From the NCBI GenBank assembly GCA_029553375.1, contig JAKPCH010000035.1, positions 1-64,000 of the forward strand: DNA of 64,000 bases. The letters run 5' to 3'. Position 1 is the first letter of the stretch; each line of letters begins with the position of its first letter. The notes under the pieces were generated by a model that was not told the origin of the DNA, did not search any database, and worked only from the letters and a program-made list of their open reading frames with translations. Made by a program: the position numbers and the translations under genes. The stretch comes from Deltaproteobacteria bacterium. GTDB lineage: Bacteria; Desulfobacterota; Syntrophia; Syntrophales; UBA8958. Of the stretch, positions 1 through 64,000 are shown in pieces.

Positions 1-497
1 ACGGCGATGAGGGCGGCCCGGGCCTCCTGGATGTCCATCATCGTCTCGATGACGAAGAGGTCCACCCCGCCCTTGAGGAGCCCCTCCGCCTGCTCGCGGT
101 AAACGGCCACGGCCTCCTCGAAGGGCAGATCGCCGAAGGGCTCGACGAAACGGCCCGTCGGCCCCAGGTCCCCCGCCACGAGACGGCGCGGGCCCGCCGC
201 CGCCCGGGTGATGAGGGCGAGGCGCCGGTTCAGGTCCCGCACGTCCCCATGGAAGGCGTGATCCTTCAGTTTCAGGCGGTTGGCCCCGAAGGTGCAGGTG
301 TAGATGACATCGGCCCCGGCATCGCCGTAGGCCCTCTGGATCCTCAAGAGGGTCTCGGGGTTTCGGTCGCACCACAACTCGGGGGAGACGCCCGCCGGCA
401 TCCCCAGCCTCTGGAGCTCCGTCCCCGTGGCGCCGTCAAGGACCAGGACCTTCTTTTCCATGAGGCCCTTGATCTTCCTGTTCCCGTGCTTCCTCAT
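1..497 (-). CDS. metH: Homocysteine S-methyltransferase (MetH N-terminal domain), cut by window start
   Basis: This is the N-terminal part (165 residues visible) of a homocysteine S-methyltransferase, the domain that moves a methyl group from methylcobalamin to homocysteine in MetH. Visible are the barrel start VLDGATGTELQRLG, then ADVIYTCTFGANRLKL and AGDLGPTGRF, all family-typical; the zinc-binding cysteines lie beyond the window edge. The ATG at 497 overlaps the upstream stop by four bases (ATGA). An alternative start is MEKKVLVLDG twelve codons in. Whether the pterin and cobalamin modules follow cannot be seen. It is the last visible gene of the leuCDB operon and follows a separate activation-domain gene, so methionine synthase looks split. 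Confidence 0.85.
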   Translation of the reverse strand, partial: MRKHGNRKIKGLMEKKVLVLDGATGTELQRLGMPAGVSPELWCDRNPETLLRIQRAYGDAGADVIYTCTFGANRLKLKDHAFHGDVRDLNRRLALITRAAAGPRRLVAGDLGPTGRFVEPFGDLPFEEAVAVYREQAEGLLKGGVDLFVIETMMDIQEARAALIA

Positions 498-1165
498 CTG
501 ACAGTCTCCTCCTCAACCCCCCCGGCGATGCCCGCCACGGCCGTCACGGACTTCTCGGGGACGAGGACGCAGGCCTCGTTGACGCCCACGCCCAGCCTCT
601 CCAGACCCAGCAGCTCGTGGATGAGGGTCTGGTTCTCCAGGGAGAAATCCCCGTAGCCCGCCGAAAAACGGCCCTTCATGACCCTCTTGCCCTCCCGGCG
701 CACCTGGGCGGCCACGTAGGCCCCTATCCAGTCGAGGGCGGCGTCCACCGTCTCGCTCGCCACGGCGTCGAGGACGACGGCAACGGCCAGCCGACCCGCC
801 TCCTGTTCCTCCCTGATGGCCGCCCCGATCTCCGCCCCCGCCGTGGCCCCCATGAGGCAGATCTCCTCCGCCCCCGCCAGGAATCTCCTGAGGCGGCGGC
901 TGATGAAGACATGCCCCCCGGGGAGACGGATCGTCTCCTCCCCCGCGAAGGCGACGGGCAGTCTCGTCACGGCCCCCTTGAGGGTGATGAGGGAGAGGGC
1001 CCGGGCGACGGCCTTCTCCGTCTCTTCCCCCTGCCGGGGGGTCAAGACGGTCTTCCCCCGCCGGTAACCGAGGCGGCGGTAAACGGCCTCCCGGGGGAAG
1101 GAGGGGAGGTTGATGGCGTCGAAGTAGCGGACCTCCGCCATGGGGGACGCCCGAGGCCCCGTCAT
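494..1165 (-). CDS. Stand-alone vitamin B12-dependent methionine synthase activation domain protein
   Basis: A 223-residue protein resembling the C-terminal reactivation domain of MetH, which binds S-adenosylmethionine and re-methylates oxidised cob(II)alamin. Family-like stretches include [25 protein letters not shown] near the N-terminus, [16 protein letters not shown] in the middle, and [14 protein letters not shown] with [23 protein letters not shown] near the end. In most bacteria this is a domain of a 1200-residue MetH; stand-alone versions are known from anaerobes with a shortened MetH. It overlaps leuB upstream and the methyltransferase gene downstream by four bases each, so all are translationally coupled. 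A later start (MAEVRYF, eight codons in) is possible. Confidence 0.8.
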
Positions 1166-2256
1166 CCCCCGAGGGACGCCGCGAGGGCCGCGGCGACGGC
1201 ATCGCCCATCTCCGCCGTGCCGACGGTCCTCTCGCCCGGCCGGGCGAGGTCCGCCGTCCTCAGGCCGTCCCGCAGGACCCGCCGGACCGCCCCCTCCACG
1301 GCCCGGGCCTCCTCCTCCCAGCCGAGGGTGTGGCGGCACATCATGGCCACGCTGAGGATCGCCGCCAGGGGATTGGCCGTCCCCCGACCGGCGATGTCGG
1401 GGGCGGAACCGTGGATGGGCTCGTACATGGCGTGGGTCTCCCCGAGGCTCGCCGACGGCAGCATCCCGATGGAGCCCGTGATCATGGCCCCCTCGTCGCT
1501 GAGGATGTCGCCGAACATGTTGGTCGTCAAGACGACGTCGAACCGGCGGGGGTCCCGGACGAGCTGCATGGCGCAGTTGTCCACGTACATGTGATCCAGC
1601 TCCACGTCGGGATACGAAGCCGCCGTCTCCGTCACGACGTCCCGCCAGAGCTGGGTGCTCTCCAGGACGTTGGCCTTGTCCACGGACGTGACCCTCCGTC
1701 TCCGGCGCCGGGCGGCCAGGAAGGCGACCTGGGCGATGCGGCGGATCTCCTCCTCCGTGTAGATGAGGGTGTTGACCCCCACCCTCCTGCCCCCCTCCGT
1801 GCGGATGCCCCGGGGGGTGCCGAAGTAGAGATCCCCCGTCAACTCCCGGACGATGAGGATGTCCGTCCCCCTGACCACCTCCCCCTTGAGGGGCGAGGCG
1901 TCGATCAACTCCTCGTAAACCGTCACGGGCCTGAGGTTGGCAAAGAGACCGAGCCTTTCCCTGAGACCCAGCAGGGCCCGTTCGGGGCGGAGGGCGTAAT
2001 CGAGGCCGTCCCACTTGGGACCGCCCACGGCCCCCAGGAGGACCGCCCGGGCCTCGAGGGCCTTCTTCAGCGAGGAGGCCGGGAGGGGCTCACCACAGGC
2101 GTCCAGGGCCGCCCCGCCCACGGGGCCGTAGTCGAGGCGAAAACTCACCCGCCGCGCCCCTTCGATCACCCCGAGGATCTTCACCGCCTCGGCGACGACC
2201 TCGGGGCCGATGCCGTCGCCGGGGAAGACGGCGATGGTTACGCCCTCCCCCTTCAT
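1162..2256 (-). CDS. leuB: 3-isopropylmalate dehydrogenase
   Basis: LeuB (364 residues, normal length) oxidises and decarboxylates 3-isopropylmalate to 2-oxoisocaproate with NAD in leucine synthesis. Seen directly: N-terminal [17 protein letters not shown], the substrate-binding [22 protein letters not shown] region, [16 protein letters not shown], the metal-binding [14 protein letters not shown] and the cofactor segment [19 protein letters not shown]. The order leuC-leuD-leuB with four-base overlaps (2253-2256 and 1162-1165) makes it one transcript that continues into the methionine synthase genes. Confidence 0.96.
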
Positions 2257-2750
2257 CGCCCCACCCCCTTCGTCAGGTAGGGGATGAGGCCGCCCGCGGC
2301 GAGGAGATCCCGCATGAAGGGCGGGATGGGGGCGACGGCCACCTCCGCGGCGGGCTTGGAGGGGATCAGGATGCGCCCCGCCGCGGCGTCCACCTCGATC
2401 ACGTCCCCCTCCTCGACGAGGTCAAAGAGGTCCGGGGAGACGAAGATGGGCAGGCCCATGTTGAAGGCGTTGCGGTAGAAGATCCGGGCGAAGCCCTTGG
2501 CGACGACGCAGGCGATACCGGCGGCCCGCAGGGCGATGGGGGCGTGCTCCCGCGAGGAGCCGGAACCGAAGTCTTTGCCCCCCACGATGATGTCCCCCGG
2601 GGCCACCCGGGAGGCGAAGGTGGGGTCGGCGTCCTCCATGACGTGGGCGGCGAGGAACCCGGGATCCGTCGAGCTGAGGTAGCGGGCGGGGATGATGAGG
2701 TCCGTGTTGATGTTGTCCCCGAACTTCCAGACCCGGCCTTTGATGATCAT
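2253..2750 (-). CDS. leuD: 3-isopropylmalate dehydratase small subunit
   Basis: LeuD (165 residues) is the small swivelling subunit of isopropylmalate isomerase, partner of LeuC. The short length and the sequence ([51 protein letters not shown]) match the short archaeal-type LeuD/HacB group rather than the roughly 200-residue enterobacterial form. ATG at 2750 overlaps the leuC stop (ATGA). Confidence 0.95.
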
Positions 2751-4024
2751 AACCTGTGCACCCCCTTGAGTTCGTCGGGATGGGCGATCCGCCCCAGGAC
2801 GGCCGTGGCGGCGGCGACGGCGGGGTTGGCGAGGTAGACCTCGCTCTTGGGGTGTCCCATGCGGCCGACGAAGTTGCGGTTCGTCGTGGCGAGGGCCTTC
2901 TCGCCCGCCGCGAGGATCCCCATGTGGCCCCCCAGGCAGGGCCCGCAGGTCGGGGGGCTGATGACGGCCCCGGCGTCGAGGAAGACCTCCAGGAGGCCCT
3001 CGGCGAGGGCGGTGCGGTAGACCTCCGGCGTGGCCGGCGCCACGATGAGGCGCACGCCCGGTGCCGCCTTCCTGCCCCTCAGGAGACGGGCCGCCGTGCG
3101 CAGGTCCTCGATCCGGCCGTTGGTGCAGGAACCGATGTAGACCTGGTCGATCTTGATGGAACCCACCCGGCCGACGGGGCGGACATTGGAGGGCAAATGG
3201 GGGAAGGCGACCTGGGGCTCCAGGGCGGAGACGTCCATCTCCAGGACGTCGGCGTAGGAGGCGTCGGGGTCCGACTCGTAGAAGACGGGGTCCCTGTCCC
3301 CGCGGGCGTAGACGTATTCCCGCGTCGTCTCGTCGGGGGGGAAGACGCCGTTCTTGGCCCCCGCCTCGACGACCATGTTCGCCACGGTGAAGCGGTCCGC
3401 CATGGTCAGGTGGGCCACGGCCTCCCCCGTGAACTCCAGGGCCCGGTAGTTGGCCCCCTCGACGCCGATGGCGCCGATGAGGGCGAGGATGACGTCCTTG
3501 CCCGACACCCACGGCCCCGGCCTGCCCCTGAGGACCACCTTGACGGTTTCGGGGACCCGAAACCAGAGCTCCCCCGTCATCATGACCGCCGCCAGGTCCG
3601 TGCTCCCCACGCCCGTGGCGAAGGCCCCCAGGGCGCCGTAGGTGCACGTGTGGCTGTCGGCGCCGACGACGAGGTCCCCCGAGACCACGAGGCCCGCCTC
3701 CGGGAGGAGGACATGGCAGATCCCCGCCTCGCCGCCCTCGTAGAAACGGGGGATCTGCTGTTCCCGGGCGAAGTCGCGCATGATCTTGCAGTTCGTCGCC
3801 GCCTGGATGTCCTTGTTGGGCGTGAAGTGATCGCAGACCAGGACCAGGCGGCGCCGATCGAAGACCTTCCTCGCCCCCGCCTCCCTGAAGGCGGCGATGG
3901 CGAGGGGGGCCGTGGCGTCGTTTCCCATGGCCACATCGACCCGGGCGTTGACGATCGTCCCCGCCTCGACGCGATCCAGGCCCGCGTGGGCCGCCAGGAT
4001 CTTCTCCGTTATCGTCATTCCCAT
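2747..4024 (-). CDS. leuC: 3-isopropylmalate dehydratase large subunit
   Basis: LeuC (425 residues) carries the 4Fe-4S cluster that isomerises 2- to 3-isopropylmalate. Visible features are MTITEKILAAHAG at the N-terminus, GADSHTCTYGALGAFATGVGSTD, YIGSCTNGRIEDL and PPTCGPCLGGHMGIL; the cysteines in SHTC, GSCTNG and CGPC are the cluster ligands of the aconitase family. It belongs to the 420-residue homoaconitase-like class, matching the short LeuD. An AAGGA ribosome site sits two bases before the ATG at 4024 but eight before the ATG at 4018, so the protein may start at MTITEK. First gene of the operon, with a promoter at 4051-4079. Confidence 0.96.
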   Translation of the reverse strand: MGMTITEKILAAHAGLDRVEAGTIVNARVDVAMGNDATAPLAIAAFREAGARKVFDRRRLVLVCDHFTPNKDIQAATNCKIMRDFAREQQIPRFYEGGEAGICHVLLPEAGLVVSGDLVVGADSHTCTYGALGAFATGVGSTDLAAVMMTGELWFRVPETVKVVLRGRPGPWVSGKDVILALIGAIGVEGANYRALEFTGEAVAHLTMADRFTVANMVVEAGAKNGVFPPDETTREYVYARGDRDPVFYESDPDASYADVLEMDVSALEPQVAFPHLPSNVRPVGRVGSIKIDQVYIGSCTNGRIEDLRTAARLLRGRKAAPGVRLIVAPATPEVYRTALAEGLLEVFLDAGAVISPPTCGPCLGGHMGILAAGEKALATTNRNFVGRMGHPKSEVYLANPAVAAATAVLGRIAHPDELKGVHRL

Positions 4025-4050
4025 CGTCCTTCCCCCCTTGGATCGAAGGG

Positions 4051-4079
4051 ACTCTAATAAAAAAAACTCCCCGCGGCAA
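4051..4079 (-). promoter_or_regulatory. Predicted sigma70-type promoter of the leuCDB-metH operon
   Basis: On the minus strand TTGCCG (4074-4079) and TAGAGT (4051-4056) are separated by 17 bases. Each hexamer matches four of six consensus positions, and the site lies about 30 bases before the leuC start in an otherwise GC-rich region. Confidence 0.4.
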
Positions 4080-4110
4080 GGGTTTCGTGAAAGGGGCGGG
4101 CAAAAACCGA

Positions 4111-4139
4111 TGGATAAGGGCCTTTCCCTGTGTTATCCA
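4111..4139. promoter_or_regulatory. Inverted repeat TGGATAA-N15-TTATCCA upstream of kinase gene
   Basis: A perfect 7-base inverted repeat lies between the leuC promoter and the kinase start at 4159. Position and symmetry fit a regulator-binding site, possibly autoregulatory; no known consensus is recognised. Confidence 0.35.
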
Positions 4140-4158
4140 ACGCCGAGGAGCAAGGACA

Positions 4159-5865
4159 TTGGAACGCAGATCCCGTCTGGACATAACCCCCCGCCTCGTC
4201 ATCGGGGCCGCCGCGATCCTGGCCCTGCTGTTTCTCCTCATGAGCCTGGAGACCCTCTCTACCCATCGGGACGTGACGACCCGCCTCCTCCTCGAAAAGG
4301 GGGAGGCCCTCATCCGGTCCTTCGAGGCGGCGGCGAGGACGGGACGGGGCCTGAAGTGGCAGGCCTTCGAGATCAGGAAGCTCCTCATCGAGACGGCCCG
4401 GCAACCGGGCGTGGACTACATCATCATCACCGACGTCGACGGCACCATCCTGGCCGACAGCGACCCCGCCCGGATCGGGGAGGTCTATTTCAGCGGCCTG
4501 GACCTGAAGGAGGCCTCCCGCCTCCGGGAGGTGAGGTGGCGCCGGGTCCAGAACCCCGAAGGGGCCGATACCTTCGAGGTCTACCGTCGCTTCCTGCCCC
4601 TCTCGGAACCCGGGGAGGTGTTCGAGGGCGCCGGGGACCCGTCGGGCTACGTCATCTTCCTGGGTCTGGACATGGGACCCGTCCTCGCGGCCCGGCGCGA
4701 GGAGATGACCCGCGTCCTCGGGACGGCCCTGATCCTCCTCCTCGTGGGCGTGTCGGGGATCGTGTCCCTCCTCGTCGTCCAGCGATACCGATCCGCCCGG
4801 GCCTCCCTCTCCCATGTCCAGGCCTTTTCCGACCACCTGGTGGAGAACATACCGGCCGGCCTCGTCGCCCTCGACCGGGGGGGGCGGGTGGCGGCATACA
4901 ACCCCGCCGCCGAGGCCATCCTGGGCCGTCCCCCCGCCGCCGTCCTGGGCCTCCCCTACCGTGAGGCCCTCCCGGGGCCCATCGGGGACCTCTTCGGGGA
5001 GCTTGCGACCCGCAAGGCCCCCTTCTCCCGGGAGATGGAGTTCCAGGGCCCCGACGGCAGGTCCCGGGTCCTCCACATCGACGCCTCCCTCTTCCCCGCC
5101 GGGGAGGGTGAGGGGCTCTGCGTCCTCATGGGGGACATGACGGACATCCGGGCCCTCCAGGAGGAGGCGGCGAGGAACCGGCGCCTGGCCGCCATGGGCG
5201 ACCTCGCCGCGGGCGTGGCCCACGAGATCAGAAACCCCCTGAGCTCCATCAAGGGCTTCGCCACCTATTTCCGGGAACGGTACGGCGACGACCCCGAGGA
5301 CGGCCGCATCGCCGCCATCATGATCGAGGAGGTGGAGCGTCTCAACCGGGTCATCACCCAGCTCCTCGACCTGGCCCGGCCCCTGAGGCCCTCCCTTACC
5401 GTCACGGACCTGGGGGAGGTCGTCGACCAGGCCCTGAGCCTCGTCGCGCAGAGGGCGGCGGGCCGGGGCGTCCATATCGTCCGGGAGGGGGAGGCCCCCT
5501 GCCCGGCCCTTATCGATGGGGAGATGATCACCCAGGTCCTCCTGAATCTCTTCCTCAACGCCTTGACGGCCATGGAAAACGGTGGCACCCTGACGGTCTC
5601 GTGGCGCCGTGAGGGGGGGGAGGTCGAGGTCACGGTCAAGGACACGGGCACGGGCATCGCGCCGGCGGATCGGGAGCGGATCTTCGACCCCTACTTCACC
5701 ACCCGGCCGGGGGGTACCGGCCTCGGCCTGGCCGTGGCCTCCCGGATCATGGAGGCCCACGGCGGCTTTATCCGCGTGGACAGCGAGGTGGGGCGCGGCT
5801 CCGTCTTCACCCTCGTCCTGCCCGCCGGGGACGACAAGGAAGGAGAAGGGGAAAGGACGCGATGA
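4159..5865 (+). CDS. Membrane sensor histidine kinase, ZraS/AtoS-like
   Basis: Sensor kinase of 568 residues from a TTG start. TTG at 4159 is chosen because GAGGAG lies eight bases upstream; an in-frame ATG at 4087 has no ribosome site. Layout: membrane helix about 13-31, extracytoplasmic sensor about 35-185 (VDYIIITDVDGTILADSDPARIG resembles a Cache-like fold), second helix about 187-207, PAS about 222-335, HisKA with phosphoacceptor His355 (GVAHEIRNPLSSIKGF), and a catalytic ATPase domain with DTGTGIAPADRERIFDPYFT and GTGLGLAVA. Its stop overlaps the start of the response regulator (ATGA), so they form a pair co-transcribed with the ETF genes. The signal is unknown. Confidence 0.9.
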   Translation: MERRSRLDITPRLVIGAAAILALLFLLMSLETLSTHRDVTTRLLLEKGEALIRSFEAAARTGRGLKWQAFEIRKLLIETARQPGVDYIIITDVDGTILADSDPARIGEVYFSGLDLKEASRLREVRWRRVQNPEGADTFEVYRRFLPLSEPGEVFEGAGDPSGYVIFLGLDMGPVLAARREEMTRVLGTALILLLVGVSGIVSLLVVQRYRSARASLSHVQAFSDHLVENIPAGLVALDRGGRVAAYNPAAEAILGRPPAAVLGLPYREALPGPIGDLFGELATRKAPFSREMEFQGPDGRSRVLHIDASLFPAGEGEGLCVLMGDMTDIRALQEEAARNRRLAAMGDLAAGVAHEIRNPLSSIKGFATYFRERYGDDPEDGRIAAIMIEEVERLNRVITQLLDLARPLRPSLTVTDLGEVVDQALSLVAQRAAGRGVHIVREGEAPCPALIDGEMITQVLLNLFLNALTAMENGGTLTVSWRREGGEVEVTVKDTGTGIAPADRERIFDPYFTTRPGGTGLGLAVASRIMEAHGGFIRVDSEVGRGSVFTLVLPAGDDKEGEGERTR

Positions 5866-7226
5866 AAGAGCCTCAGAGGAAAGGCACCGTTCTCATCGTG
5901 GACGACGACGGGGCCCACCGCCTCATGCTCCGCACCCTCCTGAGGAGGTGGGGATACGCCGCCGAAGAGGCGGACGACGGCGAGACGGCCGTCGAGGCCG
6001 TCCGCAAGAAGGCCTTCGACCTGGTCCTCATGGACATCCGCATGCTGCGCATGTCGGGCCTGGAGGCCCTGGAAAGGATCAAGGACCACAACCCCGCCGT
6101 GGCCGTCATCGTCATGACGGCCTACGCCTCCGTGGAGACGGCCGTGGAGGCCGTCAAGAAGGGGGCCTACGACTACCTCCAGAAGCCCCTGAATTTCGAG
6201 GAGCTCCGCCTGAAGATGGAGCGGGCCGTGGAGCACGTCAGCCTCCGGGAGGAGAACCGTGCCCTCAGGGAGACCCTCGACGGCCGTTTCGACCCCGGGC
6301 GTCTCATCGGCCGGTCCCCCGTCATGATCAGGCTCCTCGAGATGGTCTCCCAGGTGGCCCCCTCGGAGGCGACGGTCCTCATCACGGGTGAGTCGGGGAC
6401 GGGCAAGGAGCTCATCGCCGAGGCGATCCACACCAACAGCCCCCGCCGGAAGGGACCCTTCGTGAGGATCAACTGCGCGGCCATCACGGAGAGCCTCCTG
6501 GAGTCGGAGCTCTTCGGCCACGAGAAGGGGGCCTTCACGGGGGCCGACCGGCGGAAGGAGGGGAAGTTCCTCCAGGCCCAGGGGGGCACGATCTTTCTCG
6601 ACGAGATCAGCGAGACCTCCCTGGCCATGCAGGCCAAGCTCCTGAGGGTCCTCCAGGAGCGGGAACTCACCCGCGTGGGGGGGAGCGAGACCCTCCACGT
6701 GGACTGCCGGGTCATCGCCGCCACGAACCGCGACCTCGCCGGGGAGATCGCCGCCGGCCGGTTCCGGGAGGACCTGTTCTACCGCCTGAACGTCGTGACG
6801 CTGGCCGTGCCGCCCCTCCGGGCCCGGCGGGAGGACATCCCCATCCTCGCCCAGCACTTCCTGGGCCACTTCGCCGACCGGAACCGGAAGGCCGTCAAGG
6901 GTTTCACGCCCCAGGCCATGGACCTCCTCCTGAAACACCCCTGGCCGGGTAACGTCCGGGAGTTGATGAACGTCGTGGAGAGGGCCGTCGTCCTCTCCCG
7001 GTCGGCCTACCTCGACGTCGGGGACATCCACCTCCTCACGACGGCCGGCCCGATCCCCGGGGGGGACGACGTCGCCCCCCTGGAGGAGGTGGAGCGCGAG
7101 GCCATCGTCCGGACCCTGAAGGCCGTGGGGGGCAACAAGAGCGAGGCGGCCCGCCGTCTCGGCATCACCCGGCGGACCCTTCACCTCAAGCTGAAGCGCT
7201 ACGGCCTCATGGAGGGAAGCCCGTGA
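5862..7226 (+). CDS. Sigma54-dependent response regulator, NtrC/ZraR family
   Basis: A 454-residue activator of sigma54 RNA polymerase. Receiver domain 1-120 with phosphoacceptor Asp58 (LVLMDIR), AAA+ domain about 145-375 with Walker A GESGTGKE (176-183), the sigma54-contact loop GAFTGA (223-228) and FLDEI, and a Fis-type helix-turn-helix at the C-terminus (NKSEAARRLGITRRTLHLKLKRYG). All parts needed for activity are intact. It is coupled to the kinase before it and to etfB after it by four-base overlaps. Two sigma54-type promoters occur elsewhere in the window (16396-16412, 49947-49962); a link is only inference. Confidence 0.94.
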   Translation: MKEPQRKGTVLIVDDDGAHRLMLRTLLRRWGYAAEEADDGETAVEAVRKKAFDLVLMDIRMLRMSGLEALERIKDHNPAVAVIVMTAYASVETAVEAVKKGAYDYLQKPLNFEELRLKMERAVEHVSLREENRALRETLDGRFDPGRLIGRSPVMIRLLEMVSQVAPSEATVLITGESGTGKELIAEAIHTNSPRRKGPFVRINCAAITESLLESELFGHEKGAFTGADRRKEGKFLQAQGGTIFLDEISETSLAMQAKLLRVLQERELTRVGGSETLHVDCRVIAATNRDLAGEIAAGRFREDLFYRLNVVTLAVPPLRARREDIPILAQHFLGHFADRNRKAVKGFTPQAMDLLLKHPWPGNVRELMNVVERAVVLSRSAYLDVGDIHLLTTAGPIPGGDDVAPLEEVEREAIVRTLKAVGGNKSEAARRLGITRRTLHLKLKRYGLMEGSP

Positions 7227-7978
7227 GGGTCCTGGTCCTCGTCAAGGCCGTCGTCCCCCCCACGGAACCCCTTCGCTTTACCCCCTTGGGGGACTGGATC
7301 CCCCCTGAGGCCGGGACGGCCCTGACGATGAACGAGGACGACGCCTGCGCCCTCGAGGCGGCCCTGCGGATCCGGGACAACCTGCCGGGGACGACGGTCC
7401 ACGCCCTGTCCGTGGGTCCCGAAGAGGCCGCGGCCGTCCTGAGGAGGGCCCTGGGGATGGGGGCCGACGAGGCCTTCCATTGCCTGTGGCGCGACGAGGC
7501 CCCCCCCACCCCCCTCCAGACGGCCCACCTCATCGCCTCCGCCGCCGGGGGCTACGACCTCTACCTCGCCGGGGTCATGTCGGAGGACGGGGGACACGGC
7601 CTCACGGGTCCCCTCGTGGCGGAGCTCCTCGGTCTGCCCTTTCTCACGAACGTCGTCTCCCTGGGGATCTCGAACCCCCGCGGGCCCCTGACGGCGGAAC
7701 GGGACGTGGAGGGGGGCGACCGGGAGACCTTCGCCGTGGACCTCCCCGCCCTCCTCACCGTCCCGTCGGGGATCAACCGTCCCCGCTACCCCACCCTCTC
7801 GCTGGTCCTCAAGGCCCAAAAGGCCTCCCTCAACACCGTCGAGGCCCGGGACCTGCCGCCGTGCCCCCCGCGGGAGGCCGTCCTGAGGCGCTACCGTCCC
7901 GAGGGGGGGAGTTGCTCCTTCCTCGCGGGCCCGGAGGCCTTCGTGAGCCTCTGCCGCTCCCGGGGGTTCATGCCGTGA
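7223..7978 (+). CDS. etfB: Electron transfer flavoprotein beta subunit
   Basis: A 251-residue EtfB-like protein, a subunit of the flavoprotein that carries electrons from acyl-CoA dehydrogenases or similar flavoenzymes. Family features: N-terminal VLVLVKAVVPP, the adenine nucleotide-loop-like MNEDDACALEAALRI, YDLYLAGVMSEDGGHGLTGPLVAELLGLPFLTNV and LPALLTVPSGINRPRYPTL. The GTG start at 7223 overlaps the regulator stop (GTGA). The GVMSEDGGHG segment differs from the classic GKQAIDDD of EtfB, so the AMP-site chemistry may differ. Its partner is the etfA fusion just downstream; no acyl-CoA dehydrogenase gene is adjacent. Confidence 0.85.
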   Translation: MRVLVLVKAVVPPTEPLRFTPLGDWIPPEAGTALTMNEDDACALEAALRIRDNLPGTTVHALSVGPEEAAAVLRRALGMGADEAFHCLWRDEAPPTPLQTAHLIASAAGGYDLYLAGVMSEDGGHGLTGPLVAELLGLPFLTNVVSLGISNPRGPLTAERDVEGGDRETFAVDLPALLTVPSGINRPRYPTLSLVLKAQKASLNTVEARDLPPCPPREAVLRRYRPEGGSCSFLAGPEAFVSLCRSRGFMP

Positions 7979-9726
7979 TCCCCTACGTGGCCGCCGTGGT
8001 CCTGGAGGTGAGGGACGGCCGCCTGACCCCCCTGTCCGCCTCCACCCTGCGCCTCGCCTCCCTTCTCGCCCCGTCCCCCGTGGCGCCGGCCGTGGCCGTC
8101 GTCATGGGGAGGGGGGCCGCCCGGGCGGCCCACGAGGGTCTCCCGGGGCCCTGGGAGCCCTACGTCATCGACGGCCCCGATCTCGAACCCTACAACCCCG
8201 ACACCTGGAAGGTGCGTCTCCGGGAGGTCTTCGGGGACCTCGCCGCCCCCTACATCTTCCTCCCCCACACCTCCCGGGGCTGGGACTGCGCCCCCGCCCT
8301 CGCCGTCGCCCTGGGGGGTTGTGTCCTGACGGCCGTGGAAGAGGTGAGGATCGAGGAGGGCAGGGTGATCTTCACCCGCTCCCTCTGCCGGGGCAGGCTC
8401 CGGGAGGACGTCGTCCCCCTCGCCTTCCCCGCCGTCGTCACCTGCCTCCCCCGGGAGGACGGCGATGACGCCCGCCAAACGCCCCCCGAGGCCCCGGGGG
8501 GGGAGACGCCAGCGCCGGGGAACACGGGCGGGAGGGGCCGCATCCGGCCCCTGGGGGTCAAGACGGGGGGGGGCGGCGCCCGGGACCTGGACACGGCCGA
8601 GGTGGTCGTCGCCGTGGGGCGCGGGATCGGCCGGGAGGAAGACCTCCCCCTCGTCCACCGCCTCGCCTCCCTCTTCCCCAAATCCGCCGTGGCCTGCTCC
8701 CGTCCCGTGTGCGACAGCGGCTGGCTCCCCTTCCGCCGCCAGGTCGGCATCACGGGGAGGACCGTCGCCCCCTCCCTCTACGTCGCCTGCGGCATCTCGG
8801 GGACCCAGCAGCACGTATCGGGCATGAGGAACTCCCGGACCGTCATCGCCGTGAACCGGGACGCCCAGGCCCCCATCTTCCGCCACGCCCACTTCGGCGT
8901 CGTGGCAGACCTGCCCACCTTCATCCGGGAGGTCCTCGCCCTGGCCGACCCGGACGAGGCGATCCTCAAGGGACTCGTGGAGCAACTGCGGCAAGGGCCC
9001 CCATGGGCGACGCCGGGGGAGCTGACGGCGGCGGCGGGGCGGCTCCTCTTGGAGAGGCCCTATCGGGAGGGGACCCTCGAGGGGACGGGGGAGGAGTACC
9101 CCGTCGTCAACCTGAGGGCCTTCGACTGCGTCACCTTCGTGGAGACCGCCCTGGCCCTGGCCATGACCGTCTCCGACGCCGGGGGCGGGGCCTTCGCCGC
9201 CCACCTCGCGAGGCTGCGCTACCGGGGGGGGGTCTGCCGCGGCTACGCCTCCCGTCTCCACTACCTCGTCGACTGGTTCCGGGACGCCGAGCGAAAGGGC
9301 GTCCTTAGGGACATCACGGCAAGGCTCGGGGGCCGGGCCGTGGCGAAGACCATCAATTTCATGACCCGCCACCGGCGCCGCTACGGCCCCCTCGGCGACC
9401 AAACGGTCTTCGAGGCCCTGGCGGCCGTGGAGGAGGAGCTCTCGAAACGACCCTACCACGTCCTCGGCCGGGAAGACCTCGCCGCCCGGGAAGGGGACCT
9501 CAGGGAGGGGGACATCGTGGCCGTCGCCGCCGGCGAAGAGGGGCTGGACTGCTCCCACGTCGGGATCTGCGTCATCGAGGCGGGACGCCCCCACCTCCTC
9601 CACGCCTCCTCCCGGGAGGGCAGGGTGGTGATCTCGAAGGAGACCCTGGCGGCCTATATCGCCACCCGCCGGGACGCCCCCGGCGTCATCGTCGCCCGCC
9701 CCGAAATACGGGGACACAACACTTAA
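7975..9726 (+). CDS. etfA: EtfA fused to a DUF1460 (NlpC/P60-like amidase) domain
   Basis: A single open frame of 583 residues from GTG 7975 (GTGA overlap with etfB). Residues 1 to about 331 are an electron transfer flavoprotein alpha subunit, with the FAD-binding region GRGIGREEDLPLV, ACSRPVCDSGWLPFRRQVGITGR and YVACGISGTQQHVSGM. Residues about 345-580 match DUF1460: RPYREGTLEGTGEEYPVVNLRAFDC, nucleophile-like Cys385 in FDCVTFVE, YASRLHYLVDWF, INFMTRHRRRY and His528 in LDCSHVGI. DUF1460 proteins are normally exported wall amidases with their own signal peptide; none is present here. No stop or strong ribosome site separates the halves, though a GTG near 8978 could start a separate protein. 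The last residues (about EIRGHNT) and the stop come from a repeat element. Confidence 0.8.
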   Translation: MIPYVAAVVLEVRDGRLTPLSASTLRLASLLAPSPVAPAVAVVMGRGAARAAHEGLPGPWEPYVIDGPDLEPYNPDTWKVRLREVFGDLAAPYIFLPHTSRGWDCAPALAVALGGCVLTAVEEVRIEEGRVIFTRSLCRGRLREDVVPLAFPAVVTCLPREDGDDARQTPPEAPGGETPAPGNTGGRGRIRPLGVKTGGGGARDLDTAEVVVAVGRGIGREEDLPLVHRLASLFPKSAVACSRPVCDSGWLPFRRQVGITGRTVAPSLYVACGISGTQQHVSGMRNSRTVIAVNRDAQAPIFRHAHFGVVADLPTFIREVLALADPDEAILKGLVEQLRQGPPWATPGELTAAAGRLLLERPYREGTLEGTGEEYPVVNLRAFDCVTFVETALALAMTVSDAGGGAFAAHLARLRYRGGVCRGYASRLHYLVDWFRDAERKGVLRDITARLGGRAVAKTINFMTRHRRRYGPLGDQTVFEALAAVEEELSKRPYHVLGREDLAAREGDLREGDIVAVAAGEEGLDCSHVGICVIEAGRPHLLHASSREGRVVISKETLAAYIATRRDAPGVIVARPEIRGHNT

Positions 9727-9791
9727 TTCGCAATCCAGCGTATTTACTGGCGAATTTTTAGGGCAAAAGGCCTTATCGTGTCCCCGTATTT
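9704..9791. repeat. Short palindromic element with 14-bp inverted ends, RAYT/REP-like
   Basis: Perfect inverted ends AAATACGGGGACAC (9704-9717) and its complement (9778-9791) flank an imperfect inner hairpin, AATTCGC-aat-CCAG against CTGGCGAATT (about 9724-9755). The ends resemble sequences I recall next to REP-associated tyrosine transposases in delta-type bacteria. No transposase is present, so it would be a non-autonomous copy. The left end lies inside the etfA-DUF1460 frame and supplies its stop codon. Confidence 0.65.
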
Positions 9792-10112
9792 TATCGCCCG
9801 TCTGGAGGGAGGCCTTTTCTCCCCCCCCGGCCCCTCGGGAGGGAAAACATCCAAGATTTTAGGCCAAAACTAATATTTTTTGACGATTTTCACCGGTGGG
9901 GAGATTATCGGAAAATATCGCAGATTCGCTTTAAATTACAATGTGTTACAGAATTCCTCAATGATTACCGCACTGTTTGTATTTCCCCAATATTATCAAA
10001 ATCTTAACTTTGATTAGTCGCTAATAATTATTGGCCGGCGGCGGGCCTGTCCGGGCATAATTTGGAAAATAATATCAGTATTTTTGGGAAGAGACACCAA
10101 AGGCAAGGGCCA
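9727..10112. other. 386-bp gap without genes: repeat end plus AT-rich element
   Basis: No coding frame with a ribosome site is seen on either strand. The first 65 bases are the right half of the palindromic element, 9792-9865 is unremarkable, and 9866-10082 is the AT-rich MITE-like element. The base composition is far more AT-rich than the surrounding genes. Confidence 0.7.
9866..10082. mobile_element. MITE-like AT-rich element, copy A
   Basis: A 217-bp AT-rich block bounded by imperfect inverted ends: AAAACTAATATTTTTT (9866-9881) and AAATAATATCAGTATT (10067-10082). Copy B at 53150-53365 is 216 bp. Shared internal blocks sit at matching distances: AATTCCTCAATGATTACCGCA here against AATTCTTCAATTATTACCGCA there, about 83 bases from the left end, followed by CAATATTATCA against CAATAATATCA and a TTAAC block. 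The right end here is an exact complement of the left end of copy B over 16 bases. No protein is encoded, so it is probably mobilised in trans. Confidence 0.65.
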
Positions 10113-10373
10113 TCATTTCCGCCGGTTCCGCCACCAGATCAGCCAGGGGGCCAGGCCGCCCAGCAGGGCCGCCAGGGAGGGGAGGCCGATGAAGAGCATG
10201 AAGAAGAGGCGCCAGCCCTCCTCGTACTGACGGCTGTGGCCCATGGCGTCCGTGGAGGGCAAGAGGGCCATCTTGATCACCATCACCAGGCCCCAGAGGC
10301 CCAACACGGCGGAGCAGGCGCCCAGGAAGAGCAACGCCGCCGACATGATCTTCCTGGTCCTCATGTCCATCAC
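10113..10373 (-). CDS. Small membrane protein of unknown function
   Basis: An 86-residue protein with two predicted membrane helices (about 9-36, IMSAALLFLGACSAVLGLWG, and about 55-80, LFFMLFIGLPSLAALLGGLAP) and a basic tail WWRNRRK. GTG at 10373 overlaps the methyltransferase stop by four bases; the ATG at 10370 is an alternative. No family is recognised. Translational coupling suggests it works with, or is at least co-expressed with, the methyltransferase. Confidence 0.6.
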   Translation of the reverse strand: MMDMRTRKIMSAALLFLGACSAVLGLWGLVMVIKMALLPSTDAMGHSRQYEEGWRLFFMLFIGLPSLAALLGGLAPWLIWWRNRRK

Positions 10374-11377
10374 GTCCCACCCCCCTTCACGGCGGCGATG
10401 ATCCCCGCCCCCTGGGGCGAGGGGTAGTCAAGGCGCCTGACGTCCGTAAAACCCGCCTCTCCCAGGGCCTCCCTGATCTCCCCCTCCGTGTAGGCCCGCC
10501 CCTCCCTCGTCCCCACGAGCATGTTCAGGGAGAAGAGGGCCGGGTGGAGGGGGGCGTCGGCCGTGTCGGCGAGGAGGAACTCGTGGACGAGGATCAGGCC
10601 CCCCGGGGCGAGGGCCTCGGCGGCCCGGCGGATCAGGAGGCGGCAGTTCTTCGGCCCCTCGCCGTGGAGGATCTGGGAGAGCCAGGCGCAGTCGTAGGGT
10701 CCCCCGAGGTCGTCGGCGAGGAAATCGCCCCCCCGAAAGGCGACCCGCCCCGCCATGCCGAAGCGGGCGACGGTCCCCTCCGCCAGGGTCCGGTTCTGGG
10801 GCAGGTCGAAGACGACGGCCGTCAGGCCTGGGTACTCCCGGCAGAAGAGGACGGCGTAGATCCCCGTCCCCCCGCCGAGGTCCAGGAGGCGCCTCCTCCC
10901 CGCGAGGGGCAGACAGCGGGCGATGGCCGGTCCCCGCCGGAGGGCGAGGTCGTACATCCCCAGGACGAAGCTCTCCCGCACCCCCTCCTGTTCCCAGAAC
11001 GCCTCGTCGCGCCGGGGGAGACCCGTCCGCACCGCCTCCGCCAGGGCCGCCCAGGACGGCAGGAGGTGGTGGTGATGCATGATGATGTGCCCCACGTACC
11101 CGGGGGCGTCCTGGCAGAGGAAGTCCCTCGCCGCCGCCGTGTTGCGGTAGCCCTCCCCCTCCCGCTCCAGGAGACCCATGGCCGTCAGGGCGTTGAGGAG
11201 GAGCCTCGTCCCCCGCAGGCTTCCCCCGACGGCCGCCGCCGTCTCCTCGGCCGTCTTGGCCCCCTCCCCCAGGGCCGTGAAGATCCGAAGCTTCACCGCC
11301 GCCTGGAGGGTGCAGGAGAGCCAGTAGGCCGAGGAGGTCTCGATGAGGGACTGGGCCGTGACCCCTTCTCGTTCCAT
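10370..11377 (-). CDS. SAM-dependent O-methyltransferase (plant-type/acetylserotonin family)
   Basis: A 335-residue class I methyltransferase with the layout of the hydroxyneurosporene/acetylserotonin O-methyltransferase family: an N-terminal winged-helix dimerisation region (about 10-95, AAVKLRIFTALGEGAKTAEETAAAVGG) and a C-terminal Rossmann domain. The SAM-binding motif is RRLLDLGGGTGIYAVLFC, followed by AVVFDLPQ (acidic residue for the ribose) and a LSQILHGEGPKNCRLLIRR segment with the catalytic-type His. The substrate is unknown. It lies four bases after the DUF4922 gene in a likely operon with the glycosyltransferase. Confidence 0.85.
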   Translation of the reverse strand: MEREGVTAQSLIETSSAYWLSCTLQAAVKLRIFTALGEGAKTAEETAAAVGGSLRGTRLLLNALTAMGLLEREGEGYRNTAAARDFLCQDAPGYVGHIIMHHHHLLPSWAALAEAVRTGLPRRDEAFWEQEGVRESFVLGMYDLALRRGPAIARCLPLAGRRRLLDLGGGTGIYAVLFCREYPGLTAVVFDLPQNRTLAEGTVARFGMAGRVAFRGGDFLADDLGGPYDCAWLSQILHGEGPKNCRLLIRRAAEALAPGGLILVHEFLLADTADAPLHPALFSLNMLVGTREGRAYTEGEIREALGEAGFTDVRRLDYPSPQGAGIIAAVKGGGT

Positions 11378-11381
11378 CTCC

Positions 11382-12374
11382 CTAAGCTCCTCTCAGGACG
11401 CCCCGGACGGCGGCCGCCGCCTCGCGGACGAGGGGGGCCTCCAGGGCCACGTCTTCGTATATCCCCAGGAGGGTCCCCTCGTCCAGGGCGGCGAAGTCCC
11501 CCTCGTGGACCGTGATCACCATCCCCCCCATCTCGACGGAACCGGGGCTGATGACCCTCCGCCCCTCGCCCGCGAGGTAATAGGCCCCCGGGCGACCCCG
11601 GCGGCGGGGGAAGACGGCAAGGACCCACCCCCGGCCGTAGTAACCGCCAAGGCAGTTGACCATCCCCTCCCCCTCACCGCCCCGGACCCGCCCCAGGGCC
11701 GCCAGGAGGGCCCTCACGCCCCCGGCGAGGTCCCCGGCCTCCGTCCCGGCGAGGACCACGGCCTCCCGGCCCGCCAGGGAGAGGCAGGCGAGGGAGAAGG
11801 CCCCCATGTCCTTGGCCGCCTCGGCCAGGCGTCTGTCCACGGGCAGCCCCCCCCGGGGGTAGACCTGGAAATGGAGGTGGTCGGGGGCGGAGGCGCCGCA
11901 GTCGGGGCCGTTGTAGAAGACGTTCAGGTCCGGGGCGAGGTCCTTGGCCAGGGCGAGGAGGTCCTCGATCCCCCCCGCGAGGTCCTGGGGGCGGTGGGCG
12001 CGGGCGGAGACGGTGAAGTGGGGCGAGAAGATCGGCCGGGGGTTGCAGAGGATCAGGTATTCCTCCCGGTAGAGGACCGCCGCCTGCTCCCGGGGGAGAC
12101 GGTCCGGGCAGAGGAAGCACGGCCGGGCCGCCAGGGCCGCCGGGTCGAGATCCGCCGCCGTGCTCGCCTCCCGGCCTGGGTTGAACTGGACGACGAACCT
12201 CTCACCCCCCGCCTGAAGCTCCCGGATCCACACCGCCTGGAGGGCGGCGTAGGCCTCGGCGAATTCCCGCCACGTGAGCAACTGCCCCCGGTACAGCTCC
12301 CGGCAGAGGTCGGCCAGGGGCCTCCCCTCCCCCGGGGGCGCGGGGAAACGGGCCAGGACGTTCCCTTCAGACAC
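11382..12374 (-). CDS. DUF4922 domain protein (HIT/GalT-like nucleotidyltransferase fold)
   Basis: A 330-residue DUF4922 member, distantly related to galactose-1-phosphate uridylyltransferase and ATP adenylyltransferase. Features: RPCFLCPDRLPREQAA (CxxC zinc site), LILCNPRPIFSPHFTVSARAHRPQ and the histidine-triad-like GASAPDHLHFQVYPRG. The HLHFQ stretch is where HIT enzymes carry catalytic histidines, so nucleotidyl transfer or phosphorolysis of a sugar nucleotide is plausible but unproven. It overlaps the glycosyltransferase stop by eight bases; the pair probably acts in one pathway. Confidence 0.75.
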   Translation of the reverse strand: MSEGNVLARFPAPPGEGRPLADLCRELYRGQLLTWREFAEAYAALQAVWIRELQAGGERFVVQFNPGREASTAADLDPAALAARPCFLCPDRLPREQAAVLYREEYLILCNPRPIFSPHFTVSARAHRPQDLAGGIEDLLALAKDLAPDLNVFYNGPDCGASAPDHLHFQVYPRGGLPVDRRLAEAAKDMGAFSLACLSLAGREAVVLAGTEAGDLAGGVRALLAALGRVRGGEGEGMVNCLGGYYGRGWVLAVFPRRRGRPGAYYLAGEGRRVISPGSVEMGGMVITVHEGDFAALDEGTLLGIYEDVALEAPLVREAAAAVRGVLRGA

Positions 12375-13788
12375 GGCCTTCCCTCCCTCCCCCGGGGCTG
12401 TTCTTCCTTTTCCGGGCCTCGATCTCCATGGTCCTCACCATATCCTTGTAGGCGTTGTAACGGTACAGGGTCTCGGGCGACGGGGCGGCGTCGGTGTTCC
12501 CCTCCCAGCGCCGGCACAGGTAGAGGCTCTCGTAGATCCTCCCGATGCGGTAGTCCCGGCAGATCCGGAGGGCGACGGCGTAATCCTCCCCGTAGCTCAC
12601 GTCGGGGAAGCGGATCCGCCTCAGGACGCCGGTGCGGTAGGCCCGGGGGGCCCCGAAGCCCTCCACGCGCAGGGCGTTGTTCCGGCCGTTGCGGTCCGTC
12701 CACTCCCGGTGATCCACCAGCCCGGGGGGGATGACGTTCAAGGAGGCGTCCACGACGGTGTAGGAACCCACGACCATGGCGCAGTCCCCTTCCCGCAGGG
12801 CCTCGACGAGGCGCCGGAGGGTGTCCGGCCCCGCGTAGAGGTCGTCCGAGTCGAGCTGGACGGCATACCTACCACAAAAGGGCGAAAAAATCGCCTCATT
12901 CCAGCAACCCCCGATGCCCAGGCCCCGCTCATTCGGGACGAGGTGGACGAGGCGGCCGTCGGCGATCCCCCGCAGGAGATCCGTCGTCCCGTCGGTGGAA
13001 TGGTTGTCCACGACGAGGACGTTGAAGGGGAAGTCCGCCTCCTGGCCCAGGGCGCTGCGCACGGCCTCGCCGATCGTCGCCGCCCGGTCCCGCACGGGGA
13101 TGACGACGCTCGCCTCCACGGGGAAAACGTCCCCGTCGGGGGGCACGGGGGCGAAATCGCCCTCCAGGCAGGCCCCGAGGCGCCGCAGGTGGTCCGTGGC
13201 CACCTCCTCCATCTCCCGCTGGCGGTCCCGGAAGGCGGGGTCCACGTAGGCGAAGTGGGCGGACGGACCCGGCCCCTCCGCGACGGCGGCGAGGCACTCC
13301 CGGAGGTGAAAGATCCCGCCCTTGAGGGAGAGCTTGAGGCGCAGGTCGTACCAGCCGGCGTGCCTGAGGCCCGCCGGGACCGCCCCGTGGAGGGAGAGGG
13401 CCTCCCTGACCGCCTCCGTCGAGAACAGGACGAGGGGGCCGAAATCGAAGGTGTCCCGGAGGGACCCCGTCCGGTAGTCCGTGAGGGGGTGCGGGATCGC
13501 CGCGCCCCCCGTCGTGAGCCGGCGGTAGTCCCCGTAAACCATGCCCGCCTGCGTGTCCCGGGCCGCCTGGAGGAGGCGCCCCACGGCGCCGGGGGAGGGG
13601 ACGACGCCGACCCCGTCCACCTTCAGGAAGTAGGGGGTCCGCAGGGCGGCCAGGACGGCCCCGACGGCCCGGCCCGAGGCGGGGGGAGGGTCCGCCGCCG
13701 GCAGGAGGAGGAGCGAGGCGCCCGGCGCCTCCCGGAGGAGGGGGGCAAGGTCCGATCGCAAACCCTGGGGGGCGACGATGGTGATCAT
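12367..13788 (-). CDS. Two-part family 2 glycosyltransferase
   Basis: A 473-residue protein. The C-terminal half (about 222-450) is a classic GT-A domain: VEASVVIPVRDRAATIGEAV, LVVDNHSTDGTTDLL, a DSDD metal motif in YAVQLDSDDLYAG, and SYGEDYAVALRICRDYRIG. The N-terminal half (1-215) also looks GT-A-like (TPYFLKVDGVGV, AGMVYGDYRRL, GWYDLRLKLSLKGG) but has no clear DxD, so it may be a degenerate second transferase or a binding domain. ATG at 13788 opens an operon running to the methyltransferase and small membrane protein. Confidence 0.83.
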   Translation of the reverse strand: MITIVAPQGLRSDLAPLLREAPGASLLLLPAADPPPASGRAVGAVLAALRTPYFLKVDGVGVVPSPGAVGRLLQAARDTQAGMVYGDYRRLTTGGAAIPHPLTDYRTGSLRDTFDFGPLVLFSTEAVREALSLHGAVPAGLRHAGWYDLRLKLSLKGGIFHLRECLAAVAEGPGPSAHFAYVDPAFRDRQREMEEVATDHLRRLGACLEGDFAPVPPDGDVFPVEASVVIPVRDRAATIGEAVRSALGQEADFPFNVLVVDNHSTDGTTDLLRGIADGRLVHLVPNERGLGIGGCWNEAIFSPFCGRYAVQLDSDDLYAGPDTLRRLVEALREGDCAMVVGSYTVVDASLNVIPPGLVDHREWTDRNGRNNALRVEGFGAPRAYRTGVLRRIRFPDVSYGEDYAVALRICRDYRIGRIYESLYLCRRWEGNTDAAPSPETLYRYNAYKDMVRTMEIEARKRKNSPGGGREGRV

Positions 13789-13794
13789 GGCGGA

Positions 13795-13824
13795 GCCTTA
13801 GCGCCCCGGGCCCCCCTCTGTCAA
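13795..13824 (-). promoter_or_regulatory. Predicted promoter of glycosyltransferase operon
   Basis: Minus-strand TTGACA (13819-13824) is a perfect -35 box; the -10 hexamer TAAGGC (13795-13800, spacer 18) is weak. It lies just before the ATG at 13788, leaving a very short leader. Confidence 0.35.
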
Positions 13825-13882
13825 GAAGGAGGCGCCGAAGAGGGGCTCCCCCGGGGCGGACGGCGACGCCCGTTACGTCCCG

Positions 13883-13911
13883 TTGCCCCCGGCGGGCCGA
13901 TGGGGTATAGG
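13883..13911 (+). promoter_or_regulatory. Predicted promoter of DUF362 gene
   Basis: TTGCCC (13883-13888), a 17-base spacer and TATAGG (13906-13911), about 20 bases before the ATG at 13933. Confidence 0.5.
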
Positions 13912-13932
13912 GGGCCTTGAGGGGGCCTTGGG

Positions 13933-15036
13933 ATGCTCGTCGTCGTCCGGGAATCGTCGTACGAATACGACCAGTTGCGGGAGCGCCTCTTCGCCGTCAT
14001 GGACCTCGTCGGCGGGCGGCGGATGGGGCGGGGGGAGAGGGTCCTCGTCAAGCCGAACCTCCTGTCCCCCGCCCGGCCCGAGGAGGCCGTCCTGACCCAC
14101 CCCCTCGTCGTCAGGGCGGCGGTGGAATACGTCCTGGAGGTGGGGGGACGCCCCGTCGTCATGGACAGCCCCGCCCTCGGCTCCTTCGGCCGCATCCTCA
14201 GGGAGGGCGGCTTCGCCGACGCCCTGAGGGGCCTCGGGGTCGAGGCGGCCCCCTTCGCGGAGTCCGCGACCGTCGAAGTCGGCCCGCCCTTCGGCCGGAT
14301 CGAGGTGGCCCGTGCGGCCCTGGAGTGCCCCTGGGTTCTCAACCTCCCCAAGCTCAAGACCCATGCCCAGATGCTCCTGACCCTGGGCGTCAAGAACCTC
14401 TTCGGCTGCGTCGTGGGCCACCGCAAACCCGACTGGCACCTCCGCCTCGGCGTCGACGGCGAGATGTTCGCCCGCCTCCTCGTGACGATCCACGAGGTTG
14501 TAAAGCCCGCCTTCACCGTCCTCGACGGCGTCTTGGCCCTGGAGGGTCAGGGTCCGGGCAAGGGGGGTACCCCCCGCCCCGTGGGGGTCCTCATGGCGTC
14601 CCGCGACGCCTATGCCCTGGACGCCGCCGTCTGCCGCCTCCTCTCTTTGCCCCCCGAGGACCTCCCCACCCTGCGGTGGGCCCGCCGCCTCGGCCACTGG
14701 CGCACGGAGCCGGAGATCGACGGCGACCTGCCGCGGGTGGACAACTTCGCCCTCCCCCGGACGGAGGGTCTCCTCGTGGGACCGCCCGCCGTCCAGGGGC
14801 TCCTGCGCCGCCACTTGACGCCCCGGCCCGTCATCACGGCGAAGAGATGCGAAAACTGCCGCCTCTGCGTGGAGATCTGTCCCGCCGGGGCCCTCTCGCC
14901 GGGGCCGGACTCCCCGCGGATCGACTACGAGGCCTGCATCCGCTGTTACTGCTGTCTCGAGATCTGTCCCCGGGGGGCCGTGGCCAAGGTCGAGGGGCCC
15001 GCCGCCCGCCTCTTCCGCCTGGTGACGGGGAAATGA
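13933..15036 (+). CDS. DUF362 protein with two C-terminal 4Fe-4S clusters
   Basis: A 367-residue protein. Residues 1-290 form the DUF362 domain (GERVLVKPNLLSPARPEEAVLTHP, VVMDSPALGSFGRIL, LECPWVLNLPKLKTHAQMLLTLGVKNLFGCV, ASRDAYALDAAVCRLL). The tail carries two ferredoxin-type motifs, CENCRLCVEICP and CIRCYCCLEICP, enough for two 4Fe-4S clusters. DUF362 proteins are common in strict anaerobes and are thought to be electron-transfer or maturation proteins; the exact role is unknown. It is a single gene with its own promoter, facing the PAP2 gene. Confidence 0.88.
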   Translation: MLVVVRESSYEYDQLRERLFAVMDLVGGRRMGRGERVLVKPNLLSPARPEEAVLTHPLVVRAAVEYVLEVGGRPVVMDSPALGSFGRILREGGFADALRGLGVEAAPFAESATVEVGPPFGRIEVARAALECPWVLNLPKLKTHAQMLLTLGVKNLFGCVVGHRKPDWHLRLGVDGEMFARLLVTIHEVVKPAFTVLDGVLALEGQGPGKGGTPRPVGVLMASRDAYALDAAVCRLLSLPPEDLPTLRWARRLGHWRTEPEIDGDLPRVDNFALPRTEGLLVGPPAVQGLLRRHLTPRPVITAKRCENCRLCVEICPAGALSPGPDSPRIDYEACIRCYCCLEICPRGAVAKVEGPAARLFRLVTGK

Positions 15037-15052
15037 CACCCCGGTGTCAAGC

Positions 15053-15901
15053 TCAGAACCGGTAGGAGGCGGCCAGGCCCGCGCCGCGTCCCACCCGGGC
15101 CGGGGCCAGTCCCCAGGGCCCCTTTTTCCGGTGGAGACCGACGACGGCCTTGGCGGTGAAGTAGCCGATGAGGGACCCCACGAGGACATCCGAGGCCCAG
15201 TGGCAGTCGTCGTTGACCCGCGAGAGGGCCGTGAGGGCGGCGAGGCCGTACGCGACGGGGGCGACGGCGGCGTGGTCGTACTCCGAGGTGATGACGGTGG
15301 CGATGGAAAAGGCCGTCTGGGCGTGTCCGGAGGGGAAGGAGAGGCGGTCGGAGGAGAAGGAGGGACCGTCCCACTTGTCGTAGCGCCCCGACTCGTCGGG
15401 GGTGTGGCGGTGGGTGGCGTACTTGAGGACCTGGGTGAAAACCCCGGAAATGACGAAACTCTCCACCCCCAGGAGGGCCGCGCGCCGGGGCCTTTGGTCG
15501 TCCACGGCGTAGCCGTAAACCCCGAAGAGCCCCAGGGCGGGCAAGGTGTACCACCCCTCGCCGAGGGGCTTGGTGTACCTAGAGACCAGGTCCGTCGTCA
15601 CGCCCCGGCGGCGGAGGGTCCAGTCGCGGATGTCCTGGTCGTAGGCGTAGAGGACGACGACGGCCGAGGAGAGGGCGGCGGCCGTCAGCCACTCCTGCTC
15701 CCGCCACCGGGCGGGGGCGGTGACGATCCGGGCGGTGTCGTTTACGTACCCCTTCAGGTAGTTCAGGTCGAGGCGGACCTCCCCGGGGGCCTCGGAGGCG
15801 GGCGCCCCCTGGGGGGGAGAGCCGTGACCAGACCCGGGGGCGAGGGAAAAGACCAGGAAAAACAAGAAAGCGAACGGGACGACCGACGGTTTTCTTCTCA
15901 T
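15053..15901 (-). CDS. Exported PAP2-family lipid phosphatase
   Basis: A 282-residue PAP2 phosphatase with an N-terminal signal sequence (about 1-28, hydrophobic FAFLFFLVFSLAPG). Catalytic motifs are present: KYATHRHTPDE (motif 1 region, with TP rather than RP), SFPSGHAQTAFSIA (motif 2) and SRVNDDCHWASDV (motif 3). Such enzymes remove phosphate from undecaprenyl pyrophosphate, phosphatidate or lipid A in the periplasm. The C-terminus ends AASYRF, aromatic-last like an outer-membrane protein, so a barrel-linked location cannot be excluded. The start is backed by GGGAGGGAGG directly upstream. Confidence 0.85.
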   Translation of the reverse strand: MRRKPSVVPFAFLFFLVFSLAPGSGHGSPPQGAPASEAPGEVRLDLNYLKGYVNDTARIVTAPARWREQEWLTAAALSSAVVVLYAYDQDIRDWTLRRRGVTTDLVSRYTKPLGEGWYTLPALGLFGVYGYAVDDQRPRRAALLGVESFVISGVFTQVLKYATHRHTPDESGRYDKWDGPSFSSDRLSFPSGHAQTAFSIATVITSEYDHAAVAPVAYGLAALTALSRVNDDCHWASDVLVGSLIGYFTAKAVVGLHRKKGPWGLAPARVGRGAGLAASYRF

Positions 15902-16262
15902 CTCCTCCCTCCCGAGGCGGGGGGCCGTCCACCCCTCCCCATCACCATGACCCCCCCAGACCCCTCCCCCGGGGGCGACGGATCACCGCCCGGGAAGGTC
16001 CTCGACCCATAGCAGAACCCTCCGCCGCCCACAAGGGGAATTCCGGGGCATCACACCCGTTTGGCGTAAGTCGTGGCGGGATTGGATCGGAAAGGCGGCG
16101 GATCACCCCCGCCGGGGGCGGTTTTTCGAAAAACAAGCCGTTTTGCCCCATTTTGCCTTTCCAGGGGAAAAGGGGGCCGTTTGGGCCCCAAAATTTCCCC
16201 TCGGGTCATTTTATGAGCATAATATCCGTGTTACTTCGGATAAAAACAGGGGACCGAGGGGG

Positions 16263-16282
16263 TATGCCGGAGCTCCGGCATA
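16263..16282. promoter_or_regulatory. Perfect 20-bp palindrome, candidate activator site
   Basis: TATGCCGGAGCTCCGGCATA is a perfect palindrome centred about 150 bases before the inferred sigma54 transcription start. That is the usual distance for an NtrC-family upstream activating sequence. The regulator is not known. Confidence 0.5.
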
Positions 16283-16395
16283 GGTTAAATATTTGAAATC
16301 ATTGGAGAATCAGCGATCGACAAAAAATTTTCCCCTCGGCGCCGCCTGTTAGCGACGCGCCCGCCCGGCCCTGCCGGCCCGGGTGGTGAGGCTTA

Positions 16396-16412
16396 TTGGC
16401 ATGAATAGTGCA
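16396..16412 (+). promoter_or_regulatory. Sigma54 (-24/-12) promoter of chemoreceptor gene
   Basis: TTGGCATGAATAGTGCA has GG and GC exactly ten bases apart and closely fits the TTGGCACG-N4-TTGCA consensus. Transcription would start near 16423, about 50 bases before the ATG. Confidence 0.65.
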
Positions 16413-16471
16413 GAGCAATTGGTAAACGGCGTTCAATCGGAGACGGACTATTAAGAGGTAAGGAGGATAAC

Positions 16472-18376
16472 ATGAAGAAGATGACCTTGCGGATGAAGTT
16501 GCTCCTGGGGGGGATCCTGGCGGTCCTCATCCCCCTGTTGGTAGTGGGGGTCTTTTCCGCCGTCCGTTCTTCCCAGAGCCTGGAGAAGGAGGCCCTGGCC
16601 AGGTCGGAGCGGATCGCCGATTCCCTGGCGGCGATGGTGCAGATGGTCCTTAAGGAGGAGCTGAAGCTCGTCCACGAACTGGCCGCCATGCCCGAGACGG
16701 TCGCGGCGGCGTCCAAGTATTCCGCCGGCTCGCCGGCGGAGGCCGAGGTGGAGAGGATGAACGCCGCCCTGGCGGCCGTCATGAAGAGGATCGGCCACGA
16801 CTACGACCAGTTCTACCTGGTGGACGCCAACGGCCGCATCTTCGCCGACAACGTGGGCGGCAAGCTCAAGGGCCTCGACGTTTCCGAGCGGGATTACTTC
16901 AAATCCGCCAAGGCCGGCAAGGCCGTGGTGAACAACGTGGCGAAATCGAAGGCGACGGGCCATATCGTGGCCCCCATCGGCGCCCCCATCTACGACGCCT
17001 CCGGCCAGTTCGTCGGCGTCGCCGCGGCGGCCGTGAAGATCGACTTCCTCCAGGAACAGTTCGACGCCGTCAGGGTGGGAAAGACGGGTTATCCCTTCAT
17101 GGTCGACCCCAAGGGGATCGTCATCGCCCACCCCAAGAAGGAGTTCATCCTCGACTTGGATCTGACGAAGCAGGCGGGCATGGAGGCCATCGTCGCCAAG
17201 ATGCTCGCCAAGCAGCGGGGTTCCGAGTCCTACGTCTTCAGGGGCGACAAGAAGATCGCCGGCTTCGCCCCCGTCCCCATCACGGGCTGGAGCGTCGGCT
17301 TCACCCAGAACGTGGACGAGTTTTTGGGAGACGCCCACTTCATCAGGAACGTCATCCTGGGTGTCAGCCTGGCCTTCCTCATCGTGACGATCTTGGCGGT
17401 CCTCGTCTTCGCGGGCAAGATCAGCAACCCCATCGCCCGGGCGGCCCACGACCTCAACGAATCGGCCCAGCAGCTCGTGTCGGCCTGCGCCGAGGTCTCG
17501 GGGGCCAGCCAGTCCCTGGCGGAAGGGGCCTCCCAGCAGGCCGCCGCCGTCGAGGAGACCTCCTCGTCCCTCGAGGAGCTGTCTTCCATGACGAAGCAGA
17601 ACGCCGACAACGCCGAACACGCCAACGCCCTCATGAAGGAGACGACCAGCGTCGTCAACCGGGCCAAGGATTCCATGACGAAGCTGACGAATTCCATGGG
17701 CGAGATCTCCAAGGCCTCCGAGGAGACCTCCAAGATCATCAAGACCATCGACGAGATCGCCTTCCAGACGAATCTTTTGGCCCTCAACGCCGCCGTGGAG
17801 GCCGCCCGGGCGGGCGAGGCGGGGGCCGGTTTCGCCGTCGTGGCGGAGGAGGTGCGTAATTTGGCCATGCGGGCCGCCGAGGCGGCGAAGAACACGGCCG
17901 TCCTCATCGAGGACACGGTGAGGAAGATCGGCGAGGGCTCGGGCCTCGTCAGGACGACGAACGAGGACTTCATGGCCGTGGCCGACAGCGCCCTGAAGGT
18001 CGGCGAACTCGTGGCGGAGATCTCCGCGGCCTCCCACGAGCAGTCCACGGGGATCGATCAGATCAGCCGGGCCGTGGCGGAGATGGACAAGGTCGTCCAG
18101 CAGAACGCCGCCAACGCCGAGGAGACGGCCAGCGCCGCCGAGGAGATGAACGCCCAGGCCGAACAGGTCAGGCACGTGGCCAAGACCCTCATCGACGTCG
18201 TCGGCGGATCCGACGCCGTCGGCGGCCTCGGGAGCCTCAGGGAGGCCGTCACGAGGCGCAAGGCCGTCCCCGCCCCGACCCCCGCCGTCAAAAAAAGGCC
18301 GGACGTCAAGAAAGCGACGCCCGGTAAGCTCATCCCCCTGACGGACAAGGAGGAGGGCGAGTTCAAAGACTTTTGA
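16472..18376 (+). CDS. Methyl-accepting chemotaxis protein with Cache sensor
   Basis: A 634-residue chemoreceptor. Membrane helix 1 at about 8-30, periplasmic Cache-type sensor about 35-290 ([52 protein letters not shown]), helix 2 about 292-314, a short linker with no convincing HAMP domain, then the signalling coiled coil with the conserved tip [21 protein letters not shown] and [11 protein letters not shown]. Cache sensors of this kind often bind carboxylates or amino acids; the ligand here is unknown. There is no NWETF tether. AGGAGG lies just before the ATG at 16472. A sigma54-type promoter precedes it and a terminator follows, so it is a single-gene unit. Confidence 0.94.
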
Positions 18377-18394
18377 TAATCAAGTTCCCCCCTT

Positions 18395-18432
18395 CCCCCC
18401 GGTGTCCCCGCGAGCCGGGGGGATCTTTTTGT
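18395..18432 (+). terminator. Rho-independent terminator of chemoreceptor gene
   Basis: Perfect 8-bp stem CCCCCCGG (18395-18402) and CCGGGGGG (18415-18422), 12-base loop, followed by ATCTTTTTGT. Confidence 0.8.
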
Positions 18433-18623
18433 CCCCCCTCCGGCAACCGCCGCGGGAAAAGCTCATGGCCCGCCCCGACGGGTCCCCGGGGAAAAACCGC
18501 GGGCGACGGCCGGGCCGCAAACCACGGCGGTGAACCGCCATGAAACGGGGGGACGGGACGACCCCTTCTTTCCGAAATCTTGCCCAGCGATCCCGAGGCC
18601 TCACGAATTAGGTATCGTGTCTT

Positions 18624-18821
18624 TCAAGTTTTCTGGACCAGGCGGGCGAAGTGTTCGAAGGAGCGGTCGTAGGTCCGCTCCGCCTCCTTGGGGAAGGCGC
18701 AGGCGGGGAGCTGGCGCCGCTTGAGATGGTACGACAGGCAGTCGCAGCACAGACCCTTGCGGGGGCAGGGTTCGTAGGTGCAGTTGCAGGCGGCGAGGTT
18801 CTTTTCCTTCTTGCAGTCCAT
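18624..18821 (-). CDS. DUF6485 cysteine-rich small protein
   Basis: A 65-residue protein matching DUF6485: CNCTYEPCPRKGLCCDCLSYHL, LPACAFPKEAERTYDRSFEHFARLV. Seven cysteines are arranged as possible metal or iron-sulfur ligands. The function is unknown; the family is common in anaerobes. It has its own near-perfect promoter (18851-18879). Directly after its stop, on the minus strand at about 18602-18619, GACACGATACCTAATTCG resembles part of the palindromic element at 9704. Confidence 0.8.
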   Translation of the reverse strand: MDCKKEKNLAACNCTYEPCPRKGLCCDCLSYHLKRRQLPACAFPKEAERTYDRSFEHFARLVQKT

Positions 18822-18850
18822 ATTCCCACCTCCGACGGCGATTTGACCGG

Positions 18851-18879
18851 TTTATAGGCCCGCCGCGGCACCCTGTCAA
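18851..18879 (-). promoter_or_regulatory. Near-consensus sigma70 promoter of DUF6485 gene
   Basis: Minus-strand TTGACA (18874-18879), 17-base spacer, TATAAA (18851-18856), about 30 bases before the start codon. Confidence 0.85.
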
Positions 18880-18902
18880 GGGAGGGTGCGCCCCGCCCCG
18901 CC

Positions 18903-18931
18903 TTGCCTAACGGGGTCGATTCTGATAGGGT
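18903..18931 (+). promoter_or_regulatory. Predicted promoter of rmuC
   Basis: TTGCCT (18903-18908), 17-base spacer, TAGGGT (18926-18931). The -10 box is weak, but spacing and position before the ATG at 18959 fit. Confidence 0.4.
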
Positions 18932-18958
18932 CCCGAAAAAACGCCCGGGAAGGTGTCC

Positions 18959-20221
18959 ATGAACGAAGTCCTCCTCTGGTTGGCCTTGATCCTCCTTTGC
19001 CTGACGGCGGCCCTGGGCGTCGCGACCCTCGTCCTCGTGACCCGCCACGGCAAAAAGACCGAGGAGACCCTGAGGGAGGAGCTCCGCCTCGCCAGGGAGG
19101 AGGCCAGGCTGTCCGCCCGGGACCTGCGGGAAGAGGTGACGAAGGGGATCGGCCTCCTGGGGGAGACCCTCTCCCGCCACCTCGAGGGCCTGGCGACGGG
19201 CCAGCAGGGCTACCTGCGGGACATGACCGCCCGCCTCGAGGACCTGAGCCGGTCCAACCGCGAGGCCCTCGACCGGATCCGGGACACCTTCGACGGGGGC
19301 CTGAGGGAGCTTCGGGAGGGCAACGAGCGGAAGCTCGAGGAGATGAGGAGGACGGTGGACGAGAAGCTCCACGAGACCCTCGAACGCCGCCTCGGGGAAT
19401 CCTTCCGCCTCGTGAGCGACCGTCTCGAGGCGGTCCACAAGGGCCTGGGGGAGATGCAGAACCTCGCCGCCGGCGTGGGGGACCTCAAGCGGGTCCTCTC
19501 CAACGTGAAGACCCGGGGGACCTGGGGAGAGGTCCAGCTGGGGGCGATCCTCGAACAGATCCTGACCCCCTCCCAGTACGCCAAGAACGTCCGCGTCCGG
19601 CCCGGTTCCGCGGAGACGGTGGAGTTCGCCGTCCGCCTCCCCGGCCCCGCCGACGATCCGAACGCCTGCCTCTGGCTGCCCATCGACGCCAAGCTCCCCC
19701 AGGAGGACTACCTCCGCCTCCAGGAGGCGGCGGAGAGGGGCGACGGCGAAGCCCTCCAGCGGGCCTCCGAGGCCCTGGCGCGGGTCGTCCGGGGGGCGGC
19801 GAAGGACATCCGGGACAAGTACGTCCACCCCCCCCACACGACGGACTTCGGGATCATGTTCCTCCCCACGGAGGGTCTCTACGCCGAGGTCCTGAGGCAG
19901 AACGGCCTGGTGGAGGAACTCATCGGGACGTACCGCGTCGTCGCCGCCGGCCCCACGACCCTCGCGGCCGTCCTCAGCAGCCTGCGGATGGGCTTCCAGA
20001 CCCTCGCCGTCGAGCGGAGGGCCTCGGAGGTCTGGAAGGTCCTGGGGGCCGTGAAGACGGAGTTCCGCCGCTTCGGCGAATTCCTGGACAAGATGAGGAG
20101 GCAGCTCGACACGGCCCGCAACACCCTCGACGAGGGCGGCACCCGGGCACGGGCCCTGGAGAGGAAACTCAAAGACGTCTCCGAGCTCCCCGACGACGAG
20201 GCCCGACAGGTCCTCGAGTGA
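18959..20221 (+). CDS. rmuC: DNA recombination protein RmuC
   Basis: RmuC family (420 residues): N-terminal membrane helix (about 4-24, LLWLALILLCLTAALGVATLV), long coiled coil (about 30-150) and a C-terminal nuclease-like domain with TRGTWGEVQLGAILEQIL, WLPIDAKLPQEDY, DKYVHPPHTTDFGIMFLPTEGLYAEV and the AAGPTTLAAVLSSLRMGF stretch. The PIDAKLP segment holds the PD-(D/E)XK-like residues. RmuC limits inversions at short inverted repeats in E. coli. ATG 18959 is preferred over GTG 18953 because GGGAAGG lies five bases before it. Confidence 0.92.
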   Translation: MNEVLLWLALILLCLTAALGVATLVLVTRHGKKTEETLREELRLAREEARLSARDLREEVTKGIGLLGETLSRHLEGLATGQQGYLRDMTARLEDLSRSNREALDRIRDTFDGGLRELREGNERKLEEMRRTVDEKLHETLERRLGESFRLVSDRLEAVHKGLGEMQNLAAGVGDLKRVLSNVKTRGTWGEVQLGAILEQILTPSQYAKNVRVRPGSAETVEFAVRLPGPADDPNACLWLPIDAKLPQEDYLRLQEAAERGDGEALQRASEALARVVRGAAKDIRDKYVHPPHTTDFGIMFLPTEGLYAEVLRQNGLVEELIGTYRVVAAGPTTLAAVLSSLRMGFQTLAVERRASEVWKVLGAVKTEFRRFGEFLDKMRRQLDTARNTLDEGGTRARALERKLKDVSELPDDEARQVLE

Positions 20222-20225
20222 TCCC

Positions 20226-20254
20226 TTGACAGCCTCCCCTCCCCCCTTTAAGAT
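20226..20254 (+). promoter_or_regulatory. Strong sigma70 promoter of the two-component pair
   Basis: TTGACA (20226-20231), 17-base spacer, TAAGAT (20249-20254). Transcription would start near 20261, only about 40 bases after the rmuC stop, so TTG 20226 and ATG 20253 cannot be used as start codons on this transcript. Confidence 0.75.
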
Positions 20255-20333
20255 GCCTCCCCCAAAAAAGGGAAGGGAGGTCATCGTCCTGGATCAAGAC
20301 CCGACCACGGCCCCCGGCGGAAGAGACGCCCTG

Positions 20334-21773
20334 ATGGAGAGGATCAGGGAACTGGAGGCCTCGGAGCGGAAGTACCGCCACCTCTTCGAGCGCTCCCCCG
20401 CCATGGTCTACCTCACCGATATCGACGGGGTCATCCTCGACATCAACGAGGGCGGCGTGGAGATGCTGGGCTACGAGAGGCGCGAGGAGGTGATCGGCCT
20501 CACGGCGGCCCGTTCCCTCTACGTGGACCCCGCGGACCGTCTCCGCTTCCAGGAGCAGATCTCCAAGACAGGCTCCGTGCGCGGTTTCGAGACGCGGATG
20601 CGGCGCCGGGACGGCCGGATCATCGACGTGAGCATCACCTCGGCTCTCCGCTTCGACGACGACGGGGCCGTGGCGGGCTACGAGGGTTTCGTCCTGGACA
20701 TCACGGACAAGCAGCAGACCCGGCGGGCCCTCCAGGAATCGGAGGAGAAGTACCGCACCGTGGCGGAGAACACCCTCGTGGGGATCTGCTTCCACCAGGA
20801 CGGCCGGTTCCGCTACGTCAACCGGCGCCTCGCCGAGATGCTGGGCTACGACTCCCCCGACGAGCTCCTGGGCGAGCCCTTCTGGGAGGTCATCCACCCC
20901 GACGACCGGGAGATGGTCCGTCTGAGGGGCCTGAGGCGCCAGCGGGGCCAGTTCCATCCCGAGCAGTACCCCTTCCGGGCCCTCCGGAAGGACGGCTCCG
21001 TCCTCTGGGCGGAGCTGTGGGCCTCCCCCGCCCTCTACCGGGGCCGGGCGGCGGTGGTCACCATGATCGTGGACATCACGGCCAACCGCCAGGCGGAGGA
21101 GGAGATCCGCCACCTCTCCCGCCGCCTCATCGAGGTCAGCGAGGAGGAGAAAAAGAACCTCGCCGCCGACCTCCACGACGACCTCGGCCAGAACCTCGCC
21201 TCTTTGCATTTCGGCCTCGAGGCCCTGGAACTCTCCCTCCCCCCCGAGGCGGCGGAGTCGAGGGAGAGGTGCCGCGCCCTCATCGGCCAGGTGGAGAGGA
21301 TGGCGGAACAGGTCAGGACGACCATCTCCCGCCTCCGCCCCGATCTCCTGGACCACTTGGGCCTCATCCCCGCCATGGAGTGGTACGTCCAGGAATACCA
21401 GCGCAACCGCCCCGGCCTGGAGGTGGAGTTCCAGGCGGCGGGCTTCAAGAAGCGCCTCCCCCTCCAGATGGAGACGGTCCTCTACCGGATCCTCCAGGAG
21501 TGCCTCACCAACATCTCCAAGCACGCCCGGGCCAGAAAGGTAAAGATCTTCTTGACCTTCAGCTACCCGCGGATCATCCTCACCGTCAAGGACGACGGGG
21601 TGGGCTACAACCCCCGCGCACAGGCCTTCCCCGCCGAGGGCGGGCGGGGGATCGGCCTCCTGAGCATGCGGGAACGCATCGCCTCCCTCAAGGGGGTCGT
21701 CACCATCTCCTCGGCCCCGGGGAAGGGGACGACGATCAGGGTCGAGATCCCCCTCCTGGAGGAGGAGGCGTGA
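20334..21773 (+). CDS. Soluble PAS-PAS histidine kinase, NarL-partner type (HisKA_3)
   Basis: A cytosolic kinase of 479 residues from ATG 20334, the first canonical start downstream of the promoter and just before the first PAS domain. Two PAS domains (about 8-125 and 132-250), then a HisKA_3 dimerisation domain with His281 in LAADLHDDLGQNLASLHFGL, and an ATPase domain with ECLTNISKHARA, VKDDGVGYNP and GRGIGLLSMRERI. A strong ribosome site GGGAGG (20275-20280) stands eight bases before an in-frame CTG at 20289, so the protein may begin there. No membrane segment, so it senses an internal signal. Its stop overlaps the LuxR-type regulator, and the pair precedes a BKACE operon it may control. 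Confidence 0.88.
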   Translation: MERIRELEASERKYRHLFERSPAMVYLTDIDGVILDINEGGVEMLGYERREEVIGLTAARSLYVDPADRLRFQEQISKTGSVRGFETRMRRRDGRIIDVSITSALRFDDDGAVAGYEGFVLDITDKQQTRRALQESEEKYRTVAENTLVGICFHQDGRFRYVNRRLAEMLGYDSPDELLGEPFWEVIHPDDREMVRLRGLRRQRGQFHPEQYPFRALRKDGSVLWAELWASPALYRGRAAVVTMIVDITANRQAEEEIRHLSRRLIEVSEEEKKNLAADLHDDLGQNLASLHFGLEALELSLPPEAAESRERCRALIGQVERMAEQVRTTISRLRPDLLDHLGLIPAMEWYVQEYQRNRPGLEVEFQAAGFKKRLPLQMETVLYRILQECLTNISKHARARKVKIFLTFSYPRIILTVKDDGVGYNPRAQAFPAEGGRGIGLLSMRERIASLKGVVTISSAPGKGTTIRVEIPLLEEEA

Positions 21774-22438
21774 GGAAGATCCGGGTCCTCATCGCCGACG
21801 ACCACGCCGTGGTCCGCGACGGCCTGAGACAGATCATCGACGCCGAGGCCGACCTCGGCGTCGTCGCCGAGGCCCAGGACGGCGCCGAGGCCCTCGAGGC
21901 GGCCAAGGCTGCCAGGCCCGACGTGACGGTCCTGGACATCTCCATGCCCGTCCTGGGTGGTCTGGAGCTCATCGGCCTCGTCCGCTCCTCCGTCCCCGAG
22001 ACGAAGATCGTCATCCTGACCATGTACGCCAAGGAGAGCTTCGTCTACCAGGCCCTCTCCCAGGGCGCCCTGGGGTACGTCCTGAAGGCCTCGCCCCGCA
22101 TGGACATCCTCGAGGCGATCCGCGCCGCCCACCGGGGGGAATACTTCCTCAGTTCCGGCATCCGGGCGGAGGTCATCGGCCGCTACCTGCGGAACCGGGA
22201 GAAGTCGCCGGCGCCGCGGGGCTACGACCTCCTCACGGAACGGGAACAGCAGGTCTTCCGCCTCGTCGTGGAGGGCAACACGACGGGGCAGATCGCCGAC
22301 ATCCTCTGCGTGAGCGCCAAGACGGTGGAGAAGCACCGCCTGGCCGTCATGAACAAGCTGGGGATCCACGACCGCCTGGAACTCCTCAAGTACGCCATCA
22401 AGATCGGGATCGTCGATCCCGACCTCTGGGGGGGCTGA
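21770..22438 (+). CDS. LuxR/NarL-type response regulator
   Basis: A 222-residue regulator from GTG 21770 (overlap with the kinase stop). Receiver domain 1-125 with Asp56 (DVTVLDISMP) and conserved Thr/Lys switch residues (ILTMYAK, GYVLKA); C-terminal HTH with LTEREQQVFRLVVEGNTTGQIADILCVSAKTVEKHRLAVMNKL. It is the cognate partner of the kinase before it. The palindrome at 22446-22460 just downstream, in front of the permease gene, is a candidate target. Confidence 0.93.
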   Translation: MRKIRVLIADDHAVVRDGLRQIIDAEADLGVVAEAQDGAEALEAAKAARPDVTVLDISMPVLGGLELIGLVRSSVPETKIVILTMYAKESFVYQALSQGALGYVLKASPRMDILEAIRAAHRGEYFLSSGIRAEVIGRYLRNREKSPAPRGYDLLTEREQQVFRLVVEGNTTGQIADILCVSAKTVEKHRLAVMNKLGIHDRLELLKYAIKIGIVDPDLWGG

Positions 22439-22445
22439 CGAAAAA

Positions 22446-22460
22446 GGGGTGATTCACCCC
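22446..22460. promoter_or_regulatory. Operator-like palindrome before the BKACE operon
   Basis: GGGGTGATTCACCCC has two perfect 7-base arms around one base. A related half-site GGGTGAT recurs at 22470-22476. Both lie just upstream of a possible promoter, so a repressor or activator site is likely. Confidence 0.5.
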
Positions 22461-22484
22461 ATGCCGAATGGGTGATCCCCCCCA

Positions 22485-22513
22485 TTGTCAATCCCCGCCC
22501 CGTCCCCTTAGAA
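22485..22513 (+). promoter_or_regulatory. Possible promoter of the GntP-BKACE operon
   Basis: TTGTCA (22485-22490), 17-base spacer, TTAGAA (22508-22513). The -35 box is good and the -10 box weak, which fits an activated promoter. Confidence 0.35.
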
Positions 22514-22551
22514 GGGATCCTGCATCAAACCCTCTGGAAAGGAGTAACGGT

Positions 22552-23862
22552 ATGGATCCCACCACTCTCAGCATCATCGGTATCGTCGTCTCGTTGGCCT
22601 TCATCGTCGTCTTCGCCCTGAGGGGATGGCACATCATCCTCCTGGCGCCCATGGCGGTGGTCCTCGTGGCCCTCTTCTCGGGCATGGACGTCCTGCCGGC
22701 CCTCATGGGGCCCTACATGAAGGGCTTCGTGAACTACGCGGCCAAGTTCTACCTCATCTTCTTGATGGGTTCCCTCTTCGGCAAGGTCATGGAGGACAGC
22801 GGCGCCGCCCGGTCCATCGCCGAGGGGATCCTCAAACTCGTGGGGAGGAAGAACCCCGTCAACGCCGCCATCGCCATCGCCGTCATCGGTCTGGCCCTGA
22901 CCTACGGCGGCGTCAGCCTCTTCGTCGTCATCTTCGCCCTCATCCCCATCGGGCGGCCCATCTTCAAGGAACTCAACCTCCCCTGGCACCTCTTCGTCAT
23001 CCCCTACACCTTCTCCATCGGCTCCATCACCATGACCATGCTCCCCGGCTCCCCCCAGATCCTCAACATCATGCCCACGAAGTACATGGCCTCCACGCCC
23101 ATGGCGGCCCCCCTGTTGGGCATCGTCGGGGCCGTTATCGTGGCCGCCTTCAACTTCTTCTACTTCAAATACCAGCTCAAGAGGGCCCAGGCGAGGAACG
23201 AGGTCTACGTGGCACCCACGGGCCCGGGGGTGGTGGCGGGTGAAACGGCCCCCATGGAGAAGCTCCCCAACGTCTTTTTGAGCGTCATCCCCATGGTGGT
23301 CGTCGTCGTCATGCTCAACGCCTTCAAGCTCGACGCCGTCTGGGCCCTGGCGGGGGGCACGGCGGTCTGCCTCGTCTTCTTCTTCCCCTACTTCAAGAAC
23401 ATCCTCGACACCCTCAACAAGGGGGCCATAAACACCGTCATCCCCATCGTCAACACCTGCGCCGACGTCGGTTACGGCATGGCCGTGGCCGCCACGAGCG
23501 GTTTCAAGGTCATCTCCTCCTGGATGCTCAACCTCCCCATGCACCCCATCGTCTCCCTCTCCATCGCCACGAACATGATGGCGGGCATCACCGGTTCCGC
23601 CTCGGGCGGCCTGGGGATCATCCTCGAGACCCTGGTGCCCAAATACCTGGCCCTGAACCTCTCGCCGGAGCTGATCCACCGCATCGCCACCATGTCGGCG
23701 GGCTGTTTCGACGCCATGCCCCACAACGGCGTCGTCATCACCTTCCTGGCCGTGACGGGCCTCACCCACGCCAACGCCTATAAGCACATCTTCCTGGGGC
23801 ACATCGTCGCGACCATCATCGCCCTTCTGGTGGTCATACCCCTGGGCGTGATGATCTACTGA
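22552..23862 (+). CDS. GntP-family organic acid permease
   Basis: A 436-residue integral membrane protein with about ten to twelve hydrophobic helices from LSIIGIVVSLAFIVVFALRG to the C-terminal IVATIIALLVVIPLGVMIY. Family signs include NAAIAIAVIGLALTYGGVSLFVV, SIGSITMTMLPGSPQILNIMPTKYM and GSASGGLGIILETL, as in GntP/gluconate-type proton symporters. ATG 22552 follows GGAG. Being first in an operon with hydroxy-acid dehydrogenases and a beta-keto acid cleavage enzyme, it probably imports a hydroxy acid or its precursor; the substrate is inferred. Confidence 0.88.
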   Translation: MDPTTLSIIGIVVSLAFIVVFALRGWHIILLAPMAVVLVALFSGMDVLPALMGPYMKGFVNYAAKFYLIFLMGSLFGKVMEDSGAARSIAEGILKLVGRKNPVNAAIAIAVIGLALTYGGVSLFVVIFALIPIGRPIFKELNLPWHLFVIPYTFSIGSITMTMLPGSPQILNIMPTKYMASTPMAAPLLGIVGAVIVAAFNFFYFKYQLKRAQARNEVYVAPTGPGVVAGETAPMEKLPNVFLSVIPMVVVVVMLNAFKLDAVWALAGGTAVCLVFFFPYFKNILDTLNKGAINTVIPIVNTCADVGYGMAVAATSGFKVISSWMLNLPMHPIVSLSIATNMMAGITGSASGGLGIILETLVPKYLALNLSPELIHRIATMSAGCFDAMPHNGVVITFLAVTGLTHANAYKHIFLGHIVATIIALLVVIPLGVMIY

Positions 23863-23880
23863 TAAGCAAGGAGGAAAGAC

Positions 23881-24846
23881 ATGTCAGGTAAAGAGATAGA
23901 GAAAATCGCCGTCCTCGGCGGCGGCCTCATCGGCGCGGGATGGGCCGTGAACTTCCTCTGGAAGGGTTACCCCACGGCGGTCTACGACGTCTCCGAGGAG
24001 GCCCTCGAGGCGGCCCGCAAGCGGGTGAGCGGGAGTTTCGACTACCTCGCCGCCAAGGGGATCGTCTCGGCCGACCAGGCCCGGGTGGCCATGGGCCTGG
24101 CGCGGTACACCACCGACATCGCCGCCGCCCTGAAAGACGCCGACCTCATCCAGGAGGCGGCGCCGGAACGCTACGAGGTCAAGCGGGACCTCCTGGCCCA
24201 GGTGGACCGGTTCGCCAAGGAGGAGGCCGTCTTCGCCAGCAGCACCTCGGGGCTCCTCATCAGCCGCATCGCCGAGGGTTCCAAACACCCCGAACGCTGC
24301 CTGGGGGCCCACCCCTACAACCCCCCCTACCTCATCCCCCTCGTGGAGATCAGCAAAGGGGAAAAGACGGCCGAGGAGTACCTCCAGCGGGCCTATGACT
24401 TCTACCGCGCCCTGGGCAAGGAACCCATCATCCTGAGGAAGGAGGCCCTGGGCTTCATCGCCAACCGCATCTCCGTCGCCCTCTACCGGGAGGCGGTGGA
24501 TCTCGTCTGGCGGGGGGTATGCTCCGTGGCCGACGTGGACAAGGCCGTCACCTTCGGCCCCGGGTTGAGGCTGGCCCTCATGGGGCCCAACCTCATCTAT
24601 CAACTCGGCGGCGGCCAGTACGGCGTCAAGGGCATCCTCCACCACATCGGTCCCACCGTGGAGGATTGGTGGGCCGACATGGCGGACTGGAAGAAGTGGC
24701 CCGAGGGTTGGGGCGACATGGCCCAGGAAGGGGTCCTCAAGGAGATGGAGGAACGACCCGCCTCCCAGGGGCGGACCCCGGAGGAGATCGCCCGCTGGCG
24801 GGACGACGGTCTCATCACCCTGTTGCGTTTTCACGGAAAGATCTAA
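23881..24846 (+). CDS. 3-hydroxyacyl-CoA dehydrogenase-family protein, carnitine-dehydrogenase-like
   Basis: A 321-residue NAD-dependent dehydrogenase. Rossmann motif GGGLIGAGWAVNFLWKG near the N-terminus; catalytic region STSGLLISRIAEG then GAHPYNPPYLIPLVEI with the catalytic His, and NRISVALYREAVDLV. The STSG and HPYNPPYLIPLVE patterns fit the L-carnitine/L-gulonate dehydrogenase branch, which oxidises free beta-hydroxy acids, rather than beta-oxidation CoA dehydrogenases. This matches the neighbouring BKACE enzyme, which cleaves beta-keto acids. AAGGAGG precedes the ATG. Confidence 0.87.
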   Translation: MSGKEIEKIAVLGGGLIGAGWAVNFLWKGYPTAVYDVSEEALEAARKRVSGSFDYLAAKGIVSADQARVAMGLARYTTDIAAALKDADLIQEAAPERYEVKRDLLAQVDRFAKEEAVFASSTSGLLISRIAEGSKHPERCLGAHPYNPPYLIPLVEISKGEKTAEEYLQRAYDFYRALGKEPIILRKEALGFIANRISVALYREAVDLVWRGVCSVADVDKAVTFGPGLRLALMGPNLIYQLGGGQYGVKGILHHIGPTVEDWWADMADWKKWPEGWGDMAQEGVLKEMEERPASQGRTPEEIARWRDDGLITLLRFHGKI

Positions 24847-24865
24847 GACCAAAGGAGGTAAGAGC

Positions 24866-25759
24866 ATGGAAATAAAGAACGTAAGCGTCGTCGGCCTGGG
24901 GACCCTGGGGACACAGATCGCCGTCCAGTGCGCCTCTTACGGTTACGCCGTCAAGGGGTTCGACACCGTCCCCGACAGTTACCCCAAGACCCTCCAGAAG
25001 GTGAAGGGGATGATGGCGGCCATGGGGAAAGGCCCCACGGTCCCCAAGGAAAAATGGGACGAGGCGGCTGGCCGGGTCGCGGTGACGGCCGATCTCGGGG
25101 AGTGCCTCAAGGAGGCCGACCTGGTCATCGAGGCCGTCCCCGAGGTCCTGGACCTCAAGCGTAAGACCTTCGCCCAGATGGACGAGCTGGCCCCGGCCCA
25201 CGCCATCCTGGCCACCAACAGCTCCTCCATCCCCATCTCCAGGATCGAGGACGCGACGAAGCGTCCCGAGAGATGCCTCAACATCCATTTCTACCAGCCC
25301 GCCGTCGGCTTCATCCTCTGCGACGTCATGGGGGGGACCAAGACGGACCCCGAGGTCATCGAAACGGCCCGGCGGTTCATCAAGTCCCTGGACCTCATCC
25401 CCCTCAAGGTGAACAAGGAGATCCTCGGCTTCTGTTTCAACAGCGTCTGGCGGGCCGTCAAGAAGCAGACCCTCTACATGGCCTGCAACGGCTTCGTCGA
25501 TTTCAGGGACATCGACCGGGCCTGGATGGTCTTCACGGGCATGCCCTACGGGCCCTTCGCCATGATGGACATGGTGGGCCTCGACGTCGTCTACGACATC
25601 GAGATGTCCTACTACAACGACTCGAAGGACCCGAAGGACCTGCCCCCCGCGGCCTTCAAGGAGATGATCGACCGCGGCGAGCTCGGCGCGAAGACGGGCA
25701 AGGGTTTCTACACCTACCCCAACCCCGAGTGGGCCCAACCGGGTTTCCTCAAGGGATAA
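24866..25759 (+). CDS. Second 3-hydroxyacyl-CoA dehydrogenase-family protein
   Basis: A 297-residue NAD-dependent dehydrogenase of the same superfamily as the preceding gene. GLGTLGTQIAVQCASYGYAV is the nucleotide-binding loop; NSSSIPISRIEDATKRPERCLNIHFYQPA carries the catalytic His, followed by NKEILGFCFNSVWRAVKK. It differs from the first copy (SSSIPIS instead of STSGLLIS) and so probably has another substrate or opposite stereochemistry. Only 19 bases separate the two genes. Confidence 0.86.
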   Translation: MEIKNVSVVGLGTLGTQIAVQCASYGYAVKGFDTVPDSYPKTLQKVKGMMAAMGKGPTVPKEKWDEAAGRVAVTADLGECLKEADLVIEAVPEVLDLKRKTFAQMDELAPAHAILATNSSSIPISRIEDATKRPERCLNIHFYQPAVGFILCDVMGGTKTDPEVIETARRFIKSLDLIPLKVNKEILGFCFNSVWRAVKKQTLYMACNGFVDFRDIDRAWMVFTGMPYGPFAMMDMVGLDVVYDIEMSYYNDSKDPKDLPPAAFKEMIDRGELGAKTGKGFYTYPNPEWAQPGFLKG

Positions 25760-25774
25760 CGAAAGGAGAAAACG

Positions 25775-26698
25775 ATGAAGGAAAAAGCAGTCATCACCGC
25801 GGCGATCACGGGGAGCATCCACACCCCCACCATGTCGCCCTACCTGCCCATCACCCCCAAGCAGATCGCCGACGAGGCCGTCCGGGCCTACGAGGCGGGG
25901 GCGGGGGTGGTACACATCCACGCCCGTAACCCCGAAAACGGCATGCCCTCGCCGGACCTCAACCTCATGGAGGAGATCATCACGGACATCAAGGGGCGCT
26001 GCCCCGTCGTGATCTGCATCACCACCGGCGGCGGCATGGGCATGACCATCGAGCAGCGCGTGGCCCCCGTGGTCAAGTTCCGGCCGGAGCTCGCCTCTTG
26101 CAACGCCGGGTCCATGAACTGGGGACTCTTCCCCATGCTGACCCGCTTCAAGGAATGGAAGTACGACTGGGAGAAATTCATGCTCAACATGACGGAGGAC
26201 TTCATCTTCCCCAACACCTTCAAGACCCTCAGGGAGTACTGCGAGAACTTCAACAAGAGCGAGACGAAACCGGAGTTCGAGATCTACGACGCCGGCATGG
26301 TGAACAACGTCGCCTTCCTCATCCAGGCGGGCTACATCAAGACCCCCGTCTATATCCAGTTCGTCCTGGGGATCCTCGGCGGCCTGTCGGCGAGCCCGGA
26401 AAACCTCATGTTCCTCGTGGAGCACGCCAAACGTCACATCGGCGACTTCGAGTTCTCCGTCTGCGTCGCCGGCAGGGCCCAGTTCCCCATCTGCACCCAG
26501 TCCCTCCTTCTGGGCGGGAACTGCCGCGTCGGCCTCGAGGACAACCTCTACCTCGAAAAGGGGCAGCTGGCGAAGAGCAACGCCGAACAGGTGGCCAAGA
26601 TGGTCCGCATCGCCCGAGAACTGGGGATCGAACCCGCCGACCCGGAAGAGGCGAGAAAGATCCTCCGTCTCAAGGGCCGCGACAAGATCGGCTACTGA
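25775..26698 (+). CDS. Beta-keto acid cleavage enzyme (BKACE, DUF849)
   Basis: A 307-residue TIM-barrel enzyme that reacts a beta-keto acid with acetyl-CoA to give acetoacetate and a new acyl-CoA, as first shown for Kce of lysine fermentation. ITAAITGSIHTPTMSPYLPITP starts the barrel; zinc ligands His47 and His49 lie in GVVHIHARNPENG; CITTGGG and NAGSMNWG are family-typical, and VCVAGRAQFPI holds the arginine region. The substrate pocket cannot be read from sequence; the carnitine-dehydrogenase-like neighbour suggests dehydrocarnitine or another small keto acid. Last gene of the operon, followed by a terminator. Confidence 0.9.
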   Translation: MKEKAVITAAITGSIHTPTMSPYLPITPKQIADEAVRAYEAGAGVVHIHARNPENGMPSPDLNLMEEIITDIKGRCPVVICITTGGGMGMTIEQRVAPVVKFRPELASCNAGSMNWGLFPMLTRFKEWKYDWEKFMLNMTEDFIFPNTFKTLREYCENFNKSETKPEFEIYDAGMVNNVAFLIQAGYIKTPVYIQFVLGILGGLSASPENLMFLVEHAKRHIGDFEFSVCVAGRAQFPICTQSLLLGGNCRVGLEDNLYLEKGQLAKSNAEQVAKMVRIARELGIEPADPEEARKILRLKGRDKIGY

Positions 26699-26717
26699 CG
26701 GATTCAGACCCTCCTTA

Positions 26718-26757
26718 GGGGGCGTCGCGCCGCTGCGGCGCCCCCCCTTCCTTTCCC
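26718..26757 (+). terminator. Probable terminator of the BKACE operon
   Basis: GC-rich hairpin with inner arms GCGCCG and CGGCGC (26727-26741) and outer G/C arms, followed by TTCCTTTCCCCTTTT. The T-run is interrupted, so strength is uncertain. Confidence 0.55.
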
Positions 26758-26831
26758 CTTTTCGTCCTTGACATTTCCGTCCCCTTCTGACCCATACCAC
26801 CTATCAGCGACGGCATCAGGCACCGGTTGAC

Positions 26832-28061
26832 ATGACGAACGAGCGGAAGATCATCACCTTCACCTTCGCGGCCCACTACCTCTTCCACTTCTACGAGCTC
26901 GCCTTCCCCGCCCTGGCCCTCTCCCTCGCGGCCTCCCTGGGCCTGGACCTCGGCGGCGTCCTCGCCCTCGCCTTCCCCATGTACCTCCTCTTCGGCCTCT
27001 TCTCCCTCCCCTGGGGGATCCTGGCCGACCGCCTCGGCAACCGCCTGGCCATCATCGTCTTCTTTCTGGGGACGGGGGCGGGGGCCCTGGGGACGGCCCT
27101 CTCCTCGACGCCGACGGCCCTCATGGTCTGGCTCGGCGTCGTCGGTTTCTTCGCCTCCATCTACCACCCCGCGGGGATGGCCATGATCTCCCGGGGGACC
27201 CTCAACCGGGGCACGGCCCTGGGCATCAACGGCGTCGCCGGTTCCCTCGGCATGGCCACGGCGCCCCTCCTGGCCGGCCTCCTCAACTGGCTGGCGGGGT
27301 GGCGGTGGGCCTATCTGGCGGCGGCCCTCTTCGCCCTCCTCTGGGGGGCGGCGATGGCCATGACCCCCATCGACGAGACCGAGGTGAAGAGGGCCGACAC
27401 GGGAGGCGAAGGGGGCCAAGGAGCCGACATGAGAAGGTTCGTCGTCCTCTGCCTCGTCGCCACCCTGGGGGGTCTCGTCTACCGCATCAACGTCGTCTCC
27501 CTGCCGCCCCTCATCGAGCTCAAGGCGGGCTTCCTCGGCCGCTCCCTCATGGAGATACCCTGGCTGAAGGCCGAGGGCCTCTCCACCATGGCGGCGGGCC
27601 TCCTCGTCACCCTCATCTACATCGTGGGGATGTTCGGGCAGCTCACGGGCGGCGCCCTGGCGGACCGCTATCGCCTCGTCCGGCTCTACCTCCTCTTCAA
27701 CCTCACCTGCCTGCCCCTCGTCTTGATGATCCGGTCCGTCACCGAGGCGCCCCTCGTCATCGCCGGGGCCGTTTACGTCTTCTTCGCCCTGGGGATCCAG
27801 CCCATCGAGAACAGCCTCATCGCCCACTTCACCCCCGGCCGCTGGCGCTCGACGGCCTACGGGATCACTTCGGTCCTCATCTTCGGGGTGGGGGCCCTGG
27901 CGGTGCCGTGGGTGGGGAAGATCTCCCGGGACTGGGGCCTGGAGAACGTCTATCTCCTCTCGGCGGCCCTCATCTGCCTCATCGTCGTCGGCATCCTGTT
28001 CATCTCCGGACGCGACCCCTATTTTTTCCGCAAAACAGGCTCCAGAAAATCGAGCTCTTGA
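26832..28061 (+). CDS. MFS transporter
   Basis: A 409-residue major facilitator superfamily protein with about twelve hydrophobic helices. The loop GILADRLGNRLAII matches the MFS signature between helices 2 and 3, and GGALADRYRLVRLYLLF its repeat in the second half; a soluble central loop lies around 185-205. The conserved FAAHYLFHFYELAFPALAL start resembles fosmidomycin-resistance-like or organic acid exporters, but the substrate is unknown. TTGACA occurs at 26767-26772 without a clear -10 box. The last 43 bases overlap, tail to tail, with the MurU-AmgK gene on the other strand. Confidence 0.85.
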   Translation: MTNERKIITFTFAAHYLFHFYELAFPALALSLAASLGLDLGGVLALAFPMYLLFGLFSLPWGILADRLGNRLAIIVFFLGTGAGALGTALSSTPTALMVWLGVVGFFASIYHPAGMAMISRGTLNRGTALGINGVAGSLGMATAPLLAGLLNWLAGWRWAYLAAALFALLWGAAMAMTPIDETEVKRADTGGEGGQGADMRRFVVLCLVATLGGLVYRINVVSLPPLIELKAGFLGRSLMEIPWLKAEGLSTMAAGLLVTLIYIVGMFGQLTGGALADRYRLVRLYLLFNLTCLPLVLMIRSVTEAPLVIAGAVYVFFALGIQPIENSLIAHFTPGRWRSTAYGITSVLIFGVGALAVPWVGKISRDWGLENVYLLSAALICLIVVGILFISGRDPYFFRKTGSRKSSS

Positions 28062-29707
28062 GAATTGAGCACGACTTCGCCCAACTTTGAGAGGGCCCGG
28101 GGGATCTGGTCGAGGAACCAGGGGCGCCCCCGCACGAGGCCCAGGTAACCGTAGGCCCCGAGGGCCTGCATGAGGCGCTGGGCGGCGGCGAGGTGAAAGA
28201 GGCGGCGGAATTCCCGCCACGGCCCGACGGACGGGTCGAGGCGATGGTAATATTTCAGGTACTCCTCCCGCTCTTCCCCGGGCAGGTCCACGTAGGGGTC
28301 CCAGAGGAGGGAGGCGAGGTCATAGAGGGGGCTCCCGAGGCGGAGGCCCTGGAAGTCGACGAGAAAGACGTCGTCCCGGCGGACCATGATGTTGCGGGAC
28401 TGGAAGTCCCGGTGGATGAGGCAGGACGGACCGGCCAGGAGGGCCTCCGCCGCCTTTCTCCCCCCCTCGTCGAAGGCCGCGGCCTCTTGATGCGTGAGGC
28501 GGATACCCCGGAGGGCCTCCAGGAAACGCACCCGGAAGTAATCCCTTTCCCAGGCGTAGAGATCGGCGTCGAAGGGGGGCGGCAACTCGATCCCCGCCGC
28601 CCGGGCCTCGCCCGGGGGGATGGAGTGGAGCCTCTTCATCGCCTCGAGGGCCCGACGGTAGAGGGGTCCCCTGACCGCCTCACCCTCGGGGAAGCAGGAC
28701 CACAGGTCCCTCTCCCCCAGGTCCTCCATGACGATCACGGCCCGCCGGGGATCGTGATGGAGGAGGGCGGGCACGGGCACCCCCCGGGCCTTCAGGAAGG
28801 CGGCCAGGGGGGCGAAGAGTCGGTTTTCCCTCACCTCGGCGTCGTAGACCATGACCACGGCCGACCCGTCCCGCCAGCGCAGGCGGTGGAAGACCCGGTT
28901 CGATCCGCCCCCCTCCATCATCTCCACCTCCAGCCCCCCGGGATCCCCGAGGCCCAAGGGGGGCCCATACTCGGAAAAGGGGGCGTGGACCCGGCCCATC
29001 CCTTCATCCCTGAGGGCCTCGTAGGCCGCGACGGTCCCCACGTCGCACCAGCGGCCCTCGTCGATGACGACGCCCCCCACCGCCCCCGCCTCCTGTCGGA
29101 CCAGGTCGATGAAGACCGGCACGATATCCTGTATCTTGCCGGGGGCGAGCCTCCGCAAAAAGGGGCGGGCCACGATGTAGATCCCCGTGAACTGGCACAG
29201 CCTGGCGGCACGACGCCCGAGGGCGAAACGGAAATCGACGATCCTCCCCCCTTCGTCCAGGCCGACGTTCGGAGTCGGCCCCCCGCTGCGGAGGGCGACG
29301 GTCACCTCCCGGCCCTGGTCGCCGTGGGCCGCCAGCAGGGGTCGGAGGGGGAGATCGGAGAGGATGTCGCCGTTGTAGACGAAGATCTCCCCGTCGTCCG
29401 GGTGCAGGAGATCCTCGATGTTCTTCAGACCGCCTGCCGTGTCGAGGAGGACCGGTTCGTGGCGGAAGGTGATGGGGACGCCCCGCCACCTCCCCCGGGG
29501 AAAGGCCTCGTGAAAACGGTGGGCGAGGTGGTGGGTGTTGACGATGAACCTCTCCACCCCCACCCCGATGAGGTGGTCCATGGCGTAGGTGATCATGGGC
29601 CGCCCGGCGACGGGCAGGAGAGGTTTCGGACACCGGTCCGTCAGGGGGCGGAGGCGCCGCCCAAGTCCCGCCCCGAGGATGAAGGCCGTCTTGATCCGGG
29701 CCGTCAC
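28019..29707 (-). CDS. MurU-AmgK fusion: MurNAc-1-P uridylyltransferase plus amino-sugar kinase
   Basis: A 562-residue two-domain enzyme. Residues 1-235 are a sugar-phosphate nucleotidyltransferase (FILGAGLGRRLRPLTDRCPKPLLPVAGRPMI, DTAGGLKN, VYNGDILSD). Residues about 260-560 are an aminoglycoside-phosphotransferase-like kinase with VIVMEDLGERDLW, CLIHRDFQSRNIMVRRDDVFLVDFQG. In Pseudomonas and Caulobacter separate AmgK and MurU phosphorylate MurNAc at C1 and make UDP-MurNAc, a recycling route that bypasses de novo synthesis and causes fosfomycin tolerance. Here both steps are in one chain, with the order reversed relative to the pathway. It is coupled to a SpoIID-like gene. Confidence 0.82.
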   Translation of the reverse strand: MTARIKTAFILGAGLGRRLRPLTDRCPKPLLPVAGRPMITYAMDHLIGVGVERFIVNTHHLAHRFHEAFPRGRWRGVPITFRHEPVLLDTAGGLKNIEDLLHPDDGEIFVYNGDILSDLPLRPLLAAHGDQGREVTVALRSGGPTPNVGLDEGGRIVDFRFALGRRAARLCQFTGIYIVARPFLRRLAPGKIQDIVPVFIDLVRQEAGAVGGVVIDEGRWCDVGTVAAYEALRDEGMGRVHAPFSEYGPPLGLGDPGGLEVEMMEGGGSNRVFHRLRWRDGSAVVMVYDAEVRENRLFAPLAAFLKARGVPVPALLHHDPRRAVIVMEDLGERDLWSCFPEGEAVRGPLYRRALEAMKRLHSIPPGEARAAGIELPPPFDADLYAWERDYFRVRFLEALRGIRLTHQEAAAFDEGGRKAAEALLAGPSCLIHRDFQSRNIMVRRDDVFLVDFQGLRLGSPLYDLASLLWDPYVDLPGEEREEYLKYYHRLDPSVGPWREFRRLFHLAAAQRLMQALGAYGYLGLVRGRPWFLDQIPRALSKLGEVVLNSQELDFLEPVLRKK

Positions 29708-31041
29708 GGATAGATCACCGCCGGGGTGGCGCCGGGGAAATAGTGCCTCAGGATGGCCTCGCAGGTGTAACCCCTAACCGCCATGGCGGCGGCCCCGACC
29801 TGGCACATCCCCACGCCGTGACCCCAGCCCGCCCCGTAGAGGACGAAACGATCGGGGGCCCCCTTCCCCCCTTCCCGGGCGACGACGAAGGCGCTGCTGA
29901 GGAGATGGCTTTCGGAGAGCCAGCGCCGGATCTCCAGTTCCTTCCCCACGACGACGGTCCTTTCTGAACCCTCGATCCTCAGGCGGATGATCCGCCCCGA
30001 CGGCCCCCGCTCGAGGGGGACGAGATCGCGCAGTCGCCCGAAGGAGAGGCCCGACTTCTCCTCGATGATACCCTCCAGGCGCCGGCGGTCGTAAACGACC
30101 CGCCAGCGGAAGAAATCAGCCGTCTCGCGGTCGTAATCGGGCAGGATCTCCCCGAGGAGGGCCTGATCCCTCAGGCGGCAAAAGGCGGGGGGATCGGCGA
30201 GGATCCAGGCCCGGGCCTCCTCCTCACCCCGCCGGGGGGGGAAGTCCGCCTCGCCGTCGGAGACGGAGGTCAAATAGGGGACGTGACGGGGCTCCCAGAC
30301 GTTGGCGAAATCCTCCGTGATGCCGCCGCAGGCCTTGTGGTAGCGGGCGTCGCAGACCTCCCCGCCGTGCAGGAGGACCAGCCCCCGGGTCTCCCGGACC
30401 GCCGCGGCCGCCCCCTCCCCCGTCACGTGACCGACACCCTGATAACGCTGGCAGTGATCGTCGGCACAGACGTCGTAACCCTCGTGGTCCTCCCGGCCGT
30501 ACCAGCGGACGATCTCGTCTCCCGTCTCCCGTCGCCCGTCATCGCCCGCCCCGAGATCACACCCTTCTCGGCGCCTCAAGAGGGCCAGAAGCCAGCTCCG
30601 GGAGGCGACGGCGTGGGCCTTGAGAAACTCCTTGGGGGCCTTCTCCCGCATCTCCGAGGCCACGACGCTCTCGAGGTAGGTCTCGAGGGGGATCTCGTTT
30701 ATGACCCGCAGGCGCCCCTCCGGCGTCCCCTCCAGGACCAGATCGCCGGCGTAGGTCTGTCTCCGCCTCCGCTCCCAGTGGAAGGAGATGCCGATCGTCA
30801 CGTCCTCGAGGCAAAACAGGGACCCCGGGGACCCTTGCAGGCGCAGGCGATCCCGCCCGGCCGCCGTCAGTCCCCCCGGGGAGGAGAGCCTCACCCCACC
30901 GTCCGGCGTCGCGGCGGCCACGAAACCCGTCTCTCTCCACGTCGAGCCGCCCAGGGTGAAAGACCCCTCGAGATACCCCCTCACCTCCCGACGGCCCTCC
31001 ATGATCCCCACCCGGACCGTCGGTTCCCCTCCGCCCTTCAT
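29704..31041 (-). CDS. SpoIID/LytB-domain protein
   Basis: A 445-residue protein with a SpoIID domain, a lytic transglycosylase fold that cuts glycan strands lacking stem peptides. Core: IPLETYLESVVASEMREKAPKEFLKAHAVASRSWLL (with the catalytic-type Glu), VCADDHCQRYQGV, DARYHKACGGITED and GAGWGHGVGMCQVGAAAMA. Start ATG 31041 is taken; GTG codons at 31047/31050 after GGGGGAAA are alternatives. No signal peptide is visible, which is unusual for a wall hydrolase. Its stop overlaps the MurU-AmgK start, tying glycan cutting to MurNAc reuse. Confidence 0.83.
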   Translation of the reverse strand: MKGGGEPTVRVGIMEGRREVRGYLEGSFTLGGSTWRETGFVAAATPDGGVRLSSPGGLTAAGRDRLRLQGSPGSLFCLEDVTIGISFHWERRRRQTYAGDLVLEGTPEGRLRVINEIPLETYLESVVASEMREKAPKEFLKAHAVASRSWLLALLRRREGCDLGAGDDGRRETGDEIVRWYGREDHEGYDVCADDHCQRYQGVGHVTGEGAAAAVRETRGLVLLHGGEVCDARYHKACGGITEDFANVWEPRHVPYLTSVSDGEADFPPRRGEEEARAWILADPPAFCRLRDQALLGEILPDYDRETADFFRWRVVYDRRRLEGIIEEKSGLSFGRLRDLVPLERGPSGRIIRLRIEGSERTVVVGKELEIRRWLSESHLLSSAFVVAREGGKGAPDRFVLYGAGWGHGVGMCQVGAAAMAVRGYTCEAILRHYFPGATPAVIYP

Positions 31042-31078
31042 CTTCACCACTTTCCCCCTTTTGCCTTTCGTTTCCGGC

Positions 31079-31107
31079 TCTATAGAGGGATCCCCCCGGC
31101 AAGTCAA
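31079..31107 (-). promoter_or_regulatory. Predicted promoter of the SpoIID-MurU/AmgK operon
   Basis: Minus-strand TTGACT (31102-31107), 17-base spacer, TATAGA (31079-31084), about 35 bases before the SpoIID start. Confidence 0.7.
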
Positions 31108-31227
31108 GAAAGGGCGCCATATTGAAGGGCCGTCCTAAAGTTTGCCTCCCCCGTTGCCGATATAAGGGTGTAGACCTCAACACGGCACGCCTTGTCGTCT
31201 CGAGGGTAAACCCCGTCAGGAGCTCAC

Positions 31228-32484
31228 ATGGGCCTCGTACAAACGGCGAACTTGCGGGAAGGGATGGTCCTCGCCGGGGACGTCCTCGACACCTCGGGCC
31301 GCCTGCTCATCGCCAGGGGGACGGAGCTCACCCCCCGCGGGATCCGGGTCCTCAAGATGTGGGGGGTGATCGAGGCGGACGTCGAGGGGGTGGGGGACGA
31401 GGAAGGGGGCAGCGGCCTCGGCCCCGACCTCGATCCCGACTTTGTCGCCGCGGCGGAGCGAAAGGCCAGGGCCCTCCTTCCTTACACGAACATCGACCAC
31501 CCGGCGGGAAAGGCCCTCTACCGCCTCTGCGTCGCCCGCCTCGCCCGGGGCAAGACGGATCCCGAGACGGTGGCCCGCTGGTCGCGACCGGAGGAATATC
31601 ACCCCGATAACACGGACGAGGGGAAGGTCCGGATCCCCGTCAACATCGTCAAGGCCGTCGGCGACAGCATCCCCCTCTCCACCTTGCCCGACGTCTTCCA
31701 CCAGGTGAACGAGGTCCTCCTGCGCCCCTCCAGCTCCGCCCAGGAGATCGCCGAGGTCATCGAGAAGGACACGAACCTCTCCGCCCGCATCCTTAGAATC
31801 GTCAACAGCGCCTTCTACAACTTCCCCTCCCGGATCGACAAGATCTCCCGGGCCGTCACCATCATGGGGACCAGGCAGATGGCCACCCTGGCGAGCGGCA
31901 TCAACTGCCTGAAGATCTTCCAGATGATACCCTCCCGGGTCGTCGACATGAAGTCCTTCTGGGAGCACAGCCTCCTGTGCGGCCTCGGGGCGCGGCTCCT
32001 GGGGGGTTACAAGAACATCCAGAACACGGAGCGCCTCTTCGTGGCGGGGATGATCCACGACATGGGTTTGTTGGCCCTCTACAACCGCCTGCCCGATGTC
32101 GCCTGCCTGATCATCGAGAAGGCCCGCAGCGAATTCCGGCCCCTCCACGAGGTGGAGAAAGAGGTCTTGGGCCTCGATCACGCCGAGCTCGCCCATATCC
32201 TCATGAAGCGCTGGCGTTTTCCCCTGTCCCTGGAGACGATCATCAGGTATCACCATAGCCCCCTCCGGTCGCCGAACACCCTGGAGGCGGCGATAGTCCA
32301 TTTGGCGGACATGATCGCCATCGCCGCCGGCTCAGGTTTCAGCGGCGAGAGGAGGGTCCCCCCCCTGGAGGCGGAGGTCTGGGACCTTTTGGGTATCTCC
32401 CCCTGCACCATCCCCGTCGTGGCCGACCAGGCCCTCAGGCAACTGGATGAGATCTTCCATTATTTCCTCTATGATGCGCCTTAG
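31228..32484 (+). CDS. HDOD-domain signalling protein
   Basis: A 418-residue protein. Residues 1-55 resemble the N-terminal DUF3391-like module seen before HD-GYP domains (NLREGMVLAGDVLDTSGRLLIARGTELTPRGIRVLKMWG). Residues about 155-400 form an HDOD domain: EIAEVIEKDTNLSARILRIVNSAFY, AVTIMGTRQMATLASG, FWEHSLLCGLGARLL, HDMGLLALY, LGLDHAELAHILMKRWRFP. HDOD proteins lack the full metal site of HD-GYP phosphodiesterases and usually act as scaffolds in signalling. It overlaps the next gene, a hybrid kinase, by about 38 bases. Confidence 0.88.
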   Translation: MGLVQTANLREGMVLAGDVLDTSGRLLIARGTELTPRGIRVLKMWGVIEADVEGVGDEEGGSGLGPDLDPDFVAAAERKARALLPYTNIDHPAGKALYRLCVARLARGKTDPETVARWSRPEEYHPDNTDEGKVRIPVNIVKAVGDSIPLSTLPDVFHQVNEVLLRPSSSAQEIAEVIEKDTNLSARILRIVNSAFYNFPSRIDKISRAVTIMGTRQMATLASGINCLKIFQMIPSRVVDMKSFWEHSLLCGLGARLLGGYKNIQNTERLFVAGMIHDMGLLALYNRLPDVACLIIEKARSEFRPLHEVEKEVLGLDHAELAHILMKRWRFPLSLETIIRYHHSPLRSPNTLEAAIVHLADMIAIAAGSGFSGERRVPPLEAEVWDLLGISPCTIPVVADQALRQLDEIFHYFLYDAP

Positions 32485-34597
32485 GGAACCCCCCCTCCAC
32501 CTCGACCTCAACCTGGAGGAGCGGATCCGCTACCTCGAAGGGGTGAACCGCTTCGTCCTCGACGCCCTCGACACGGCGGCGACCCTGGGGGATTTCCAGG
32601 GACAGATCAACCGTCAGGGCGACCCCGCGGTGATCATCGCGGAGACGCGCCGCCGCCTCAGGGCCCTCATCCCCTTTCGGGGGACGGCATTCTATCTCGT
32701 CAACGACGAGACGAAGGAGTTCGAACCTTTCCAAATCGACCCGCCCGCGGAGGAGGCGTTTTTCCGCCGGGCGACGGACCAATTGATCGAGGAGGGGACC
32801 TTCGCCTGGGCCCTTAGGGAAAAGAGGCCCCTGATCGTCCCCTGCCCCGGCGTCCCCAAGAGGCTCCTCCTCCACGTCATGGCCACGGCCTCGCAGATCC
32901 ACGGGATGTTCATGGGGATCCTCAAACCCCACGAGGAAAAGGTCAACGACATCTCCCTCTCCTTCCTTTCCCTGATCCTCCTCCACAGCTCCAACGCCCT
33001 GGAGACCTACTCCCTCTACGAACAGATCGGCAGGATCAAGGAGGGCCTCAACGGCGCGAAGAACTACCGGAACCTCTTCGAAGCCGCCCCGGACGGCGTG
33101 GAGGTCCTCGACCAAACGGGACGCCTCGTGGACTGCAACGCCATGCTGTTGAAGATGACGGGCTACGGCCGGGAGAAGATCATGGGCGCCCATCCCTCCC
33201 TCTGGTGCCCCGAGGCGGGCGAGGAAAACTCTTCCCGTTTCCTCGCGGCCCTGAAAAAAGAGGGGGAGAGGGAGGCGGAGGTGGAGTTCGTCAATGCCCA
33301 AGGGGACCGTATCCCCGTGTGGCGCAAGGAGAGGGCGTTCTATGACGACGAGGGGCGTTTTCTCGGCGTCGTCGTCTACAACCGCGACCTGTCCCGCCTG
33401 AAAAAGGCCGAGGCGGAGCGGAGGGAGCTGGAGGCCCGCCTCCAGAGGGCGAAACGCATGGAGGCCCTGGGTACCCTGGCGGGCGGCGTGGCCCATGACC
33501 TGAACAATATCCTCAGCGGCCTCGTGAGCTACCCCGACCTCCTCCTGATCAGGACGCCGCCGGGGGACCCCATGCGGAAACCCCTCGAGGTCATCAAAAA
33601 ATCGGGGGAAAAGATCGCCGCCATCGTCCAGGACCTCCTCACCCTGGGGAGGCGCGGCGTCGTCCAGACGGGCGTCGTCGATCTCAACGCCGTCGTCGCG
33701 GAGCACCTGCGCTCGTCGGAGCACGAGCGCCTCTGTTACTACCACCGGGGCGTGCGGTTCCGGACGGATCTTAAGGAGGGGCTGAACAACGTCTCGGGAT
33801 CGAAGTTCCACCTGGGGAAGGCCGTCATGAACCTCCTGTCCAACGCCGCCGAGGCCATCACGGGCGAGGGGGAGGTCACCATCACCACCCGCAACGTCAC
33901 CCTGACGGGTCCCCTCAAGGCCCTCGACCGTATCCCCCCGGGGGACTACGTGGTCCTGACCGTGGCCGACACGGGCAGCGGTATCTCCCAGGAGGACATG
34001 GAGAGGATCTTCGAGCCCTTCTACTCCAAGAAGGTCCTGGGGAGGAGCGGCACCGGCCTGGGGATGACGGTCGTCTGGGGGATCTGCAAGGACCACGGGG
34101 GCCACATCGACATCAGGAGCCTCCCCGGCCGGGGGACGGAGATCTCCCTCTACCTGCCCGCGACGCGGGAAAAGGCCGCGGCCGAGAAGGCCCCAATCCC
34201 GCCGGAGGCCTACCAGGGCAAGGGGGAGAAGATCCTGGTGGTGGACGACTCACCCCAGCAGCGGGAGATCGCCTCCGAGATCCTGGAAGAGCTCGGTTAC
34301 CGCGTCGTCACGGCGGCGAGCGGCGAGGAGGCCGTGGCCTATATCAAGGATCACACGGTGGACCTCGTCCTCCTCGACATGATCATGGACCCCGGGATGG
34401 ACGGCCTGGACACCTATCGGGAGATGATCAAGGTCCGACCGGGTCAGAAGGCCGTCATCGCCAGCGGCTTCTCCGAGACGGAGCGCGTCCGGGAACTGCA
34501 TCGCCTCGGGGTGAGGCAGTACATCAAAAAGCCCTACCTCATGGAGCAGATCGGTCTGGCCATCCGCTCCGAACTGGACGGCGAGGGATCCCCTTAG
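32447..34597 (+). CDS. Hybrid histidine kinase (PAS-HisKA-ATPase-receiver)
   Basis: A 716-residue soluble hybrid kinase. N-terminal GAF-like region (about 55-195), PAS (about 205-318), HisKA with His350 in LAGGVAHDLNNILSGLVSY, ATPase domain with NLLSNAAEAITG, VADTGSGISQEDMERIFEPFYSKK and GTGLGMTVVWG, and a C-terminal receiver with phosphoacceptor Asp in LVLLDMIMDPGMDGLDTY and switch Lys in YIKKPY. The start is uncertain: ATG 32447 lies inside the HDOD gene; ATGs at 32471/32474 are alternatives without a ribosome site. The overlap argues for coupling to the HDOD protein. Confidence 0.9.
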   Translation: MRSSIISSMMRLREPPLHLDLNLEERIRYLEGVNRFVLDALDTAATLGDFQGQINRQGDPAVIIAETRRRLRALIPFRGTAFYLVNDETKEFEPFQIDPPAEEAFFRRATDQLIEEGTFAWALREKRPLIVPCPGVPKRLLLHVMATASQIHGMFMGILKPHEEKVNDISLSFLSLILLHSSNALETYSLYEQIGRIKEGLNGAKNYRNLFEAAPDGVEVLDQTGRLVDCNAMLLKMTGYGREKIMGAHPSLWCPEAGEENSSRFLAALKKEGEREAEVEFVNAQGDRIPVWRKERAFYDDEGRFLGVVVYNRDLSRLKKAEAERRELEARLQRAKRMEALGTLAGGVAHDLNNILSGLVSYPDLLLIRTPPGDPMRKPLEVIKKSGEKIAAIVQDLLTLGRRGVVQTGVVDLNAVVAEHLRSSEHERLCYYHRGVRFRTDLKEGLNNVSGSKFHLGKAVMNLLSNAAEAITGEGEVTITTRNVTLTGPLKALDRIPPGDYVVLTVADTGSGISQEDMERIFEPFYSKKVLGRSGTGLGMTVVWGICKDHGGHIDIRSLPGRGTEISLYLPATREKAAAEKAPIPPEAYQGKGEKILVVDDSPQQREIASEILEELGYRVVTAASGEEAVAYIKDHTVDLVLLDMIMDPGMDGLDTYREMIKVRPGQKAVIASGFSETERVRELHRLGVRQYIKKPYLMEQIGLAIRSELDGEGSP

Positions 34598-34619
34598 AAC
34601 CCCGAGGGTAAAAGACCCC

Positions 34620-35435
34620 TCAACCCTTGTCCTTCGCCTCCTCCCAGAGGCGGTCCAGCTCCTGAAGATCCGTCCCGGGGAGGTCCTTGCCATCTTCACG
34701 CAGACGCCTCTCCATATAGGCGAAGCGGGCGATGAATCTCTCGACGCTGCCCCGGAGGGACTCCTCGGCCTCCACCTCCAGAAACCGACAGAGATTGACC
34801 AACGTGAAGAGGCAATCCCCCATCTCCGCCGCGACGACCTCGCCCCGGCCCGTCAAGGCCGCCTCCTTCAACTCTTCGAGCTCTTCCGCCACCTTCGCCC
34901 ACACCCCCCCGACGTCGGGCCAGTCGAAACCGACGGCGGCGGCCCGCCGCTGGATCTCCTGGGCCCTCCTCAGGGCGGGGAGGGAGCGGGGGATCCCGTC
35001 GCCGATCCCCTTCCTTCCCCGCTGCTCCACCTCTCTCTTGATGGTCTCCCAGTTGGCCTTCACCTCTTCGACGCCGGCGACGGTGACGCGGCCGAAGACA
35101 TGGGGGTGTCGGCGGATCATCTTTTCCCTCACGGTTTGGCAGACCTCTTCCAAGGTGAACTCCCCCCGTTCCTCCGCCAGGACACAGAGAAAGAGGACCT
35201 GAAAGAGGAGATCGCCGATCTCCTCTTTCACCTCCTTTGGATCGCCGGCATTGACGGCGTCGACCACCTCGTGGGCCTCCTCGAGGAGATACCTCGTCAG
35301 GTCCCGGTCCGTCTGGCGGCGGTCCCAGGGACAGCCCCGGGGGCCCCTGAGGGTCCGGACGAGGTCGAGGAGGGAGGCCACGCCCGTGCACCCGTCCTCC
35401 GGAGGCCCCTTTTGATCCTTGTCTCTCTCGGTCAT
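34620..35435 (-). CDS. mazG: Nucleoside triphosphate pyrophosphohydrolase MazG
   Basis: MazG (271 residues, normal for the two-domain form) hydrolyses (d)NTPs to monophosphates, cleaning the nucleotide pool. First domain: VRTLRGPRGCPWDRRQTDRDLTRYLLEEAHEVVDAV with the EExxE/ExxD metal motif continued by KEEIGDLLFQVLFLC; second domain: KVAEELEELKEA, AAEMGDCLFTLVNLCRFL. The linker HPHVFG and ANWETIKREV are typical. ATG 35435 faces the RNase T2 gene. Confidence 0.93.
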   Translation of the reverse strand: MTERDKDQKGPPEDGCTGVASLLDLVRTLRGPRGCPWDRRQTDRDLTRYLLEEAHEVVDAVNAGDPKEVKEEIGDLLFQVLFLCVLAEERGEFTLEEVCQTVREKMIRRHPHVFGRVTVAGVEEVKANWETIKREVEQRGRKGIGDGIPRSLPALRRAQEIQRRAAAVGFDWPDVGGVWAKVAEELEELKEAALTGRGEVVAAEMGDCLFTLVNLCRFLEVEAEESLRGSVERFIARFAYMERRLREDGKDLPGTDLQELDRLWEEAKDKG

Positions 35436-35540
35436 GGAAAGATGCCCCCTTGGCAACCCTTCTGCATCCCTTCCCTTTTTCGGGCAAAAGGGGTATTGGA
35501 TCGTCATCTCATAACAGGGGAGCGAAGGGAGGAGGTTATC

Positions 35541-36209
35541 ATAAAACGTAAGGGCATCGTTTGGACCCTGCTCTTCGTCCTCCTCACGGCCGTCGCCCCC
35601 GCCGGGGCGGCGTGGGGAGGCGGTGTCCCGGGGCGTTTCGACTTCTACGTCCTGGCCCTGAGCTGGTCGCCCGCCTTCTGCGACGAGGCCCGGAACCGCG
35701 ACCACCCCCAGTGTCGGGCCGCCTCGCCCTCCGCCTTCGTCCTCCACGGCCTCTGGCCCCAGTACGAACGGGGCTACCCCCGTGACTGTTCCGCCATCCC
35801 CTTCCCCGAGGGGCTCAAGGCGGAGTTCCCGAAACTCTTCCCCCACGACGCCCTCTACGCCCACGAGTGGCGAAGGCACGGCACCTGTTCGGGCCTCTCG
35901 CCCCGGGGTTACCTCGCCCTGGCCAAGAGGATCCGAGAGGGGGTAATCATCCCCCCGGCCTACGAGGGGCCGGACAAACCCCTCCGTCTCACGGTGGAAC
36001 GGCTCCGTTCCGATTTCATCCGCTCCGACGGCCGCCTGTCGCCCCGGGGCATCGTCCCCGTCTGTTCCCACGGGGGGCGCTTCCTGAAGGAGGTCTGGCT
36101 GTGTTTCGAAAAAGACGGCCGACCCCGGGACTGCAGCGAGGAGATCCTCAAGAGGGGCCGCAAGACCTGCCGCCAGGAGACCTTTCTCCTCAAGCCGCCC
36201 CGGCCTTGA
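35541..36209 (+). CDS. Exported ribonuclease T2 family protein
   Basis: A roughly 222-residue RNase T2. Signal peptide (about 1-24, GIVWTLLFVLLTAVAPAGA), then FYVLALSWSPAFCD, catalytic site I FVLHGLWPQYERG and catalytic site II AHEWRRHGTCSG, both with intact histidines, plus paired cysteines (CDEARNRDHPQC, CSHGG, CFEKDGRPRDC) for disulfides. The enzyme would degrade RNA non-specifically in the periplasm or outside. AAGGGAGGAGG (35525-35535) is followed five bases later by ATA (35541) and two bases later by ATC, with no ATG, GTG or TTG in reach. The nearest canonical in-frame starts, TTG 35494 and ATG 35440, precede the ribosome site and would give an overlong signal n-region. Confidence 0.85.
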   Translation: MKRKGIVWTLLFVLLTAVAPAGAAWGGGVPGRFDFYVLALSWSPAFCDEARNRDHPQCRAASPSAFVLHGLWPQYERGYPRDCSAIPFPEGLKAEFPKLFPHDALYAHEWRRHGTCSGLSPRGYLALAKRIREGVIIPPAYEGPDKPLRLTVERLRSDFIRSDGRLSPRGIVPVCSHGGRFLKEVWLCFEKDGRPRDCSEEILKRGRKTCRQETFLLKPPRP

Positions 36210-36254
36210 CCCCTCGTCGCTGGGGCGTCAAGGCTGTGGGGAGCCGACGGCGGC

Positions 36255-36770
36255 TCATAGGTAACCCAGGCCCCGGGACTCCTTGCAGGCGCGGCACCAG
36301 GGTGTGTAACCGCACTGGCCCCGGCAGCCTTCAAAATCCTGGTCCGCCTTGTCCGGCAGGGGGACATCGCAGTATCCCGCCCATCTCGTCTTGATCTCAC
36401 GGATGAATGCCAGGGGGTCTTCCGTTTCCAGGGCGATGATCTCCCCGGGACAGACGTTCTTCCCGTCGGGTGTCAGGATAGCCTCCACGATCTCCTCGGC
36501 CCTGAGGTCCAGGCCGTGGCGGGCGAGGAAGTCCCGGGCGGGCACGGAGGCCACGCGGGCCCGGACGGCGGCCACGAAACCGGCGTAGACCATCAGGCGG
36601 GCCGCCGCCAGACCCACGACCCGGTCCCAGACCACGACCCGGCCCCGGGAGGCGTCGTACCCCTCCAGGCAGTCGATGAGGGGCTTGATCCCCCGTTCGC
36701 GGCCCCGGTGGACGATCTCCCCGTCCCGGACGAGGACGAGACTGAAGGCGGATAAATCGGCCGTCTCCAA
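36255..36770 (-). CDS. DUF1893 protein with cysteine-rich tail
   Basis: A 171-residue protein from TTG 36770; AGGAGG seven bases upstream supports this start. Residues 1-125 match DUF1893 (FSLVLVRDGEIVHRGRERGIKPLIDCL, VVVWDRVVGLAAARLMVYAGF, VRARVASVPARDFL, CPGEI). The tail adds CRGQCGYTPWCRACKE, a possible metal site not usual for the family. The function is unknown. It lies 11 bases after truA on the same strand and faces RNase T2. Confidence 0.72.
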   Translation of the reverse strand: METADLSAFSLVLVRDGEIVHRGRERGIKPLIDCLEGYDASRGRVVVWDRVVGLAAARLMVYAGFVAAVRARVASVPARDFLARHGLDLRAEEIVEAILTPDGKNVCPGEIIALETEDPLAFIREIKTRWAGYCDVPLPDKADQDFEGCRGQCGYTPWCRACKESRGLGYL

Positions 36771-36781
36771 AAATCAACCTC

Positions 36782-37603
36782 CTAACCTTCGGCCCCGTTC
36801 ACCGGGACCCCCTGGAACCACCCGAGCCCCGGCACGGGGAGGGAGAACCGGACCCGCTCCCAACCCCCTTCGCCTTCGTACCCCACGGCGGCGAGGAAGA
36901 GGCCGGACGGCGGGGCGGTCAGGGGGGCCAGATCGACGGCGCCTCCATGGAGGGCCGCCTCCAGGTCCCCGCTGCCCATCTTCCCCCTCCCCACCTCCAC
37001 GACGGCGCCCACCATACGGCGGATCATCTTCCAGAGGAAGTGGGAGGCCACGAAAGAGAGGAGGAGAAGGTCGCCCCTCCTTGCGAGGCCGACGTCGTGG
37101 ATAAGGACCAGGGGGGAGAGGTTCTTGTCCCGCCGCTTGTCGGCGAAGGCCCCGAAGTCGTGAAGGCCCTTGAACAAGGCGCAGGCCGCCGCCATCCTGT
37201 CCGTGTCCAGGCGGTCCTTGACCCACCAGAGATAGCGCTTGCCGAAGGCCGAGCGGCGGCGGGAGATGACATAGACGTAGGCCCGCCATTTCGCGTCGTG
37301 GCGGGCGTGGAATCCCTCCGGGGCCTCCCGGACGGAGAGGACGTTGATCGTGGCCGGGAGGAGGTCGTTCAAATCGTTCTGCAACCGCCGGGGCTCCAAC
37401 CTCCTGGGGCACCTGAGATGGGCCACCTGACCCAGGGCGTGGACGCCGGCGTCGGTCCGTCCGGCCCCCTGGAGATCCACCTCACCCCCCGTGACCCTCT
37501 CCGCCGCCTCCCGGAGGGTCCCCTGGATGGAACGGGCGTTCTTCTGGGCCTGCCAACCGGCATAACCGGTCCCGTCGTACTCCAGGAGGAGGCGGTAGTT
37601 CAT
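36782..37603 (-). CDS. truA: tRNA pseudouridine(38-40) synthase TruA
   Basis: TruA (273 residues) converts uridines 38-40 of the tRNA anticodon arm to pseudouridine. Catalytic Asp51 lies in QGAGRTDAGVHALGQVAH; other family parts are LLLEYDGTGYAGWQAQ, FHARHDAKWRAYVYVI, HDFGAFADKRR and FLWKMIRRMVGAVVEVGRG. It begins six bases after the zinc-ribbon protein gene. Confidence 0.95.
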   Translation of the reverse strand: MNYRLLLEYDGTGYAGWQAQKNARSIQGTLREAAERVTGGEVDLQGAGRTDAGVHALGQVAHLRCPRRLEPRRLQNDLNDLLPATINVLSVREAPEGFHARHDAKWRAYVYVISRRRSAFGKRYLWWVKDRLDTDRMAAACALFKGLHDFGAFADKRRDKNLSPLVLIHDVGLARRGDLLLLSFVASHFLWKMIRRMVGAVVEVGRGKMGSGDLEAALHGGAVDLAPLTAPPSGLFLAAVGYEGEGGWERVRFSLPVPGLGWFQGVPVNGAEG

Positions 37604-37609
37604 GGGGTC

Positions 37610-38140
37610 TTATTTGACGACCACGGGGAGGGGTTGGCGGTCCGAGGCCCACAGCCCCTTCAGACCGTGGGCCGCCGGATCGGGGCAACGGACCTCGACC
37701 TGTCCGTCCCGGCGGGTGACAAGATAGGGCCTGCCCGTGGCGGGGCAGCGGAGATCGGCCGGGGGCGTCTTCCCCCCCTGGAGGAGGGCGGCGGCCTTCC
37801 AGAGATTGTTCAGGCAGGCGTCGGCGACGGCGTCGGTCTCGTAGGTGCCGAGGCGAAGGGGCTTGTTCGGTTTCATCGCCTCCATGACCCGGGGGGCCTG
37901 GAGGGCCGCGACGACGAGGCAAAGGAGGACGACGACGCCCAGGGTGATCCGCCAGGCCCTGGTATCCCTGAGGCGGGGCCGGGGGGGTGCCTTTTCCTCC
38001 TTTTCGGCGATGTAACGCTCCGCCCGCTCCACGGCGCACCGGGGGCACCAGAGTTCCCCCTCGGCCTTCACCGTCCCGTCCAGGGGTATCTCGGCACCGC
38101 AACCCCGGCAGCGGGGCCGGGCCTTTTCCTCCTCACCCAC
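37610..38140 (-). CDS. Zinc-ribbon single-pass membrane protein, unknown
   Basis: A 176-residue protein from GTG 38140, backed by GGGGGAAG seven bases upstream. The N-terminus has a zinc ribbon (CRGCGAEIPLDG then LWCPRC), followed by a charged linker, one membrane helix (about 67-84, ITLGVVVLLCLVVAALQA) and a C-terminal domain with a second cysteine pair (LRCPATGRPYLV, VEVRCPDPAAHGLKGL). The CPATGRPY segment resembles a second zinc knuckle. No known family. It lies between the pseudopilin and truA genes, so a link to the pilus-like genes is possible. Confidence 0.65.
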   Translation of the reverse strand: MGEEEKARPRCRGCGAEIPLDGTVKAEGELWCPRCAVERAERYIAEKEEKAPPRPRLRDTRAWRITLGVVVLLCLVVAALQAPRVMEAMKPNKPLRLGTYETDAVADACLNNLWKAAALLQGGKTPPADLRCPATGRPYLVTRRDGQVEVRCPDPAAHGLKGLWASDRQPLPVVVK

Positions 38141-38185
38141 CGTTGTCTTCCCCCGCCGGTTTATCCGACCCCCCTCGGCCCGTAG

Positions 38186-39091
38186 TCACTGCACCACCCT
38201 CAGGTTGTCGAAATAGACCTCCGAATTGTCCCACGTCCTGAATCCCCCCATGCCCGACGGGAAGGTGGAGTCCTTGAACTCCAGGACCTTCGTCCCGTCG
38301 ACGGTGATGACGTGCTGGTCCCCCTTCACGGCCACGGAGACCTGATGGGACTGACCGTAGACGGGGAAACCGGCCGGCATGGGCGCCCGGGCGATGGGGT
38401 ATTGCTCTTTCCCGTCTATGACCTTGCGCACGATGAACGCGTTGCCGAAACCGGGATCGTACTGAAAGATGTAACCCGTGACGTCCTTCTTCCCGTCCGA
38501 CCGGTAATAGATACCGTAACCGTTGCCGGCCGTGAGGGTGGCCGTCGTCCTGATCTCGTAATCCGTCCAGGCCTTGTCGCCGAAGGCCAGGCGGGCCTCC
38601 CCCTTTTTGCCCAGGGACCTCAGGGCGCCGTCGACGAGGGCCCAGTCGCCGGAGTTGGCCTTGAGACCCCCCATGTTGTCGAAGGAGCTTGAAAACAGAA
38701 CGTTCTCTGATGGTTGCGCGACGGCGGCGTAATGGATGGAACAGGCCAAGATGGGCTGGGGGCTCTTCTGGACCCAGGCGTAGACACCCCCGCTGGGGCA
38801 TTGGGGTTCCTTCGCGAGGAAACCGGCCCTGACCAGTTCGTCTAATCCCGCGCTCTCCCTGGCCCGGTCGAGGTTGAAGGCCGCCTCGGCCCGCTCGGCG
38901 GCGTAGCGGTTCCCGAGACAGGTCGTGGCGCGGGCCCTCTCCAGGTAAGCCTTCATGAGGGGGACGGCTATGGTCGTCAAGACACCTATGAGGGCGATGA
39001 CGACCATCAGCTCCAGAAGGGTGAAACCGCCCCTCGATCTCAGGCCTCTTTCGCTCAAGCCTTCACCGCCTTTCGACATCGAAAAGGACAT
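38186..39091 (-). CDS. Pseudopilin/prepilin-like protein with LamG-like C-terminal domain
   Basis: A 301-residue protein with a type III prepilin signal: RSRGG cut before FTLLELMVVIALIGVLTTIAVPL, with the Glu at mature position 5. Residues about 45-125 are pilin-like. The C-terminal half (about 128-301) is a beta-rich module (VLFSSSFDNMGGLKANSGDWALVDGALRS, YEIRTTATLTAGNGYGIYYRSDG, EVYFDNLRVVQ) like concanavalin/LamG or 3-keto-disaccharide hydrolase folds that bind sugars. A shorter leader from TTG 39055 (MSERGLRSRGG) is plausible. It overlaps the ATPase gene by 29 bases. Confidence 0.83.
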   Translation of the reverse strand: MSFSMSKGGEGLSERGLRSRGGFTLLELMVVIALIGVLTTIAVPLMKAYLERARATTCLGNRYAAERAEAAFNLDRARESAGLDELVRAGFLAKEPQCPSGGVYAWVQKSPQPILACSIHYAAVAQPSENVLFSSSFDNMGGLKANSGDWALVDGALRSLGKKGEARLAFGDKAWTDYEIRTTATLTAGNGYGIYYRSDGKKDVTGYIFQYDPGFGNAFIVRKVIDGKEQYPIARAPMPAGFPVYGQSHQVSVAVKGDQHVITVDGTKVLEFKDSTFPSGMGGFRTWDNSEVYFDNLRVVQ

Positions 39092-41192
39092 TCCTGATCT
39101 TGAGGAGGAGTATATCTTTCTTGACCGGTTTCTTCAAGTAATCGAGGGCCCCCATCTCCAGGCCCTTGATCTCGTCCTCCTCTCCCACGCGGCCCGTCAG
39201 GAAGATCAAGGGCGCCCCGATCCCCTTCTGGTTCTTGATCTCCAACAACTTGAAGCCGTCGAGGTTGGGCATGTTGATATCGGAGATGATCAGGTCGAAC
39301 TCCTCCTTGGCGAGGGTGATGAGGGCGTCGATGCCGTCGGCGGCCAGGGCCACCTCGTAGCCCGCCCCCTTCAGGATCCGTTCGATGAGGAGCTGACTGT
39401 CCTGGTCGTCCTCCACCACCAGGATCCTCCCGGCACGTCTCCTGCTCTTCTCGGCGACCCGTTGCGGCCTCTCCGACGGCTCCGCCGGGGCGGCGGGGAT
39501 CTCCTCCACCAGGATCTTCTCATAGACGTCCCTGACGGGGAAGACGAGGTCCCGGACCTTCTCCACGGCGTGGTTGCTCATGAGGTAGTGCCCCTGGCCG
39601 CGGATGAACTCCCGGATCTTCAGGATGGGGGCCCCCCGGCGGATCAGGTCGCTCACGGCGGCATCGAAGGGGATGACCTCGTAAACCCCCTCCCGGCCCC
39701 GGTAGCCCTCGATACACCGGTGACACCCCACGGGGTGGGCCGACCTGGCTGGCAGCTCATCGGTGAAGGGGGAAAGCATCTCCTTCTCCTCCTCAGTCAG
39801 GGGCTCCACGCGCCGGCAATGGGGACAGAGCTTCTTCAGCAGGCGCTGGGCGATGATGCCGATGAGGGCCTCCGCCATGATATCCCTCGTGACCCCGAGG
39901 CGCTCGAGGCGGAAGATGGCCGTCGTGGCGTTGTTCGTGTGGAGGGTGGAGACGGTCATGTGACCCGTGCTGGCGAAGTCCACGGCGATCCTGGCGGAAA
40001 AGTTGTCCCTGATCTCGCCGAGGTAGAGGATGTCAGGGTCCTGGCGGACGGACGATTTCAGGAGGGCCTCGAAGGTCACCCCCGCCTTTTCGTTCACCTG
40101 CTGCTGATTGGCGTTGGGGATGCGGTACTCCACGGGGTCCTCGACGGTGATGAGGCTCCTCTTCGTCGTGTCCACGTGGGAGAGGAAGGTGTAGAGGGTC
40201 GTCGACTTCCCCGATCCCGTGGGCCCCACGACGAGGAGAAGGCCGTAGCGCCTTTTGGCGAAATCCATGAGGTTGGCGATCTGGGCCTTCGTCAGGCCCA
40301 GCTCCTCGAAGGGCACGGGTTTCGCCGTCGGTTCGAGGAGCCTCATGATGAGGCTCTCCCCGTTGGGCGTGGAGGTGGTGGCGAGGCGGAGCTTGAAGTT
40401 CCGCCGGTCGATCACGACCTCCACGGCGCCGTCCTGGGGTCTCTGCTTCTCTGCGATGTCGAGACCCGCCAGGGCCTTGAGACGGGAGATGACCATGGTG
40501 CCCGTGGCCTTCTTCAGGGTGAACATGTCGCGCAGGTCGCCGTCGATGCGAAATCGGACGACCGTGTCCCGTGCCTTGGGCTCGATGTGGATATCGCTGG
40601 CCCTCTCCTTGACGGCGCTGTAGAGGATGTTGTTGGCGACGTAGACGACGGGCCTCTTCTCCAGGTCCTCCTCCGAGACCGTCTCGGGGGAGTCGATGAC
40701 GGTCAGGACGGTTCTTTCCCCCTCCACGGCGTCACCGCCGTCCCCGCCCCCTTCATCCCTACCCGCCCGTCCCCCCAGGACCTTCTTCAGGACGGACGGC
40801 TCGGCGACGGCCAGACGGATGTCCCGGTCGGGGGGAACCCGCTTGTTCAGGATATCGATGAGTTCCATGAGAAAGGGGTTGCTGAGGAGGAAGGCCGTCT
40901 CGCCCTCGGGGGTGATGATGGGGGCGATGAGGTTCCAGAGGCAGAAATCACGGGAGAGGTATCCCTCCTGAAACTGCTCGGGGACCGTGCCGGGGAGGTA
41001 GGGGACCTCGAGGTAGGCCGCCACGAGGGACGCCAGCCGCCCCTCCGGGATCCCCAGAGAAAGGGCCAAGCCGTAGAGCTGGGGAGGGCGCAGGTCCTTC
41101 ACCCTTTCCCACACCTCGCCGGGGACGGCGAGTCGTTCCCTCAGGAAGGCCTTGAATCCGTGGAAGTCAAAGTAGGGAAGCCGGGCCCCCAT
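39063..41192 (-). CDS. Type II secretion/type IV pilus assembly ATPase with C-terminal receiver domain
   Basis: A 709-residue fusion. Residues about 30-140 are a divergent MshEN-like N-domain; 180-560 form a GspE/PilB ATPase with Walker A GPTGSGKST (323-331), the Asp/His boxes around ITVEDPVEYRIPNANQQQVN and STLHTNNATTAIFRL, and a tetracysteine zinc site (Cys456, Cys459, Cys490, Cys493). Residues about 588-705 are a complete receiver domain with Asp638 (LIISDINMPNLDGF), T/S switch (LIFLTGR) and Lys (YLKKPVKKD). Such ATPases power pilus or pseudopilus assembly; a covalent receiver is unusual. An Hpt gene lies four bases upstream and the pseudopilin gene overlaps downstream. Confidence 0.88.
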   Translation of the reverse strand: MGARLPYFDFHGFKAFLRERLAVPGEVWERVKDLRPPQLYGLALSLGIPEGRLASLVAAYLEVPYLPGTVPEQFQEGYLSRDFCLWNLIAPIITPEGETAFLLSNPFLMELIDILNKRVPPDRDIRLAVAEPSVLKKVLGGRAGRDEGGGDGGDAVEGERTVLTVIDSPETVSEEDLEKRPVVYVANNILYSAVKERASDIHIEPKARDTVVRFRIDGDLRDMFTLKKATGTMVISRLKALAGLDIAEKQRPQDGAVEVVIDRRNFKLRLATTSTPNGESLIMRLLEPTAKPVPFEELGLTKAQIANLMDFAKRRYGLLLVVGPTGSGKSTTLYTFLSHVDTTKRSLITVEDPVEYRIPNANQQQVNEKAGVTFEALLKSSVRQDPDILYLGEIRDNFSARIAVDFASTGHMTVSTLHTNNATTAIFRLERLGVTRDIMAEALIGIIAQRLLKKLCPHCRRVEPLTEEEKEMLSPFTDELPARSAHPVGCHRCIEGYRGREGVYEVIPFDAAVSDLIRRGAPILKIREFIRGQGHYLMSNHAVEKVRDLVFPVRDVYEKILVEEIPAAPAEPSERPQRVAEKSRRRAGRILVVEDDQDSQLLIERILKGAGYEVALAADGIDALITLAKEEFDLIISDINMPNLDGFKLLEIKNQKGIGAPLIFLTGRVGEEDEIKGLEMGALDYLKKPVKKDILLLKIRNVLFDVERR

Positions 41193-41196
41193 CTAT

Positions 41197-41511
41197 CTAA
41201 CCTTTCACGACCTCGACCTTCCCCAGGTAATCGTCCAGGCGCTTCAACTCCCGACGGATGGCGATCCCGTCGCCCGCCTTGGCCGCCTCTTCCATGCCGC
41301 GGCCGATGGAGGTGATCTCGTCGAAACCGTAGCCCCCGCCGGAGCCCTTCATCTTGTGCCCGATCCCCCTGATCTTTTCGAAATCCCCCGCCGCGAGGGC
41401 CTCCCCGATCGCCTCGACGTCCCGCCGCCGGTTGGCGAGATAATTAGGTATCAGATCCCAAAGATCCTCGTCCACGACCACCCTGATCCGATCCGTTTCC
41501 TTTTCCATCAT
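41197..41511 (-). CDS. Stand-alone Hpt phosphotransfer protein
   Basis: A 104-residue four-helix Hpt protein. The phosphorylatable His52 sits in IGHKMKGSGGGYGFDEITSIG, the standard Hpt motif HxxKGxxxxxG. It would pass phosphoryl groups between a hybrid kinase receiver and another receiver. The adjacent receiver-ATPase is the obvious partner; a hybrid kinase is encoded at 32447-34597 but a link is inferred. GGGAGGAACA precedes the ATG. Confidence 0.88.
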   Translation of the reverse strand: MMEKETDRIRVVVDEDLWDLIPNYLANRRRDVEAIGEALAAGDFEKIRGIGHKMKGSGGGYGFDEITSIGRGMEEAAKAGDGIAIRRELKRLDDYLGKVEVVKG

Positions 41512-41543
41512 TGTTCCTCCCCGTCCCGGTTAGCAAAAAAACC

Positions 41544-42845
41544 TCAATTTTCCATCAGGAAAGTCATCCCCTGGAGGCTGTCGAGGAGATCCCGCCCCGC
41601 TTTGGCGCCCCTTTCGACCCCCAGGCCGTGGTGGAGGGATGTCAGGGCCGCCAGACCCACGGGGGCCCTTTTTTTGACCCCGTTTGCATCCCCCATCCAG
41701 ACGCCGGGGAAGTTGTGGAGGACCACGGCCTCTTCCCCCCACCGCCCGACGTAGAGCGCCACATGCCCCCGCATCCACAGGAGGGTGGCGAAGGGCCGGG
41801 CCTCCCTGATGAGGAGGGCGTTTTTCTCCTTACGGCCGAGGCCGGAGACGTCGCGGTGGCGCCCCCCCCAGAGGGCCTGATCGGCGCTGTGACGGGGCAG
41901 CCAGACGGCGAAGGGGGTGAAGAGATCCCGGAGGGTGGAGGAGCAGTCCCGCCTCCCCCCCAGTCCACCCCAGCCGTAGGGCGTACCGAGGAGTTCGACG
42001 GCCACCTGGGCGAGGTTCCACGGCGTCGGGGGGAGGGGCCAGGGGACGGCGGCTTCGGCCTCGATCATCGCCCGTTCCATGACCGCCCTGCCCCCCTTGG
42101 CCCGGGCAGCGACGGCCACCTCGTACGAGCCGTCTCCCCCCACGGACAAGAGGGGGAAAAGGGCACCGATGGACGCCGCGACGCATCTTCCTTTTACGGT
42201 GCAGACGGACACGCCGTCCTGGACGAGGGCGATCTGCCCACTGCCCTCCCAGGCGCGCACAAAGGCCTCATCCACCCAGGCCAGGTCCGAGACGGCCATC
42301 CAGCCGAAGGCGAAAGGGGCCTCCGCCAAGGCCCAGCGCCCGTCCTTCGTGAGACGGGATACAAAGAGGGGGGTGTGGGGGGCGACGGAGGAGACCTGCA
42401 GTCTTGCGCGTCCCGAGCCCCCTCGTGACAAGGCCCCCGGCGCCCCCAAGGGGATACCGCACAGGTCCGCGCGGCGGACCGTGATCGCCCGTCTGCCCGG
42501 CCAGACTTCCTGATCGAGGCGCCCCTGGGCGACGACCCACCGCACGAGGCGCGCGCGTCTCTTCGCCTGGCCGCCCGCGACCTTTGCGGCGTAATCGTTC
42601 AGGGACTCGAGGACCTCCCCCCGGTCGTGGAGCGGTCCCTTCTGGTGCCAGGGGAGGAAATGGAGGTAACGGTAATCCTCGTACCGCTCCCGGTGCCCCT
42701 CCCGGGACAGGAGAGGTTCATGGGACCTAACGGGATCGAGGAGCACCCGGGGATCCTGGGGGATCTCCCGCAGGTCCCACAGCCGGTCCGGGTGAAAGGA
42801 ACAACCGGAGAGGACGAGCAATGTCAAGAAAAATAAGATCCTCAT
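41544..42845 (-). CDS. SH3/NlpC-P60 cell-wall hydrolase lipoprotein
   Basis: A 433-residue lipoprotein: signal MRILFFLTLLVLSGCS with lipobox LSGC. An N-terminal stabilising region (RDPVR-like, about 45-130), SH3b-like domains (about 145-260, PLFVSRLTKDGRWALAEAPFAFGWM) and a C-terminal NlpC/P60 domain with nucleophile Cys in GTPYGWGGLGGRRDCSSTLRDLF, RHSADQALWGG and His in MRGHVALYVGRWG. It would cleave D-Glu/diaminopimelate bonds in wall peptides. ATG 42845 follows GGGGAAAT by suitable spacing. Confidence 0.85.
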   Translation of the reverse strand: MRILFFLTLLVLSGCSFHPDRLWDLREIPQDPRVLLDPVRSHEPLLSREGHRERYEDYRYLHFLPWHQKGPLHDRGEVLESLNDYAAKVAGGQAKRRARLVRWVVAQGRLDQEVWPGRRAITVRRADLCGIPLGAPGALSRGGSGRARLQVSSVAPHTPLFVSRLTKDGRWALAEAPFAFGWMAVSDLAWVDEAFVRAWEGSGQIALVQDGVSVCTVKGRCVAASIGALFPLLSVGGDGSYEVAVAARAKGGRAVMERAMIEAEAAVPWPLPPTPWNLAQVAVELLGTPYGWGGLGGRRDCSSTLRDLFTPFAVWLPRHSADQALWGGRHRDVSGLGRKEKNALLIREARPFATLLWMRGHVALYVGRWGEEAVVLHNFPGVWMGDANGVKKRAPVGLAALTSLHHGLGVERGAKAGRDLLDSLQGMTFLMEN

Positions 42846-42866
42846 GGGCAATTTCCCCGCTGGGTC

Positions 42867-42896
42867 AATGTAGGGCCTCAAGAAGGCTTCCGTCAA
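42867..42896 (-). promoter_or_regulatory. Predicted promoter of the NlpC/P60 lipoprotein gene
   Basis: Minus-strand TTGACG (42891-42896), 18-base spacer, TACATT (42867-42872), about 20 bases before the start. Confidence 0.55.
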
Positions 42897-42927
42897 TTTT
42901 TTTGTGGTGGTGAAAACGGAAAAACCT

Positions 42928-42936
42928 TGGTATCAT
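42928..42936 (+). promoter_or_regulatory. Possible extended -10 promoter of CNBD gene
   Basis: TGGTATCAT matches an extended -10 element (TGnTATAAT) about 38 bases before the ATG at 42974; no good -35 box is seen. Confidence 0.4.
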
Positions 42937-42973
42937 AGGTCCAAAATCACCATCGGGAAGAAAGGAGGTCGCC

Positions 42974-43459
42974 ATGGTCACGGCAAACATGCTCAAGGAG
43001 TTCCCCTTCTTCAAAAACCTTACGGAAGAGCAGCTGGAGAAGGTGGCAGCCATTTCCTGCCTCGAGGAGCATGGGGCGGGAACGCAGATGTACAAGAAGG
43101 GAGATCCGGCGCGGAGCCTCTTCTTAGTCAGGTCGGGAAAGGTGATCCTGACCCTGGAGAACTACATGGGCCCCCACCGTCCCCCCCTGCAGGTAACCGT
43201 CGACACCATCACCAAGGGGGAGACCATGGGCTGGTCGGCCGTGGTCGAACCTTACATTTACACCCTCGCCGCCCTCTGCATCGACGACTCCTCCTTCGTC
43301 GCCACCGACAGTGAAAAATTGAGGGCCCTGATGGAGGCAGACAGCGACCTGGCCTACAAGATCATGAGAGAGATCGCCAAGGTCATCTCCTCCCGCCTCA
43401 CCCACACGCGGATCATCTTGGTCGGAGAAAGGGGCCTCTCCCACCTGACGGATTACTGA
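42974..43459 (+). CDS. Small cyclic-nucleotide-binding-fold protein without output domain
   Basis: A 161-residue CRP-type beta-barrel protein (FPFFKNLTEEQLEKVAAISCLEEHGAGTQMYKKGDPARSLFLVRSGKVIL). The phosphate-binding cassette region KGETMGWSAVVEPYIYTLAAL keeps the Gly-Glu but lacks the arginine (PRTA-type) needed for cNMP phosphate binding, so it may bind another ligand or none. There is no helix-turn-helix; it could be a regulatory subunit. AAGGAGG lies before the ATG. Two hairpins follow, one a good terminator. Confidence 0.8.
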   Translation: MVTANMLKEFPFFKNLTEEQLEKVAAISCLEEHGAGTQMYKKGDPARSLFLVRSGKVILTLENYMGPHRPPLQVTVDTITKGETMGWSAVVEPYIYTLAALCIDDSSFVATDSEKLRALMEADSDLAYKIMREIAKVISSRLTHTRIILVGERGLSHLTDY

Positions 43460-43486
43460 TCGGGCGGATCGGGCGCGTCACCGGTC

Positions 43487-43511
43487 GGGGAGAGGGGACA
43501 CGCCTCTCCCC
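43487..43511 (+). terminator. GC-rich hairpin after CNBD gene
   Basis: Perfect stem GGGGAGAGG (43487-43495) with CCTCTCCCC (43503-43511), 7-base loop, no T-run. It probably protects or assists the terminator 22 bases later. Confidence 0.4.
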
Positions 43512-43532
43512 GGGAAGGCCGGGGACCGGTAG

Positions 43533-43562
43533 GGTCCCTTCCCGCCGGGGAGGGACCTTTTT
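43533..43562 (+). terminator. Rho-independent terminator or attenuator
   Basis: Stem GGTCCCT (43533-43539) with AGGGACC (43551-43557) followed by five T. It lies only 20 bases before the hydrolase ATG at 43583, with no promoter between, so read-through or attenuation may control that gene. Confidence 0.8.
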
Positions 43563-43582
43563 GCGGCCCGTCAAGGAGAGAC

Positions 43583-44434
43583 ATGGATTACGAAACGAAG
43601 GTCCAAAAAGTCGGCGAAACGTCCATCGCCTACCTTTACCGCCCCACCGCGGGACCTCCCCTGGTCTTTCTCCACGCCACGGGTTTTCACCCCCACCTGT
43701 GGATCCCCATCGCCCGGGAGCTCTCCCCGCCCTTTGCCGTCGTGGCCCCCTACTTCTGCGACCATCGGGAGGGGGAGGCGGAAAACGGTGGCGTGAGCTG
43801 GCTGGTCCTGGCCGAGGACCTCGCCTCTTTCCTGGAGGGCCTCGCGATCACTCAACCATACCTGGTGGGCCACTCCATGGGGGCGACGGTCATCACCCTG
43901 GCCTGTGCCCACTTCGGGGTCCGGCCCCGGCGTCTCGTCCTCATCGAACCCATCTTTCTGCCGGAAGATCTGTACCGGCTGGGGCTCAAGGTGGATCAAC
44001 ACCCCCTCGCCTCCCGGGCCCTCAGGAGGCTGAACTCTTGGCCCGACCGGGAAAGGGCGCGGGAGTATCTGGGCGCCAAGGATCTCTTCAAGGGGTGGGA
44101 CGAGGAGATGCTGGCTTTGTACATCAATCACGGACTCAAGGAGGGTGAGGAGGGGGACATACAGCTGACCTGTTCACCCCGGCGGGAGGCCTCCCTCTTC
44201 ATGGGGGGTATGGCCCACAACCCATGGCCGTCCCTGCCTTCCCTGACCTGCCCGACCCTGATCCTCGAGGGAGAGGAAAGTGAAAACAGGGGGTTCATCG
44301 ATCTGAAGAAGGCAACCGCCCTTCTGCCCCAGGGCGTCCACCGTCTCGTCCCCGGCACGGGGCATCTCCTGCCGATGGAAAAACCGCGCCTCGTCGCATC
44401 CCTCATCCGGGACTTCTTCGGCGTCACTTCTTGA
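43583..44434 (+). CDS. Alpha/beta hydrolase
   Basis: A 283-residue alpha/beta-hydrolase. PPLVFLHATGFHPHLWIPIA is the oxyanion-hole region, YLVGHSMGATVITLA the nucleophile elbow (Ser), and GTGHLLPMEKP carries the catalytic His near the C-terminus. The substrate is unknown; esterase, lactonase or C-C hydrolase activities are all possible. AAGGAGAG precedes the ATG. Its end overlaps the next gene on the opposite strand by 11 bases. Confidence 0.85.
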   Translation: MDYETKVQKVGETSIAYLYRPTAGPPLVFLHATGFHPHLWIPIARELSPPFAVVAPYFCDHREGEAENGGVSWLVLAEDLASFLEGLAITQPYLVGHSMGATVITLACAHFGVRPRRLVLIEPIFLPEDLYRLGLKVDQHPLASRALRRLNSWPDRERAREYLGAKDLFKGWDEEMLALYINHGLKEGEEGDIQLTCSPRREASLFMGGMAHNPWPSLPSLTCPTLILEGEESENRGFIDLKKATALLPQGVHRLVPGTGHLLPMEKPRLVASLIRDFFGVTS

Positions 44435-44720
44435 CCTTGGCGGCCTTCTTGGCCATCTTGAGCTGGGCCTTGAGGGCCTTCTTGGCGGATTTCTCAGGGG
44501 ATGGCGGAGGAGGCGGTTCAGGCCCCGCCGGTCCCTCCCGGGACGGTACTTCGGTAAGGGGACTTTTTTCTTTTTTCTTCCACCCGAAGAGTCGCCTGGC
44601 CCTCGCCAGGATCCCCTCCGCCATGGCCCTCCCGAACTGACCGATGAAACCGGCGGCGAGGACGAGGAGGATCCATTTCATGAAGCTCCAGGCCGATGGA
44701 TCCGTCGCCTCCACGGTCAC
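44424..44720 (-). CDS. Small membrane-anchored lysine/proline-rich protein
   Basis: A 98-residue protein from GTG 44720 (GTGA overlap with the mobB stop). One membrane helix (about 14-30, MKWILLVLAAGFIGQFG), then a basic stretch, a proline-rich linker (PEPPPPPSPEKS) and a lysine/alanine-rich tail resembling nucleic-acid-binding tails. No family is recognised. The coupling to mobB may be only organisational. Confidence 0.55.
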   Translation of the reverse strand: MTVEATDPSAWSFMKWILLVLAAGFIGQFGRAMAEGILARARRLFGWKKKEKSPLTEVPSREGPAGPEPPPPPSPEKSAKKALKAQLKMAKKAAKVKK

Positions 44721-45238
44721 CTCCGCCTTTCCCTCAGGTACCGCTCTTCGATGAAATCCGCCACGGACCGTGCGTCGTTGACGTCGAGGAAGGGCACGCC
44801 GAGGTCGAAGAACTCGTCGCCGGCCAGGGCGATGAGGTTGTCCTCCCTCGAAGAGAGGGGTCTCTCACCCACGGACCGGCGGTAGACCTCGACCTTGGGG
44901 TAGGGGTTGTCCTTGTAGCCCTCCACGAGGACCACGTCGCAGCCGCGGATGAAACGACGGCACAGCTCGTCGATGGACGGGTCTTCCTCCGTGTCTTCCA
45001 CGACGGCCGTCTGCCGCGGCGAGGCCAGAACGGTCACCCTGGCCCCCGCCCTCTTGTGGCGCCAGCTGTCCTTGCCCTCATGGTCTATCTGGAAGCCGTG
45101 ACGGTTGTGTTTGATCGTGGCCACCTTCCAGCCCCTCCCCACGAGCTCGCCGATGACGCCCTCGAGGAGGGTGGTCTTACCCACCCCCGAGGGGCCGACA
45201 AAGGCCACGATGGGCCGCAAAGATCCGTTCTCCTCCAT
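44717..45238 (-). CDS. mobB: Molybdopterin-guanine dinucleotide biosynthesis protein MobB
   Basis: MobB (173 residues) is a GTP-binding helper in attaching GMP to molybdopterin. P-loop GPSGVGKTTLLEG follows the first strand; VATIKHNRHGFQIDHEGKDSWRHKRAGA and VVLVEGYKDNPYPKVEVYR are diagnostic. ATG 45238 is chosen for AGGTGAG just upstream. No other molybdenum cofactor gene is seen in the window. Confidence 0.9.
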   Translation of the reverse strand: MEENGSLRPIVAFVGPSGVGKTTLLEGVIGELVGRGWKVATIKHNRHGFQIDHEGKDSWRHKRAGARVTVLASPRQTAVVEDTEEDPSIDELCRRFIRGCDVVLVEGYKDNPYPKVEVYRRSVGERPLSSREDNLIALAGDEFFDLGVPFLDVNDARSVADFIEERYLRERRR

Positions 45239-45263
45239 CGCCTCACCTCTCCCAGGAGGGGCC

Positions 45264-45292
45264 AACATACCCGAAAATTCCCCTTTGTTCAA
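45264..45292 (-). promoter_or_regulatory. Predicted promoter of mobB
   Basis: Minus-strand TTGAAC (45287-45292), 17-base spacer, TATGTT (45264-45269), about 25 bases before the start. Confidence 0.55.
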
Positions 45293-45354
45293 CGCCGGGC
45301 GATTGGGTTTGCAATCCCCGCCGAAAGGTGAGACTATTCCCATGGGGGGATACA

Positions 45355-46143
45355 ATGGACCTGGTGCTCATGGACTGCGTGAAGGACCTCTTGCGGAGGG
45401 TGGAGGAACTCACGGGCAAGGAGGTGCGACCCGTGATGAAAGACGGGCTTCCCGTCCCGGCCCGGATGGTCCTGGGCGACCCCGCCGACCCCTTCCTCAA
45501 CCTCCTCTACCTAAGGGAACCGGGGGAGGAGATCCATTTCGCCGTGGCCGTCGCCTGCGGTCACATCCTGAGGATCTACGAGGCCCCCCGCAAGGAGCGT
45601 TTCATACCCGTCGCCACCCGCCGCTCCATGGCCCAGTTTCTCTGGGAGTGCGAGGAAGAACTGAACCGCCTGTCCCACTTCTTCGGGAGGGAGGAGATGA
45701 TGCGCCTCATCCCCCTCTGGTACGAGAGCGCCATCTATCAACTGACGACCATGCCGCCGGAGATCATGATCCACAAAAGGCTCTTCGACCACTGCCCCGA
45801 GCTGAGGAGCCACCAGCTCAAAAGCCTGGAACGACAGCGCCGTGACGCCCTGAGGGCCCTGTCCCCCGAGGTCCGGAAGATCACCCCCGCCCGGATCTAC
45901 CACGCCGCCAACATCATGAACTACGTCTTCTTCAAGCTCCTGGAAGACCATTTTCACCTGGATTTCGTCGCCGCCTATCACCGCACGGTCTTCATCTTCG
46001 AGGGGGGGACCCTGGCGAGCCTCAGCAAGCGGATCGGCGAGGACAATCACCAGGGGGACCGGGCCATGATCGACCTCTGGTCCACGCGCCTCGATCTCGC
46101 CAACTGGTACGAGTGGCGCCCCCTCCATGACGACCCGTCGTAA
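45355..46143 (+). CDS. Conserved-looking soluble protein of unknown function
   Basis: A 262-residue protein from ATG 45355, with GGGGG five bases before it. No membrane segment or signal; segments such as EEIHFAVAVACGHILRIYEAPRKERFIPVA, YESAIYQLTTMPPEIMIHKRLFD and RIYHAANIMNYVFFKLLEDHF look folded and non-random. Its length, ribosome site and codon use suggest a true gene. No family is recognised. It is divergent from mobB. Confidence 0.6.
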   Translation: MDLVLMDCVKDLLRRVEELTGKEVRPVMKDGLPVPARMVLGDPADPFLNLLYLREPGEEIHFAVAVACGHILRIYEAPRKERFIPVATRRSMAQFLWECEEELNRLSHFFGREEMMRLIPLWYESAIYQLTTMPPEIMIHKRLFDHCPELRSHQLKSLERQRRDALRALSPEVRKITPARIYHAANIMNYVFFKLLEDHFHLDFVAAYHRTVFIFEGGTLASLSKRIGEDNHQGDRAMIDLWSTRLDLANWYEWRPLHDDPS

Positions 46144-46222
46144 ACGTTGATAAGACGGGGGGGAATCTGTTACTAAGGGCCGGGTTTATTCCGCTCAAAA
46201 TCAAGATAGGGAGGGCAGAAAG

Positions 46223-47224
46223 ATGAGAAGGCTTATCCTCGTTATCGCCATGGCGGCGGCGTTCATGATCCCCCTGGGCTGCGGGACCTCCGACAAACCA
46301 TCCAAGGTCGAGACCCGTCCCTCCCTGAAGCTCGCCACCATGACGGCGGCGAGCCACACCTACAACCAGGGGGCGGCGAAGCTGGCGGAACTCGTCAAGG
46401 CCAGGACCAACGGCCGCCTGGAGATCGTCGTTTATCCCGACGGTCAGCTGGGTAAAGGGGAACGGGAACTCCTCGAGGCGGTTCAACAGGGGACCATCGA
46501 CATCTACGTGGGTTCCACGGGCCCCATCAGCGGTTTCAGCCCCTCCATGGCCATCCTCGACATACCCTTCCTCTTCGAGAACCACGCCCACGTCGACAGG
46601 GTCCTCGACGGACCCGTGGGCAAGCAGTTGATGGAAGACCTGGACAAGGCGGGCTTCAAGGCCCTCGCCTTCTGGGAGAACGGTTTCCGCAACCTGACGA
46701 ACTCCAAGAGGCCCGTGAGGACGCCGGAGGAGGCGAAGGGATTGAAGATCCGCACGATGGAGAACAAGATCCACCTCACCGCCTGGAAGGCCATCGGCGT
46801 CAACGCCGTCCCCATGGCCTGGGGAGAGGTCTACGGGGCCCTGCAGCAGGGGACCATCGACGGCCAGGAGAATCCCGTCGCCGTCATCTATTCCTCCCAG
46901 TTGAACGAGGTCCAGAAATATCTCTCCCTCACCCAGCACGTCTACTCGCCGGCCATCGTCATCGTGAGCGCCAAGAGGTGGCAGGGTCTGTCGCCGGAGG
47001 ACCGGGAGGTCCTGGCCAAGACGGCCCTCGAGGTGGCCTCTTTCCAGAGGAGACTGGGGAGGGAAAACGAGGAGAAACAGGTGACCGAGCTGGAACGGAA
47101 GGGGATGAAGGTCGTCAGGAAGATCGACAAGGAGCTTTGGCGCAAGGCCATGGCGCCCGCCGTCAAGGAGTTCGAGGCGGTCTTCGGCCGGGAAAAGATC
47201 GCCGCCATCATGAAGCACCCCTGA
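46223..47224 (+). CDS. dctP: TRAP transporter solute-binding lipoprotein (DctP)
   Basis: A 333-residue periplasmic binding protein with a lipoprotein signal (MIPLGCG). Family motifs: ASHTYNQGAAKLAELVKARTNGRLEIVVYPDGQLG, GTIDIYVGSTGPISGFSP, the conserved Arg/Asn region ENGFRNLTNSKRPVRTPEEAKGLKIRT and WGEVYGALQQGTIDGQENPVAVIYSSQL. DctP proteins catch carboxylates, sialic acid-like or aromatic acids; the ligand is not readable. First gene of the dctPQM operon. Confidence 0.93.
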   Translation: MRRLILVIAMAAAFMIPLGCGTSDKPSKVETRPSLKLATMTAASHTYNQGAAKLAELVKARTNGRLEIVVYPDGQLGKGERELLEAVQQGTIDIYVGSTGPISGFSPSMAILDIPFLFENHAHVDRVLDGPVGKQLMEDLDKAGFKALAFWENGFRNLTNSKRPVRTPEEAKGLKIRTMENKIHLTAWKAIGVNAVPMAWGEVYGALQQGTIDGQENPVAVIYSSQLNEVQKYLSLTQHVYSPAIVIVSAKRWQGLSPEDREVLAKTALEVASFQRRLGRENEEKQVTELERKGMKVVRKIDKELWRKAMAPAVKEFEAVFGREKIAAIMKHP

Positions 47225-47234
47225 AGAAGGAGAC

Positions 47235-47726
47235 ATGGCTTCGATCCTGAGGGGCCTCAACGCCATCTCGGCACGCCTCGCCCGGGTCTTGACCGTCATC
47301 TCCCTGGTCGTGACGGCCCTGATCATCCCCGCCGAGGTGGCGGGCCGCTACCTCCTGGGGTCCGTCCCGGCCTGGTCGGGGGAGGCGGCGGTCTTCTCCC
47401 TCGTCTGGCTCTCCATGATGGGGGCCGCCGCCGGCTTCGATAGGGGTTACACCATCGCCCTCACGGTCGTCAGGGACCGTCTTCCCCCCGCCTGGTCGCG
47501 GCCGACGAGGCTCTTCGCCGAGACCTTCCTCCTCGTTTTCCTGGCCGTCCTGACCTGTTACGGGGCGGAACAGACCCTATGGAACTGGCGCCAGACCTCG
47601 CCGGCCATGGGGATACCCATGGCCGTCCCCTACGCGGCCCTCCCCGTGGGCTTCGCCATGATGCTCCTGAGCCTGGCGGAGGGGATCATCACCTCCCGGG
47701 CCCCGAAGGAAGGCCGGAATCGGTGA
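47235..47726 (+). CDS. dctQ: TRAP transporter small permease (DctQ)
   Basis: A 163-residue four-helix membrane protein with the DctQ pattern: RVLTVISLVVTALIIPAEVAGRYLLGSVPAWSGEAAVFSLVWLSMMGAAAGFDRGYTIAL and WRQTSPAMGIPMAVPYAALPVGFAMMLLSLAEGI. The segment around PAMGIPMAVPY is family-typical. It starts ten bases after dctP and overlaps dctM by four. Confidence 0.9.
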   Translation: MASILRGLNAISARLARVLTVISLVVTALIIPAEVAGRYLLGSVPAWSGEAAVFSLVWLSMMGAAAGFDRGYTIALTVVRDRLPPAWSRPTRLFAETFLLVFLAVLTCYGAEQTLWNWRQTSPAMGIPMAVPYAALPVGFAMMLLSLAEGIITSRAPKEGRNR

Positions 47727-49003
47727 TCGTCTTCCCCGGGGTCTTCATCCTTCTCCTCGCCGTCGGCGTCCCCATCGCCTTCTCCCTCGGCGGGGCCGCC
47801 TTCGTCTATCTCCTCCTTAAGGGGATCTCGCCCACCCTCCTCATTCAGACGACCTTCGCCGGCATGGCCTCCTTCCCCCTCCTGGCCATCCCCCTGTTCC
47901 TCCTCGCGGGGAACCTCATGAACGAAGGGGGGATCACCAGGGACCTCGTCGCCTTCGCCCGGGTCTCCCTCGGGCATCTGAGGGGGGGGCTGGGGGTGGC
48001 GACGATCGCGGCCAGCGCCGTCTTCGCCGGCATCTCGGGCTCCGCCGTGGCGACGGCGGCGGCCATCGGCGCCGTCCTCCTCCCGGCCATGCACGACCAC
48101 GGCTACGACGACGAACTGTCCGCCTCCGTCACGGCGACGGCGGCCTGCATGGGACCCCTCATCCCCCCGAGCATACCCTTCATCATCTACGGGGTCATCG
48201 CCAACGTCTCCATCGGGGCCCTCTTCCTCGGCGGGGTCATCCCCGGCCTCCTCCTGGGAATCTCCCTCACGATCTACATGGTCTTCACGGCGGGCCGCCG
48301 CGACTACCCCACCGATCCCTTCCCCGGGGCCGCCGCGGTCTTCAGGGCCGCCTTGAGGGCGTTGCCGGCCCTCCTCATGCCCTTCCTCGTCATCGGCGGC
48401 ATCATGGGGGGGATCTTCACGCCGACGGAGGCGGCGGGGGTGGCCGTCCTCTACGCCTTCGTCGCCGGCTTTCTCTTCTACCGGCGCCTGCGGGTGGAAA
48501 GGCTGTTTGGGATCTTCCTGAAATCGGGCCTGGAGGCGGCGGTGGTCATGCTGATGCTGGGCCTCTCCGAGGCCTTCGCCTGGGTCGTGGCGGTGGAACA
48601 GGTGCCGGCCAGGATCATGGAGTTCCTCTCCGGCTTCTCCTCTTCCCCCTACGTCTTTCTCCTCCTCGTCAACCTCGTCCTCCTCCTCGTGGGGATCCCC
48701 CTGGAGACGGCCCCCGCCCTGACGATCATGACCCCCATCCTGGCCCCCCTGGCTCAGCGGATGGGCATCGACCCCGTCCATTTCGGGGTGGTCGTCTGTT
48801 TCAACCTCGTCCTGGGCCTCATCACCCCCCCCGTGGGGGCGGTCCTCTTCTCCGTCTGCGGCATGACGGGGATGTCCCTCGAGAGACTGAGCCGCGGTAT
48901 CCTGGCCCCCTTCGCCATCGCCGTCGGGGTCCTCCTCGTCGTGACCTTCCTCCCCTTCCTCTCCACGCTCCTGCCGGCCTGGTTCCTGCCGGGAGGGAGA
49001 TAG
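47723..49003 (+). CDS. dctM: TRAP transporter large permease (DctM)
   Basis: A 426-residue membrane protein from GTG 47723 (GTGA overlap). About eleven to twelve helices; motifs VFILLLAVGVPIAFSLGGAAF, FPLLAIPLFLLAGNLMNEGGI, AVFAGISGSAVATAAAIG, GPLIPPSIPFIIYGV and LNLVLGLITPPVGAVLF. It moves the solute into the cell with sodium or protons using the DctP-bound ligand. Confidence 0.93.
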   Translation: MIVFPGVFILLLAVGVPIAFSLGGAAFVYLLLKGISPTLLIQTTFAGMASFPLLAIPLFLLAGNLMNEGGITRDLVAFARVSLGHLRGGLGVATIAASAVFAGISGSAVATAAAIGAVLLPAMHDHGYDDELSASVTATAACMGPLIPPSIPFIIYGVIANVSIGALFLGGVIPGLLLGISLTIYMVFTAGRRDYPTDPFPGAAAVFRAALRALPALLMPFLVIGGIMGGIFTPTEAAGVAVLYAFVAGFLFYRRLRVERLFGIFLKSGLEAAVVMLMLGLSEAFAWVVAVEQVPARIMEFLSGFSSSPYVFLLLVNLVLLLVGIPLETAPALTIMTPILAPLAQRMGIDPVHFGVVVCFNLVLGLITPPVGAVLFSVCGMTGMSLERLSRGILAPFAIAVGVLLVVTFLPFLSTLLPAWFLPGGR

Positions 49004-49022
49004 AGTAGTTCGTACAGCGGCG

Positions 49023-49913
49023 TCAATACCGGTAGGTGAAGCTCACCCCCCCGACGAGAAAGGAACTCTGGCGATCCCGGAAGGTCGTGTCGGCCTGCAT
49101 GCTCCTAAACATCATGTCGTACTTGGCGTTGTTGTTCAGGGGGAAGATGTAGGAGACCTGGGGGGTAACGGTCAGGGAATCGAGGACCTTGACGGGGAGG
49201 CTCAGGGAGACCGTGGCGTCGTGAAAGTCGTTGTAGCGGTCGTTCCATGACCCGTCCGCCTTTCTGTCCGTCCCGTCTTCGTTGATCCGGCGCCGGTTGT
49301 CGTCCTCGCTGACGAGGTAGCTGCCCGTGGCGGCCAGGGCGATGGACACCCTCTTCGTCAGTTCCACGGAATGGGACAGACCGAGGGTGAGGTACCACCG
49401 CTGGGTGCTGTCGAAGCTCCGGGCGACGGTGAGGGTGGGCGCAAGGAAGGTCTCCAGACCGGCCGTCAGGACCAGTTCCTGATCGTCTTTCTGATCGGGA
49501 CCGACGCCGGACGTGTCGGAGTTCCAGAAGGCGGCGTTGCCGTAGTAGGCGTAGGTGAGACCGGCCTTGAAGATGCCGAATGTCTTGTTGTATCCGATCT
49601 TGACGTCCGTCTCCGTCCAGTTCTGTCGCCGGTCGCCGCGGTAGTTGGCTTGCTCCGCCAGATAGGGACGGGTGTCGAGATTGCCCCAGACGAGGAGATT
49701 GAAACCCTTGTAACCCACGGCGATCTGGGGTTGGATGACGGCACTGTGACGGGAAAGCTCGTCGCCGTTACAGATATAGGCGCTCAAGACGGAGAGGGTC
49801 AATTCCGTCGTGGGCCTCTCTCCCTCGGCGGACCAGGCGCAGGGGGCGCCCCCTAGAAGAACCGCCGTCAAAAGCGTCAAGGACAAGAACGATTGCCATC
49901 TCTTTTTGACCAT
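49023..49913 (-). CDS. Outer-membrane beta-barrel protein, porin-like
   Basis: A 296-residue exported protein: signal peptide about 1-28 (cut after AWSA), then alternating beta-strand pattern (LTLSVLSAYICNGDELSRHSAVIQPQIAVGYKGFNLLVWGNLD, WYLTLGLSHSVEL) and an aromatic C-terminal strand VGGVSFTYRY for barrel insertion. It resembles TorF-type small barrels of unknown cargo. GGGAGG precedes the ATG. A sigma54-type promoter drives it, so expression should depend on an NtrC-family activator. Confidence 0.8.
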   Translation of the reverse strand: MVKKRWQSFLSLTLLTAVLLGGAPCAWSAEGERPTTELTLSVLSAYICNGDELSRHSAVIQPQIAVGYKGFNLLVWGNLDTRPYLAEQANYRGDRRQNWTETDVKIGYNKTFGIFKAGLTYAYYGNAAFWNSDTSGVGPDQKDDQELVLTAGLETFLAPTLTVARSFDSTQRWYLTLGLSHSVELTKRVSIALAATGSYLVSEDDNRRRINEDGTDRKADGSWNDRYNDFHDATVSLSLPVKVLDSLTVTPQVSYIFPLNNNAKYDMMFRSMQADTTFRDRQSSFLVGGVSFTYRY

Positions 49914-49946
49914 TGCCGTAAACCTCCCGTTTTTTTCGCCTTATCT

Positions 49947-49962
49947 AGCAACAGATGTGCCA
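49947..49962 (-). promoter_or_regulatory. Near-perfect sigma54 promoter of outer-membrane barrel gene
   Basis: Minus-strand TGGCACATCTGTTGCT matches the sigma54 consensus TGGCAC-N5-TTGCW with GG and GC ten bases apart; start near 49935. Confidence 0.8.
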
Positions 49963-50018
49963 TAAACATGCGGAATTAACCTTGAAGAAACGGCGGTGCT
50001 TAACATAGATTGATCGTC

Positions 50019-51572
50019 ATGGACAACGGCGCAAATACCAAACCCGCCCCGGTGGGGGCGGCCGGACCCTGGAAAAAGGCCCTCATCCCCCCCGCCGCCC
50101 TTTGGGACATCCTCACGGACGCCGTGGACAATTTCCAGGCCAACGGCGACACCAACCAGGCGGCCGCCATCTCCCTCTACGCCATTCTCTCCTTCCTCCC
50201 CCTCTTCGTCCTCACCTTCGTCATGGCCACCCATTTCCTCACCTCCCACCCGGGGATTCAGGAGGAGCTCTTGGGGGGCATACGACGCCTCAACCCCTAC
50301 CTGTCCGACGGCCTCCTGGCCCAACTGGGCGGGATCGAGGAAAAGAAGAAACTCCTGGGTTGGGCGGGGGTCATTACCCTCGTCTGGTTCTCCGCCATGA
50401 TCTTCAGCGCCCTCGAAGTGGCCCTGAACATCATCTTCCGGGCCGAGAAGAGCCGCAACTACCTCTTCTCGAAGCTCCTGGCCGTGGCCATGATCCCCAC
50501 GGCCTGGGTCGTGGGTCTGACGAGCGTCGCCGTCACCGCCGCGGCCGCCTTCGTGGCCAGACAACCCCTCCTGGCGGAATTGCCTTTGTTCTCCTACGTC
50601 CAGGGCGGCCTGTTCAGGTTCGTCATCCCCTACGCCGTCACGGTCCTCTTCTTCACCATCGTCTACAGGGTCGTGCCCACGGCCCCCGTGCCCCTCGGGG
50701 TCGCCCTCGCGGGGAGCGCCGTTTTCTCCGCCCTCATGGAGGGGGCGAAACACTTCTTCGCCTGGTACATCACCCATTACAGCCGCTATCATCTCATCTT
50801 CGGCTCCTTAGAGGCCGTAATCATCCTCGTCATCTGGGTCTTCTACGTCGCTTTGATCCTCCTGTTCTGCGCCGAGATGATGTCCTCCTACCTGCGCCGG
50901 GACCTGATCCTCCTCGAAAAAGCCCTCTTCAGGAAGGGGGGCCTCAGGACGGCGCTCCCCGAACGCCTGAAGAGGAGGTTCGGGCGCTTCTATCCCCAGG
51001 GGAGCTACATCTTCCGGGAGGGCGACGAGGGGCGGGAGATGTTCTATATCCTCACGGGGCGGGTGGCCGTCGAAAAGGCGGCGGGGGAGGTGACGAAGGT
51101 CCTCGCCGTCCTCGGGGCGGGGGACTATTTCGGCGAGATGGCGGCCCTCGTCGACGCCCCCCGCACGGCCTCCGCCCGGGCCCTCGAGGACGCCCACATC
51201 GCCGTCATCGCCCGGGACACCTTCCGGGACCTCCTGAAGACGAGCGAAGGGGTCTCCCTGGTCATGCTCCGGGAGTTCTCCCGCCGGATCAAGGCCACCA
51301 ACGAGGCCCTGGAGGAGGCGACCCAGGCCTGGATGTTTTTGATGTGCCTCCTCTACTTCTACCGCTTCCCGCCCCCCAACCGGGACCGTGACCCCGTGGC
51401 GGACATTTCCGTCCTCACGGCCCGGGAAAGGCACGAAATTGTCCAGGTCCTCCGGGACCTCGACCGCCGGGGCGTCATCGCCATGGAGGGGGAGGAGGTC
51501 GTCCGTTTCGACGCGGAAAAGGCCTGGTCAACCCTGGGTTTCGGCAAGGGGCGGCCCGGGGGCCTTTCCTGA
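50019..51572 (+). CDS. YihY/BrkB membrane protein fused to cyclic-nucleotide-binding and HTH-like domains
   Basis: A 517-residue fusion. Residues 1-290 are the YihY/UPF0761 membrane domain (QANGDTNQAAAISLYAILSFLPLFVLTFV, WSAMIFSALEVALNIIFRAE, YHLIFGSLEAVIILVIWVFYVALILLFCAEM, six helices). After a linker, residues about 320-430 are a CRP-type binding domain with a full phosphate cassette (FGEMAALVDAPRTASA). The tail (about 455-505, TARERHEIVQVLRDLDRRGVIAMEGEEVVRFD) looks like a winged helix. YihY proteins are normally membrane domains alone. The start is uncertain: ATG 50019 or TTG 50010, without a clear ribosome site. It overlaps the radical SAM gene tail to tail by 45 bases. Confidence 0.82.
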   Translation: MDNGANTKPAPVGAAGPWKKALIPPAALWDILTDAVDNFQANGDTNQAAAISLYAILSFLPLFVLTFVMATHFLTSHPGIQEELLGGIRRLNPYLSDGLLAQLGGIEEKKKLLGWAGVITLVWFSAMIFSALEVALNIIFRAEKSRNYLFSKLLAVAMIPTAWVVGLTSVAVTAAAAFVARQPLLAELPLFSYVQGGLFRFVIPYAVTVLFFTIVYRVVPTAPVPLGVALAGSAVFSALMEGAKHFFAWYITHYSRYHLIFGSLEAVIILVIWVFYVALILLFCAEMMSSYLRRDLILLEKALFRKGGLRTALPERLKRRFGRFYPQGSYIFREGDEGREMFYILTGRVAVEKAAGEVTKVLAVLGAGDYFGEMAALVDAPRTASARALEDAHIAVIARDTFRDLLKTSEGVSLVMLREFSRRIKATNEALEEATQAWMFLMCLLYFYRFPPPNRDRDPVADISVLTARERHEIVQVLRDLDRRGVIAMEGEEVVRFDAEKAWSTLGFGKGRPGGLS

Positions 51573-53084
51573 CAGGAAAAAGGGGGCGTGGCTCGAGGTG
51601 AAGACGGGGGGGCGGCGCTTGAGGATGGGGGCGACGGCCCCATGGCGTCGGAAGACCCGGTCGAGGAAGAGGCGGACCTCCCGTCGCCCCCAGCCCCGGG
51701 GGTGGACGAAGTCCTCGTAGAGGGACAGGTCGTCGTCGCTGAAGGGCCTCGTCTCCAGGCCCTCGTCGGCCGTGCCCCGGGGGAGGTTGAAGAGGGCCAC
51801 GTTGATGTAATCGATGTACAGGGCGTTCTCGGCGACGAAGGAGAGGGTCTTCTCGGCGTCCTCCCGACCCTCGGGGGGTGTGCCGAAGAGGAGATAGACA
51901 TAGGTGCCGATGCCGGCGCCCTTGAGGGCCTTGAGGGCCCGGGAGGCCGTGGCGAGGTCGATGCCTTTGTCCAGGGCGTCCAGGACCCGCTGGGACCCCG
52001 ATTCCACCCCCACCTCGAGCATGACGCAACCCGCTGCCCCCAGGAGGCGGCAGAAATCGGGGTCGGCGAGTTCGGCCCCCACCCGGGCGAAACCGGACCA
52101 GGGGTAGGGGTTGTCGCTCCCCGCCAGGGCGGAGAGGAGGGCGGGGCTCATGGCGCTGTCGACGAAATGGAACAGGGCCGGCGCATGACGGGCGCCGAGG
52201 GCCGCGAGGTCCCCCAAGACCTGGGCCGGCCTCCGGGAGAGATGGGGATTGCCCTCCGCCGCCTCGGGACAGAAACGGCAGCGCCGCCAGTAACAACCCC
52301 GGGAGGCGGCGACGGGCAGGATCACCCCCGGGGAGAGGTAGTCGCCGAGGGGGAAATCGTCGAAACAGGGTCGGGCGGTCCATCCCCCTCCCTCCCGGCC
52401 GGCGAGGTGAAGGAGGGTCCCCTCTCCCGGTCCGGGACAGACCAGGTCCGCCAAACCGCCGAAGGGGTTCCCCGCCGCCGGCCGATGGAGCCAAGAGGTG
52501 ATCAGTCCCCCCCCGAGGACGATCCTCAGGCGCGGGACCTCCCTGCGGAGCCAGCCTATGACGGCGAAGGCCGTGAGGGCCTGGCCGAGGTAATTGATGG
52601 AGATCCCGACGGTATCGGGGTTCTCCTCCATCAGGACCCGGGAGAGGCGGGCGGTGAAAAAGGGGAAAAAGACGTTTCCCTCCGGTTCCTCCGCCGCCCC
52701 CAGGAGATCAGAGCTGCGCAGGGGTGAGCGTCCCTCCTCCCCGTAATCGGCGAGGCCGACCCTCGCGGCCCGATGTGAGGATACAGCCCCCAGGACCCGC
52801 TCGAGATCCGCCACGGCCCGCCGGTAACGGTCCGGGTGGCGGTAGGTGGCCTCTTTTCGGAGGGAGGCCAAGTGCTCCCGGCGATGCCTAAAGGCACGCC
52901 CCGTCCACCGGTCGTGGACGTCGGGGGACGACCACCCCAGGGAAAGGAGGTAGAGGAGACCCTCCAGGGACAGATCGATACCCCGGCATGCCACACCCTC
53001 TTTCCGCAGGGCCCCCAGGAGGGCGGCGATACCGGCCGGGGGCTCGGAGGGTCTCGATACGGGCGGTGAGATGAGAAGGATCAT
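51528..53084 (-). CDS. B12-binding-type radical SAM protein
   Basis: A 518-residue protein. The N-terminus (LLISPPVSRPSEPPAGIAALLGALRKEGVACRGIDL) and IGISINYL-like segments form a cobalamin-binding-type Rossmann domain; no DxHxxG is present. The radical SAM cluster motif is SRGCYWRRCRFC (C-x4-C-x2-C, a known variant spacing), followed by HFVDSAMSP, GVESGSQRVLDALDKGID and GIGTYVYLLFGTPPEGREDAEKT. The reaction is unknown; relatives are methylases or cyclases. It is a single gene on the minus strand. Confidence 0.84.
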   Translation of the reverse strand: MILLISPPVSRPSEPPAGIAALLGALRKEGVACRGIDLSLEGLLYLLSLGWSSPDVHDRWTGRAFRHRREHLASLRKEATYRHPDRYRRAVADLERVLGAVSSHRAARVGLADYGEEGRSPLRSSDLLGAAEEPEGNVFFPFFTARLSRVLMEENPDTVGISINYLGQALTAFAVIGWLRREVPRLRIVLGGGLITSWLHRPAAGNPFGGLADLVCPGPGEGTLLHLAGREGGGWTARPCFDDFPLGDYLSPGVILPVAASRGCYWRRCRFCPEAAEGNPHLSRRPAQVLGDLAALGARHAPALFHFVDSAMSPALLSALAGSDNPYPWSGFARVGAELADPDFCRLLGAAGCVMLEVGVESGSQRVLDALDKGIDLATASRALKALKGAGIGTYVYLLFGTPPEGREDAEKTLSFVAENALYIDYINVALFNLPRGTADEGLETRPFSDDDLSLYEDFVHPRGWGRREVRLFLDRVFRRHGAVAPILKRRPPVFTSSHAPFFLSGKAPGPPLAETQG

Positions 53085-53385
53085 GGATCAAGACAACGGC
53101 CGTCGGGACGGGGCGAATCGTTGGAGACAGGCTTTACATGGTTTTAGTCAATACTGATATTATTTGTGATTTTTCCCGCCTCCCCATCCGTCAGGGCATC
53201 ATCGCAATAAACCACATATTTACCAGGAGTTATAAATTCTTCAATTATTACCGCAGCGTAGCATTTCGCTCAATAATATCATAGAGTTAACCCTTATGCT
53301 ACGCGCATAATTTCCCTCTGTTTCGCCAACAAAAAGGGCGGAATGCCGAAATAAATATTAGTATGTTCTCAATCTCAAGGCCCCC
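53085..53385. other. 301-bp gap without genes, occupied mainly by MITE-like copy B
   Basis: No coding frame is convincing. Bases 53150-53365 are the AT-rich element; the flanks are the leader of the radical SAM gene and the end of the ole operon. No terminator for the ole operon is obvious. Confidence 0.65.
53150..53365. mobile_element. MITE-like AT-rich element, copy B
   Basis: A 216-bp partner of copy A (9866-10082). The left end AATACTGATATTATTT (53150-53165) is the exact complement of the right end of copy A. The right end is AATAAATATTAGTATG (53350-53365). Internal blocks ATTCTTCAATTATTACCGCA and CAATAATATCA line up with copy A within one base of spacing. An extra hairpin, TACCGCAGCGTAGC against GCTACGCG, lies inside. 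No coding capacity. Confidence 0.65.
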
Positions 53386-54387
53386 TTACGCGGGACCATG
53401 ACCGGCAGCGAGCCAGGCCTTGAGGCGCCGGAGTCCCTCCTCGATGGAGACGAGGGGTTCGTACCCGAGATCCCGCCGCGCGGCGGAGATGTCGAACCAA
53501 TGGGACGTGGAGAGCTCCTCGGCGAGGAATCTCGTCATCCGCGGCTCCCCCGGCAGTTTAAGGGCCAGATGGACCTTCTCGATCACCGCCCCCAAAAAGA
53601 CGGCCGCCCCCTTGGGGAGGGACCGCCTAATCGGCGGGATCCCCGCCAGGGCGAGGATGCGGTTGACGAAGTCCCAGAGGTTGACGGGCTCCCCGTTGGA
53701 GATGAAGTAGGCCCGCCCCCCCGCCGTCGGGTTCGTCTCGAGGGCGGCGGCGGCCAGGAGGTGGGCCCGGGCGGCGTTGTCGATATAGGTCGTGTCGATG
53801 ACGTTTCGGCCGTCCCCGACCCGGACGATCCTGCCCGCCCGGGCCTGGGCGAGGATCCGGGGGATGATCTGGGTGTCGCCGGGCCCCCAGATGAGGTGGG
53901 GACGGAGGGAGATGGTCCTCAGGGCCGGCGAGTCGGCCTCCAGGACCATCCGCTCCGCCTCGGCCTTCGTGGCCGTGTAGGGGGAGCGGGGCCGCTCGGG
54001 ATAGGGGAGGGACTCGTCGCCGCCCTCGATGTCCTCGTCGCCGAAGACGACACTGGCGGAGCTGGTGAAGACCAGGCGCCCCACGCCCGTCTTGGCGCAG
54101 GCGGCGAGAACGTTCCTCGTCCCGATGACGTTGGGGCCGTAGAAGGAGTCGAAGTCGCCCCAGACACCCGCCCGGGCGGCGTTGTGAAAGACGATCCCGC
54201 AACCTTCGCAGGCCCTCAGGACGGCCTCGGCGTCGGCGAGATCCCCCCGGATGACCCTTACCCCCCTCTCCCGCAGGGCGGGGTAGTCACCCCGGGCGAA
54301 GCTCCGGACCCTGAAACCCTCCCTCAGGAGGTGGTCCACGATGGCGCCCCCGAGAAAACCGCCGCCTCCCGTGACGAGGACCTCCAT
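53386..54387 (-). CDS. oleD: 2-alkyl-3-oxoalkanoate reductase (OleD-like)
   Basis: A 333-residue short-chain dehydrogenase of the extended/3-beta-HSD type. NADP site VLVTGGGGFLGGAIVDHLL, then FTSSASVVFGDED, catalytic SPYTATKAEAERMV (YxxxK) and GDGRNVIDTTYIDNAARAH. In olefin biosynthesis OleD reduces the 2-alkyl-3-keto acid made by OleA to the 3-hydroxy acid. It ends the ole-type operon, four bases after oleC. Confidence 0.85.
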   Translation of the reverse strand: MEVLVTGGGGFLGGAIVDHLLREGFRVRSFARGDYPALRERGVRVIRGDLADAEAVLRACEGCGIVFHNAARAGVWGDFDSFYGPNVIGTRNVLAACAKTGVGRLVFTSSASVVFGDEDIEGGDESLPYPERPRSPYTATKAEAERMVLEADSPALRTISLRPHLIWGPGDTQIIPRILAQARAGRIVRVGDGRNVIDTTYIDNAARAHLLAAAALETNPTAGGRAYFISNGEPVNLWDFVNRILALAGIPPIRRSLPKGAAVFLGAVIEKVHLALKLPGEPRMTRFLAEELSTSHWFDISAARRDLGYEPLVSIEEGLRRLKAWLAAGHGPA

Positions 54388-54391
54388 GACC

Positions 54392-56026
54392 TCACCCCCC
54401 GCCGAGTCGCCCCGCCGCCCAGACGGCCAGTTTCTCGCGGAAGATCTTCGCGTTGTGACGGATGTCCACGGGGAAGGAGGGGTGATACAGGACCGTCTCG
54501 ATGACCGCCGTCCGGGGGTCCGTCCGGGCCAGGGCCAACAACTCCTTCGTCAGGGCGTCGAGGTCCCCCACGGGTTCCTTCGGCTCGATGCAGATGACGG
54601 GCCGCTGCCTCCCCCGTTCGCCCACCCCCACGAGGGCGCTCCGGCGCACCCGGGGATGGCGGTTGAAGATGGCCTCGCAGGGAACGGTGAAGAGGACGCC
54701 GTGGGGGGTCTCCACCCGGTGGGCCATGCGGCCGCAGAACCACAGTCTTCCCCGGTCGTCGCGATAGCCCACGTCCCCCATGCGGTGCCAGACACCCCCG
54801 TCCCGCTCGTCCATGATCTTGGCGAGGCGGGTGGCCTCGGGGCGGCGGAAATACTCTTTCGTCACCACCGGTCCCTTCACGACGATCTCCCCGATCTCCC
54901 CCGGGGGGAGGGGGCGGGCGTCGCGCCAGGCGGCGATGGGTTCGTCGGTGATGGCGATAATGGCCACCTCCATCCCCGGCAGGGGACGTCCGACGCAGGT
55001 GCCGCCCCCCGCCTCGGAGATCCGCCGCGTCTCCCCGAGGATCTCGAGGCTGTCGATGTCGGAGACGGGCAGGACCTCCGTGGCCCCGTAGGGGGTATGG
55101 ACCTTCGCCCCCGGGGGCAGGATCTCGTGGAGTTCCGCCAGGAGGTCGGGCCTGATGGGCGCCCCGGCGGTGATGATCCTCCTGAGGTCCGGCAGCCGCA
55201 GGCCCCTCTCCCGACCGTACCGGGCGAGGTTCGTCAAGAGGGCCGGCGAGGCGTACATGCTCGTGCAGCGGTGCCTCGTCAGGGCCGCGACGATCTTTGC
55301 CGGATCGGCGGCGGCGGGCTTCGTGGGGTCCATGTCGGGGATGACGGCCGTCATGCCCAAGACGGCGTCGAAGAGGGCGAAGAGGGGAAAGGCCGCGAGG
55401 TCCACGTCCCGCTCGCCGTAGCCGAAATGGTCGTTCAGGTAACGCACCTGGGCGTCGAACATGCCGTGCTCGTAAACGACCCCCTTGGGAGGGCCCGTGC
55501 TCCCCGTGGTGAAGAAGATGGCCGCCTGGTCGTCGGGGGCCGTCGGGACGGGCGGGAAGGGGCGCCAGGGCCCCCTCCTCAGCCTCTCGAAACTGTACCC
55601 CCCCCAGAGGAAGCGGGGACCCACCGTCACCTTCACCTTCACGTGGGCGAACTTGCGCCCCCCCAGGATCCTCAGGACGTGGGCCAGGGGGATGCCTACG
55701 AAGGCCCCGGCCTCCACGGAGGCGAGGTTCTCCACGAGGTTCTGTCTCCCCATGCCGGGATCGATCATCACGGGGACCGCCCCCACCCGGAAGAGGGCGA
55801 AGGTGCAGGAGAAGAGCTCCAAAGACGGGCGGACCATCATGATGGTCCTGACGCCCTTGACGATGCCGATCCGGGTGAAGGCGTGGGCCAGGCGGTCCGT
55901 TTCCTCCTCGAGCTGGCGGAAGGTGAAGGACGACCCGTCGGGGCAGATGACGGCCGTCTTCTCGGGGAGCCTCCCGGCCGTGGCGGTCAGGTGGGTGCTG
56001 ATGTTCGTCGACGTCCCTGCGGTCAT
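54392..56026 (-). CDS. oleC: Beta-lactone synthetase (OleC-like AMP-binding enzyme)
   Basis: A 544-residue member of the acyl-AMP ligase superfamily. ATP-loop IFFTTGSTGPPKGVVYEHGMF, YGATEVLPVS and GDVGYRDDRGRLWFCGRMAHRVETPHG are visible, and the C-terminal Lys region IRHNAKIFREKLA. OleC turns 2-alkyl-3-hydroxy acids into cis-beta-lactones with ATP. The FCGRMAHRVE form and the SFTFRQLEEETDRLAHAF start are those of OleC rather than ordinary CoA ligases. Coupled to oleD and oleB by short gaps. Confidence 0.85.
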   Translation of the reverse strand: MTAGTSTNISTHLTATAGRLPEKTAVICPDGSSFTFRQLEEETDRLAHAFTRIGIVKGVRTIMMVRPSLELFSCTFALFRVGAVPVMIDPGMGRQNLVENLASVEAGAFVGIPLAHVLRILGGRKFAHVKVKVTVGPRFLWGGYSFERLRRGPWRPFPPVPTAPDDQAAIFFTTGSTGPPKGVVYEHGMFDAQVRYLNDHFGYGERDVDLAAFPLFALFDAVLGMTAVIPDMDPTKPAAADPAKIVAALTRHRCTSMYASPALLTNLARYGRERGLRLPDLRRIITAGAPIRPDLLAELHEILPPGAKVHTPYGATEVLPVSDIDSLEILGETRRISEAGGGTCVGRPLPGMEVAIIAITDEPIAAWRDARPLPPGEIGEIVVKGPVVTKEYFRRPEATRLAKIMDERDGGVWHRMGDVGYRDDRGRLWFCGRMAHRVETPHGVLFTVPCEAIFNRHPRVRRSALVGVGERGRQRPVICIEPKEPVGDLDALTKELLALARTDPRTAVIETVLYHPSFPVDIRHNAKIFREKLAVWAAGRLGGG

Positions 56027-56038
56027 GGGGCCTCCTCG

Positions 56039-56950
56039 TCAGAGCGGATGCCGGGACAGGAAATCCGTCATGAGGGCTATGATCTCGTCGGGTTTGTCCT
56101 CCAGGACGTAGTGGCCCGCGTCGGGGAAGGTGTGGACCTCCGCCTCGGGGAAACGCCGTCGCCACTCGTCCAGGATCTTGTCGTCGAAGACGAAATCCCC
56201 CCCTCCCCAGAGGATCAGCATGGGGATACCCCTCAGGAGATGCAGGTGCTCGTCCGTCCATTTCGCCAGGGCATAGCTGGGATCACGGGGGGAGGCGGGG
56301 ATGTCCTGGACGAAGCGCAAGGTCGCGAGGCGATTCCGCCAGGAGTTGTAGGGGGCCGTCAGACCGCGGCGGACCTCCGGCGCCAGGCCCTTCTTCGTCC
56401 CCAGGACCGTGGCCCCCAGGGCGAAGGCGTTGAAACCGCGGACGAGAACAGTCGGCAAGAGGGGGAAATACTTGACGAACCACAGCTGCCAGGGGAGACC
56501 CTTGCCGGGGGGGATGAGGAAGGCCCCCGTGTTCAGGAGGATCACCCTCCCCACCCGTTCGGCGTTGGCGCAGGCCCAGGCCATCCCGATCATGCCCCCC
56601 CAGTCGTGGGCGACCAGGGTCACCTTGCCGGGAAGGGAGAGGTGGTCCAGGAGGGCCTTGAGGTTCGCCACGTGCCCCTCCAGGGTATAGGCGAACTCCC
56701 TCTCGTCCGGCCGGTCCGAGAGGCCGCAACCCATGTGGTCGGGGGCGATGACACGGTACCGGGGGGAGAAGGCCCGGATGAGCTGACGGTAATAGAACGA
56801 CCAGGTGGGGTTGCCGTGGAGGAGGACCATCGCCTCCCCCCTCCCCTCGTCGACGTAGTGGAGCCGATGGCCCCCGCGGATGAGCCAATGACTCCGGAAG
56901 GGGTAGAGGGACCGGTGTCTCTCGATGTCGAAGGGGACGGCGGCGTCCAT
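56039..56950 (-). CDS. oleB: Beta-lactone decarboxylase (OleB-like alpha/beta hydrolase)
   Basis: A 303-residue haloalkane-dehalogenase-like hydrolase. Oxyanion region LLHGNPTWSFYYRQLI, nucleophile Asp116 in LVAHDWGGMIGMAWA, and catalytic His in FPDAGHYVLEDKP. OleB removes CO2 from the beta-lactone to leave a cis-olefin. The separate oleB and oleC genes correspond to the unfused arrangement. Without OleB activity the product would be a beta-lactone. Confidence 0.85.
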   Translation of the reverse strand: MDAAVPFDIERHRSLYPFRSHWLIRGGHRLHYVDEGRGEAMVLLHGNPTWSFYYRQLIRAFSPRYRVIAPDHMGCGLSDRPDEREFAYTLEGHVANLKALLDHLSLPGKVTLVAHDWGGMIGMAWACANAERVGRVILLNTGAFLIPPGKGLPWQLWFVKYFPLLPTVLVRGFNAFALGATVLGTKKGLAPEVRRGLTAPYNSWRNRLATLRFVQDIPASPRDPSYALAKWTDEHLHLLRGIPMLILWGGGDFVFDDKILDEWRRRFPEAEVHTFPDAGHYVLEDKPDEIIALMTDFLSRHPL

Positions 56951-56972
56951 CGATACGGGGCGGGGACGATGC

Positions 56973-57851
56973 CTACGGGTTCCGGTAGAGGGCCAGGGAC
57001 GTCGTGATCCCCGCCCCCACGGCCAGGAACAGGACGTTGACCGCCGCCTGGAACTTCCCCGTGGCCATGGCCCGATCGAGGGCCACGGCCACGGCCGCCG
57101 TGTGGATGTTGCCGAACTCCGCCGTCACGTCGACCAGACGGTTGGTAAGACCCGTCCTTTCCCCGAAGAGGGAGACGAAGCCGGGGGGGTACTGGGAGGT
57201 GAGGACGAGATGAAGGTCCTCCCGGTCGAGGGCCACCTCCTTGAGGAAATCCTCCAGGCGGGCGGCGGCGCACTCCACACAGGCCTCCCGGAAGGAGGGG
57301 TCCTGCCGCACGACGAGTTGGTTTCTCTTCCTCTCCGCGTTCCAGACGATGCGCCCGGAAAAGGCCTCGAGGTGGCGCGTGTCCGTGTAGGTCCGAAAGG
57401 CGGTGAAGCCCTCTCCCTCCCCGCCCGCCTTCAGGAGGACGGCCGCGGCGGACGTTCTGAAGGGATAACCCTCGCTCTTTCCCGGCCAAGATTCCGCGTC
57501 GCCGGCCACCACCATGCCGTGTTGGGTGATCCCCGAGGTGATGAAACCGTCCACCACCATCATGGCGTTCAAGACCCCGCAGCCGCCGTTCGTGAGATCG
57601 AAGGAAAAGCTGTAGGTATCCCCCTTGAACTCCTCGTTGGCCCCCACCCGCCTCTGGAGGAAGGCGGCGATGGCCGGCTCTCCGATGTCCCGGTCGCGGT
57701 AGACCCCGGCGTTGATGAGGATCCCCACCCGGTTGGGATCGAGTCCCGCGGCCTTCAGACAACGCCTGGCGGCCTTCGCCTCGAGATCTATGGAACCGCG
57801 GCTGAACAGCCCCGGCCTGGCTACCCCTACGGCTTCAATCTTTGTACCCAT
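56973..57851 (-). CDS. Degenerate KAS III/OleA-like protein lacking the catalytic histidine
   Basis: A 292-residue thiolase-fold protein from ATG 57851 (another ATG at 57869). The active-site Cys is kept (Cys91 in LTNGGCGVLNAM), as is the Asn (Asn248 in EFGNIHTAAV). Where the first synthase has LIPHQTS this one has VLTSQYPP, so the catalytic His is Ser219 or shifted. The chain is also shorter than a usual KAS III. It may be a non-catalytic or differently acting subunit that pairs with the full synthase encoded just upstream, whose 3' end overlaps it by 17 bases. Confidence 0.75.
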   Translation of the reverse strand: MGTKIEAVGVARPGLFSRGSIDLEAKAARRCLKAAGLDPNRVGILINAGVYRDRDIGEPAIAAFLQRRVGANEEFKGDTYSFSFDLTNGGCGVLNAMMVVDGFITSGITQHGMVVAGDAESWPGKSEGYPFRTSAAAVLLKAGGEGEGFTAFRTYTDTRHLEAFSGRIVWNAERKRNQLVVRQDPSFREACVECAAARLEDFLKEVALDREDLHLVLTSQYPPGFVSLFGERTGLTNRLVDVTAEFGNIHTAAVAVALDRAMATGKFQAAVNVLFLAVGAGITTSLALYRNP

Positions 57852-58950
57852 ATTTGTACACCAATTCATCCATCTTGAAGGTGACGACGCCGATGACGAG
57901 ACCGGAGGCCAGGGCCAGAAGTACCATCCTTTGACCGGGCTTGAAGGCCCCCTCCTTCAGGAAACGGTAGAGGGCGAGGAAATGGCTCGTCGAGGCCGTG
58001 TTGCCGTATTCCTGCATATTGACGATGATGTTGCCCGGCCGGGTCCCGAAGTACCTCTTGAGGTGCTTGTCCCCCGAGTAGATGGCCCGCATGGAGGTCT
58101 GGTGCGGGATGAGATGGTCGATCTCGCCGAAGGAGAAACCCGCCTCCTTCAGGGCCCGGGCGATGATGGGCGGCATGTCGGAGATGGCCACCTGGTGGAT
58201 CTTGCGGGCGTCCGTCTCCATCTCGGCCCCCGGCGAGGCCTTGCAGGCATTGCCGATGCAGAGGTCGCTCCACCGGGCGAGGGTCATGAAGCTGGAGACG
58301 GTCAGGGACGCCTTGCCGGGCTCCGACCGCTCGAGGATGACGGCGGCGCCGCAGTCCCCCACCGTCAGAGAGGCGAGCTGACCGCTCAAGATGGTCTTGA
58401 CGCGGGGGACGGCGTTGCGGCTCAAGGAGGTGATGCACTCCCCCGAGATGACCATCCCCCGGCGGATCACCCCCCTCTTGATGAAGTCGTTCATGATCAT
58501 GACGCCTGTGAGCATCCCCGCGCAGGCGTTGGCGATGTCGAAGTTTAGGGCCCCGTGGGCGCCGATGGTCTCCTTCACGTGAAGGGAGAGGGCCGGTTCG
58601 TAGAGGTGGGTGAGGCCGCCCTTGTACCTGGAAATGGAGCAGCAGATGATCATCTCCAGGTCGGAGGCCTCGTAGGAGGAGTAACGGAGGCACTCCCGGG
58701 CGGCATCGACGGAGAGGGTGTAGGAGTCTTCCTTCTCCGAGCAGACCCGCCGCTCCCTGATCCCCGTCAGGCCCTCGAGATCGAACTTCCCCCACATCTT
58801 CACGCCCGCCATGAGCTCGGCCGTCGTGAGGCGCCCCGGCGGGACGACGGCCCCCACGCTCTCGAAACGCGCCGTGAAGGGGGGACCCTCGGGCGGCGAC
58901 GTCTTGGTCTTCCTTCTCTTCGCCCCGGTTGATTCCTGTGTCGTCGTCAT
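57835..58950 (-). CDS. oleA: OleA-like acyl-CoA condensing enzyme (KAS III family)
   Basis: A 371-residue thiolase-fold synthase. Catalytic Cys143 (DIANACAGML), His283 (LIPHQTS) and Asn317 (EYGNTAS) form a full triad; Glu118 (LYEPALSLH) is near the position of the OleA base, as I recall for Xanthomonas OleA. OleA joins two acyl-CoAs head to head. A hydrophilic N-terminal extension (about 1-27) is unusual. ATG 58950 has GGAGG seven bases upstream. It is first in the ole operon. Confidence 0.83.
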   Translation of the reverse strand: MTTTQESTGAKRRKTKTSPPEGPPFTARFESVGAVVPPGRLTTAELMAGVKMWGKFDLEGLTGIRERRVCSEKEDSYTLSVDAARECLRYSSYEASDLEMIICCSISRYKGGLTHLYEPALSLHVKETIGAHGALNFDIANACAGMLTGVMIMNDFIKRGVIRRGMVISGECITSLSRNAVPRVKTILSGQLASLTVGDCGAAVILERSEPGKASLTVSSFMTLARWSDLCIGNACKASPGAEMETDARKIHQVAISDMPPIIARALKEAGFSFGEIDHLIPHQTSMRAIYSGDKHLKRYFGTRPGNIIVNMQEYGNTASTSHFLALYRFLKEGAFKPGQRMVLLALASGLVIGVVTFKMDELVYKYGYKD

Positions 58951-58972
58951 GGAATACCTCCCTCCGGCCCTC

Positions 58973-59001
58973 ACCATAGAGGAAACACCCCCCCCGGTCA
59001 A
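58973..59001 (-). promoter_or_regulatory. Predicted promoter of the ole operon
   Basis: Minus-strand TTGACC (58996-59001), 17-base spacer, TATGGT (58973-58978), about 22 bases before the start codon. Confidence 0.65.
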
Positions 59002-59002
59002 C

Positions 59003-59043
59003 AATTATTATCAAAAGGACGCGTACCTCCCCCCATAATAATT
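59003..59043. promoter_or_regulatory. Inverted repeat AATTATTAT-N23-ATAATAATT between divergent ole and phasin promoters
   Basis: A perfect 9-base inverted repeat (59003-59011 and 59035-59043) placed between both promoters; a shared regulator site is plausible. Confidence 0.45.
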
Positions 59044-59055
59044 ACGGGAAGATCG

Positions 59056-59082
59056 TTGACATTCATCAGGCAAAGGGATAAC
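59056..59082 (+). promoter_or_regulatory. Predicted promoter of the phasin-UbiB genes
   Basis: TTGACA (59056-59061), 15-base spacer, GATAAC (59077-59082). The spacing is short, but the -35 box is perfect. Confidence 0.45.
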
Positions 59083-59121
59083 GTCGCGGTAATCAAATCC
59101 CAGGAAAGGAGGAAGGCGCTT

Positions 59122-59418
59122 ATGATGGACACGTTGAAGAAGGCGGTCTTGATGGGTGCGGGTCTCGCCGTTTTGACGACGGAAAAGATGAAGGAGTTCT
59201 TCGACGAGATGGTGAAGAAGGGGGAACTCACGGAAAAGGAGGCCCGGGAAGCCTTCAACGAATGGCGGGAGAAATCGAGGCAGGCCAAGAAGGACCTGGA
59301 GACGAGGATTGAGGGGGCCGTCAACAAGGTCATGGCCCGGGCCAACATCCCCACCCGTCAGGAGCTCGAGGAACTCAAGGAACGCCTGGCCAAGCTGGAG
59401 GGGGGCCAGGGTCAGTAA
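59122..59418 (+). CDS. Phasin-like coiled-coil protein, copy 1
   Basis: A 98-residue helical protein of the polyhydroxyalkanoate-regulator/phasin type (COG3937-like). Short hydrophobic start MMDTLKKAVLMGAGLAVLTTEKMKEFFDEMVKKGELTEKEA, then charged coiled coil ending NIPTRQELEELKERLAKLE. Such proteins coat granules or bind lipid surfaces. AGGAGG lies nine bases before the ATG. It is paralogous to the gene at 61222, and six bases separate it from ubiB. Confidence 0.8.
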   Translation: MMDTLKKAVLMGAGLAVLTTEKMKEFFDEMVKKGELTEKEAREAFNEWREKSRQAKKDLETRIEGAVNKVMARANIPTRQELEELKERLAKLEGGQGQ

Positions 59419-59424
59419 GGGGCG

Positions 59425-61119
59425 ATGCAGCTTCGCAAGTTAAGTTTTCTCACCCACACCTACAAGAACATCGGCCGTTACCGTCAGATCCTGACGGTCC
59501 TGTTCAAGTACGGCTACGAGGGCATCATCGACCGCCTCAACCTGGGGCGGTACATCGAGGTGGGGATGCGCCTCGTCAGCCGCGGCCCCACGGAGCCGAT
59601 CGAGATCCTCAACAACTACGAGCGTCTCCGCATGGCCTTCGAGGAGCTGGGGCCGACCTTCGTCAAGATGGGGCAGATCCTCTCCACCCGCCCCGACCTC
59701 ATCCCCATCGATCTGGCCCAGGAGCTCTCCAAGCTCCAGGACAACGTCCCTCCTTTCCCCTTCGACGACGCCCGGAGGATCATCGAGGAGGAGCTCCGCC
59801 AACCCCTGGAAGACGTCTATGCCCGGTTTGACGAAGAGCCCATCGCGGCGGCCTCCATCGGCCAGGTCCACCGGGCGGCCCTCATCACGGGTGAGGAGGT
59901 GGCGGTGAAGGTCCAGAGGCCGGGGATCCGCAAGATGATCGCCGAGGACCTGGCGATCCTCTATCACCTCGCCCTCCTCCTGGAGCGTTACATCGAGGAG
60001 TTGCGCCTCTACCGCCCCACCCTCATCGTCGAGGAGTTCGCCCGCACCATCAGGAGGGAGATCAACTTCAACGTGGAGGCCTCCTACGCCGAGCGTTTCG
60101 CCCGGCAGTTCCGCGGCAACCCCAACATTTACGTGCCGAGGGTCTTCCGCCACGCCACGACGGAGAGGCTCCTCACCATGGAATACATCGAGGGGATCAA
60201 GGCCTCCGACATCGCCCGCCTGGAGGCGGAGGGCTACGATCGCAAGGTCATCGCCTCCCGGGGCACAGATCTGATCCTGGAGCAGGTCTTCATCCACGGC
60301 TTCTTCCACGCCGATCCCCACCCCGGCAACGTCTTCATCCTGCCGGGCAACGTGATCTGCAACCTCGACTTCGGGATGATGGGCCATCTGGATGATCACT
60401 ACCGGGACCTCTTCTCGGACATCATCATCGGTTACGCCCGCCGGGACGTCAACATCATCGCCGAGGCCGTCATGGAGATCGTGGAATGGGTCGAGCGGCC
60501 CAACCGCCGGGCCTTCGAGCGGGATCTCATGACCTTCATGGACCTCCACCTCTACAAGCCCCTCAAGGAACTCCGGGTGGGAGACATCATGAACGACCTC
60601 GTCGACATCATCTCCCGCCACCAGCTCCGCCTCCCCCCGGACATCTTCCTCATGATCAAGGCCCTCTCCCAGGTAGAGTCCATCGGCCTGGTCCTGGACC
60701 CCGATTTCGACATGACCGTGAAGGTCCGGCCCTTCATCAAGAGGGTCCTCCAGGAAAAATACCAGCCCCGGCGCCTCCTCAAGCGCCTCTACGGGGAGTC
60801 CGAGGCCTTCCTCGGCAACCTCAAGGCCCTGCCCGCCGACCTTCTCGAGACCATGTCCCTCCTGAGGGAGGGGAAGATCCGCCTCGCCTTCGAACACCGG
60901 GGCCTCGAGCGGTTCATCTACGAGCTGAACCGGGCCTCGAACCGCCTGTCCTTCGCCCTCATCATCGCCGCCATCATCATCGGGTCCTCCCTCGTCATCA
61001 CGGCGGACATCGGGCCGAGCCTCTTCGGCTATCCCGTCCTGGGGCTCCTGGGGTTCTGTTTCGCCGGCATCCTGGGTGTGGGGCTCCTGATCTTCATCAT
61101 CCGCTCCGGCATCCTCTAA
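59425..61119 (+). CDS. UbiB/ABC1-family protein kinase-like ATPase
   Basis: A 564-residue UbiB/AarF/ABC1 member. The hallmark KxGQ motif is in FEELGPTFVKMGQILSTRPDLIP; Ala-rich loop AAASIGQVHRA; nucleotide-binding Lys in EVAVKVQRPG; DPHPGNVFILPG and LDFGMMG are the catalytic/metal sites. Two C-terminal helices (LSFALIIAAIIIGSSLVIT, LLGFCFAGILGVGLLIFII) anchor it. These proteins act on ubiquinone or other lipids' extraction and transport. The phasin-like genes on both sides suggest a lipid-surface role. Confidence 0.9.
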   Translation: MQLRKLSFLTHTYKNIGRYRQILTVLFKYGYEGIIDRLNLGRYIEVGMRLVSRGPTEPIEILNNYERLRMAFEELGPTFVKMGQILSTRPDLIPIDLAQELSKLQDNVPPFPFDDARRIIEEELRQPLEDVYARFDEEPIAAASIGQVHRAALITGEEVAVKVQRPGIRKMIAEDLAILYHLALLLERYIEELRLYRPTLIVEEFARTIRREINFNVEASYAERFARQFRGNPNIYVPRVFRHATTERLLTMEYIEGIKASDIARLEAEGYDRKVIASRGTDLILEQVFIHGFFHADPHPGNVFILPGNVICNLDFGMMGHLDDHYRDLFSDIIIGYARRDVNIIAEAVMEIVEWVERPNRRAFERDLMTFMDLHLYKPLKELRVGDIMNDLVDIISRHQLRLPPDIFLMIKALSQVESIGLVLDPDFDMTVKVRPFIKRVLQEKYQPRRLLKRLYGESEAFLGNLKALPADLLETMSLLREGKIRLAFEHRGLERFIYELNRASNRLSFALIIAAIIIGSSLVITADIGPSLFGYPVLGLLGFCFAGILGVGLLIFIIRSGIL

Positions 61120-61136
61120 GGGAAAAAAAAGACGGA

Positions 61137-61166
61137 TTGACAAAGACAACCGCATCGGCCTATAAA
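61137..61166 (+). promoter_or_regulatory. Near-consensus sigma70 promoter before second phasin gene
   Basis: TTGACA (61137-61142), 18-base spacer, TATAAA (61161-61166), just after the ubiB stop; start near 61173. Confidence 0.75.
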
Positions 61167-61179
61167 AATGCACATCCTT

Positions 61180-61199
61180 TCGTCCCCTGCGGGGGACGA
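61180..61199 (+). promoter_or_regulatory. 5-prime leader hairpin of second phasin gene
   Basis: TCGTCCCC-TGCG-GGGGACGA, a perfect 8-bp stem and 4-base loop, lies about ten bases after the inferred start and 22 before the ATG. It may stabilise the transcript or act as an operator. Confidence 0.45.
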
Positions 61200-61221
61200 G
61201 ACCAACCCGGGGGGTAAAACC

Positions 61222-61593
61222 ATGTACAACCTGATCAAGAAGTCCATCCTGATGGGCGCGGGTCTCTGCCTGGTCACGGCGGACAAGCTCAATGAGATCG
61301 TCGACGAACTGGTCCAGAAGGGGGAGATGACAAAGGAGGAGGCCAAGGCGTCCCTCGACAAACTCCTGGGAAAGGCGGAGAAAGGGGGGGAAACCCTCAA
61401 GGCGAAGCAGGAGAAGATCCTGACGGAACTGACCGCCTTCTGGTACTACGGCGTCGTCATGGACGAGCTGGAGGAGAGGATAGAAAAGATCGTCGAGGCC
61501 GCCCTGGAGGGCCTCAATATACCTACACAGACGGAGATAATGGAGATAAGGTCCCGGATCGAGGCCCTGGAGAGGAAGAGGTCTCAAGGATGA
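61222..61593 (+). CDS. Phasin-like coiled-coil protein, copy 2
   Basis: A 123-residue paralogue of the protein encoded at 59122. LIKKSILMGAGLCLVTADKLNEIVDELVQKGEMTKEEAKASLDKLL corresponds to the first copy, as does the ending NIPTQTEIMEIRSRIEALE; it has an extra middle segment (TELTAFWYYGVVMDELEERI) with aromatic residues. GGGGGG lies seven bases before the ATG. It has its own promoter and probably shares a transcript with the LolA-like gene. Confidence 0.78.
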   Translation: MYNLIKKSILMGAGLCLVTADKLNEIVDELVQKGEMTKEEAKASLDKLLGKAEKGGETLKAKQEKILTELTAFWYYGVVMDELEERIEKIVEAALEGLNIPTQTEIMEIRSRIEALERKRSQG

Positions 61594-61622
61594 GGATCCC
61601 CAAAGTCTTAAGGAGGAAGGCC

Positions 61623-62438
61623 ATGTTGAAAAAGTTGACGGTTTGGGCGGTGGGGTTGATGGTGGTGTCCTTCTTCGCCTCCGCCGCGTCGGCGCAGATG
61701 ACGGGGCGTCAGGTGATGGAGAAACAGAAGTCCCTCCACAAGGTGAAGACGGAAATCGGCAGCGAGAACATGCTCCTCGTGGACAAGGGGGGCAGCAAGG
61801 AGACCCGCCAGGTAAGGAGGTACGCCAAGGAGACGGGTAAGGACCTCCACAAATACCTCGTCGTGTTCCTGAGCCCCGGGGATATCCGCGGCACCGCCCT
61901 GCGGACGTGGGAGAACAAGGGGGGCGACAACGACCAGTGGCTCTACCTCCCCGCCCAGAAGAAGGAGCAGCGCATCGCCAAGGCCGGCAAGAAGAACTAC
62001 TTCATGGGCACCGATTTCACCTACGAGGACATGGAGCCCGAGGACCTCGACAATTACAACTACACCATCTTGAAGTCGGAGAATATCAACCATGACGGCC
62101 AGACCCACGACTGCTGGGTGATCCAGGCCGTCCCGGCCAACGAGAAGAAGAAACGGGAAAGCGGTTACGCCCAGCGGGTCATGTGGATCGAAAAGGTCCA
62201 CTACACGACCCTCAAGACGGACTTCTACGACACGAGGAACAAGCTCCAGAAGACCCAGACCAACCACGAGTACGTCAACGTGGGCGGCACGGTGTGGCGG
62301 CCGAAGAAGACGTGGATGAAACACCACGAGAAGAACCACCAGACCGTGACGATGACGACGTCCCGGAAGATCAACGTCCCCCTCGACGACTCGACCTTCA
62401 CGGAACGCTTCATCCTGTCGGGCAAGCACCTCGATTAA
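61623..62438 (+). CDS. LolA-like outer-membrane lipoprotein-sorting protein
   Basis: A 271-residue periplasmic protein: signal peptide about 1-24 (cut after ASA), then a LolA/LolB-like beta-fold of the 'outer membrane lipoprotein-sorting' type (MTGRQVMEKQKSLHKVKTEIGSENMLLVDKGG, YLVVFLSPGDIRGTALRTWE, DQWLYLPAQKKEQRIA, FTYEDMEPEDLDNYNY). Relatives usually sit beside RND/MMPL exporters and outer-membrane proteins, and may carry lipids across the periplasm. AAGGAGG precedes ATG 61623. The next gene encodes an outer-membrane barrel. Confidence 0.85.
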   Translation: MLKKLTVWAVGLMVVSFFASAASAQMTGRQVMEKQKSLHKVKTEIGSENMLLVDKGGSKETRQVRRYAKETGKDLHKYLVVFLSPGDIRGTALRTWENKGGDNDQWLYLPAQKKEQRIAKAGKKNYFMGTDFTYEDMEPEDLDNYNYTILKSENINHDGQTHDCWVIQAVPANEKKKRESGYAQRVMWIEKVHYTTLKTDFYDTRNKLQKTQTNHEYVNVGGTVWRPKKTWMKHHEKNHQTVTMTTSRKINVPLDDSTFTERFILSGKHLD

Positions 62439-62517
62439 GGGGGGCCCGCGACGGCCGGTGACCGTTTCCCCAGGGGAGCGGTCTTACGGCAACACCGGTT
62501 TTTATCAGTACCTTGGT

Positions 62518-62543
62518 GACCCCTCTCCCTCACGAGAGGGGTC
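62518..62543 (+). promoter_or_regulatory. Strong leader hairpin before porin gene
   Basis: GACCCCTCTC (62518-62527) pairs perfectly with GAGAGGGGTC (62534-62543) around a 6-base loop. No T-run follows, so it is more likely an RNA-stability or processing element, or operator, than a terminator. Confidence 0.4.
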
Positions 62544-62612
62544 CCGCCCAGAGTTGGCGATGGGCAATAACGTGGGGTGCCTGCCCCCCTTCTTCCTCAC
62601 CGGGGATCAACA

Positions 62613-64000
62613 ATGATGAACCTTCGGATTCTTGCCTTTCTTTTCGCCGCGACCCTTTGCCTCACCGTCCCCGGCGCCTGGGCCCAACAAGACGCCAAGC
62701 CGCCGGAGATGGACCTCCTGAAGGAGATGGAAAGCATCTCGGAACCCCCTCCGGTGGTCGAGGCAAAGGCCGCCGAGGAGAAAGAGGACGGCTATCTCAC
62801 GAAGCTGGTCAAGAATTTCCACGGCAGTCTGCGCCTCCGGGGGATGCAGTACACCCAGAACCCCCCGGAGAGGGAGGGGGCCGACGAACGCAATCGCTTC
62901 GGCAACGTCCTGGCCAAATTTTCCGACAAGACGGGGGGAAAGAACTGGGATATCAACCTCGGCGGATGGGTCGAGTACGGAAACGAGGAGAACACCTATT
63001 CGGGGACCTTCGCCCACGAGTACCTTCAGGACACGGACCGCAGGCGGCGGATCCTCGAGCTCAACGAACTCTACCTCAACATCACGGGGGAGAAATTCAA
63101 CGCCGTCGTGGGTAGGAAGACGATCACCAGCGGCATCTCCACCCTCTTCATCCCGTCGGACCGCATGCGGCCCCAGGACGTCAACGACCCCCTGGACCCC
63201 AAGGACCTCAACCTCTGGCAGGCCAGGGGTGACTACTACTTGGGTGACTGGACCCTGACGGCGGCCTTCCTCCCCGTGTACCAGGAGAACAAGGTCCCCA
63301 GCGAGACGTCGCGGTGGATGGGGGAAAGGAAACAGGGGGATACGGTCGAGGCGGACATGTACGACGCGGGCAACGCCAACATGGAGAACGACCGCCCCCG
63401 CGTCTCGGACACGAACTTCGGCTACCTCCTCCGGGCAAAGACGACCTTCAAGGGCTGGGACTTCTTCCTATCCTACTACCACGGCCCCAACCCCTACTAC
63501 GTCGTCCGGGAAGAGCGGCGGCCGACTGCCGTCCCCGGGGTGACCCAGCCCGTGCGGATCAAGGAGGTCGTCAAGGTGGATTACTACGCCGCCGGCTTTT
63601 CCACGACCTACGAGAAATGGGAGTTCCACGGCGAGGCCCTCTACAATTACAGCTACGGTTACAAGGATGACAATTACCTGAGCTATGTCCTCGGTTTCAC
63701 CTACACCATCGACGACTGGGCCAAGAAGGTGGGCCTGGAGAAGATCGACGTCACGGCGGAGTACGCCAACGAGGTGATCACCAATTTCCAGAACGCGGAA
63801 AATTACGTCTCGAGCTCGAAGAAATCCCGCCTGGGCAGGAACGATTTCTTGAGCCGCGTCAACGTCGAGTACAACGACAAGATCAGTTTCCAGTTCCTCT
63901 GCAACTTCACCCTCACCACGGGCGAGAAGGGACGCTACCAGAAACTGATGGCGAAGTACAAGTTCCGAGACGGCCTCATCTCAAGGCTGGCCTTGGAACT
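62613..64000 (+). CDS. Outer-membrane porin-like protein, cut by window end
   Basis: At least 462 residues. Signal peptide about 1-24 (cut after AWA), an acidic periplasmic segment (about 28-65, with Glu-rich stretches), then repeated amphipathic strands (FHGSLRLRGMQYTQN, WDINLGGWVEYGNEE, LNELYLNITGEKFNAVVGRKTI, SFQFLCNFTLTTGEKG) typical of DUF1302/phosphate-porin-like barrels. ATG 62613 (or 62616) follows GGGGAT. It probably forms a unit with the LolA-like gene for moving a lipid or hydrophobic compound; the C-terminus is not visible. Confidence 0.82.
   Translation, partial: MMNLRILAFLFAATLCLTVPGAWAQQDAKPPEMDLLKEMESISEPPPVVEAKAAEEKEDGYLTKLVKNFHGSLRLRGMQYTQNPPEREGADERNRFGNVLAKFSDKTGGKNWDINLGGWVEYGNEENTYSGTFAHEYLQDTDRRRRILELNELYLNITGEKFNAVVGRKTITSGISTLFIPSDRMRPQDVNDPLDPKDLNLWQARGDYYLGDWTLTAAFLPVYQENKVPSETSRWMGERKQGDTVEADMYDAGNANMENDRPRVSDTNFGYLLRAKTTFKGWDFFLSYYHGPNPYYVVREERRPTAVPGVTQPVRIKEVVKVDYYAAGFSTTYEKWEFHGEALYNYSYGYKDDNYLSYVLGFTYTIDDWAKKVGLEKIDVTAEYANEVITNFQNAENYVSSSKKSRLGRNDFLSRVNVEYNDKISFQFLCNFTLTTGEKGRYQKLMAKYKFRDGLISRLALE

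Follow-up and report, generated by a model that had tools for sequence, protein, structure and literature searches.

A GspE/PilB-type motor with a fused receiver domain and a neighbouring Hpt gene suggests phosphorelay control of pilus-like assembly

Results

An Hpt gene, a receiver-fused motor and a prepilin share one gene row

We analysed a 64,000-nucleotide stretch of a contig from a Deltaproteobacteria bacterium of the order Syntrophales (the window), in which a row of genes lies on the minus strand. The row opens with an NlpC/P60-type lipoprotein gene (42896-41544), followed by an Hpt gene whose reading frame occupies exactly 41197..41511 (104 aa; PF01627, E=2.8e-8, above the gathering score), a gene for a GspE/PilB-type ATPase with a C-terminal receiver (39063..41192; 709 aa; PF00437 and PF00072), a prepilin gene with a C-terminal PF06439 domain (38186..39091; N_methyl, 4e-7; PF06439, 7e-11), a gene for a zinc-ribbon membrane protein of 176 aa (37610..38140) and, last, a truA-like ORF. 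Four bases separate the Hpt stop codon from the motor ATG, the motor and prepilin reading frames overlap by 29 nt, and the remaining intergenic gaps in the row measure 32, 45 and 6 nt. The Hpt protein carries a phospho-His motif with the conserved His in GHKMKGSGGGYGF, and the prepilin carries the N-methylation motif GFTLLELMVVIALIG. Only two Hpt domains were found in the window's genome, this one and that of a CheA. A sequence-only reading of the same DNA had described a motor with a complete C-terminal receiver (Asp638), a free Hpt gene four bases upstream and an overlapping prepilin downstream, all of which we recovered; its 'sugar-binding-like' label for the prepilin is acceptable for a concanavalin-like PF06439 domain. 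Judged by comparison of gene orders, the Hpt-motor-prepilin arrangement is not a product of chance, because the whole arrangement is kept in other genomes.

The motor combines a GspE/PilB-type core with an intact receiver

The motor matches T2SSE (PF00437, E=2e-111) at residues 178-548 and a receiver domain (PF00072, E=2.7e-24) at residues 590-699, the whole receiver spanning about residues 588-705 (39078..39431, minus strand). Walker A/B, the Asp-box, the His-box and two CxxC pairs are all present, as are the receiver's acidic pair (D595/D596), D638, T666 and K688. A tetracysteine zinc site is a mark of GspE/PilB and not of PilT; among the homologues described below, C456 and C459 are found in 68/68 and C490 and C493 in 67/68, and the Walker A/B, Asp box and His box motifs are invariant or nearly so. 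The closest solved-structure relatives are GspE, PilF and PilB. The motor scored 391.9 bits against type_II_gspE (cut-off 630) and 370 against type_IV_pilB (cut-off 676), and we therefore treat it as a member of the superfamily belonging to neither named equivalog.

Residues 1 to about 165 appear to form a divergent, subfamily-specific MshEN-like domain: PF05157 (MshEN/T2SSE_N) matched the window motor at E=0.0034, short of the cut-off, and passed the cut-off in three homologues (L107, L048, L065). The consensus of the receiver-motor family does not clearly show the c-di-GMP-binding motif published for MshEN (RLGxx...), so we make no claim of c-di-GMP control. In an AlphaFold model (35 aligned homologues; mean pLDDT 86) the ATPase core is well ordered and superimposes on the T. 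thermophilus PilF and Geobacter PilB structures with TM up to 0.90-0.93, and the receiver is predicted with high confidence as a (beta-alpha)5 fold, tied to the ATPase by a flexible linker of low pLDDT (residues 571-584).

Receiver-fused motors form a family assigned to about ten phyla

Close homologues of the window motor are encoded by relatives in the same taxonomic family (61-63% identity) and, at 52% identity, by a second family of the order. When 84,980 species genomes were scanned, about 66 homologues were found, most of them full-length, at 36-62% identity. By record titles they belong to Thermodesulfobacteriota, other 'Deltaproteobacteria' (NCBI name Myxococcota), Elusimicrobiota, Fermentibacterota, Omnitrophota, Actinomycetota (Coriobacteriia), Nitrospirota, Gemmatimonadota and Aminicenantes, with single bins from WOR-3, Chloroflexota and one cyanobacterium. 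All named records are metagenome-assembled or 'uncultured' genomes in which some phylum labels may be wrong, and the single-bin phyla thus need care. Even so, the assignment to about ten phyla contradicts the possibility, raised in the sequence-only reading, that the fusion is restricted to one genome.

A typical member has the architecture REC–MshEN-like–T2SSE–REC and a length of about 850 aa; the additional receiver at the N-terminus is present in 56/68 motors. The phospho-Asp of the C-terminal receiver is kept in 61 of the 62 homologues with that column aligned and that of the N-terminal receiver in 56/56; the acidic pair, phospho-Asp, Thr and Lys of the C-terminal receiver are kept in nearly all homologues. 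In a quick tree of the ATPase core, with a small sample of ordinary motors, 64 receiver-motors formed one block apart from ordinary PilB/GspE of the same order, and three Nitrospirota receiver-motors fell outside it. The N-terminal region marks the subfamily, scoring at least about 126 bits in nearly all of its motors and ≤31 bits in ordinary ones; used as a marker, it detected a receiver-motor in 12 of 395 genomes sampled from the window's phylum. By this marker the receiver-motor is widespread yet patchy within the phylum. One locus (L154) has no C-terminal receiver.

Hpt and hybrid kinase genes accompany the motor

The sequence-only reading had proposed a search for GspE/PilB-receiver fusions with neighbouring Hpt genes, and such neighbours proved common. 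In 51/68 loci an Hpt gene is encoded on the motor's strand no more than 700 bp away, and allowing 1 kb and both strands brings the count to 57/68, often with overlapping reading frames; several loci without a nearby Hpt are at contig ends, and three (L070, L074, L086) lack one despite ample flanks. The phospho-His is kept in 57/59 aligned Hpt homologues. No Hpt was found near ordinary motors (0/14; 1.5-kb flanks examined). A hybrid kinase with at least two C-terminal receivers (HK-REC-REC) is encoded within 1.5 kb in 31/68 loci; these operon kinases are HisKA hybrid kinases, and the Asp of both receivers is present in 33/33. Five more loci drawn by the marker have the motor with an Hpt nearby, four of them also with an HK-REC-REC kinase; L148 and L155, and also L150 and L151, share the cluster.

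Fusions join the same parts. In Fermentibacterota, a kinase-REC-REC-Hpt fusion lies beside the motor, and in an Elusimicrobium locus (L061) a single, Pfam-confirmed ORF reads REC-Hpt-REC-MshEN-T2SSE-REC. Co-evolution of Hpt and C-terminal receiver gave a partial correlation of 0.37 across all phyla and about 0.04 without Fermentibacterota, Coriobacteriia and Nitrospirota; as nothing in excess of the ATPase core's own correlation is left without these divergent phyla, it is not used as evidence.

Pilin, zinc-ribbon and platform genes

Homologues of the pilin with PF06439 adjoin the motor in other loci. Motor-adjacent pilin genes, often with PF06439, occur mainly in Desulfobacterota-like and a few other loci; the cluster thus has parts that are better conserved than the filament subunit.

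The zinc-ribbon membrane protein is a conserved operon member absent from the sequence-only reading. It combines a predicted cytoplasmic zinc ribbon (2x CxxC), one transmembrane helix and a conserved-Cys domain that is predicted to be extracytoplasmic. Homologues adjoin the motor or lie within the same cluster in 20 loci and are fused to Hpt in two (L035/L090) and to a PF06439 domain in one (L054). A fold search returned only insignificant zinc-ribbon/LIM-like matches, with none for the extracytoplasmic part. It is a reasonable guess that this protein bridges the cytoplasmic relay and motor and the extracytoplasmic pilin side.

The window's genome encodes three GspE/PilB-type motors, two PilT-type motors and a single PilC/GspF-type platform, one T2SSF protein on contig C37, away from the motor. 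With one platform in the genome, the receiver-motor probably shares it with the other motors.

The window's lineage has a reduced motor and a candidate kinase elsewhere

Within the window's group, the N-terminal receiver is absent from the window motor and three relatives (L027, L029, L033) and degenerate in two more (L028, L031; acidic pair gone), and the C-terminal receiver is intact throughout, despite this decay. Set against the usual family architecture, the window motor is a reduced form of the two-receiver motor.

In the window, the motor has no HK-REC-REC gene linked to it. An operon-kinase query against the window's genome found one strong match, contig C70:1567-3588, at 52% identity and 731 bits (next best, 166). 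The matching protein is a 1123-aa dCache-PAS-PAS-HisKA-HATPase-REC-REC kinase with the H-box and both receivers intact, and in a kinase tree, some branches of which are weakly supported, it falls inside the operon-kinase clade. The most likely kinase for the window motor, as judged from these comparisons, is thus the HK-REC-REC protein of contig C70, acting in trans. On the same comparisons, loss of the N-terminal receiver and separation of the kinase gene from the motor are features of the lineage to which the window belongs. The C70 kinase could also serve other receivers.

The partner first named was a different protein, the hybrid kinase at 32447-34597, which lies in the same window and has HK and receiver domains by Pfam; a lone free Hpt could in principle be charged by any hybrid kinase. 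Against the operon kinase, however, it scores 92 bits versus 731 for C70, it has one receiver, it groups outside the operon-kinase clade among unrelated kinases, and its gene follows an HDOD gene on the opposite strand. We therefore set it aside as first-choice partner and regard phosphorylation of the Hpt, and so of the motor, by this kinase as improbable.

Discussion

The usual picture of a response regulator is that of a transcription factor or of an enzyme of second-messenger turnover, and pilus motors are commonly taken to be controlled by separate proteins that bind them. In the family described here, the receiver is built into the motor, and a predicted dedicated phosphorelay is kept beside the motor across many phyla. 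We consider it probable that this phosphorelay ends on the motor itself and controls type IV pilus-like assembly. The basis observed for this reading comprises the sequences and their domain architecture, the conserved catalytic residues, the linkage and fusion of the genes, and clade membership; from it we infer that phosphate is transferred, which way it travels and that it affects the motor, whether by activating or by inhibiting it.

In the proposed sequence of events, a sensor hybrid kinase (HK-REC-REC) would autophosphorylate, and phosphate would pass through the kinase's own receiver(s) to the free Hpt encoded beside the motor, and from the Hpt, presumably in that direction, to Asp638 of the receiver at the C-terminus of the GspE/PilB-type ATPase. 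Phosphorylation of Asp638 would then alter the ATPase activity of the motor hexamer, its assembly or its docking on the single PilC platform, and the altered motor would control whether the co-encoded pilin(s) are assembled or secreted, with no transcription involved. Filament assembly or substrate secretion by these pilin(s) is the predicted output. In the window's lineage the C-terminal receiver would be the remaining input after loss of the N-terminal one, and the dCache-PAS-PAS-HK-REC-REC protein of contig C70, outside the operon, is the best candidate kinase. On this scheme, sensor proteins may turn pilus building on or off directly and not via gene expression. The core of the earlier proposal, control by phosphorylation of the motor itself, has strong comparative support from the conserved receiver sites, the cross-phylum linkage of Hpt and HK-REC-REC genes and the Hpt-motor and HK-Hpt fusions; the kinase that it had named is not the likely partner.

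We lean, with less assurance, towards a broader reading in which the receiver-motors are a previously undescribed and probably old family of signal-gated pilus motors in many uncultured phyla. Its relay would end on the motor and control a surface filament without transcription, and its two receivers would be two inputs. The parts would be a kinase, an Hpt and a receiver-motor-receiver protein, joined in part of the family by the zinc-ribbon membrane protein and a pilin.

As to what phosphorylation might change, the receiver could set where the motor is or what it binds (recruitment to the pole or platform, docking of a partner) and not its catalytic rate. The modelled position of the receiver, on its flexible linker and away from the ATPase core, would fit this, and phosphorylation of PilG localises PilB in Pseudomonas (PMC12632253); EmvR, on the other hand, demonstrates that a receiver can change the ATPase rate of PilB (PMC11973254). 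We hold this version to be possible, though tentative, and rate and localisation are both sub-cases of the relay ending on the motor.

The fused receiver might alternatively be a phosphate sink or feedback device, through which the motor would signal its condition back to the relay or draw phosphate away from a different target of the Hpt, such as a diguanylate cyclase, with pilus control elsewhere. A REC-GGDEF protein is indeed encoded in some operons (L107, L050, L148), two of which also have a further Hpt, so that a single relay may serve more than one target, and MshEN-type domains of other motors can bind c-di-GMP (PMC10333796). Yet no second receiver target is encoded in the window operon, a sink requires no fusion to the motor, and most members have two receivers per motor, which together make this unlikely.

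Least probable of all is a structural or dimerisation module that is unphosphorylated in vivo: non-phosphorylated receivers exist in general and the N-terminal receiver is degenerate in two near relatives of the window motor, but degenerate structural receivers usually lose the acidic pair, phospho-Asp, Thr and Lys, which the C-terminal receiver keeps nearly everywhere, and the Hpt adjoins. Both the sink or feedback role and the purely structural one are less likely than a relay through the Hpt to D638. If that relay is real, it poses a testable question, how one phosphorylated residue changes a GspE/PilB hexamer, and would provide self-contained, post-translational pilus control in lineages known only from metagenomes. 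The conserved zinc-ribbon membrane protein is in addition a new entry in the list of pilus parts.

Comparison with known systems

The window motor shares with PilB/GspE/MshE ATPases (T2SSE superfamily; PDB 5tsg, 5oiu, 1p9r) the whole core, the catalytic motifs and the tetracysteine site, and matches V. cholerae GspE at E=2e-83. It differs from them in its fused receiver, its divergent N-terminal domain and its separate clade in the ATPase tree. None of the best solved-structure matches listed combines T2SSE and a receiver in one chain, and the open-licence literature searched yielded no description of a GspE/PilB motor with a fused receiver.

Effects of receivers on PilB in trans are established. 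One functional precedent is EmvR of Xanthomonas oryzae, a lone receiver that binds PilB and cuts its ATPase activity by about 40%, an effect lost in the D15A, D59A and T87A variants (PMC11973254). In EmvR, as is proposed for the window motor, a receiver acts on an extension motor, with a rate change that depends on the phospho-site; EmvR, however, is a separate single-domain protein and a repressor with no Hpt described, whereas the window receiver is part of the motor and has an adjoining Hpt gene. The PATAN-REC regulators PixE/PixG of Synechocystis, of which PixE binds PilB1 (PMC7690835), and PilG/PilH, of which PilG controls PilB localisation in Pseudomonas (PMC12632253), are likewise receivers acting post-translationally on an extension motor. 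They do so in trans, with chemotaxis-like or photoreceptor input, whereas the window has no PATAN domain or linked CheA; the fused receiver and the HisKA hybrid type of the operon kinases place the family outside PATAN-REC/PilG-type control. FimX (REC-PAS-dGGDEF-dEAL), coupled to PilB through PilZ (PMC10333796), is also a receiver-containing regulator, but a separate, c-di-GMP-binding one.

Hybrid-kinase phosphorelays of the ArcB-/RcsC-like kind (HK-REC to Hpt to RR) share the HK-REC-(REC), the Hpt and the terminal receiver. A dedicated HK-Hpt-RR set is encoded in 31/68 loci, and in the window's genome only in trans. The terminal output of those relays is DNA binding or a cyclic-nucleotide enzyme, whereas that of the window would be a pilus or secretion motor. 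The parts are of known kinds, and their combination and phylogenetic spread appear to be new.

Relay and motor arrangements

In an Elusimicrobium MAG, a single ORF (L061:7998-11150) unites relay parts and motor in one protein, REC-Hpt-REC-MshEN-T2SSE-REC. One relative has separate frames for the Hpt, N-receiver and motor (L043:6739-9483), a split possibly reflecting assembly error or decay. The window's own genome encodes a second assembly ATPase fused to a sensor domain, a 764-aa GAF-MshEN-T2SSE protein on contig C55 (about 116799-119093; L109:8800-11094).

Neighbouring genes

A Cys-containing zinc-ribbon protein with a single TM (37610-38140, minus strand) is conserved together with the receiver-motor family at 20 homologous motor loci, and homologues of it are fused to Hpt at L035:5880-6746 and L090:5927-6748. 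The extracytoplasmic domain of the window's protein had no significant match among solved structures. The sequence-only reading had proposed a hybrid kinase as the motor's partner; this PAS kinase, with one receiver, follows an HDOD protein, and the two (together 31228-34597, plus strand) apparently form an unrelated signalling pair. Downstream, a ribonuclease T2 family ORF (35100-36209, plus strand) carries its PF00445 domain (2e-15) within the C-terminal half; the gene probably starts downstream of 35100. The ORF overlaps a mazG-like ORF on the opposite strand.

Some motor operons encode a REC-GGDEF diguanylate cyclase (L107:5161-6440, L050:1543-2825 and L148:6206-7189), adjoined in two of the three by an additional or divergent Hpt, which suggests that phosphorelay and c-di-GMP control act jointly there.
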